Made by a program: the position numbers and the translations under genes. A model generated the notes under the pieces. The model made no database searches and was not told the origin of the DNA. It worked only from the letters and a program-made list of their open reading frames with translations. Below, piece by piece: positions 1-30,095 of a stretch of DNA of 30,095 nt. Each line of letters begins with the position of its first letter. Position 1 is the first letter of the stretch. Origin of the DNA: a virus; the IMG/VR virus record IMGVR_UViG_3300037264_002305, positions 1 through 30,095 of that record; one strand, written 5' to 3'.

Positions 1-2469
1 AGCGGGTGCCACGCGGGCAACGGGACTGGCGGGAGCCCGTTCGAGTTCAATGGCCGCTTTGACGTCGGTGACGAGGTCGGTTCTGACGACATTGGCTTTC
101 TCCCCTTGAACAATCCGCGTCGCCGCTTTGATGAGCGCGTCCGCCACTGGCCCGGCCTTCGTCGCCAGTTTGTCGAAGTACGCCTTCACCTGCGTCGCTT
201 CGTCCGCGATGCTCTTCGCCTTCTCGACGTCGATCTGCTGACCGCCCTCGGCCAACCGTGCCGCCTTCGCCGCGTCCGCCAGCGGCTTGAACAGCGTCTT
301 GTCGGTCTGGAGCTTCTTGCTCATCCACTCGGTCAGGTCAGCCCGCTCGACCGCTGTGCTCTCTTCCTGCTCGTCGCCGAACAGACTCTGTTGGGCCGAC
401 CCTGACTTCACGGTCGGACTGGACTTCACGTTGGCGATCAACGTCCGGATCACGCCGGGCGTCAACTCGCGCCCCTTCGCTTCGTACTTCTCGAGCAACT
501 TCACCAGCGCGGCCTGCGACTCCTCGGACAGCCCGGCCTCGCCGATCGCGATGGCCACGGGCTTCTCGATCTCGCCGCTGAACATCCGCTGGTAGATCGG
601 CTCCGACAATCCCGCGAGCGCCAGCCCGTTCTTCGCCTTGCCCTTGCTCAGATCCACGCCGAGCGCCTCGAGCTGGTCCCGGCCGAACTTCCCGCCCCGG
701 AACACCTCGGCCGCGTCCAGGTCCGTCCCCTTGTCGTCCGCGATGTTCGCCAGCGCCCCGACCGACCGGGCCTCGTCCAGCGTCATGTCCTTGAGGACGT
801 AGACCGTCAGTTCCTCGGCGCCGAGCCGCTTGGCCGCTTCCAGCCGGTGGTGCCCGTTGACGACGTACAGCTTCCCGTCCTCCGGGTTCTTCCACGCCAG
901 CAGCCGGCCCTCGTACTCCTTCAGCCACGGCCCCTTGATCCGGTCCTTCGGATTGACCCCCTGCTCGTCCCCGCCGCCCTTGTACTGGAGCGCACGGTCG
1001 ACCGACAGTTCGGACGGCTTCAGCAGGTAGGTACCGCCCGGCTGGGCTTGGTCCGCTGACGCGATCGGCACCGCGGTCGGCTGCTTACCCTCGGCCACCG
1101 GAGCCCTCGCCACAGGCGGCGCTGGGGGGTCTGGCGGCTCCGTGACCACCAGCGGCCGCGCCGGAGGCGGAGCAGCAGGCGGAGGCGGTGCGGGAGGCTT
1201 CGACGGCTCGCCGGGCTGGGTCTGCATCGCCGCCACAGGACCGCCAGCCATCCCGCCCACCACGACCGACTCGAGGAGCCCTTCGCTCCACCGGCGGGTC
1301 GGGTCGATCGGCTGGATCGCCACGTTGCTCGTGACCTGCTGGCCACCTTCTTGAACCCCCTCTACCCCGCCGCCGATGAGGAAGTTGATGAACTTCCGCT
1401 TCGACTTCGGGTCGAACAGCGGGAAGTTGGACGCCACGAGCACCGGCACGTTGACCGCCACGGTCTTCCACGCCGCCAGCCCAGCCTCCGCGTCCGTCGC
1501 CCCGAGCTGCTTCGCTTCCGAGTAGACCGAGCCGCCCTCGATCAGCGACTCCGCGACAGCCGCGCCGCCGATCGCCGCCTTCGTCCCCCACTTGGCCAGC
1601 CCGACCGCGCTCGCAAACGCCCTCGAGATGCCGCCGGCACCCATCAGCGACGCCATCGACGTCGCCGCCTGCCCGCCGTTGAACGCCCACCAGTTCGGGT
1701 TCCCGATCGTCCCCAGCGGGTTGTCCATGATCCGCGCACTCGCCAGCGCCAAGACTTCCTTCGGCCGCATCGCCGCATTGGCCTTCACGACGTTCTCGCG
1801 CACGGAATCCGGCAACGCGCCCGACCACGACCCCAGCGCGGCCAGGCTCTCGGCCATCCCCTCGACCGCGGAGACGCCGCCGCCAATCGCCGCGCCGACC
1901 GGAGAGTTCCGCAACAAGTCCTGCGCCAACTTGCCCCACGCGCGCGCCTCGTCGATCGGTTTCGGTTTCCTGACGTTGACGTCCTTCACGTCCTTCAACT
2001 TCGCCGCGATCGCCCGCAGCCCTTCCGGCGTGTACTTCGCCTCGGTCAGCGCCTGCGCGTACTCGTGCGTCTCGAACCACGGGTCCACCGGAGCCGGACG
2101 AGGACCAGCCGGACGAGGTGGCAGCGGAGGCGTCAGGAGATCGTGAGGCTTCGGCTTGTCGAGCTCGACCGGACGGCCGGTGTACGGATTGATCGTGCGG
2201 TAGCGTCCTTCTGGGACAGGTCCAGCCGGAGGAGGCGCCTGTGCCGCTGGAAAACTCGGGAGCCCGGCTGACGGGAGTGGCTGTCCGCTGAAGCGCGGAC
2301 CCAGATCGCTGCGGATCGGTCGCGGTGGCTCGACCGGCGCCTCGTCGATGTCTGTCAGCTTCGCGCGGAGCGGCTGCTGCGGCTCGTCGATGTCCGTCAG
2401 TTTTGCGGTGAGCGGCTTCGAGACCTGGCCTTGTGTCTCGTCGTCGATGTCAGACAAGAAGGCACGCAT
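1..2469 (-). CDS. Giant internal/ejection-type virion protein with ParB-like domain (partial, runs off left edge)
   Basis: The reading frame is open from an ATG at 2469 to base 1, giving at least 823 residues; the C-terminus lies outside the window. It starts 4 nt after the stop of the preceding gene. Residues 1-180 are acidic and proline-rich, with a short motif [ST]DID[DE] at 6-10, 25-29 and 39-43. Residues 184-410 are Gly/Ala-rich with glycine-zipper stretches (264-303), as in phage proteins that cross or coat membranes during DNA ejection. A Pro/Ala linker spans about 424-463. Residues about 480-560 resemble the ParB/sulfiredoxin fold, with the hallmark NGHHRL at 538-543, followed by charged helices. 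Position after the gp7-like and gp20-like genes corresponds to P22 gp16. I infer an ejected multidomain ('polyvalent') protein acting on DNA in the new host; enzymatic activity is not shown. Confidence 0.85.
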   Translation of the reverse strand, partial: MRAFLSDIDDETQGQVSKPLTAKLTDIDEPQQPLRAKLTDIDEAPVEPPRPIRSDLGPRFSGQPLPSAGLPSFPAAQAPPPAGPVPEGRYRTINPYTGRPVELDKPKPHDLLTPPLPPRPAGPRPAPVDPWFETHEYAQALTEAKYTPEGLRAIAAKLKDVKDVNVRKPKPIDEARAWGKLAQDLLRNSPVGAAIGGGVSAVEGMAESLAALGSWSGALPDSVRENVVKANAAMRPKEVLALASARIMDNPLGTIGNPNWWAFNGGQAATSMASLMGAGGISRAFASAVGLAKWGTKAAIGGAAVAESLIEGGSVYSEAKQLGATDAEAGLAAWKTVAVNVPVLVASNFPLFDPKSKRKFINFLIGGGVEGVQEGGQQVTSNVAIQPIDPTRRWSEGLLESVVVGGMAGGPVAAMQTQPGEPSKPPAPPPPAAPPPARPLVVTEPPDPPAPPVARAPVAEGKQPTAVPIASADQAQPGGTYLLKPSELSVDRALQYKGGGDEQGVNPKDRIKGPWLKEYEGRLLAWKNPEDGKLYVVNGHHRLEAAKRLGAEELTVYVLKDMTLDEARSVGALANIADDKGTDLDAAEVFRGGKFGRDQLEALGVDLSKGKAKNGLALAGLSEPIYQRMFSGEIEKPVAIAIGEAGLSEESQAALVKLLEKYEAKGRELTPGVIRTLIANVKSSPTVKSGSAQQSLFGDEQEESTAVERADLTEWMSKKLQTDKTLFKPLADAAKAARLAEGGQQIDVEKAKSIADEATQVKAYFDKLATKAGPVADALIKAATRIVQGEKANVVRTDLVTDVKAAIELERAPASPVARVAPA

Positions 2470-2473
2470 CGAC

Positions 2474-3706
2474 TCACTTCACGACCACGGGCTCGTAGTC
2501 GAACGTGCCATCCGCGTGGATCTTCAAGATCTTCACCTGCTGGCCTTTCACCGAGACCACGTCGCCCACCTTGCGCTTGCTCGGCGCCGGAGGAGGAGTC
2601 GCGCCAGACGCTCGACCTGTCCCGCCTGGCGCCAACCGATCGAGCGCATCGCTGAGCGCCTGCAGCCGGTTCTCCGACTCGTACGCTCGGTCCACCGCGA
2701 GGTGCACCGACCCCAGATCCGCGTCGGGGTACTCTGTCTGGAGATCCTTCTGGACCGCTCGAATCGCCGCCTTCGCATCTTTAGCGGTGTTGTGCCGTCC
2801 TACGATCTCGGCCACCCGCAACTTCAGCGCACGCGGGAACTTCTTCTCGGCGTCCTCGTCGCTCTGCTCTTCGGTTCGGCGTGCACGGCTGTCGGTCATG
2901 TCCTGTCCGCGACGCGCCGTCTCGTCCGACTTGATCTGCGCCGCCGTCATGCCTGCCTGAAGCAAGGTCGCCCGCGTCGTCTTCGGGTTCCACTTCTCCG
3001 GCAACGTCTGCAACACCGACGTCCGCACGCCCTGCGTCTGCAATGTCATCCGGAGATTGTCGTAGTGCTCCTGGCTGGTCGCGATGAGCAGCGTATCGAC
3101 CGCGAGATCGCGTTCCTTCTTCAGCAGGTCCGCATCCTTGATTGTGCCGTCCTTCTTCGCGTTCAGCAGATCCGTCGCCTTCTTCACAAGGTCGGCCTGC
3201 GCGCTGAACGACTTTACGAACTCGTCGGCCAACCCGATCGCCTTCTGAATCGCCTCCGGCGTGCCGTCGCCCAACCCCTCGGCCGCTTGCGAGGCAAAGT
3301 CAGGACCGAACACCGGCAGCAGGATGTCGCGCGTCGCCGCCTTCACCACGCCGATGTTCTGCGGCGTCGCCGTGCCCACCACTTGTTTCACCGCGGCCAA
3401 CGCCTTCGTCCGCGTGTCGATCTGCTTCCCCACCAAGTCGAGATTCTTGTTCCGCTGCTCGTAGACCTGCCCGCGCAACTTGAGCGCCAGCGTGCCGTGC
3501 CCACGCCGGTCCAGCGTGCTCGCCACCTCGTCCCAATCAGGTTCCTTTGCACCCGGCTTCGTGTGATCCATGACGGCCGCGCGAAACGCCTTGTCGTCGT
3601 TCAACGTGCGCTCGTGCTCGTCGAGCTCCTGCCGATCGCGACGAAGCGCCGCCGCCCGGATCTCCTGGTCCGTCCGCATCCCCCGCAACTGCTCGATCTG
3701 CGACAT
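2474..3706 (-). CDS. Internal virion / DNA-ejection-type coiled-coil protein
   Basis: The ORF is 410 aa from the ATG, highly charged and mostly helical (repeated Lys/Glu/Gln/Ala), with a small beta-rich tail at about 375-410 (VGDVVSVKGQQVKILK). It sits between the glycine-zipper transfer protein and the giant ParB-domain protein, the place of P22 gp20, so an ejected internal-protein role is inferred. The start is doubtful. The same frame stays open upstream and encodes a phage-like leader (IPLGVQPPQVQNPL). An ACG at 3772-3770 lies 8 nt after a GGAGG and just after the preceding stop, whereas the ATG used here leaves a 70-nt gap and has no clear ribosome site. The true protein is probably 22 residues longer. 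Confidence 0.85.
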   Translation of the reverse strand: MSQIEQLRGMRTDQEIRAAALRRDRQELDEHERTLNDDKAFRAAVMDHTKPGAKEPDWDEVASTLDRRGHGTLALKLRGQVYEQRNKNLDLVGKQIDTRTKALAAVKQVVGTATPQNIGVVKAATRDILLPVFGPDFASQAAEGLGDGTPEAIQKAIGLADEFVKSFSAQADLVKKATDLLNAKKDGTIKDADLLKKERDLAVDTLLIATSQEHYDNLRMTLQTQGVRTSVLQTLPEKWNPKTTRATLLQAGMTAAQIKSDETARRGQDMTDSRARRTEEQSDEDAEKKFPRALKLRVAEIVGRHNTAKDAKAAIRAVQKDLQTEYPDADLGSVHLAVDRAYESENRLQALSDALDRLAPGGTGRASGATPPPAPSKRKVGDVVSVKGQQVKILKIHADGTFDYEPVVVK

Positions 3707-3776
3707 TGTTTGCAGCGGGTTCTGGACCTGTGGCGGCTGGACGCCGAGTGGAATCCGAGGATCGAGAGGCGTACGG

Positions 3777-4676
3777 CTACCCTCCTACCCGAGCAGGCGG
3801 GGGCGGGGTGTAGTTCCCCGGCTGGAATCCGCCGGCGCCTGGGATCTGGAATCCGGTGCTGGGGATATTGGCGTTGTACCCGTACGGCAATGGCGCGGGT
3901 GGGCCCGTCCTGCTCGCTGGTGCTCCGAATCCGGCGCCGCGGTAGAGCCCGTACATCTGCGCCGTGTTCGCCACGTTCCCGAACGCATTCGACCAGGCGT
4001 TCGCGCTGCCGACCTGGCCCGCCGCCTGCGCGTTCCCGATGCCCGTCAGGTACTCGCCCTGCCGACCCAGCACGTCCGAGTAGAGCCCCGACAACTGTGA
4101 CGACGCCCCATAGCCCATGTTCGCCAGGTTGAAGAGTTGGCCGAACTGCTGCGCGTCGGCGCCCTGGTTCGCATCGAACGCCCCGCGCGCCGTCTGGTAG
4201 TTCGTCATGTACGAGTCCCGCGCGCGCTGATACGCGTTCGAGAACTCGTTCGACGCGAAGTTCTGACCGTAGTCGATCAACCCCTTCATCGTGTTGCCGC
4301 CGTGCAACGTCCCACGCGCCGCCGCCGAGTTCTCGAGAACCTGCTGACCCTGCTTCATCCGGAACTGGTAGCCCGGATCGCCTTGGAAGTCGCCAGGATT
4401 GAAACTAAAGTTCCCGAACTCGAACGGGGACGACGACGAGCTGGCCATCTGCGAGAGTTGGCTGGCTGCACCCGCCCCGGCCGTCATGTACGGACTGAAC
4501 TGACTCTGCGCGAACGGCAGCAGCCGATCCTGCAACGACGACGCCTGCCGGCCCGCCGCCGCCTGCGTGCGCGCGGCCTTGCTCGACGCTCTCGCGCCCA
4601 GCGCGCCGCCGATGAGAGACGTCCCTGCGCTGACACCGCTCCCGATGAGCATGGCCGCGCCAACTCCGATTGGCAT
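3777..4676 (-). CDS. DNA transfer/ejection protein, P22 gp7-like
   Basis: This 299-aa protein opens with a hydrophobic Gly/Ala/Ser-rich segment (residues 1-30, GxxxG-like spacing), then a Gln/Ala-rich helical middle. It contains the signature of podovirus DNA-transfer proteins around residues 100-135: DPGYQFRMKQGQQ, then SAAARGTLHGG. The tail is rich in Pro, Gly and aromatic residues. P22 gp7 and relatives are packaged in the capsid and ejected to help DNA cross the envelope. A GAGGAG site inside the end of the preceding gene precedes the ATG. Its place in the neck-to-ejection gene order supports the call. Confidence 0.85.
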   Translation of the reverse strand: MPIGVGAAMLIGSGVSAGTSLIGGALGARASSKAARTQAAAGRQASSLQDRLLPFAQSQFSPYMTAGAGAASQLSQMASSSSSPFEFGNFSFNPGDFQGDPGYQFRMKQGQQVLENSAAARGTLHGGNTMKGLIDYGQNFASNEFSNAYQRARDSYMTNYQTARGAFDANQGADAQQFGQLFNLANMGYGASSQLSGLYSDVLGRQGEYLTGIGNAQAAGQVGSANAWSNAFGNVANTAQMYGLYRGAGFGAPASRTGPPAPLPYGYNANIPSTGFQIPGAGGFQPGNYTPPPPARVGG

Positions 4677-4685
4677 ACCGTCCCC

Positions 4686-5078
4686 CTACTCCTCGCGCCC
4701 GATGAACGGCCGGCACGGCATCCGCAGCACGTACATGTCGCCCGGGAGCGCCTTCGCGTTGCTCCCCACCAGAATCGACCGCACGCCCTCGCGGTCCGCC
4801 CCAGTCAGGAGATGGTCGCTGTCGAACTCCATGACGGCCTCGCAGGCCATGTCGTGCAACGACTGCCAGACCTGCCGGCGCGCACCCGCCGCTCCGTCCA
4901 GCACCGTGAGCCCCTCGGCATGGAGACGCGGGAAGAAGCTCCACGCCGCCACGATCGCCCCGTCACGCTCGACGACCCCGACCCGCGCGTTCGGCGGCAG
5001 ACTAGCCCTGAAGCCCTCGATGGCCGTCAAGCCAGCCTTGGGCCACTCGCTCCGATCGAGCCAGCGATACGCGATCAT
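4686..5078 (-). CDS. Small GNAT-like phage protein
   Basis: This 130-aa protein begins at an ATG that overlaps the upstream stop (ATGA, 5078-5075). The central pattern, ARVGVVERDGAIVAAWSFF followed by a helix and an ILVGSNAKAL segment, resembles the core strands of the GNAT acyltransferase fold. GNAT-like proteins occur near internal virion genes of some podoviruses (T7 gp13 has been compared with this fold). No clear acetyl-CoA P-loop (R/Q-x-x-G-x-G/A) is visible, so it may be a structural relic of the fold. The family assignment is tentative; the gene itself is secure from its coupling to both neighbours. Confidence 0.7.
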   Translation of the reverse strand: MIAYRWLDRSEWPKAGLTAIEGFRASLPPNARVGVVERDGAIVAAWSFFPRLHAEGLTVLDGAAGARRQVWQSLHDMACEAVMEFDSDHLLTGADREGVRSILVGSNAKALPGDMYVLRMPCRPFIGREE

Positions 5079-5599
5079 GTGCCCTGCACTTCCGCGTCGA
5101 CGTCGAACTCGACCGTTGTATTGTCGCCGCCGGTGGCAGTCCAGTCTGTCCCGTCCGCCTTCACGAGCGCCACGTAGGTCTGCCCGGCCCGTGCGATCGC
5201 CAACCCTGGCACCGCCGATCCCGCATCCACCGCGCGGAGCAGGCCGAGGGTGTCAGTCGCCCCAAACCTGAGCATGTTCGGCGCCGGCAGGCTGGGCAAC
5301 GCGACGCGCAGTTCAACCTCGCCTCCCCCGCAATTCGCGCCGACCACCGCCCCACGATACCGGAGGCGGCGCCCGATCCCTATGCGCCAGCGCAGATACG
5401 GCACCAAACCGGACGACACGCCCCATGACATGCCGTTCTGGCCACTGAACATCGCCGCGTCGAACGGCACGGCTTCCTCGCGCTGCGTCCCGAACGTGAA
5501 CAAGTCGCTGAAGAACGCCAACCAGACGCGCGACTCGATCGTGCCCGTCCGTTCCGAGAACGGCTCTCGCTCCATGAACTTGGGCCAGAGCGTCAGCAT
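5075..5599 (-). CDS. Putative beta-sandwich tail/receptor-binding protein
   Basis: This 174-aa protein begins at an ATG overlapping the gp10-like stop (TGATG at 5601-5597). The second half (about 75-174) follows the spacing of small jelly-roll domains common at the C-termini of phage tail proteins: GMSWGV, then a basic aromatic strand, a LRVALPSLPAP strand-turn, an Ala-Val-Pro-Gly-Leu-Ala strand, and a final WTATGGDNTTVEFDVDAE strand. P22 has its tail needle (gp26) here, but this sequence lacks the heptad pattern of a trimeric coiled coil. It may instead be a compact tail-tip or fibre protein. Confidence 0.7.
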   Translation of the reverse strand: MLTLWPKFMEREPFSERTGTIESRVWLAFFSDLFTFGTQREEAVPFDAAMFSGQNGMSWGVSSGLVPYLRWRIGIGRRLRYRGAVVGANCGGGEVELRVALPSLPAPNMLRFGATDTLGLLRAVDAGSAVPGLAIARAGQTYVALVKADGTDWTATGGDNTTVEFDVDAEVQGT

Positions 5600-7029
5600 C
5601 AGTGCGTCCCCGCTTCCACGTCCACATACGCCGCCGTGATATGCCACGGGATCGGATCGGTCATCGAGATCTCGTACGATCGATTGCGCGCCGAGCCCAG
5701 CCGATCCGCGTAGACCTGCCAGCCGTTTTCACCCTGCGCGCCCACCTCCATCATCTCCTCGTACGCCCAGGTGGCGCCTTGATTGTCGCTGTACGAGAAC
5801 ATGACCTTCGGGACCGATCCTTGGCCGGCCGGCACGCCACGCCCCACCTCAAGATCGAGCGTGAAGCGCTTATGGAACAGGGTCCGTTCTTCCGCTGACA
5901 GGTACGGCGCCCGACGCACCCGACGCAGCGTGGACCCGTCCGCATCTGTATAGGTGTCGATCGACATCGCGTACAACTTCCCCGACGCCCGATCGCCGAC
6001 GATGTGTTTCCCGAACGCGAAGCATGAACAATTCGGACGGCCCGCCTGAAACGATCCCGCGGCGTTGTCGTACCACCCACGCTGGTGCCAGAGTCCTGTC
6101 GCCGCATCCCAGACCCATGTCCGCTTCGCCGACGCGAGATTCAGCACCCAGAACGTGTGCCCTTCTTCCTGGTAGCTGTACGACTGCGCGTCCGCGATGC
6201 TCGCGAGCCCCTGCAGGTCTTTCTCAACCGCGTGCGTGCTGATGGGTTGTGGCTTCTGGCCGATCGCGCGGTAGACCATCGCCGGACCATCCGAGGTCGC
6301 CCCCAGCCACACTGGCGCGTCAGCCACGCCCGCACCGGCCCACGGCGACCCCGTACCGACATCGAAGAATCCGCCCGGCACCGGCTGGAACGGCACCGGC
6401 GCAGTCCCAGCGTTGTACCAGACCTCGCCCGTCAACGGTCCCCACAACCAGATCAGCTCGCCAATCACCCGCATCCCGATCCACGGATCGCCCGCTCGAT
6501 TGCGCGCGAACAGGTCAGTCGGATCCCAGGTGGTGCCGTCCTCGAGCGCCGAGTTCTTCACCTCGTGCGTCAGGCTGTCCAAGTAGAGGAACCAGCCGCC
6601 CAAGAATCCGCCCGCGCGACAGTTGTGTACTGGGTTCGTCAGTGCGTTCGTGGTCAGGTTGTAGCAGTACCCTTCGTCGCCAGCCGTGATGAAGAGCTGC
6701 TCATTCAAGAACCCATTCGTGGAGATGGTCGCCGGCTCGGCGGTGCCCGCCATCACGCCGCGATCAATGAACGTCCCGTTGGCGAAGATCTCGTAGAGCC
6801 CTGTGCCCGAGACCGCGAACACGCGGCCGTTCACATTCGCGACGCCGCGCAGCGGAGACTTCGGCAGCGTCCACAGCGCGATGCCAAGACCAGGCGTCCC
6901 GATCAGTGAGTGCGGCGCCTTCGGCCGACCACTGTTGCCGCCTTCGACGTACATGTTGATGAGCTGCTCGACCGTCGCCCCGCGGTTGCGGGCGAGATAC
7001 GACGGGCCGCAAAACCCCTCGTAGACCAT
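5599..7029 (-). CDS. Tail accessory / DNA-stabilisation protein, P22 gp10-like
   Basis: The protein is 476 aa, very close to P22 gp10 (472 aa). It starts with an aromatic/Asn motif typical of the family (SYLARN, EQLINMYVE, then GTPGL) and continues as repeated beta blades (NGRVFAVSGTGLYEI, NEQLFITAGDEGYCY, LGGWFLYLDSL). Gp10 binds the gp4 ring below the portal and closes the neck, holding packaged DNA. The ATG shares a base with the stop of the gp4-like gene (TGATG, 7031-7027), as expected for subunits made together. Confidence 0.92.
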   Translation of the reverse strand: MVYEGFCGPSYLARNRGATVEQLINMYVEGGNSGRPKAPHSLIGTPGLGIALWTLPKSPLRGVANVNGRVFAVSGTGLYEIFANGTFIDRGVMAGTAEPATISTNGFLNEQLFITAGDEGYCYNLTTNALTNPVHNCRAGGFLGGWFLYLDSLTHEVKNSALEDGTTWDPTDLFARNRAGDPWIGMRVIGELIWLWGPLTGEVWYNAGTAPVPFQPVPGGFFDVGTGSPWAGAGVADAPVWLGATSDGPAMVYRAIGQKPQPISTHAVEKDLQGLASIADAQSYSYQEEGHTFWVLNLASAKRTWVWDAATGLWHQRGWYDNAAGSFQAGRPNCSCFAFGKHIVGDRASGKLYAMSIDTYTDADGSTLRRVRRAPYLSAEERTLFHKRFTLDLEVGRGVPAGQGSVPKVMFSYSDNQGATWAYEEMMEVGAQGENGWQVYADRLGSARNRSYEISMTDPIPWHITAAYVDVEAGTH

Positions 7030-7745
7030 CAGTCGCCCCGCGTGATTGTCAGGCGATTTCGCCCTCGCGTCGGCGGCAGGCCCAGATCCGCCGGCTCGTC
7101 TTCCTCATTTGAGCGCTTCACGGTCGCGATGCTCAAGGCGGCAATCTCGCGCACATCGCTCGGCGCAGGACGGCCGAACTCCGACCCCATCTGCACCGCG
7201 CCGTTGAACTTCAGCGCGTTGTAGTACCCGGGCGGAAAGGTGTACTCGGTGGTCAACACGAGTTCCGTCAGCGCGGTCGGCAGGTAGAGCGCCAGGTCTG
7301 GATCGGCGGTGCGCGGCTCAGGGTAGAGCGTGATGGTCCGCAGCGGGAACCCGCCGTCGTAGTGCAGCGCCCACGGGATCGTCGAGTCGATGTTCTTCAT
7401 CCCGACCTTGGCCCACTGGCGGCTGGTGTAGAGCCGCAGTTCGTATTCGATCTCGCGCTCGGTCCCGGGGAACAAGACGATGCCCGCGCCGTCAATGAAC
7501 ACCGGGCGCGCGCGATTGAAGTTGCCGCCAGGGCCGATCGTGTAGGTCGCGTCTCCAGCCACGAGATTGAAGAGTTCGCGGTTGACCACATGGATGAACT
7601 TCCGCTGCGCCGCCCACGCGTCGAGCATCCCGTTCAGGCACTCGAGCCCGTCGTTCGCGCGTTGGGCAGACAAGGTTTGGCCCGCCGGCGCCGCATTGAG
7701 CGTCCGGAGGCACGCGAACACAATTTCCAGGCCGGTCTTGGTCAT
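7029..7745 (-). CDS. Head-tail neck (head completion) protein, P22 gp4-like
   Basis: This 238-aa protein has an N-terminal helical region (RTLNAAPAGQTL, then GLECLNGMLDAWAAQR) typical of gp4-family tail accessory factors. A beta-rich centre follows (GDATYTIGPGGNF, ITLYPEPR). A C-terminal helical part carries YNALKFNGAVQMGSEFGR, where family members typically show an 'AL.y.lA..la.efg' pattern. P22 gp4 docks on the portal and starts tail assembly. It lies immediately before the gp10-like gene in the canonical order. It is longer than P22 gp4 (166 aa), mostly through the middle insertion. Confidence 0.88.
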   Translation of the reverse strand: MTKTGLEIVFACLRTLNAAPAGQTLSAQRANDGLECLNGMLDAWAAQRKFIHVVNRELFNLVAGDATYTIGPGGNFNRARPVFIDGAGIVLFPGTEREIEYELRLYTSRQWAKVGMKNIDSTIPWALHYDGGFPLRTITLYPEPRTADPDLALYLPTALTELVLTTEYTFPPGYYNALKFNGAVQMGSEFGRPAPSDVREIAALSIATVKRSNEEDEPADLGLPPTRGRNRLTITRGD

Positions 7746-7799
7746 GGCTGGGCTCGGACCTGGCGACGCCGTCGAGACGCCGCCAGGTCAGGCCTCACA

Positions 7800-8042
7800 T
7801 CAGAGATTGCCCGCGCCGGTCGCCGGCGGATCGGCCTTGCTGCCGTTGGCCTTCTTGGGGGCAGCCTTCGCCGCCTTGGCCACCTGCGGCGTGTCGCGCC
7901 AGTCGCTGAAGTCGCTCTCGTCGAGCGCCTCGGGCGTCTCGAAGCGCTCCTTCTGGACTTCGCCCTCGCCGCCGCCCCGATACATGATGCACGGGAACGC
8001 TTGGTGTTCGTACGGCTTCCGCTTGGGTGCTTTCTGTGCCAT
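7800..8042 (-). CDS. Small hypothetical phage protein (80 aa)
   Basis: An AAGGAG ribosome site 8 nt before the ATG at 8042 decides the start; an in-frame upstream methionine has no such site. The N-terminal half (FPCIMYRGGGEGEV, then DESDFSDW) matches the general look of short phage proteins encoded next to neck genes. The C-terminal half is a basic Ala/Lys/Pro-rich, probably disordered tail. Function unknown; its place just before gp4 and gp10 suggests a virion or assembly role. Confidence 0.75.
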   Translation of the reverse strand: MAQKAPKRKPYEHQAFPCIMYRGGGEGEVQKERFETPEALDESDFSDWRDTPQVAKAAKAAPKKANGSKADPPATGAGNL

Positions 8043-8092
8043 CTGTCGTCTCCTTGGAAGTAGTTCGTTGTCTACGGCGCTCATTTTACAGC

Positions 8093-8398
8093 CTAACCAT
8101 GCAACAGCAGCATCAGGCGTGCCTTCTCCGCGGCCGTCCCGACGACCCAGACATCGACGGCCTCGAGCCGCCCATCATCGAACCCGTCGATGATGTACGG
8201 CGCCGCAGAGAGACCGGCCACTGGCGTCGGGATGATGATCCCGTTTGTCGAGCTCACGTCCGGCCCGCCCACGTAGAACGGGTTCAGATTGGCGGGATCG
8301 GCTTGGATGTGCAACTCGCGGATCGCCCCTCGGCTGGAGACCTGCTGCGGCGACCCGGTGAACGTAATCAGCGATGAGAGAACCCTGAATGATGCCAT
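8093..8398 (-). CDS. Small beta-rich virion-type protein (101 aa)
   Basis: The real ORF starts at the ATG at 8398, right after the stop of the repeat protein; longer upstream readings would overlap that gene. The sequence alternates hydrophobic strands and turns and has the pattern QADPANLNPFYVGGPDVSS, then AAPYIIDGFDDG, which I associate with small phage structural proteins often found beside tail genes. The C-terminus is strongly hydrophobic (VVGTAAEKARLMLLLHG). Its role is inferred from context as minor tail or decoration protein. Confidence 0.75.
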   Translation of the reverse strand: MASFRVLSSLITFTGSPQQVSSRGAIRELHIQADPANLNPFYVGGPDVSSTNGIIIPTPVAGLSAAPYIIDGFDDGRLEAVDVWVVGTAAEKARLMLLLHG

Positions 8399-8403
8399 CG
8401 CTT

Positions 8404-8994
8404 CTACCCTCTGAGCCGATACCGATACCGCCAGACGCCGCTCGAGCCGCCGCCACCGCCACTGGCCACCAATGTGGCGAACGGCGCTTGCATCGTCACG
8501 GTCGGCGCGGACACGCCCAACGTCACCGCTGAACTCAGGCTCGCCGGACCAGCCGTGATCGTCACCACCGGACTGGACAACGCCAGGCTGACGCTCGACA
8601 CGCGCGTGACAGTCGGCGCCGAGACCGTGACCGCTGGGGCTCCAGCGACTCTCGTGACAGACGTGACGCGCGTCGTCGTCGGCGCCGAGATGGTCACAAG
8701 CGGGGCGCCAGACGGCAGGGCCACAGTCGCCACGCGCGTCGTCGCTGGCGCGGAGATGGTCACGACCGGAGCGCCAGCCACGAGCGTTTGTGGACTGGAC
8801 GCCGACAGCGTTGCGGCTGGTGCTGAGAGCGTCACCACGGCGGCGGCGAGGGCGAGGGCCACCGTCGCTAACCGCGAAGCCGCTGGGGCCGAGCACGTCA
8901 CCGTCGGTGCACCAGCCGTGAGGACTTGGTCATCTCCTGACCCGACCTCGGCCTCGCCGACGTAACTCGCTCCGCCGATATAAAACGAGGGCAT
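8404..8994 (-). CDS. Tandem 22-residue beta-repeat protein
   Basis: This 196-aa protein consists from about residue 25 to 177 of seven degenerate repeats of about 22 residues. The consensus is A-G-A-P-x-V-T-[IV]-S-A-P-x-x-T-R-V-x-S-V. A glycine run (GGGGGSSG) and a short aromatic/basic tail (VWRYRYRLRG) follow. The Val/Thr alternation with Ala-Pro turns suggests a stacked beta fibre or solenoid, and the tail looks like a docking peptide. The start ATG shares a base with the upstream stop (TAATG, 8996-8992). It contains almost only Ala, Thr, Val, Ser and Pro. I do not recognise a family; a small fibre or virion decoration is plausible. Confidence 0.8.
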   Translation of the reverse strand: MPSFYIGGASYVGEAEVGSGDDQVLTAGAPTVTCSAPAASRLATVALALAAAVVTLSAPAATLSASSPQTLVAGAPVVTISAPATTRVATVALPSGAPLVTISAPTTTRVTSVTRVAGAPAVTVSAPTVTRVSSVSLALSSPVVTITAGPASLSSAVTLGVSAPTVTMQAPFATLVASGGGGGSSGVWRYRYRLRG

Positions 8995-9971
8995 TACAGC
9001 AACTCCACCGTCGCGCCTTCGACGACGATCTCATCCGCCGCGTTGCTCACACTCATCGTCATCTGGACCGTCAGGGTGCTGTTCCCTGCGTCGGAGTCGA
9101 TGGCCGCAGACCCGCCGATGTTGGAGATGCCGAGCCGGTTCGAGGTGTTGGCGAACGCGAGGCCCCCGATCCCGGTCGTCGCCGCGTCCGGTGCGATTTC
9201 CAGCACCCCGCGCGTGAAATGACCCGACAGAGCCTGATCGTTATTGGCCTGAGCGACGAGGAGGAAATCCACAGACCACGGTTTTCGTACAGCGTCCGCG
9301 ACGGCCGCCACGGTCGCGTCCGCGTACAGCGTCGTCGCACCGTAGGTGATCGTGAGCGTGAGCGTCGGCGCCCCGGAATTGAAGAGGAAGTTGCCGCCGA
9401 TGCGGACGCGCAAGATCCGGCCCGCGAGAAAGAGGCCGTTCGCAATCACGACCCCGGAGCCCGTCTTGTTGAGGACGTGGACGGCCGACGCCGTCGTGTT
9501 CGTCGTCTCGGCCGTCGTCGTGCGGTAGATGCAGATCGGTGACGACGGAGACACCCGCCGGTCGATGCACTCGGTGGTCGCGATGGCGGTATCATTCGCG
9601 GCCACGAAGACTTGGGCGATGACGACGTCGTTGGCGGTACGGGCGGGAGGCTTGGGGGCAGCCGCTGGCGTGCCTGCCCGCACAGCAATGGCACCTGCCG
9701 ATGTGATGACAATGAGGTCGATGCGTGGATTGGTCGCGTCTGCCGTCGTAATCGTCGCATCGGCGGCTGCCACCGCGAACATGACCCTATTCGAGAGGAC
9801 CGCGCCCTTGGCGACGGCCGGGGTCATATCGGCCCCGCCCGTCACGGCTAATCCGCTTAGAACACAATCGATCCCCGCGATGCCAGCGACCAGCACCTCC
9901 AAATCCTCTTGGAAGAGGATGCTTTGGATGTTGTTGACGCCTTCGCCCTTGTCAGGGATCGTGAACGCCAT
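8994..9971 (-). CDS. Tail/virion protein with C-terminal jelly-roll domain
   Basis: This 325-aa protein has an N-terminal region with the phage tail-protein pattern DCVLSGLAVTGGADM, then ATNPRIDLIVI and GTPAAAPKPPA, as in baseplate or fibre N-terminal domains. The second half (about 150-325) carries a beta-sandwich signature: FLAGRILRVRIGGNFLFNSG, LTITYGATTLYAD, then RKPWSVDFLLVA, which recurs at the C-termini of virion proteins in many environmental phages. It has no signal peptide, unlike the fibre genes further upstream. Its ATG directly abuts the preceding TAA. Confidence 0.82.
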   Translation of the reverse strand: MAFTIPDKGEGVNNIQSILFQEDLEVLVAGIAGIDCVLSGLAVTGGADMTPAVAKGAVLSNRVMFAVAAADATITTADATNPRIDLIVITSAGAIAVRAGTPAAAPKPPARTANDVVIAQVFVAANDTAIATTECIDRRVSPSSPICIYRTTTAETTNTTASAVHVLNKTGSGVVIANGLFLAGRILRVRIGGNFLFNSGAPTLTLTITYGATTLYADATVAAVADAVRKPWSVDFLLVAQANNDQALSGHFTRGVLEIAPDAATTGIGGLAFANTSNRLGISNIGGSAAIDSDAGNSTLTVQMTMSVSNAADEIVVEGATVELL

Positions 9972-10316
9972 TTAGGGCTGCGCTCGCCGCATGGCCTTGA
10001 ACTTCTCGACGGAGAGACCGGCCTGACACGCCGGACACGTCACCGGCTGCGACTTCCAGCCGCGCTCCTCGAGCATCCCGGCCCAGCTCAGCAGGTCGGA
10101 CGGAATCCGAGAATGCCCAGCCAACCTGTGCCCTGGCGGATAGGCAGCGAAGTTGGAGGGGCCGTCAGCGCGATCCACACGCGCGCGAATCCGGATCACC
10201 GCTCCACACCGGCACTGCCACGTACGGCCGAACTGCATCGTGGCCCCAACCCGTGCGGCCTCGCCCCGAGTGATGGGCACACGCCTGGGCGATCGAAATC
10301 TGTCAAACCATCCCAT
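9972..10316 (-). CDS. Putative zinc-binding phage protein (114 aa)
   Basis: The protein contains a CxC pair at residues 35 and 37 (WQCRCGAV) and a CxxC pair at 94 and 97 (TCPACQAG), enough for one zinc site. The N-terminus is basic (WFDRFRSPRR). Between the pairs is a Gly/Pro-rich section with no recognised fold. It starts 2 nt after the upstream stop and abuts the downstream gene. Function unknown; possibly a small assembly or nucleic-acid-binding factor. Confidence 0.7.
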   Translation of the reverse strand: MGWFDRFRSPRRVPITRGEAARVGATMQFGRTWQCRCGAVIRIRARVDRADGPSNFAAYPPGHRLAGHSRIPSDLLSWAGMLEERGWKSQPVTCPACQAGLSVEKFKAMRRAQP

Positions 10317-10318
10317 GA

Positions 10319-10738
10319 CTAGGCTCCCTTCAACGCGCCACCGTTGGCCGGGGTCGCGAACTGGATCGTCACGTCCCCACCGTTCGTCGGCGTGTCCGTC
10401 ACATCGTAACAGGCGTACACGGGGCTGTCGCCCGCGACGGTGACGTGCCGGTAGAGGAAGGCGAAGATGATGGTCTCGCCGGCCACGAGGGCTGAGAAGA
10501 CCGGGTCCGTGGCATCGAGGTACGCGAAGTCGTTCGTGTCGTCCTCGGTCACGCTCTCGCCGGCGAGCGCCTGCGGCGAGTACCCGCCCACGGTCAATTC
10601 GGTCACGTCGGCGCGGAAATTGGTGTCGGGCGTGGGCGCCGTCGTCTTGATCAGGCCCACCCGCAGATCGGCCGCGTCCAGGTTGGCATCACCAGTGAAG
10701 AGCTCGAACTTGCACTTGTTTGTGACCAGATCGGCCAT
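10319..10738 (-). CDS. Conserved-type small phage structural protein (139 aa)
   Basis: The layout LVTNKCKFELFTGDANLDAAD, DLRVGLIKTTAPTPDTN, then GGYSPQALAG and a DDTNDFAYLDATDPVF strand matches a widespread class of small phage virion proteins of unknown exact role, in which short beta strands alternate with Thr/Asp turns. A purine-rich ribosome site (GAAGGGGAGAG) lies before the ATG. A head or tail decoration role is likely from family appearance and context only. Confidence 0.78.
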   Translation of the reverse strand: MADLVTNKCKFELFTGDANLDAADLRVGLIKTTAPTPDTNFRADVTELTVGGYSPQALAGESVTEDDTNDFAYLDATDPVFSALVAGETIIFAFLYRHVTVAGDSPVYACYDVTDTPTNGGDVTIQFATPANGGALKGA

Positions 10739-10764
10739 ACTTGCTCTCCCCTTCGCCCGCTATT

Positions 10765-11097
10765 CTACTGCCCGGCCTGTTTCCAACTCGCGATGGCGGC
10801 TTTCAGTGCGGCCCACGCCTTCCGGAGCGCCACGTAGGCGTCCACAAAGCCGCTGAGCGCCTGCGCGATCTCCGGCGAGGCCGCAGACACCTTCGTCAAC
10901 ACGTCCGCCTTCTTCTCGGCGCCGGCGATCGGCGCCTCGTCGACCTTGCGGACTGCCTTGAAAATCTGGATCGCCTTGCCGGCAGCCGAACTGCCCGGCA
11001 CGACGGATGACCCGATCGTGAGCGCCGCGGTCCCCACCTTCGCCCAGACCGTCTTGTTCCCGAGCTTCTTCAAGATGCCGACGAACGGGTTCTTCAT
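10765..11097 (-). CDS. Hypothetical helical protein with hydrophobic N-terminal half (110 aa)
   Basis: The start is fixed by an ATGA overlap with the preceding gene (11097-11094). Residues 1-45 are basic and then moderately hydrophobic (FVGILKKLGNKTVWAKVG, TIGSSVVPGSSAAG), followed by amphipathic helices ending KAWAALKAAIASWKQAG. There is no catalytic motif. It belongs to a block of small membrane-associated genes that could serve lysis or envelope entry, but no known holin family is recognised. Confidence 0.7.
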   Translation of the reverse strand: MKNPFVGILKKLGNKTVWAKVGTAALTIGSSVVPGSSAAGKAIQIFKAVRKVDEAPIAGAEKKADVLTKVSAASPEIAQALSGFVDAYVALRKAWAALKAAIASWKQAGQ

Positions 11098-11444
11098 TGC
11101 GACCCGCCCTTCGCGGCGTACGTGGCAGCCTTCACGTTGAATGTCTGCCCTGGGTAGTTCTTCTCGAACATCGTCGCGATGCGCTCCTCGGTCTGCTTGA
11201 TCGCCAGCGTCCGAGCCTCGTCGACCTGTGAGGCATTGACCAGGATGCCCGCCTCGACCTGGGCACCAATCCCCTGCAGCGCCCCGAGATTCTGGTTGCA
11301 CTGGCCGAGCGCCGACAGACGCTGAGCGGCGATCAGTTTGTAATCGGACGGTTGCGGCGGGGCCTGTGTCGAGACCGCCACCAGACTCCCACCAAACATC
11401 ATCACCACAAGAGAGGCCACGAGGCCCTGTGCGGTCTGTTTCAT
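11094..11444 (-). CDS. Small exported protein with signal peptide (116 aa)
   Basis: The ATG at 11444 lies 8 nt downstream of a GAGG; a GTG three codons earlier is the alternative. The N-terminus (MKQTAQGLVASLVVMMFGG, then SLVAVSTQA) has the charged, hydrophobic and small-residue regions of a Sec signal peptide or anchor. The remainder is helical and Gln/Ala-rich (LIAAQRLSALGQCNQNLGAL), with an NYPGQTFNV segment. It has one cysteine, so no internal disulfide. Possibly a periplasmic spanin-like or entry factor; not assignable. Confidence 0.7.
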   Translation of the reverse strand: MKQTAQGLVASLVVMMFGGSLVAVSTQAPPQPSDYKLIAAQRLSALGQCNQNLGALQGIGAQVEAGILVNASQVDEARTLAIKQTEERIATMFEKNYPGQTFNVKAATYAAKGGSQ

Positions 11445-11478
11445 CGGTTTCACCTCGGCGCCTATTCTACGCCCGAAG

Positions 11479-11754
11479 TCAGATCAGACCTGGCGGCAGA
11501 TTGCGGAGGACGGAATCTCCCCCCAAGGCTGCGGTCAGCGCGGTGACACCACCCTCGACCCAGCGCGGGATGGCCAACCTCCAACTGAACTTCGCCAACG
11601 CCGCGATGGTCGCCTCGTCGTCGGACTTGCTGGCCAGCATCTCCGCCATCTGGTACTTCTTGAACTGCACGTAGTCGGCCCGCATGGTCGCGCACATGCC
11701 CGCGAGAAAGGCCGTCAGGAACGGATGCTGCTGTACAAAGGTCGCTAGGTCCAT
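11479..11754 (-). CDS. Small probable membrane-associated phage protein (91 aa)
   Basis: It begins MDLATFVQQHPFLTAFLAG, a hydrophobic helix, followed by MRADYVQFKKYQ, a middle acidic segment, and a second hydrophobic helix near RWVEGGVTALTAALGG. This two-helix plan (HPF...GxxxA...DY...F.KW, then FRW..G...G) is typical of short phage proteins found in virion or lysis neighbourhoods. A holin-like role is possible but unproven. It starts 10 nt after the previous stop. Confidence 0.72.
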   Translation of the reverse strand: MDLATFVQQHPFLTAFLAGMCATMRADYVQFKKYQMAEMLASKSDDEATIAALAKFSWRLAIPRWVEGGVTALTAALGGDSVLRNLPPGLI

Positions 11755-11764
11755 TGGGCGCCCC

Positions 11765-12088
11765 TTACTTCAAGGTCTTCTGCGTCCACGCGTTCCGCGC
11801 CGTTTCGTAGCGGATCCGGCATCCCGACTTCGACTCGGCGGTGTCGGCGAAGTACATGCAGGTCTGGTAGTCGCTGGTGAGCGCGTTGAGCCACACGGCC
11901 GCTTCGATCCGCGACTGCGCCCCTCTCGCCTCGACGTCGTGCTCCTTGACCGCGCCGGCCACGCTCCATCCGGTGTACCCCATCATGGCGACGGACCCGA
12001 TCGCCATGATCACCATCGCTGCGGCCATCATCGGGCCGGGCTGCCACCGACGCAAACTGTCCGATACGTTCGTCACGTTCTCCAGCAC
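11765..12088 (-). CDS. Single-pass membrane protein (107 aa)
   Basis: An AGGAGGGG site just upstream of a GTG at 12088 decides the start over an in-frame ATG inside the previous gene. After a short cytoplasmic stretch (VTNVSDSLRRWQ) comes one strong membrane helix (MMAAAMVIMAIGSVAMMG, about residues 20-40), then a mostly helical external part with two cysteines (YQTCMYF and KSGCRIRY). Its position in the cluster of small membrane genes suggests envelope function such as lysis or superinfection control; no family is recognised. Confidence 0.75.
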   Translation of the reverse strand: MLENVTNVSDSLRRWQPGPMMAAAMVIMAIGSVAMMGYTGWSVAGAVKEHDVEARGAQSRIEAAVWLNALTSDYQTCMYFADTAESKSGCRIRYETARNAWTQKTLK

Positions 12089-12101
12089 GGCCCCTCCTGT
12101 T

Positions 12102-12323
12102 TTACCGACACGTCCAGACGAACACGCCAACGACTTGCCCTGACGTGACGACGCGCACGCTGTGTCCGCCGTCCAATTCGTGGATCACCGAGAGCTGCGG
12201 CCACGGGGCCTTCTCTTGCTGTAGCGACGTGGGCACCGGACGACAGTCCGCCGTCTTCCGCTGCGATGCGCCCACCACGATGCCGGTCAGCAATGCGATC
12301 GCCGCGACGACGACTCTCCGCAT
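12102..12323 (-). CDS. Small exported/anchored protein (73 aa)
   Basis: The ATG at 12323 has AAAGGAG 6 nt upstream; this site decides the start. Residues 1-20 (MRRVVVAAIALLTGIVVGAS) are a signal peptide or N-terminal anchor. The mature part has two cysteines (ADCRPV and the C-terminal WTCR), which could pair in the periplasm, and a short beta-rich segment (HSVRVVTSGQVVGVFVW). No lipobox is clear. It follows the beta-helix gene by 22 nt. Confidence 0.72.
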   Translation of the reverse strand: MRRVVVAAIALLTGIVVGASQRKTADCRPVPTSLQQEKAPWPQLSVIHELDGGHSVRVVTSGQVVGVFVWTCR

Positions 12324-12345
12324 GACGACTCCTTTGCTCACGCCT

Positions 12346-14313
12346 TCACCGCGGATCGTGGTTCCGGCCGCCGACATGCGTCCACGCGAGCATCGACGGG
12401 ACAGGCGCAGGTGCGGGCGCGAGCGGCGTCCACGTCGAACACACGCCCGTCATCACACAGGAGACGGCGTTATTGACCACCGGCACGTTCGCCCCGCAGT
12501 CGGTCGTGCCGATACTCAGCGTGTCCGTGCAAGCGGCTTTGTAGGCTGACCCGGCCGCGAGCCGGAAGTCGCCGCCGTAGTTGCCGCTGTTGTAGTTCTC
12601 GAAGGTCACATTGGCCCACGCCGCCGGGAAGCCCGCTTGGCTGGCCGGATAGTTCCCAGCCGTGCCGCCGACAATCACATTGCCGAGATACGAGCCGCCG
12701 CCGTCGCACGCGCCGTTGAAGTCCGATGTGGAGAACGGCGTGCCGCCGTCATTCCAAATATTGTTGATGACCACGCACGAGAACGAACCCAGTTCGTTCG
12801 TGCCGCTCTGTCCGACCGCTGGCCCCGACTTGTTCAAACAGGTGTTATTGCCCACCGTCACGTCGTCGCCGTCAGTCTGGAAGATGTAGAGGCAGTGCCC
12901 GTCTGTGCCTGCACCACGCCCGAACGCCGCTCCATCAACATGCATCACGTTGTTGTAGATGGCGAGATCGTGGCCGTTGTTCGTGTTGGGGCCGTTGCAC
13001 TCCGCGAGACAGAACTTGACCGCGTTGGCAATGCCTGTCAGCCAGAGGTTTTTTCGCAACGTCTGATGGCAGGTCAGCTTGTCGAGATCTTCATCCCCCT
13101 CTTTGAAGTTCACCGATGTCTCTTGTGCCGCCGCCGTCGCGCCGTTCGAGGCGTAGGAGTCCATGAAGATGTTGCCTTCAATTAGGACGCGGCAGCTTGC
13201 CTTCGTCTCGTAGAGGTTCTTGTAGTTGTTGAGCCCCGCGCCGATCATCGCGATCCAATCCAACTCTTTTCGGAGCAGGTTCCAGCGGATATCGATGTCG
13301 GTCGGATGATCGTTGGTTCCGCCCCCGCCGCAAAGGTCCGGGAATACATTCTCGCCTGACGCGGAGATGTAGTTGTTATACACCCCAACGACGTTTGCAA
13401 AGCCGCAGATGAGCACGCCTTGGCTGTCGCCATCCAGTTCGAGCATGTTGCTGATGTAGGAGTTCGACACGGCGCAGCGGTCGCATCCAGTGATCGCAAT
13501 CCCACGGCCCGCGCCAGCCGTCGGGTCGCCGTGGATATAGAGGCGGTCGAAGATCAGGTCAGCCGTGCCCGCGTCCCCCACATCGACGTTCGCCGTGCCG
13601 ATGATCACCGATGTTTGAACCCCTTGGTTCGCGGTGCCGCCCGTTGGGGGCCGGAGGGTGAAGCCCATCACCACATAGCCGTCCGCGCCGTTCTCGAACA
13701 GCAGGACTTGGTGCGGATAGGTGGCATCCCCCACGAGTTCGGGGAACATATCCACATCGAAATTGGCGGTCGCCGTCACGTCATCCCCGCCGCCCTGCAC
13801 GAGATTCGCGCCATACGAGGTGCAGTAGCGGCCAGTCGAGTTCCCGCACGACCCAGTGAGGTTGTCAGGAATGAGCCGATTTCCTACGGCTGGTAGCGAC
13901 CCGATGCAGGCCGCGTTTGGGTGGATGTAGACAATCCCCGTGCCGGTCTTGGACGGGGCAACAAAGGCTCCGGCAGGGGCTTGAAACGACGCCCCGCCGT
14001 TCCCGGCCCCCGTGCAGCCGAGCGCGATTGTGTCCCCACGTCGCGCATCGGTGAGCGCCGTCTGGAAGTTTTGACCCGCATCGACCGTGATGGTCTTGCA
14101 CGCGCCCGTGGGTGTGACGCCGACATCAATCTCCGTGCAGGTCGGAATCGTGTAGGTGGTGTTCACGTAGCTCGTTGGGAGATCCGCCGGGGAGGCGTCC
14201 ACCGTCCAGCCCGCGCCGATGACGATGCGGACCTTGATCCGCGTCTGCGCCGACACGCTCGCCCACGCGCCGAGCGTGAGCACCACGATCACCAGCGCCT
14301 TCGGGAGTCTCAT
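12346..14313 (-). CDS. Secreted cysteine-rich right-handed beta-helix protein
   Basis: This 655-aa protein starts at an ATG overlapping the upstream stop (ATGA, 14313-14310). Residues 1-22 (MRLPKALVIVVLTLGAWASV, then SA|Q) are a good Sec signal peptide. The body shows repeated short strands ending in Asn/Gly (VYNNYIS, IRWNLL, IEGNIFMDSY, IYNNVMHVD, VGNNTCLN), the look of pectate-lyase-type parallel beta-helices used in phage tailspikes and polysaccharide-degrading enzymes. The mature chain holds 22 cysteines, unusual for a cytoplasmically folded virion protein. I infer an exported carbohydrate-interacting protein or an atypical tailspike; no catalytic residues can be assigned by eye. Confidence 0.82.
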   Translation of the reverse strand: MRLPKALVIVVLTLGAWASVSAQTRIKVRIVIGAGWTVDASPADLPTSYVNTTYTIPTCTEIDVGVTPTGACKTITVDAGQNFQTALTDARRGDTIALGCTGAGNGGASFQAPAGAFVAPSKTGTGIVYIHPNAACIGSLPAVGNRLIPDNLTGSCGNSTGRYCTSYGANLVQGGGDDVTATANFDVDMFPELVGDATYPHQVLLFENGADGYVVMGFTLRPPTGGTANQGVQTSVIIGTANVDVGDAGTADLIFDRLYIHGDPTAGAGRGIAITGCDRCAVSNSYISNMLELDGDSQGVLICGFANVVGVYNNYISASGENVFPDLCGGGGTNDHPTDIDIRWNLLRKELDWIAMIGAGLNNYKNLYETKASCRVLIEGNIFMDSYASNGATAAAQETSVNFKEGDEDLDKLTCHQTLRKNLWLTGIANAVKFCLAECNGPNTNNGHDLAIYNNVMHVDGAAFGRGAGTDGHCLYIFQTDGDDVTVGNNTCLNKSGPAVGQSGTNELGSFSCVVINNIWNDGGTPFSTSDFNGACDGGGSYLGNVIVGGTAGNYPASQAGFPAAWANVTFENYNSGNYGGDFRLAAGSAYKAACTDTLSIGTTDCGANVPVVNNAVSCVMTGVCSTWTPLAPAPAPVPSMLAWTHVGGRNHDPR

Positions 14314-15143
14314 CGATGCCCTCGCTTCGTCACCGACTGCACGACGCGGACCGGCCGTGGCGGCAGATCGAATCCGAGCCGTTCGATCCACGTCACGAGG
14401 CGACCCCCGCCGCGCAAGATGAAATTGGGCAGGGTGCCAAACGGGAAGGTTGGGCCGCCCGCATCCTCGCCAAGCGCCAGCAGGACGTAGATGATCACGC
14501 GGTCGGGCGACGCAAACGTGTAATCGTGCGAGAAGTTCCCGGCGCCGGACGCCCGCTTGTCGCCGGTGTTGGCGTAGATGCCGCCGTTGCTGTTCTCGGC
14601 CCGCTGTACCGTCGTGCCCGCCACGGTCGGGTCGTCATTGATCGCCAATGTTCCGTGAATGAGCGCGGCCCCAGTCGCCGCCACCGCGTCGGTCGCGAAC
14701 GGCGAGTTCCCCGTCGCGGTGCTGTTCGCCACGCTGGCCTGGATGCACGACGTGGGATCGATCCCCGAGAACTCGGTCAGCGTTTCGACTTCGGCGGTCT
14801 GGCCGGCGTCCGTCACCGTGACCTGCGTGGTCCCGCCGACCGCATCGCAGACCGGCCAGACGTTCAGCCGATAGCCGGACTGGTCCCGACTCACCGGCGT
14901 CTCGAACGCATCGCTTTGGTCCGAGACGATCGAGCCGGTTGTCGCCGCGTTGTGAAACTCGGAGTAGACGTAGCCGTTATTCGCTCCGACGCCCGTCAGC
15001 GAGAGTTGGAACGTCGAGGCGTCCGCCGTGCCCGTCGCCGCCTGCACAAATGCGTAGTTGAAGGCCGCGCGCACCCGGGCGACCCACGGGCCGGTCACAA
15101 GGCCCAGGGCGAGGACGAACGCCGCCAGGACGACGCGCGTCAC
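14310..15143 (-). CDS. Exported beta-sandwich protein with signal peptide
   Basis: The 277-aa reading begins at a GTG that overlaps the fibre gene stop (GTGA, 15143-15140). Residues 2-26 (TRVVLAAFVLALGLVTGPWV, then ARVRA) form a Sec signal-like segment with an A-x-A type end. The mature part is beta-rich, low in Lys, with two cysteines (WPVC and TSC) that could form one disulfide. Its composition (Thr/Ala/Gly/Asn) is that of a phage fibre or adhesin domain; strands such as VTVTDAGQTAEVETL and VIIYVLLALG suggest a lectin-like sandwich. The C-terminal 50 residues are basic. Function unknown. Confidence 0.78.
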   Translation of the reverse strand: MTRVVLAAFVLALGLVTGPWVARVRAAFNYAFVQAATGTADASTFQLSLTGVGANNGYVYSEFHNAATTGSIVSDQSDAFETPVSRDQSGYRLNVWPVCDAVGGTTQVTVTDAGQTAEVETLTEFSGIDPTSCIQASVANSTATGNSPFATDAVAATGAALIHGTLAINDDPTVAGTTVQRAENSNGGIYANTGDKRASGAGNFSHDYTFASPDRVIIYVLLALGEDAGGPTFPFGTLPNFILRGGGRLVTWIERLGFDLPPRPVRVVQSVTKRGHR

Positions 15144-18109
15144 TTGATGCCCCTGTACCGCCACATCAGACCGACGATCTGCGCGGCGTCGTTGATCGTG
15201 TCGGCGCCGTCGCCCGGCTCGTGATACAGGCGCACCCACCATTGCTGACCGGCCGTGCACGTCACGAGCGGTTTGTCGGCGGTCGCCTCGACGGTCAGCG
15301 TGGCGTCGTTCAGGTCATTGGTTGTCCCATCGGCCGCATCCGTCACCGAGCTGACCGACGTGCTGTACGCCGTCGGGATTTGCGCGCTGTTCCCCGCGCA
15401 GATGCCTTGCACTTTCCACAGGACGTTCCCCGTCGTCGCCGGCGTCCGCCACTTGATCAGGAACTCGACCGCGAGCGCGAGGTCGATGTCCGGCGGCAAG
15501 GGCACAGAGAACTGCACCTCCTGCGTGCCCGAGTCCGCGAAGTTCACCAGTGGAACGACGACCGTCGTCCCAGAGAAGGTCGCCGTCGCCGCGCCGCTCG
15601 TCGTCGTGTTGAACCCGAGCGAGGCCGTGCCGTTCTGCGCTGACGCGGGCGTGAAGATCGCGACGATCGGGATCGTGATGACGTTGCCCGTGTCTTCCGC
15701 GTTGATCGTCTTGCCTATCAGAATCTCAGTTCCTGTTAAGGTCCCAAGCGTGCCCGTCGTCGGGAACGTCACATTCGTCGCGCCCGTCGAGGTCATCGTG
15801 AACGAATGCGCCCCGGACCGAATGAACGCCCCTGCCGACAGGGTGAATGTTTGCCCTTGAATGCTCGTCAGGTTCGCCAGCGTGTCAATCGCCGCTTCAA
15901 CCGTCGCCTCCGTCGTCGCCCCGAGCGTGTCAATCGCGTCGAGCGTGGTCGTCCCGGCCGCATCCGACAAGACCGTCACGCCAGCGATCTGGAAGTTCTT
16001 CGCCGTAATCAGGTTCAGGTTCGTGCCGTCATAGGTGAAGTCGCTTGTCCCTTCGAGCGTCCCGTCGCCCGTCCAGACGGCCATCTGGTTGTTGGCCGGC
16101 GTCCCCACCTTCGAGACATCCCCACCGCCCGCGACGGTGGACCACGACAGCACGCCGTCGCCGATGACATCCTTGAGGTACGTGTTGGCCCCGCCGACCG
16201 TTGGCGGCAAAACGTAGGTGATGCTGGCTGCCTGCGCGCCCACTTTGACGGCCGTGTAACTGGTGCCGCCCCCACTCGGCTCCAACAAGCGGACCTCTGC
16301 GGCCGACGTGAATCCGCCAATGTTGAGAACCATTGCGACCGACGCGCCGAGGTTCAGCGTCGCCGTCTCCCCAAAGGCATTGACCGTCGTCGCGGTCGTG
16401 TTGAACAGCGCGAACGTCGCCGATGGCGTCGTGATGGACGTCGTGATCGCGGGCGACGTCCCAAAGACGCACGCGCCGGTCCCGGTTTCCCCCGTCACCA
16501 CCGCACTCCAATTCGTGCAGGACGGCGCCCCGAACCACGTCGCAAAGCCCGCCGGAATCGTCATCCAGTCGGTCTGCGTAGCGGAAAAATCGTAGAAGGC
16601 CAGCGCGTCCGCGCCGGGTGCCGCCGCCGAGTCGATGATCCCCATCTCGGAGGCCAACGTGGCATACGTCACCGCGGTCGGGGCTGCCGCGCCACCAGTA
16701 ATGTTCGCCACCACCGTGTCGGCGGCTTGTGTCGCAAGACCAGACAACGGAAGGCTCGAGGCATTCGTGAGCGTGATCGACGTTGGCGTCCCGTACGCGT
16801 TCGCTCCACTAAACGTCCACGTCCCACCGCCCGCGACGGTCATCCCAGTCGTGCCGAGAATGCTCGCGGTCATGCCGAACTGGAATTGCGTGACCGGCGT
16901 GCCGGCCGCGTCCGCGATGTACTGCGCGTAGAACCCGTTCGCATCCGCCGTGTCCGTGAACCGCTTCGTCTCCAGGACCACATTAGCCGTCAGGTCTGCG
17001 GTGCTGTTCAGGAGGTCGAACACCGTGCCAGCCGACGACCGGCTCGACGTCCACTGTGTCGCCATCGTCAGGAGGTCGATCAGCCCGTCTGCAGTCGCGT
17101 CACCGATATTGTTCCAGAGTGTGGCTCCGCCGGCCGCACCGCCAAGCGCCACCCACGCCGACCCGTTATACGTGCAGAGCGTACGCACCGCACCGGCGCC
17201 GCTGTCACACGCGCCCGCCGCCGAGTCATCCGTGATGATGAGCGTCCAGCCAGAGACCGGAGAGCCAGGGAAGGCTGTCGCTTCAGGCCAGTCCATGTAG
17301 GTCGAGAAGATCGGGCTGACGATGGTTGGATTCGTCCCTCGGACCAGCCCGCCCGTACCGAGGGACGACGCACCGCCAAGGGTGTCCACCATCGCGACGA
17401 CCGTCGTGTCGTCCAGCACCGTCCTCGCTGCCGCCGTGACGGTCGCCGTCTCAGGCACGCCCGTGGAAGCCGTCGTCCGAACGATGAACTGATCCTGCGC
17501 GAGATCCGCCAGCATCGCCAGCGTCACGCCCGCCGTGGCGACTTGGACGTCGTTCGCGTTGACGGTGATACCCGGGCCAGCGCCGACATTGAGCGTCACC
17601 GGGCCGACTGTGCCACCGCCAGTCAAACCCGATCCGGCCGTCACGGATTCAATGTCCCCCGCACCTGGCGTCCCGCCTAGAGCGTTTGGTCGGCCGCTGC
17701 CTCGTGTCAGCGTCACGCGCGCGGTGGTGCCAGGCGTGAAGGCCGAGGCCCTCAATCGCACCCGGACGAGCCCGGTGTTGGCCACCGAGAACTGTCCCGC
17801 CGACGTGATCTGTGTGACGCCCGTCCCGTCCGCCAGCGCCTGCCCTTGGTAGGACGCCCAAGTCACGCCGTCCACGCTGGTTTCGATCTCGAGCGTGCCG
17901 GTGAATCCTTGGGTCACGCCCAGCGTCACGGAGGGGTTGTTGGGGATGTCGAATATGACGCAGTTGGTCGTCGCCACGCCGGTCGTTACGCAGTCCGTCA
18001 CGCCGGACGATTGCGCCGCAATGAACTTCGGTCCTTCGACCTGCTGCGCCCACGCCGGAACCGCTACACTGAGCCCCGCGATCCAGAGGGCACACAGTCG
18101 CTTTTTCAC
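15140..18109 (-). CDS. Long tail-fibre-like protein with N-terminal signal peptide
   Basis: This 989-aa protein starts at a GTG preceded by a near-perfect AGGAGG. Residues 1-22 (KKRLCALWIAGLSVAVPAWA|Q) are a classical Sec signal peptide. Domain order: an Ig/sugar-binding-like domain (about 40-150), fibre-shaft repeats (VTAGSGLTGGGTVGPVTLNV), a TYNGSAWVALGG phage-fibre motif near 320, long Thr/Ala/Gly shaft segments, and a C-terminal jelly-roll ending with GQQWWVRLYHEPGDGAD and MWRYRG. The mature chain has 8 cysteines arranged as neighbouring pairs. Normal fibres carry an N-terminal virion-attachment domain; here a secretion signal occupies that place. Confidence 0.85.
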   Translation of the reverse strand: MKKRLCALWIAGLSVAVPAWAQQVEGPKFIAAQSSGVTDCVTTGVATTNCVIFDIPNNPSVTLGVTQGFTGTLEIETSVDGVTWASYQGQALADGTGVTQITSAGQFSVANTGLVRVRLRASAFTPGTTARVTLTRGSGRPNALGGTPGAGDIESVTAGSGLTGGGTVGPVTLNVGAGPGITVNANDVQVATAGVTLAMLADLAQDQFIVRTTASTGVPETATVTAAARTVLDDTTVVAMVDTLGGASSLGTGGLVRGTNPTIVSPIFSTYMDWPEATAFPGSPVSGWTLIITDDSAAGACDSGAGAVRTLCTYNGSAWVALGGAAGGATLWNNIGDATADGLIDLLTMATQWTSSRSSAGTVFDLLNSTADLTANVVLETKRFTDTADANGFYAQYIADAAGTPVTQFQFGMTASILGTTGMTVAGGGTWTFSGANAYGTPTSITLTNASSLPLSGLATQAADTVVANITGGAAAPTAVTYATLASEMGIIDSAAAPGADALAFYDFSATQTDWMTIPAGFATWFGAPSCTNWSAVVTGETGTGACVFGTSPAITTSITTPSATFALFNTTATTVNAFGETATLNLGASVAMVLNIGGFTSAAEVRLLEPSGGGTSYTAVKVGAQAASITYVLPPTVGGANTYLKDVIGDGVLSWSTVAGGGDVSKVGTPANNQMAVWTGDGTLEGTSDFTYDGTNLNLITAKNFQIAGVTVLSDAAGTTTLDAIDTLGATTEATVEAAIDTLANLTSIQGQTFTLSAGAFIRSGAHSFTMTSTGATNVTFPTTGTLGTLTGTEILIGKTINAEDTGNVITIPIVAIFTPASAQNGTASLGFNTTTSGAATATFSGTTVVVPLVNFADSGTQEVQFSVPLPPDIDLALAVEFLIKWRTPATTGNVLWKVQGICAGNSAQIPTAYSTSVSSVTDAADGTTNDLNDATLTVEATADKPLVTCTAGQQWWVRLYHEPGDGADTINDAAQIVGLMWRYRGIK

Positions 18110-18126
18110 AAGGCCTCCTAAGACAA

Positions 18127-18156
18127 GGGCCGGTAGCCCAGAAGAGCCACCGGCCC
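18127..18156 (-). terminator. Hairpin between two exported-protein genes
   Basis: An inverted repeat of about 11 bp (GGGCCGGTGGC with GCTACCGGCCC, one G-U pair) with an 8-nt loop is followed on the minus strand by TTGTCTT and then the AGGAGG site of the fibre gene. It could be a weak intrinsic terminator or an mRNA-stabilising or translation-modulating hairpin. The U-tract is imperfect. Confidence 0.5.
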
Positions 18157-18188
18157 GAACGTCAACACTGGTCAGGCCGACCTCTAGG

Positions 18189-18953
18189 TCAGCCGAGTGT
18201 GCAACCGCGCGCCGCGATCATGTACCAGTGCAACCCGTCCGCTCGGATCGTCACACCGTTGCCGATGACCGCACCGAGGGTGCAGACATCAGCGGTCGCA
18301 CCGCCGTTGTTGAACCCCTCCGTGATCGTGATCGTGTGCGCCTGCGCCGTGTTCGACGTGATCTCCATCACCATGCCGCTCTGAAGGGCGGTCGGGGGAA
18401 CGAGGGTCATGGCACCAACGCCGGCAGCCGTGATCAAACTCAGGCCTGGTTGGACCGCAATGGCGCCAGTGGTGGAGTAGCTCGCCGCCGGCGCGTTCGT
18501 GAAGCTCGGAATCCCGTTCAGCCGGTACCGGACCCACGCGCTCCCGTGGCATTGGTAGACCGTCCCGTTCGTCAGGACGCGCGGCAGGAACCGCTCAGCC
18601 GTCGCCGTGCATCCCCCACTGCGCGGGTCCTCGCCAGAGAAGCGCTGCGGCACGCCTGTGAAGGCGACGGCGCCAGAGGCGTGCGCCTGCACTTTGGAGC
18701 CGGCGAAGCCTCGAAACACGCGAATCCGCGTGCCCGTGATCTCGAGGACGCGCATTGCCTCCCCGTCGACCACGATCAAGTCGTCGACCGCGACCGTGGA
18801 CGCGGACGTCAGATTGATGTCCCTGGCCGTGATGGTCGCCGCCGAGCTCAGCGTGGTCTGGTTGACGGTCACTTGGGCGAAGAGAGGCGGCAGCCCGAGC
18901 ACCAGGCCGAGGACCGCGATCGTCGCTACTGCATATCGAGTGAAAGCACGCAT
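18189..18953 (-). CDS. Exported fibre-like protein with signal peptide (254 aa)
   Basis: The ATG at 18953 has AGGAG 9 nt upstream. Residues 1-26 (MRAFTRYAVATIAVLGLVLG, then LPPLFA|Q) are a Sec signal peptide. The next part carries the motif VDGEAMRVLEITGTRIRVFR, then GFAGSKVQAHASGA, common in phage tail and fibre proteins. A segment with TNGTVYQCHGSAWVRY resembles the 'text-of-sample' strand of fibre domains. The C-terminal third is beta-rich (AHTITITEG, then VTIRADGLHWYMI). Four cysteines are present in the mature chain, two of them near the C-terminus. First gene of the exported cassette, immediately downstream of the coat gene. Confidence 0.8.
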   Translation of the reverse strand: MRAFTRYAVATIAVLGLVLGLPPLFAQVTVNQTTLSSAATITARDINLTSASTVAVDDLIVVDGEAMRVLEITGTRIRVFRGFAGSKVQAHASGAVAFTGVPQRFSGEDPRSGGCTATAERFLPRVLTNGTVYQCHGSAWVRYRLNGIPSFTNAPAASYSTTGAIAVQPGLSLITAAGVGAMTLVPPTALQSGMVMEITSNTAQAHTITITEGFNNGGATADVCTLGAVIGNGVTIRADGLHWYMIAARGCTLG

Positions 18954-19015
18954 GTTCGTTGACTCCTGAAAAGGTTGACTGCCTAACAACTCCCGTGGAA
19001 CCTCAAACTCACCGA

Positions 19016-19043
19016 CCGGACCGGGGCGTCAGCCCCAGCCCGG
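19016..19043 (-). terminator. GC-rich hairpin downstream of the coat gene
   Basis: On the transcribed (minus) strand CCGGGCTGGGGC pairs with GCCCCGGTCCGG around a TGAC loop: 12 bp with two G-U wobbles that would be mismatches in the opposite strand's RNA. This fits an RNA element after the highly expressed coat gene. No U-tract follows, so mRNA protection or partial termination is more likely than a strong intrinsic terminator. Confidence 0.45.
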
Positions 19044-19055
19044 CCGATGCGTGTA

Positions 19056-20267
19056 TCAGGAGCAGACCTGGACGCCGAGTTCCTTGCGGAGCGCGTCCGT
19101 GCCGTAGAGCACGTCCACGCGCACCGGGTTCTCGTCTTCCTTGATGTCGTAGTCCATCTGCATCCGCAGCGAGAGACCGACCTGGTCGTCCGCCGCGCGC
19201 TCCGACATCTCGAGGTTCTTGTGCAGCGGCAGATCCGCCGACACCAGGACGATCGCGTCGCGGTGGAACACGAAGCCCCGACGCGAGCGGTTGTTCGCCG
19301 CGCCGAGAATCGTCAGCGCCGCGTTGTTGGCCGGCGCCGAGTCGACCGTCTGTTCCGCGCCAGAGATGATGATCTCCGGCTCGATCGCGGCCGTCAGGTT
19401 CCCGGCCCCGTCCGAGGACACATCCGCCGTCACGCGGAACTGCTGGAGTTCGCCCGTCGCGAAGCGGTTCTTCGGGTTGACGGACTGGACCCCGTCAATC
19501 GTGAAGATGTCGCCTTCGACGAGTCGCGGTGCCGCCGCCGCGGTCCAAGCGTCCGTGATCAAGCTCGAGCCCACCTGGTCGGCGCCGTTGACGAGCGGCG
19601 TCCCACCGAGCGGCCCGACCTGGAACAGCGGGCAGTTCTGGTCCATGACCCACGAGAGACCGACCGCTCGCTTGATCATGCCGGTCGTGTACTGCGCCGC
19701 GATGGAGGCCGACGCTTCGGTGAGGCCCTTCAGGGCGTCCACGATCGTGATCTGCATCTTCGGCGTGTAGCAGACGTTCCGCATCCCCGGGGGACACGAG
19801 TTGTTGTCGAGGATCATGCCGGCCGTCATGTAGGTCAGCAGCGCGTTCGGCACGGTGCCGGGCGTCCCGACCGCCTGGTAGAACTGCGTCGAGACGGCGC
19901 AGACGTCCTGGTCGATCTGGTTGGCGAGCTGGCTGATGGCGGGGACGAGGATCCGTTCGCGGAACTGCGAGATGTGCAGCAACCGCTCCACGTCGGTGAA
20001 GTTCATGCCGATGTGCTTTTTCTTGTCGAGCCGCACCGGCACGGACGTTTCCTTGGTGTTCTGCATCACGAGCGTGTCGCCGTCGCTGACGATGTAGCGG
20101 GGCGGCTTGCGCGCGTTCACGACGTCGCCGATCTTGGCGCCCTCGCGTCCGAACTTGTCGTCGTACTGACGGTTCACGAGGTACGTGACCTTCAGGTTGT
20201 TCTCGAGGACGTCCAACGCTTCGTTGGTGATCTCCTCGTTGGTCAGCAGTGTATTGGCCGCAGCCAT
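19056..20267 (-). CDS. Major capsid (coat) protein, P22 gp5-like
   Basis: The start is the ATG at 20267 with AGAGGAG just upstream; a longer in-frame reading lacks this. The 403-aa protein has the P22 coat-family layout: an N-terminal helix (TLLTNEEITNEALDVLENNL), the RKPPRY and GMNFTDVE segment, a helix with NQIDQDVC, the insertion region, then GDIFTIDGVQSVNP, GELQQFRVTAD and the C-terminal FHRDAIVLVSADLPL. P22 gp5 is 430 aa. It forms the HK97-fold shell on the scaffold encoded directly upstream. Confidence 0.93.
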   Translation of the reverse strand: MAAANTLLTNEEITNEALDVLENNLKVTYLVNRQYDDKFGREGAKIGDVVNARKPPRYIVSDGDTLVMQNTKETSVPVRLDKKKHIGMNFTDVERLLHISQFRERILVPAISQLANQIDQDVCAVSTQFYQAVGTPGTVPNALLTYMTAGMILDNNSCPPGMRNVCYTPKMQITIVDALKGLTEASASIAAQYTTGMIKRAVGLSWVMDQNCPLFQVGPLGGTPLVNGADQVGSSLITDAWTAAAAPRLVEGDIFTIDGVQSVNPKNRFATGELQQFRVTADVSSDGAGNLTAAIEPEIIISGAEQTVDSAPANNAALTILGAANNRSRRGFVFHRDAIVLVSADLPLHKNLEMSERAADDQVGLSLRMQMDYDIKEDENPVRVDVLYGTDALRKELGVQVCS

Positions 20268-20464
20268 GACGAACTCCTCTATGGCCTCGTCTCCCACGCG
20301 AGACAAGCGCCGGTCAAAGATTCCAGTTCTTCAGGGCGACGGCTTTGGCACCCGCTGCCATCGAGTTCACGGGGGGCACGCCACCGAGACCGCGTGAAGG
20401 CCTCGGCTACGCGAATGTGCCAGTCGGTGCAGGGGTCGCTGCGAAGCGCCGCCCTGCGAGCGTG
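20268..20464 (-). other. Scaffold-coat intergenic leader
   Basis: These 197 bp between the scaffold stop and the coat start hold the coat ribosome site and short imperfect inverted repeats (for example GTCTC and GAGAC). A coat-specific promoter or mRNA leader would be expected here, but I cannot identify a convincing -35/-10 pair. A 21-codon GTG-initiated reading ending in ALKNWNL is present without clear support. Confidence 0.4.
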
Positions 20465-21634
20465 TTAGACGCGTCCGCCGTTCAGCGCCGCTTCTTCAGC
20501 GGTACGCGCGGCTCGGTACGCCTTGAAATCCTTCGTGTGCTTCCGGTCGAAGTGCGTGCTCCTCGCACGCCCGGCCGGCTGGGACGTGGGTGCCGGCGCG
20601 CGCGAGATCCGCGTCTCGGACACTTCCGTCTCGCCTTCGACCGCACGGGCCACCTTCTTTGGCCCCGCCTTCTTCCGCTCGGCGGTGATGGCGTCGCTCA
20701 GCGTCACGATCGCGGCGGCGGCGCGCGCGGGCGAGAGCTTCGCGATCCGCTCCCACTCCTTCTGGTCCTTGGCGAGCCGATACATGATCTCGCCGCGTTC
20801 GTCGGACTCTCCCATCGCGGTCTGGATCCCCGCGTTCCACGGGATGTCCGTCCGGCCCTTGGCCGTGTCCATCACCGCGTCGAAGTCCGGCCTGGCGGCG
20901 CGCGTCGCAGCCACCAACTCGATGTGGCGCTTCTCGGAGGCCACCTGCTCGGCCTTGGCCTTGGCTTCAGTGGACGTACCGTCACGCTCGGACAGCAGTT
21001 TCTTGGCTGCCATCCGGCCGCGGCGCTCGCCCTCGGTGAGCAAGTACTCTTCGCGCGCGTCGTCGTAGGCCTCGTAGGTCTCGAAGTCTTCGCGATTGGG
21101 CTTGGCGACCGGCGTCTCGTCCGGATCGGGCTCGGCCGCTTTTCGTGCCGCCTCGGCCTCTTCGTCCTTGGCCCGCGCGTCGAGTTTGGCCTTCAGTGCT
21201 GCGTTCTCGCGTTCCTTGGCGTCGACTTGGTCGCGCAGGAGACGCTTGTCGGCGCTCAGTTCGTCGAGCCTCGACTGCAGGTCGCCGCGCTTCGCTTTGC
21301 GTGGAGGCTGATTCTCTTCCCCCTCGGCGCCGGCGGTGTCAGCCGCGGCTTCCTCGGCGGCGAGTTCTTCAGCCGATTTCTGCTCTGCCGCTTCTGCGGC
21401 GACGCGAGCCTCTTCGGCGTCGGCCGCTTCGCGCTCGGCCTTCTGTTCGTCGGTTTCTTCGGTGGCGGGGGCGAGCTTGTCGACGGAGGCGGTGGCCGAT
21501 CCAACCTCGACGTGCTCGGTGGATTCGGCGGCGACGCGCTCGGCCGTCTCTTCTGGCGTGGGGGACTCGGCCAGGCCCAAGGCCTTTCTGACGCTCTTGC
21601 TGTTGCCGGTCATCGTCGTCAGTCGGCGTGCCAT
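20465..21634 (-). CDS. Capsid scaffolding protein
   Basis: The ATG at 21634 follows GAGGAG by 5 nt, better than the upstream in-frame TTG. The 389-aa product is Ala/Glu/Lys-rich: an acidic disordered N-terminal third, a coiled coil (about 115-165; LQSRLDELSADKRLLRDQV), a Pro/Glu hinge (PNREDFETYEAYDDAREEYL), an internal helical domain, and a basic C-terminus (THFDRKHTKDFKAYR) as expected for coat binding. Its place between portal module and coat gene matches P22 gp8, which directs procapsid assembly and then leaves. Confidence 0.88.
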   Translation of the reverse strand: MARRLTTMTGNSKSVRKALGLAESPTPEETAERVAAESTEHVEVGSATASVDKLAPATEETDEQKAEREAADAEEARVAAEAAEQKSAEELAAEEAAADTAGAEGEENQPPRKAKRGDLQSRLDELSADKRLLRDQVDAKERENAALKAKLDARAKDEEAEAARKAAEPDPDETPVAKPNREDFETYEAYDDAREEYLLTEGERRGRMAAKKLLSERDGTSTEAKAKAEQVASEKRHIELVAATRAARPDFDAVMDTAKGRTDIPWNAGIQTAMGESDERGEIMYRLAKDQKEWERIAKLSPARAAAAIVTLSDAITAERKKAGPKKVARAVEGETEVSETRISRAPAPTSQPAGRARSTHFDRKHTKDFKAYRAARTAEEAALNGGRV

Positions 21635-21652
21635 CAGGCTCCTCAAAAAGCA

Positions 21653-21713
21653 AACGGCCCGCCCTGAAGTCGATGGGAGCGAAGGGACCCATCGAATCCA
21701 AGTGCGGGCCGTT
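21653..21713 (-). terminator. Nested hairpin with U-tract before the scaffold gene
   Basis: An outer 10-bp inverted repeat (AACGGCCCGC at 21653 with GCGGGCCGTT at 21704) encloses an inner 7-bp one (CGATGGG at 21671 with CCCATCG at 21688). On the minus strand the structure ends in GGGCCGTTTGCTTTTTG and is followed at once by the scaffold ribosome site. It looks like an intrinsic terminator or attenuator separating the HNH trio from the scaffold-coat genes. Confidence 0.6.
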
Positions 21714-21796
21714 CCGGGTCGCGACCTTGCGGCCGGGCCGGTGTGGGCCGGTGAAGCGCCGGAGGACGCCTCACACGAACATTGGGGATTCTGCGC

Positions 21797-22228
21797 CTAC
21801 GGACGGCTGGCTGTCAAGCGGTCCTGTTGAAAGAAGACCTCGCCGGCCTTGTCGACCACCGCGTACGGACCCATGAACCGCCGATCGCTGAAGAACACCA
21901 CGTCGCGCCGATTCTCGGTCTGGTGGGTATGGCAGGTCGAACACGCACGACAACACATCTGCTCGTTCGTGCGCTCGTGCTCTGGACGACCACGCGTCTT
22001 GGCCTTCGATGGGTCGTGGTGCATTTCGCCCGCGACCTCACCCAGCCATCCGCCGCACAACTCGCACCGATGCGTGCTCCGAATCCAGACGAACATCCGA
22101 ATCTGGCTGACGTGCTCGGCGTCCTCGTCGTCCTGGCGCCGCTTCTGGGCCTTCCGCGACTCAGGCTTCGGCAGCGCCAACTTCTGATACATCGCCAAAC
22201 TCTTTGGCGCCGCCTTCCTGTGAATCAT
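21797..22228 (-). CDS. HNH-type endonuclease
   Basis: This 143-aa protein is coupled to the methyltransferase by an ATGA overlap (22228-22225). A basic N-terminus (KPESRKAQKRRQ) precedes a zinc-knuckle HNH core: CELC at 55-58, EMHHDPS with His70-His71, Asn88, and a Cys-rich CCRACSTCHTHQ at 92-103. HNH enzymes nick or cut DNA; in phages they act in packaging, homing or conflict. The lone position between methyltransferase and scaffold, with a hairpin behind it, would suit a mobile or homing-type gene. The exact role is not determinable. Confidence 0.8.
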   Translation of the reverse strand: MIHRKAAPKSLAMYQKLALPKPESRKAQKRRQDDEDAEHVSQIRMFVWIRSTHRCELCGGWLGEVAGEMHHDPSKAKTRGRPEHERTNEQMCCRACSTCHTHQTENRRDVVFFSDRRFMGPYAVVDKAGEVFFQQDRLTASRP

Positions 22229-22761
22229 GGAATCCTCTCGAACACCGTGTACCACCGCGCGCGAGCGTTCCGTCCGGTGCCCACGCCGACGACCGCCACT
22301 TCGCGCCCGTACGCGCCGGGGTGCGGCCAGAGATAGTCCAGCACGCCGACGCGACTACCCACCGGCACGGCACGCAGAGAGCGCTTCAGCAACGCGTTCA
22401 ACGGTGGCAGCGCCGCGACGCCTGGCAGATACTTCGCGGCGTCGTCAGGCGTGTAGGGCCTGTCGATCATGATCCCGTCCCACAGGCCGTCCGACGCGGG
22501 ACGTTCCGGCAGTTTGCGTCCGACGTCCATGATGAAGTCCGGCTTCGTGCGCGGGTCCAAGTCGACCGTCATGTCGTGTAGCCCCAGCCCCTTGAACGGG
22601 TAGTCGCGAATCCGGCCGGCACAGACATGCAGGACGACGCCGCTCGCCCCGACGCCGAGCAGAGCGCGCGCCCGCGACAAGAATCCTGACGGGTAGGCGC
22701 CGTAGTACTTCACCTTCGGCCTGGCGAGAATCCATGTGTCACAGATTGGCCGGTAACTCAT
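22225..22761 (-). CDS. Putative SAM-dependent methyltransferase with altered catalytic motif
   Basis: The ATG at 22761 overlaps the zinc-ribbon stop (ATGA); an ATG three codons earlier is less likely. The 178-aa protein matches a class of small phage methyltransferase-like proteins: N-terminal WILARPKVKYYGAYPSGF, a glycine loop (VLHVCAGR, 43-50), an acidic strand end (TVDLDP, 65-70), DGIMIDRPYT at 95-104 in place of the usual DPPY, and an LRAVPVGSRVGVLDYL strand. In N6-adenine methylases the (D/N/S)PPY motif holds the target base; Arg at its second position makes activity uncertain. It may be an inactive relative or have another target. Confidence 0.72.
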   Translation of the reverse strand: MSYRPICDTWILARPKVKYYGAYPSGFLSRARALLGVGASGVVLHVCAGRIRDYPFKGLGLHDMTVDLDPRTKPDFIMDVGRKLPERPASDGLWDGIMIDRPYTPDDAAKYLPGVAALPPLNALLKRSLRAVPVGSRVGVLDYLWPHPGAYGREVAVVGVGTGRNARARWYTVFERIP

Positions 22762-22979
22762 TCTGCCCATCGCATCGGCGACATGCCGTCGCGATCTGGA
22801 TTAGTCGCGTGATCCAGACGTAGACAGTCGACCAATAAACATTCAGGACACACGTCAGAGTCGTCGGCCATGTTAAACACCGACACTGACCAAGTGTGGC
22901 CCTCTCGGCATCGGTACCAACTAATGCCCCTGCGAATATCTGGCGTCGGAGGCCCACTCGCTCTTTTCCGGTTGAACAT
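22758..22979 (-). CDS. Small zinc-ribbon protein (73 aa)
   Basis: The ORF has an AGGGGA ribosome site 3-4 nt before the ATG and ends in an ATGA overlap with the methyltransferase. Ligands for one zinc ion are visible: Cys24 and His28 (YRCREGHTW) and Cys44/Cys47 (VCPECLL). Small zinc ribbons of this kind bind nucleic acid or act as partner subunits. Co-translation with the methyltransferase and HNH genes suggests a three-gene cassette. Confidence 0.7.
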   Translation of the reverse strand: MFNRKRASGPPTPDIRRGISWYRCREGHTWSVSVFNMADDSDVCPECLLVDCLRLDHATNPDRDGMSPMRWAE

Positions 22980-23009
22980 TAGTCCCCTGTAGTACTTCAG
23001 TGATCTCTA

Positions 23010-23089
23010 GATCTTACGATCCTCAACCTCACTCACTCTGGCTCTGGGCGCACCCCCCTCCCCCTATGCCCCGGGATCTTAGTACGATC
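23010..23089. repeat. Two copies of a GATC-flanked element
   Basis: The minus strand reads GATCGTAAGATC at 23021-23010 and GATCGTACTAAGATC at 23089-23075: the same 12-nt pattern, the second with two extra bases, about 65 bp apart. Such spaced direct repeats could be operator or replication-protein sites, or targets of an adenine methyltransferase. Function unknown. Confidence 0.45.
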
Positions 23090-23215
23090 TCGAAGTCCAG
23101 AAGATCTCGCCAGCTCGAGGAACCTTACACAACAGGTTCGTCAGCCGACAAGGATGCGCCCGTCGCCGTCGTTCGGTCGGTCTCGGCCGCGAATTGTGGG
23201 GATTTGCAACGGACT

Positions 23216-23242
23216 GACGAGGGGCTGTAGAATCCCTTCGTC
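23216..23242 (+). other. RNA-like hairpin (9-bp stem)
   Basis: GACGAGGGG pairs with CCCTTCGTC around the 9-nt loop CTGTAGAAT. One position is G-U if the RNA is read from the plus strand and A-C if read from the minus strand, which favours a plus-strand transcript. A 5-bp hairpin with a 7-nt loop (GCGTG TTCATGC CACGC) follows at 23251-23267. Confidence 0.4.
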
Positions 23243-23277
23243 GGGGCGCTGCGTGTTCATGCCACGCTTCGCTTCTT

Positions 23278-23309
23278 GGGGTCGGGAGGTCTCACGGCTT
23301 CCCGGCCCC
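23278..23309 (+). terminator. Terminator-like hairpin (plus orientation)
   Basis: GGGGTCGGGA pairs with TCCCGGCCCC (10 bp, one U-G pair in plus RNA, a C-A mismatch in minus RNA) around a 12-nt loop, followed by TTCTTA on the plus strand. It could end a small plus-strand RNA, or serve as a bidirectional barrier after the 59-aa gene. Confidence 0.45.
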
Positions 23310-23332
23310 TTCTTACAGGGCGGACTTTACGC

Positions 23333-23512
23333 CTACCCCTTCGTGCCTGTCAAGGCCTTCTCCCGGGTGACGTCAATCTGCACCGGGTTCGAGCTGGGAA
23401 ACTCAGCCCGGAGCACCTTGCCGTCCCGAAAGTGCAGGATGACCCCGCCCGTGAACCGCTGTTGCTCGAAGCGGTCCAACAGCATGTTGAGTTCGACCGT
23501 CACCGGCGCCAC
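23333..23512 (-). CDS. Small hypothetical protein coupled to portal (59 aa)
   Basis: A GTG at 23512 shares its first base with the portal stop (TAGTG). The 59-aa product is compact, with strands such as TGGVILHFRDGKVLRAEF and PVQIDVTREKALTG, ending shortly before the structured non-coding region. No family is assigned; the tight coupling suggests a portal-associated or head-assembly role. Longer readings of this frame lie inside the portal gene and are shadows. Confidence 0.72.
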   Translation of the reverse strand: MAPVTVELNMLLDRFEQQRFTGGVILHFRDGKVLRAEFPSSNPVQIDVTREKALTGTKG

Positions 23513-25779
23513 TATTCGGCCGACTCCGCCTCGGCCGCGCGCTCGTCTTCGATCTCCGTCTTCCGGTCGATCTCCGCCTTCCGCAAATCGATCATCGCCT
23601 GCACATGCGTATGCTCGCGCTCGATCGCCGCCAACGCCATCGTCGTCTTCGCCTGCGCGTTTGCGATCGCCAACTGCGTCTTCGCGTTCAGCCCCGCGAT
23701 GAACTCCTTCGACTCGGACTTCACCTGCTCCGTCTGGATGATCTCCTGCGCCTGCGCCAACTCCTGCTGGCACTGCTCGAGCGCCGCGGCGATCTGCTGC
23801 ACCTGCTGCATGACCTCCTGCGGGATGCCGGACTGCTCGGCCGCGCGAATCTCCGGCGGCACGAGGAGACTCAGCCGCTTGATGAACTTCGACTTCAGCG
23901 GCTCCGGCAGATCGATCGCGTCGGCCAGCAAGTCCCCGATCGCCGCGAAGATCTGCGGCTGGCCACCCACCAACTCCGTCATGTGCATCAGCGCATCGTC
24001 GCGCCGCGTCTCTCGCGTCGGACCCATGCTCGCGATGACCCGGTAGCGACCCTTCTTCAGATCGCACACGGCCTTGATGCCCTCGAAGCGCTTCGCCAAA
24101 GCCTCGGCATCCGCCGAGTTCCCCGCGTGCACCACCGCCAGGTATTCCTGATCGTCCAGGCCCAGCAACCGCTTCACGCTGGCGACGTCGTGAATCTCCG
24201 GAATCCACTCGACCAGAATCTGCCCGATGGCCTTCAGCGCCCAGCCGAAGTGCCGGCCGAAGTGGCTCGTGCTGATGTCGCCCTGCATCTTCCGCGCGTT
24301 GATGGCTTTGCCGGATTGCTCCGGCCCCCGCCGACCGAGCGACGCGTCGTGAATCCCCAGCACGTTCTTCACGTCGCTGCCGTGCTGCGCGACTGACATC
24401 GAAATCGCTTGAATCGCCGGCTCCGCCGTCTCGCGCCGAGGCGAACCCACCAAGTGCCCCTCGAACGTCGTCGGCTTGTAGATCAGGGCGCCGCGTGGCC
24501 GCTTGTGCGCCGTCCGCCACATCGCCTCACGCCCTTCGTCTTGGCCCTCGGCGATCACGTACGGATTGATCGGGGCGAGCGCCACGGTCTGGGCTTCCTT
24601 CGAGACCATGAAGTCGTACATCCGCATCGGGTCTTTCGCGTCCCGCGTCATGCCGCGCAGGTCGACGTCGCCGTCCCGATCGAGTTCTTCGCCGATGACC
24701 GGCACGATCGGAATGCGCGTGCCAGGGATCCGGCGTCCCGCCGTCCGGTCGTCGTTGCCGTCGAGGATGTGCACACCGTCGATCAAGGCCCAGCGGATCT
24801 CGCGGTGCGTGACCGTCCGCTTCTTGACGAGTTCGACCTGTTTCTTCGTGACGGCGGTCTTGTACCGCTGCGTGTAGGGCACGAGGAGCGTCTGCGCGGG
24901 CTCGTCACCGCGCGCGGGGATCCGAATGTGCGCCAACTCTAACTCGGTGTCGTGCACGTAGTAGGCCTGCGCGAGCGTCACGTCGCCGTCTGGCATCCAG
25001 TGCCCACGGCGCGCGTCGGCGTGGAGCCGCATCTCGAGCTCGCGATAGGCGCGCGCCCCGTACTTCCGCAGGTACTCGGCCTTGCCGATCCGGGCCAACA
25101 CGAAGCAGAACTTCATGTCCTTCCCGTCGATCTCCTGGTAGTCCGGATCCGGCAGCACGTTGAAGATGTTCCGGACGCCCGTGATCCGAATGACCTGGTC
25201 GAACGTGTCGTTCGATTCGTACTGCGACACCACCATCAGGTACTGCAACCCCGGTCCGGTCTGGCCGTTCATCGCCCGCTCGTACCAGACCTCGGCGTCG
25301 CTCTCGTACTCGATGTCGCGAATCAGATCTCGGAAGACGTCGGCCGTCTGCTCGTCCGCCAGCCAGTCCTTCGGCTTGACCAGGATGGACGGACGCGAGT
25401 CCGCGAGCTGGTTGACCACTAGCCGCTTGAACGCCGGCAGCCAGTTGATGACGAGACACGGCAGGCCATCCTGTTCGCGTTCGGCTTTGACCCGCGCGTC
25501 CCAATGGTCGCCGGCCTCGAAGTTCTGGTCGTCGCGCTGATCGACCGCGCGCTTCGCGGCACCCTCTTCCGCGGCATTCCGCCACGCGCGGAGGTTCTCG
25601 AGGAAGTCGTCTTGCTTGGTGATGAGGTCGGTGTTGACGCGGCGCCGGCCCGGGCGACCGGGCTCGCCGACCAGTTCCATCTCGGCCATCTCGGCGTCGA
25701 CCGACGTGCCGCTAATTGGCGACGTGTTCTTCTTCGAGGTGCGTTGAAACTTGGCGCGCGTTCTAGTGGCGGGTGACAC
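23512..25779 (-). CDS. Portal protein, P22 gp1-like
   Basis: This 755-aa protein (P22 gp1 is 725 aa) has a basic N-terminal tail, then the family hallmarks: FEAGDHWDARVKAEREQ, LPCLVINWLPAFKRLVVNQL, then RPSILVKP near residues 90-135. Further on come NVLPDPDYQEIDGKDMKFCF and a long wing with RYRVIASMGPTRETRRDDAL. The C-terminal 150 residues are Gln/Glu-rich and helical, like the P22 barrel. Twelve copies form the DNA channel at the capsid vertex and bind terminase and gp4. Overlaps the preceding gene by 17 nt. Confidence 0.93.
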   Translation of the reverse strand: MSPATRTRAKFQRTSKKNTSPISGTSVDAEMAEMELVGEPGRPGRRRVNTDLITKQDDFLENLRAWRNAAEEGAAKRAVDQRDDQNFEAGDHWDARVKAEREQDGLPCLVINWLPAFKRLVVNQLADSRPSILVKPKDWLADEQTADVFRDLIRDIEYESDAEVWYERAMNGQTGPGLQYLMVVSQYESNDTFDQVIRITGVRNIFNVLPDPDYQEIDGKDMKFCFVLARIGKAEYLRKYGARAYRELEMRLHADARRGHWMPDGDVTLAQAYYVHDTELELAHIRIPARGDEPAQTLLVPYTQRYKTAVTKKQVELVKKRTVTHREIRWALIDGVHILDGNDDRTAGRRIPGTRIPIVPVIGEELDRDGDVDLRGMTRDAKDPMRMYDFMVSKEAQTVALAPINPYVIAEGQDEGREAMWRTAHKRPRGALIYKPTTFEGHLVGSPRRETAEPAIQAISMSVAQHGSDVKNVLGIHDASLGRRGPEQSGKAINARKMQGDISTSHFGRHFGWALKAIGQILVEWIPEIHDVASVKRLLGLDDQEYLAVVHAGNSADAEALAKRFEGIKAVCDLKKGRYRVIASMGPTRETRRDDALMHMTELVGGQPQIFAAIGDLLADAIDLPEPLKSKFIKRLSLLVPPEIRAAEQSGIPQEVMQQVQQIAAALEQCQQELAQAQEIIQTEQVKSESKEFIAGLNAKTQLAIANAQAKTTMALAAIEREHTHVQAMIDLRKAEIDRKTEIEDERAAEAESAE

Positions 25780-26098
25780 GGGCTCGCTGCCTCACTTCCT
25801 GACGCGATCGATCGAAGTCCGCTTTCGCATCTTCGTAGAACTCGTTCAGGTAGATCCAGACGCGCTTCACGTCGTCGTCGGTTTTGAGACCGTGCGCCTT
25901 CAGGATGTTCGCGTGCCGCGCGACGAACACGCCCTCGCCCAGCGCCAACACCTTCGTGATGCCGCCCAGGCCGCTCTGCCAGTTGTGCCCGTCGATGAGC
26001 GCGCGGAACAGGAGGACGGCTGCCGACCGCACAAGCCGGCGGTGGGTCAATGGACCCTTGGGAAGATGCTCGCCTCGAAAGGTCAGCGTCTTCGCCAT
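25763..26098 (-). CDS. Hypothetical protein between terminase and portal (111 aa)
   Basis: The ATG shares a base with the upstream stop (TGATG, 26100-26096) and the end overlaps the portal start. The protein is basic, with a helix ending in ALIDGHNWQSGLGG and a charged C-terminal helix (YLNEFYEDAKADFDRSRQE). No motif is recognised. Small genes in this place are common in podoviruses and mostly uncharacterised. Confidence 0.75.
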   Translation of the reverse strand: MAKTLTFRGEHLPKGPLTHRRLVRSAAVLLFRALIDGHNWQSGLGGITKVLALGEGVFVARHANILKAHGLKTDDDVKRVWIYLNEFYEDAKADFDRSRQEVRQRARVTRH

Positions 26099-26352
26099 CA
26101 GTGGGCCTTGGGTTCGGCCGGCAGTTTGAAGGGCAGCAGCGGGATCAAGAGGCGCCGGATCGCGTCTCTCGAGATCGGCCGGGTGTCCGCCAGAATCGCC
26201 TCGAATTGCTGCGGGGTGCGAATCGTGCGCGCGAGTTGCCGGATCCGCAGCATCTTGATTTTCTGGATCGCGGCTCGCTTGGCCTTGGCGCGGTCGAGCT
26301 CCGATCGCGCCTTCGCGCGTTGGACCTGCCGTGACTCCTGCGTAGCACTCAC
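26098..26352 (-). CDS. Small basic helical protein (84 aa)
   Basis: Only the part after the terminase stop (26373) is credible. A GTG at 26352 is chosen; a GTG at 26370 would add six residues, and neither has a good ribosome site. The product is rich in Arg/Lys/Ala/Gln (RAKARSELDRAKAKRAAIQK), predicted as one long helix then a compact end (RDAIRRLLIPLLPFKLP). It may bind DNA or another head component. Confidence 0.65.
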   Translation of the reverse strand: MSATQESRQVQRAKARSELDRAKAKRAAIQKIKMLRIRQLARTIRTPQQFEAILADTRPISRDAIRRLLIPLLPFKLPAEPKAH

Positions 26353-26372
26353 GGAGGCAGAGTGTAGCACTG

Positions 26373-27104
26373 TCAGGACATCCAGCCCAAGCGCCCGCCC
26401 ACGGATTCCTCGCTGTACTTCTCGGTCTTCACCGGCGGCGTCTTCATCCAGCCCAGCGGTTTCAGGCACAGGTACCGGCAGCAATCCATTAAATGGTCGT
26501 GCGCCTTGACGATCTTTTCCTTGTCGTTGCGCCGGTACATCCGCATCTCGGCAAAGAAATTCTGGAGCGACGCCATCACCTTCAGCCGGCCGCTCACCAT
26601 GCGGACCCAGACTTCGGTCAACCCGGCATCGACCTCGTTGTCGGCGAGCTGGAGATTCAACCCGAGTTTCTGGTAGGTGGTCATCAGGCGCTTGCCGTCC
26701 GCTTGGCTGCGTCCGCGCGCCGCCGGGTCGATCAACCCCGGCATCCACGAGCCGCGCGCCTTGACGGCCTGCGCGTGGACCTGGGGCGGCTGCTCAGCGC
26801 CGTAGTGCTCGCTGTAGAGGTAGAGAATGTCGCTCTCGCGATCGTGGGCCGCAAAGAGCGCCGCCGTCCGGTTCCACCCGACGTCCAGCGCGTAGCCGCG
26901 AGGCCAGAACTCCGGGATCTCGAAGTCTTTGACCGTCAGTTCTTCTTCGGCAATCTTGAAGACGCGGCCTTTGCCGAGGTACGGCAAGCCCTTCGTGCGC
27001 GCGTCCCGCTGCCACGGCGGGATGCTCTTGATGAGGTCGGCTTTGTCCTCTTCGCTCAGGTGAACGGCGTCGTTCCACCCGACTTGAACGTAGTATTTGC
27101 TCAC
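26373..27104 (-). CDS. terL: Large terminase, nuclease domain (separate gene)
   Basis: This 243-aa ORF begins at a GTG that overlaps the ATPase ORF stop (GTGA, 27104-27101). It opens with the conserved terminase segment VQVGWNDAVHLSEEDKADLI and RDARTKGLPYLG. It then carries the RNase H-like nuclease with candidate metal ligands Asp74 (YALDVGW), Asp126 (GLIDPAA) and Asp203/Asp207 (DHLMDCC). It cuts concatemeric DNA during headful packaging. ATPase plus nuclease total 481 aa, close to P22 gp2 (499 aa), so no domain is missing. A sequencing indel or recoding at the junction cannot be excluded. Confidence 0.9.
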   Translation of the reverse strand: MSKYYVQVGWNDAVHLSEEDKADLIKSIPPWQRDARTKGLPYLGKGRVFKIAEEELTVKDFEIPEFWPRGYALDVGWNRTAALFAAHDRESDILYLYSEHYGAEQPPQVHAQAVKARGSWMPGLIDPAARGRSQADGKRLMTTYQKLGLNLQLADNEVDAGLTEVWVRMVSGRLKVMASLQNFFAEMRMYRRNDKEKIVKAHDHLMDCCRYLCLKPLGWMKTPPVKTEKYSEESVGGRLGWMS

Positions 27105-27817
27105 TCGAGCCCCAGATCGTATTCGTTCGATTCTTCCTGCACGGCGTCCGGATTCATGTAGCTCGCCACAAGATCCGTCATGCCCTTCACCGGGATGAAC
27201 GTCAGGAGCATCAGCCCCTGCGTCGTCAGCAGGCGCATGAGCTGCTCGGTGTAGATCTCGAGCGGCGGTTCTTCGTCGTCCGAGATCAAGTCTTTCGACT
27301 CGCCCTCGAACGCCTCGCGTCCCTGCTCGTAGGCCATGAAGCTCAGCCAGGACCGTCCGCCCGACTTGTGCTTCACCCAGATGCTTTCGACGGCGTCGGC
27401 CGTCCCGACCTTGTTTGTCGTGTATTCGATCAGGTGACGCGGAATCAGCCCGCCGACGTCCGACCGCGGCGGACCGAGCAGCGTGTACTGGAGAATGTCG
27501 CGGACCTTTTTGCTGGTCGTCCCGCAGGCCCACGCGTTGATCGGCTTCGTGAAGCGCCGGCCAGGCCACCAGTCCGGATACAACCCCGTCAGGTGCAGCG
27601 CCTGCGAGAAGCACGTACAGACGGTCTTCCCGCAGCGGTTGGCGCCGAACATCGCCACCTCGCGGTGGTGCGCCTGCGCCGCGAACCATTCCATGTGCTT
27701 CGGGTAGCGGTCGCGCGCATTCGGTCCGGAGTCCGTGTAGTAGAGGTTCAGCGCGTTGGCTTGGATCGCCCGCGCGGCCCGGACGAGCTCGACGGACAGC
27801 ATCGCGACGTCGGTCAT
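27101..27817 (-). CDS. terL: Large terminase, ATPase domain (separate gene)
   Basis: This 238-aa ORF starts at an ATG overlapping the upstream stop (ATGA). The Walker A motif is GANRCGKT (58-65), Walker B is LISDDEEPP (about 177-185), and the coupling motif lies in LTFIPVKGM (205-213). This is the packaging motor that translocates DNA through the portal. It ends in ...EYDLGLE at 27101, just before the block that normally continues into the nuclease domain; that block is encoded by the next ORF in the -1 frame. Confidence 0.92.
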   Translation of the reverse strand: MTDVAMLSVELVRAARAIQANALNLYYTDSGPNARDRYPKHMEWFAAQAHHREVAMFGANRCGKTVCTCFSQALHLTGLYPDWWPGRRFTKPINAWACGTTSKKVRDILQYTLLGPPRSDVGGLIPRHLIEYTTNKVGTADAVESIWVKHKSGGRSWLSFMAYEQGREAFEGESKDLISDDEEPPLEIYTEQLMRLLTTQGLMLLTFIPVKGMTDLVASYMNPDAVQEESNEYDLGLE

Positions 27818-28125
27818 GCGGAGGCCAGCGCCTGCAGGGTCCGCTGGGGCCACTTCAGCCGCGGCTTGGGCGCCACCGGCGTCGCGTCCCAGATCGCCAT
27901 GATCTCCAGCACCCCGTTGCAGGTCAGCGACGAGGTCCGCAACCCGTACCGCTTCGCCACGTTGACGATCGCCACCTTGAAATCCCGCAGCGTCCGGTAG
28001 CGACGCGGCTGGTCGTCCTCCGTCAGCGTCCACACCTGGCCGTCCAGATACATCCCGTGCCGCGCCTTCGCGACCAACGCGCGCCGGCGATCGAGCGTCA
28101 TCTGGCGCAGTTCGATCGGGTTCAT
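27814..28125 (-). CDS. Hypothetical protein upstream of terminase (103 aa)
   Basis: It begins at an ATG overlapping the 26-aa ORF stop (ATGA, 28125-28122) and ends in an ATGA overlap with the terminase ATPase gene. A basic N-terminus (LRQMTLDRRRALVAKARHG) precedes a small beta segment (DGQVWTLTEDDQPRRYRTLR) and a helix (DFKVAIVNVAKRYG). It could be a small-terminase or accessory packaging subunit by position; no helix-turn-helix is certain. Confidence 0.72.
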   Translation of the reverse strand: MNPIELRQMTLDRRRALVAKARHGMYLDGQVWTLTEDDQPRRYRTLRDFKVAIVNVAKRYGLRTSSLTCNGVLEIMAIWDATPVAPKPRLKWPQRTLQALASA

Positions 28126-28202
28126 CGACGGACTCGCCACGTCCAGCGCGCCCCCCGCGCGCCGCCGCCGGCTTCTCCAAACCACTTCCCCGTGTTCGCC
28201 AT
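28122..28202 (-). CDS. Very small coupled ORF (26 aa)
   Basis: A strong GGAGGGAG lies 6 nt upstream of the ATG at 28202, and the stop overlaps the next start (ATGA). The product begins MANTGKWFGEAGGGARGARW. The frame is also open upstream to an ATG at 28247. A G6 run in the middle makes an indel that would fuse this leader to the 103-aa protein possible. Either a tiny leader gene that couples translation, or the displaced N-terminus of the next protein. Confidence 0.5.
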   Translation of the reverse strand: MANTGKWFGEAGGGARGARWTWRVRR

Positions 28203-28303
28203 CGTCCGCTCCCTCCGCGCCTCAACCTCTTCCTGAATGCCACCCATGATCACCGCGAATTCTACGCCCGTTCCACCGGAACCCGCTTTCTAAAAAACGA
28301 CCG

Positions 28304-28329
28304 CCCCTCCCCCACACTACCCCCCGCCC
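28304..28329 (-). other. G-quadruplex motif, minus strand
   Basis: The minus strand reads GGG-C-GGGGGG-(6 nt)-GGGGG-A-GGGG, a canonical four-tract quadruplex motif with short loops. On the minus strand a T6 run follows closely downstream. It lies in the 247-bp spacer between the 229-aa gene and the terminase-linked ORFs. Confidence 0.5.
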
Positions 28330-28379
28330 GAGAAATGACCCTCTGAGCAGCGAGGCGGGGGCGCTCGCGGTCCTGGTAA

Positions 28380-28425
28380 GGGGCGGCGGGGGGTCGGGGC
28401 CGGGGGGTCGAGAGGCGGCGGGGGG
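28380..28425 (+). other. G-quadruplex motif, plus strand
   Basis: Five runs of at least four G occur in 46 nt on the plus strand (28380-28383, 28388-28393, 28396-28399, 28402-28407, 28420-28425). Together with the motif at 28304-28329 this places G-rich tracts on opposite strands around a 50-bp core. Possible roles are a packaging or replication signal or a transcription pause; no direct evidence. Confidence 0.5.
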
Positions 28426-28449
28426 ATCGACTCGAACGTACGACGAAGG

Positions 28450-29139
28450 CTAGAACTCGTCTGGGTCCGAGGCCGAGGCAGGCGACGGTACGACAGAGGC
28501 CGAGGGCGGTACGTCGATCACCTTGGTTGAATCGGTTGACGCCATGCGCAGGGCCATCGCTTCCATGAGCGCCAGTTCGTCGGGTGTCGCTGATGCGGCC
28601 AGACGTTCAGCCGACGCCAGCAAGTGCAGGTGTCGGTGCTCGTGCCGGGTCGGGTCGCCACGCTTCGCCACCTCGACCGCCAGCTTGAGATACCCGAGCG
28701 AGTACGGCGCAGCCGACGACAGCCCGGCGATGAGTGCGTCGTACACCAGCTCAGGATCCTCGTTCGCCAGCCGCGCCAACGCATCGGCCACCACATCCGC
28801 CGACGCAGCCGCACGACCGCCAACGCCAGCCCGCTCCAACGCTCGACCAATCCGAGACGCACGAACCATCTCAGCCGACACGCGACCAGCTCTCCACGGC
28901 GGCCGAGTCTTCGACCTCGACGCCAGCGCACTCGCCCCAAACGGCACCGCTGCACCCATGCCGACCATCATACGCCCCGCACCCTCGATCCTGGCCGACG
29001 ACCCGCGAACGACGAACACGACGCCAATTCCTTCTGCCTTGTTGCTGGTCGGTTCTGCTTGCCGTGGGGTCGCTGGGGAGGCGATGTCTGGTGCTGTGGA
29101 TGTTGAGGTCGTGTCGCGCTGGGACAGCCCCAGAGCCAT
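28450..29139 (-). CDS. Hypothetical protein at the small-terminase position (229 aa)
   Basis: This is the first gene of the minus-strand series. The first 56 residues are Ser/Thr/Pro-rich and may not be translated; ATGs at 28971 and 28959 are alternative starts. The central part is helical with RASRIGRALERAGVGG, DVVADALARLANEDPEL and LGYLKLAVEVAKRGDPTRHE, which could form a helix-turn-helix or oligomerisation domain. The C-terminal 25 residues are Ser/Pro/Asp-rich. Position upstream of terL suggests the DNA-recognition small terminase, but no family motif is certain. Confidence 0.6.
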   Translation of the reverse strand: MALGLSQRDTTSTSTAPDIASPATPRQAEPTSNKAEGIGVVFVVRGSSARIEGAGRMMVGMGAAVPFGASALASRSKTRPPWRAGRVSAEMVRASRIGRALERAGVGGRAAASADVVADALARLANEDPELVYDALIAGLSSAAPYSLGYLKLAVEVAKRGDPTRHEHRHLHLLASAERLAASATPDELALMEAMALRMASTDSTKVIDVPPSASVVPSPASASDPDEF

Positions 29140-29265
29140 CCTGACGCCATCCTGGACGCCTTCCCGAACGGCTCCGGAGTGTTGGCGAACAGCCCCGAGG
29201 CGCGAGGGCTATCGGACGCCGGCGACCGGCCGAGAAAGAATTGTGACGATGCTTGCCGATTCTGC

Positions 29266-29295
29266 TTGCATGTTGCACATCGGCGGTGCTAGATT
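29266..29295 (+). promoter_or_regulatory. Divergent sigma70-like promoter with operator-like palindrome
   Basis: A -35-like TTGCAT at 29266 and a -10-like TAGATT at 29290 are separated by 18 bp, with an extended -10 TG in front (TGCTAGATT). The spacer contains ATGTTGCACAT (29270-29280), a palindrome with 4-bp arms, and TGCTTGC occurs twice just upstream. It lies about 45 bp before the first plus-strand gene, in the divergent intergenic region. Confidence 0.5.
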
Positions 29296-29337
29296 GATTT
29301 CCGTCGCTGATTTCTGGGGCTTGGAGGCCTTGAAACC

Positions 29338-29532
29338 ATGACCGAACACCCGCGCCCGTACCTCATCGACGCAGCCAAACAGCTTGAGCAAGCTGCACGG
29401 CGACTCCGCTGCATCGGGCAAGGCGGCGAGTACCGCCAAGTCGCGCTGTCGAAGATGCGCGAAGCCTTCACGCTCCTTGATGCCGCAGCGGCCCGCATGA
29501 AGAATGCCGGGTCCGACCTGTCTGGGGATTGA
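29338..29532 (+). CDS. Small plus-strand protein (64 aa)
   Basis: First gene of the divergent operon, with GGAGG 11 nt before the ATG. The product is helical and Ala/Leu/Arg-rich (LIDAAKQLEQAARRLRCIG, then MREAFTLLDAAAARMKNAG), likely a small helical bundle or coiled coil. No family is recognised. Such short genes at the start of an early region are often regulators or host-takeover factors, which is inference. Confidence 0.65.
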   Translation: MTEHPRPYLIDAAKQLEQAARRLRCIGQGGEYRQVALSKMREAFTLLDAAAARMKNAGSDLSGD

Positions 29533-29536
29533 GCCG

Positions 29537-29800
29537 ATGACGCCCGACCGCGATCCGCTCTACCTCAGAGGCCGACAGTTCAGCCCGCGACGACCGCTCA
29601 CGGTTGTCGAACGGCTGGCCGTCGTCGCCATCCTCCTGATCATCCTCTCTGTCTTCGTCGGGTTCTTCACCGCGCCGACAACGCCGGAACTCTGGCCGTG
29701 CGGCGGCGATCTCGACTGCCACATCAAGAACCCGCACATCACCGAGGGGCCGTACGTCCCACGGTGCGCCGACCTTCCGCCTCACGTTCACGCTCGATAA
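29537..29800 (+). CDS. Small single-pass membrane protein (87 aa)
   Basis: The start ATG lies 4 nt after the previous stop; a longer in-frame reading overlaps that gene. A basic cytoplasmic start (RGRQFSPRRPLTVVERL) precedes one membrane helix at about 25-45 (AVVAILLIILSVFVGFF). A short external part has three cysteines (WPCGGDLDCHIK and PRCADLPP). Function unknown; possibly an early superinfection-exclusion or envelope protein. Confidence 0.68.
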   Translation: MTPDRDPLYLRGRQFSPRRPLTVVERLAVVAILLIILSVFVGFFTAPTTPELWPCGGDLDCHIKNPHITEGPYVPRCADLPPHVHAR

Positions 29801-29827
29801 CCCACGACAACCAAAGGAGACACGACC

Positions 29828-30095
29828 ATGACCGTCAAGTTCACCCTCAATGACAAAGGCAATCCCCCGGGCAAGTTGGCCGACGCCGAGGTGCAGTTCT
29901 TCGGAGGCCCGCTCGACGGGCTGAAGCTGATCGGCTTCGCGGTCTGGGAGCGCAAGACCGGCGGGCGTCACGTCACATTCCCGGCCCGTCAGTACTCCGT
30001 GAACGGAGAGCGGCGGTCGTTCTCGCTGCTCCGGCCCACCTACAGCGGTGACGTCAAGGCGCCGGAGACGCTGCGCGATCTCATCCTCGCGGCGT
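29828..30095 (+). CDS. Conserved-looking small protein, truncated by window end
   Basis: A strong AAAGGAG site lies 8 nt before the ATG. The visible 89 residues include ADAEVQFFGGPLDGLKLIGF, then WERKTGGRHVTFPARQYSV, then NGERRSFSLLRP. This strand-rich pattern is shared by small proteins encoded in early regions of many phages and some bacterial mobile elements. It recalls SpoVG-like small nucleic-acid-binding folds only loosely. The C-terminus is outside the window. Confidence 0.75.
   Translation, partial: MTVKFTLNDKGNPPGKLADAEVQFFGGPLDGLKLIGFAVWERKTGGRHVTFPARQYSVNGERRSFSLLRPTYSGDVKAPETLRDLILAA

Follow-up and report, generated by a model that had tools for sequence, protein, structure and literature searches.

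Four adjacent genes of a P22-like podovirus, here called A to D, encode proteins with predicted Sec signal peptides and even numbers of cysteines. Sequence comparison makes Sec export and disulfide bonding of these proteins and their relatives well supported. We propose that A–D are virion appendages (decoration, fibre and spike) that would be routed through Sec, oxidised, and docked late, at lysis, and we consider this reading somewhat better than evenly likely to be correct.

The window, meaning the whole stretch of DNA analysed, is a linear viral record of 30,095 bases whose minus strand carries a late operon of P22-like type. The operon runs in the order terminase, portal, scaffold, coat, A–D, small genes, gp4- and gp10-like neck genes and ejection proteins. 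The coat (PHROG match, 1.8e-70), portal (PHROG match, 6.7e-93) and gp10-like head closure (6.2e-85) genes were recognised, and a scaffold and a DNA-ejection protein are further neighbours of A–D. The P22-type coat, portal, scaffold, gp4/gp10 neck and ejection genes stand in the order expected of a P22-like podovirus. Tail-like proteins without a signal peptide are also encoded (gene L), so the virion may have other fibres. The contig stops short of the usual tailspike position. The features discussed here are the following.

19056..20267, minus strand: P22-like coat gene, directly upstream of A
18189..18953, minus strand: gene A, 254 aa, putative coat-adjacent appendage protein with signal peptide; mature residues 27–254, 4 Cys
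18876..18953, minus strand: predicted Sec signal peptide of A, residues 1–26 (..PPLFA/Q)
15140..18109, minus strand: gene B, 989 aa, fibre-type protein; N-domain cysteines C40 and C50, 8 mature Cys
18047..18109, minus strand: predicted Sec signal peptide of B, residues 1–21 (PAWA/QQ)
14310..15143, minus strand: gene C, 277 aa, GTG start; 2 mature Cys
15066..15143, minus strand: predicted Sec signal peptide of C, residues 1–26; lowest score of the four
12346..14313, minus strand: gene D, 655 aa, ATG start; 22 mature Cys
14248..14313, minus strand: predicted Sec signal peptide of D, residues 1–22 (ASVSA/QT); the scorer's cut is 4 residues earlier
12102..12323, minus strand: gene E, about 73 aa, small exported or membrane protein, 2 Cys, after D
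5599..7745, minus strand: gp4-like and gp10-like neck genes, downstream of A–D

The initial annotation had described four adjacent genes between coat and neck, each opening with a Sec-type N-terminus and carrying 4, 8, 2 and 22 cysteines in the mature chain. Both the arrangement and the counts, taken after predicted cleavage, were reproduced. The starts of A–D are fixed by ribosome sites or stop–start overlaps: AGGAG lies upstream of A and AGGAGG upstream of B, the start codon of C (GTG) shares bases with the TGA that ends B, and in the sequence ATGA the start codon of D (ATG) and the stop codon of C are interlocked. The predicted N-termini, with a slash at the cleavage point, are MRAFTRYAVATIAVLGLVLGLPPLFA/QVT for A, MKKRLCALWIAGLSVAVPAWA/QQV for B, MTRVVLAAFVLALGLVTGPWVARVRA/AFN for C and MRLPKALVIVVLTLGAWASVSA/QTR for D. 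None of the four mature chains contains a membrane-like segment.

Signal peptides were called with a home-made scorer (n-region charge, hydrophobic core and the −3/−1 rule) in place of SignalP, with GTG and TTG starts allowed. All four genes have the basic n-region, hydrophobic core and small −3/−1 residues of a Sec signal, and scored 7.1 (A), 7.3 (B), 6.1 (C) and 6.8 (D). Among the large virion genes of the window only A–D pass; the small genes E and H pass too, and the membership of E in the A–D set is uncertain. At a threshold of 5.2 the scorer passed 11 of 922 core virion ORFs, for which all starts up to codon 120 were considered, and 61 of 1260 shuffled N-termini. Four consecutive signal peptides are thus very unlikely to arise by chance, and relatives of the genes provide a stronger test.

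Related viral contigs were gathered with coat and neck profiles, and several of them carry a fibre-type gene with a signal peptide immediately after the coat. Gene A was aligned with three such coat-adjacent, signal-bearing genes, and two further scans extended the family, the second with mature-domain patterns that left the signal region untouched. After two members with unreadable 5' ends were dropped, the family comprised 88 non-redundant members, 65 with a signal peptide and 23 without; two of the former (L299 and L311) did not pass the scorer and were labelled by eye. In almost all contigs the gene adjoins a P22-like coat, and this holds also for members found with mature-domain patterns only. 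Gene A of the window has the homologous mature domain, the coat-adjacent place, the conserved cysteine pair (C115 and C135) and the signal peptide.

In this family the signal peptide and the cysteines covary. Both cysteines of the conserved pair are present in 61/65 signal-bearing members, versus 0/22 signal-less ones. Cysteine totals of complete proteins are even in 57/59 and 10/21, respectively (Fisher p 2e-6); relatedness is ignored in both comparisons. Even counts in all four window proteins have a 1 in 16 probability by chance, and the argument from even counts is retained because of the bias in the A family. In signal-less members the Met is separated from the domain by one or three residues, and in 58/65 signal-bearing members the predicted cleavage falls three or four residues ahead of the domain. 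Since the cleavage point nearly coincides with the signal-less start, the signal looks like an add-on, which once cut would leave a nearly identical mature protein. The signal-less homologues directly or closely behind the coat (L010, L011, L255, L296 and others) differ from A in having no signal peptide, no conserved cysteine pair and no bias to even totals.

On a tree of the A family computed without the cysteine columns, the best topology requires six changes of signal-peptide state, and well-supported branches force only one. The correlation between signal and cysteines is clear in these sequences, and the indication of repeated gain or loss of the signal is weak; independent origins of the signal are accordingly not claimed. 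Two related contigs (L166 and L167) show the same overall layout of coat, signal-bearing A gene, three further signal-bearing genes (110, 329 and 588 aa) and neck genes.

Two further appendage families were compared. In the family of the B N-domain, scored at a relaxed threshold of 4.6, a signal peptide is present in each of the 17 members whose 5' end is readable, and most members have a close cysteine pair; gene B of the window shares these features. The second family was collected from the fetched contigs with a profile of the tail-fibre/tailspike N-domain built from four named phages. It has 75 non-redundant members, 64 without and 10 with a signal peptide (L305 and L324 being labelled signal-bearing by eye), and one open at the 5' end. 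The domain lies at the start of the 64 signal-less proteins, and right behind the signal in the 10 others. Exactly two cysteines are found in the domain of 9/10 signal-bearing members, the tenth being cut by the contig end, versus zero in 61/64 and one in 3/64 signal-less members (p 2e-8). The signal-bearing version matches the solved head-binding domain 7eeq (E 2.3e-10) and also the tail spike 9vyg. The co-occurrence of signal peptide and cysteine pair in the A and tailspike families, which are unrelated to each other, is strong comparative support for the suggestion that these proteins are exported to an oxidising compartment.

The initial annotation had further noted that phage fibres normally have an N-terminal virion-attachment domain at the place occupied by the signal peptides. 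Such a domain is present in the spikes of the sister phages, right behind the signal, but the head-binding profile (HMM HB) had no match in the window, A–D included. The signal-bearing sister spikes share with P22-like tailspikes (Xanthomonas phage PBR31; PDB 7eeq and 9vyg) the N-terminal domain and the gene position after the ejection proteins. They differ in having a cleavable-looking Sec signal before the domain and two extra cysteines.

Five viral records of 38–46 kb were examined, up to 40 kb of each being read in two pieces. All recognised spike and fibre genes in these near-complete genomes have a signal peptide and encode several cysteines. Terminase, portal, scaffold, coat, neck and ejection proteins lack a signal peptide, and most of the ejection proteins are cysteine-free. 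In most of the five the signal-bearing spike comes after the ejection proteins, as does the tailspike in PBR31. No signal-less spike or fibre that could serve as an alternative receptor-binding protein was recognised by simple gene calling, which could miss one. It is chiefly from the lack of a signal-less replacement in these records that we argue for the exported proteins as receptor-binding parts of the virion itself. Mixed phages also exist, for example ones in which the A gene lacks the signal and another spike has it (L305, L326 and L013).

Structure prediction from an alignment of mature A gave a confident N-domain (residues 1–120, pLDDT mostly 79–98) and a poor remainder. The N-domain shares its fold with the virion proteins 9in6_M (VP1, Z 11.4), 8rk3_b (JBD30 baseplate, Z 10.6) and 8jov_1 (GP4 portal–tail, Z 9.6), with a further virion-protein match, 9n71_A, within the range Z 9.6–11.4; the A profile also matches the minor tail protein 8vjh, of the same fold, at 7e-8. 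We know of no Sec export for the 9in6_M, 8rk3_b, 8jov_1 or 8vjh proteins, unlike what is predicted for A. F1-ATPase barrels score only slightly below the virion proteins (Z 8–9), so the fold of A alone is weak evidence and proves no function. The jelly-roll proposed for C was not confirmed. Nor was the beta-helix proposed for D, which had no Pfam, PHROG or PDB match and an AlphaFold model with pLDDT 31. By eye, the N-N-x-hydrophobic repeats of D are suggestive of a beta-helix.

Scans with the coat, A or C protein of the window as sole query detected no close relatives, and alignments were needed; a weak look-alike of C was seen in one contig (L103) only. A BLAST search of 50,697 phage records gave no matches for B, C or D and a single match for A, 65 residues long, in cyanophage S-CAM9. 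Fibre genes of PBR31, MW202520, MW202674, MW202483, EBPR podovirus 1 and DSL-LC05 have no signal peptide, so the trait is not general among P22-like phages.

One coat relative sits in an Acidobacteria MAG, and in a sample of that phylum 2/3 tailspike-domain matches have a signal peptide. On a 6.4 Mb Acidobacteriota chromosome, a signal-bearing tailspike lies beside a small-terminase-like protein, which resembles genes of two viral records, and an endolysin-like gene, which resembles genes of two others. Inspection of this phage remnant also showed acyltransferase-like genes next to signal-bearing spikes. In contrast, 398 genomes of the phylum to which a Woeseia MAG belongs had six tailspike-domain matches, and on inspection none of them is preceded by a signal peptide. 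Taken together, these matches suggest that the hosts of the phage group are probably Acidobacteriota, a statement that concerns the relatives rather than the window's own host. A scan of bacterial genomes with the N-terminus of A gave no matches. The A domain had five weak matches only in 396 Acidobacteriota genomes; three (L337, L338 on the L255 contig, and L339) look like signal-less homologues, and another (L341) lies inside a long ORF with a signal-peptide score.

We propose the following sequence of events. Coat and A–D would be co-transcribed late with the head and neck genes, as gene order and stop–start overlaps suggest. Sec export and signal-peptidase cleavage would then produce a mature N-terminus near that of the signal-less relatives. 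Disulfides would form in the periplasm, consistent with the covariation of signal and cysteine pair. Once lysis opens the inner membrane, the exported chains would dock on heads and tails through retained attachment domains, which are seen in the sister phages and not in A–D themselves. Docking on particles around lysis is probable, judging from the retention of these domains. More broadly, we give an even chance to a two-compartment lineage, in which heads, necks and ejection proteins are cytoplasmic and receptor-binding appendages are exported and oxidised, and dock when lysis mixes the two pools.

The initial annotation had left open whether the set acts outside the virion or is assembled on it by an unknown route. 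We favor assembly on the virion, because sister phages have the attachment domain behind the signal and because the A N-domain resembles domains found in virion proteins; a role entirely outside the virion is less favored. Such a role would place the proteins on the host surface or in the periplasm, for receptor masking, capsule or O-antigen modification, binding of competing phages, or aid in release. Sec signals and cysteine pairs suit a permanent extracytoplasmic home, small membrane or exported genes adjoin D, and acyltransferase-like genes accompany the signal-bearing spikes of the Acidobacteriota remnant. However, the exported proteins of sister phages still have virion-attachment domains, A genes occupy the slot of signal-less homologues in a virion operon, and no signal-less spike was recognised as a receptor-binding substitute in the five near-complete genomes. 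We therefore regard an extra-virion role as unlikely, though it is the strongest of the alternatives.

Less probable again is dual targeting, in which a cytoplasmic share is built into virions as usual and an exported share has a second role. Abundant late phage proteins could, we reason, saturate Sec, and the mixture of signal-bearing and signal-less proteins within one genome indicates that both routes can coexist. Yet a cytoplasmic form would keep an uncleaved signal at its attachment end, and cysteine pairs within the head-binding domain are best explained by an oxidised docking form.

The hydrophobic N-terminus might instead be a buried anchor or trimerisation segment of the virion with no working signal peptide, which we consider very improbable: 65 divergent members share the basic n-region, the core and the small −3/−1 residues, with Gln in most of them as the next residue, signal-less relatives start very near the predicted cleavage point, and covariation with cysteines would be unexpected. 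An artefact of wrong starts or random hydrophobic N-termini, to which a home-made scorer permitting GTG or TTG starts is open, is scarcely credible given false-positive rates of about 1% in core virion genes and 5% in shuffles versus 65/88 in the A family, and given starts fixed by overlaps and ribosome sites. Sec-routed appendages remain our preferred reading.

Tailed-phage assembly is regarded in textbooks as a cytoplasmic process. Virion proteins with signal peptides are known from filamentous phages, whose pIII and pVIII are inserted in or across the inner membrane; these phages are extruded at the membrane without lysis, whereas the heads of tailed phages are cytoplasmic. Signal-endolysins, spanins and superinfection-exclusion lipoproteins are phage-encoded secreted effectors that use host Sec, but they are not fibre or spike proteins with virion-attachment domains. 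One paper states that the target proteins of phage DGRs have no signal peptides (PMC6199706). Searches of the open-access literature brought up no account of tail fibres or spikes exported by Sec in tailed phages.

If our proposal is correct, exported and disulfide-bonded spikes would represent a new route to finish a virion, and would account for a genomic pattern that recurs among uncultured phages. A signal peptide and a cysteine pair ahead of a head-binding domain would be a sequence mark for finding such phages, and the Acidobacteriota phage remnant points to a host group in which the proposal may be tested.

A homing-endonuclease-like gene (5848-6654; GIY-YIG, assigned by eye) separates the coat gene from the signal-peptide-bearing homologue of gene A in the related locus L102. 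Two copies of the A family are present in a single phage at L171 (1013-2502) and likewise at L174 (4251-10450), where one copy forms the C-terminal part of a 635-aa protein with a signal peptide. The sister A proteins of L324 (7434-8201) and L321 (8454-9176) differ in signal-peptide state, and the member with the signal peptide lacks the conserved cysteine pair, an exception to the association between the two in this family.

The Acidobacteriota chromosome G249:C1 contains a phage remnant at ~5,994,000-6,008,000 (L345-L346), with the following features:
small-terminase-like gene
two proteins without cysteine (261 and 547 aa)
three genes with signal peptides (315, 456 and 1216 aa)
endolysin-like gene
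acyltransferase-like genes

In the window, the large terminase (26373-28243, minus strand) is seemingly broken across two overlapping frames near 27100, which may reflect a frameshift, an assembly error or an intron-like break. Genes E to H (11094-12323, minus strand), a row of small membrane or exported genes of ~73-121 aa immediately after the 655-aa gene D, possibly constitute a lysis cassette; their sole family match was a weak Rz-like match.

Gene L (8994-9971, minus strand) lacks a signal peptide and resembles a baseplate or head-fibre protein, matching PHROG 20556 and, weakly, DUF4815. Given this gene, the sequence suggests that the phage may also possess ordinary fibres.
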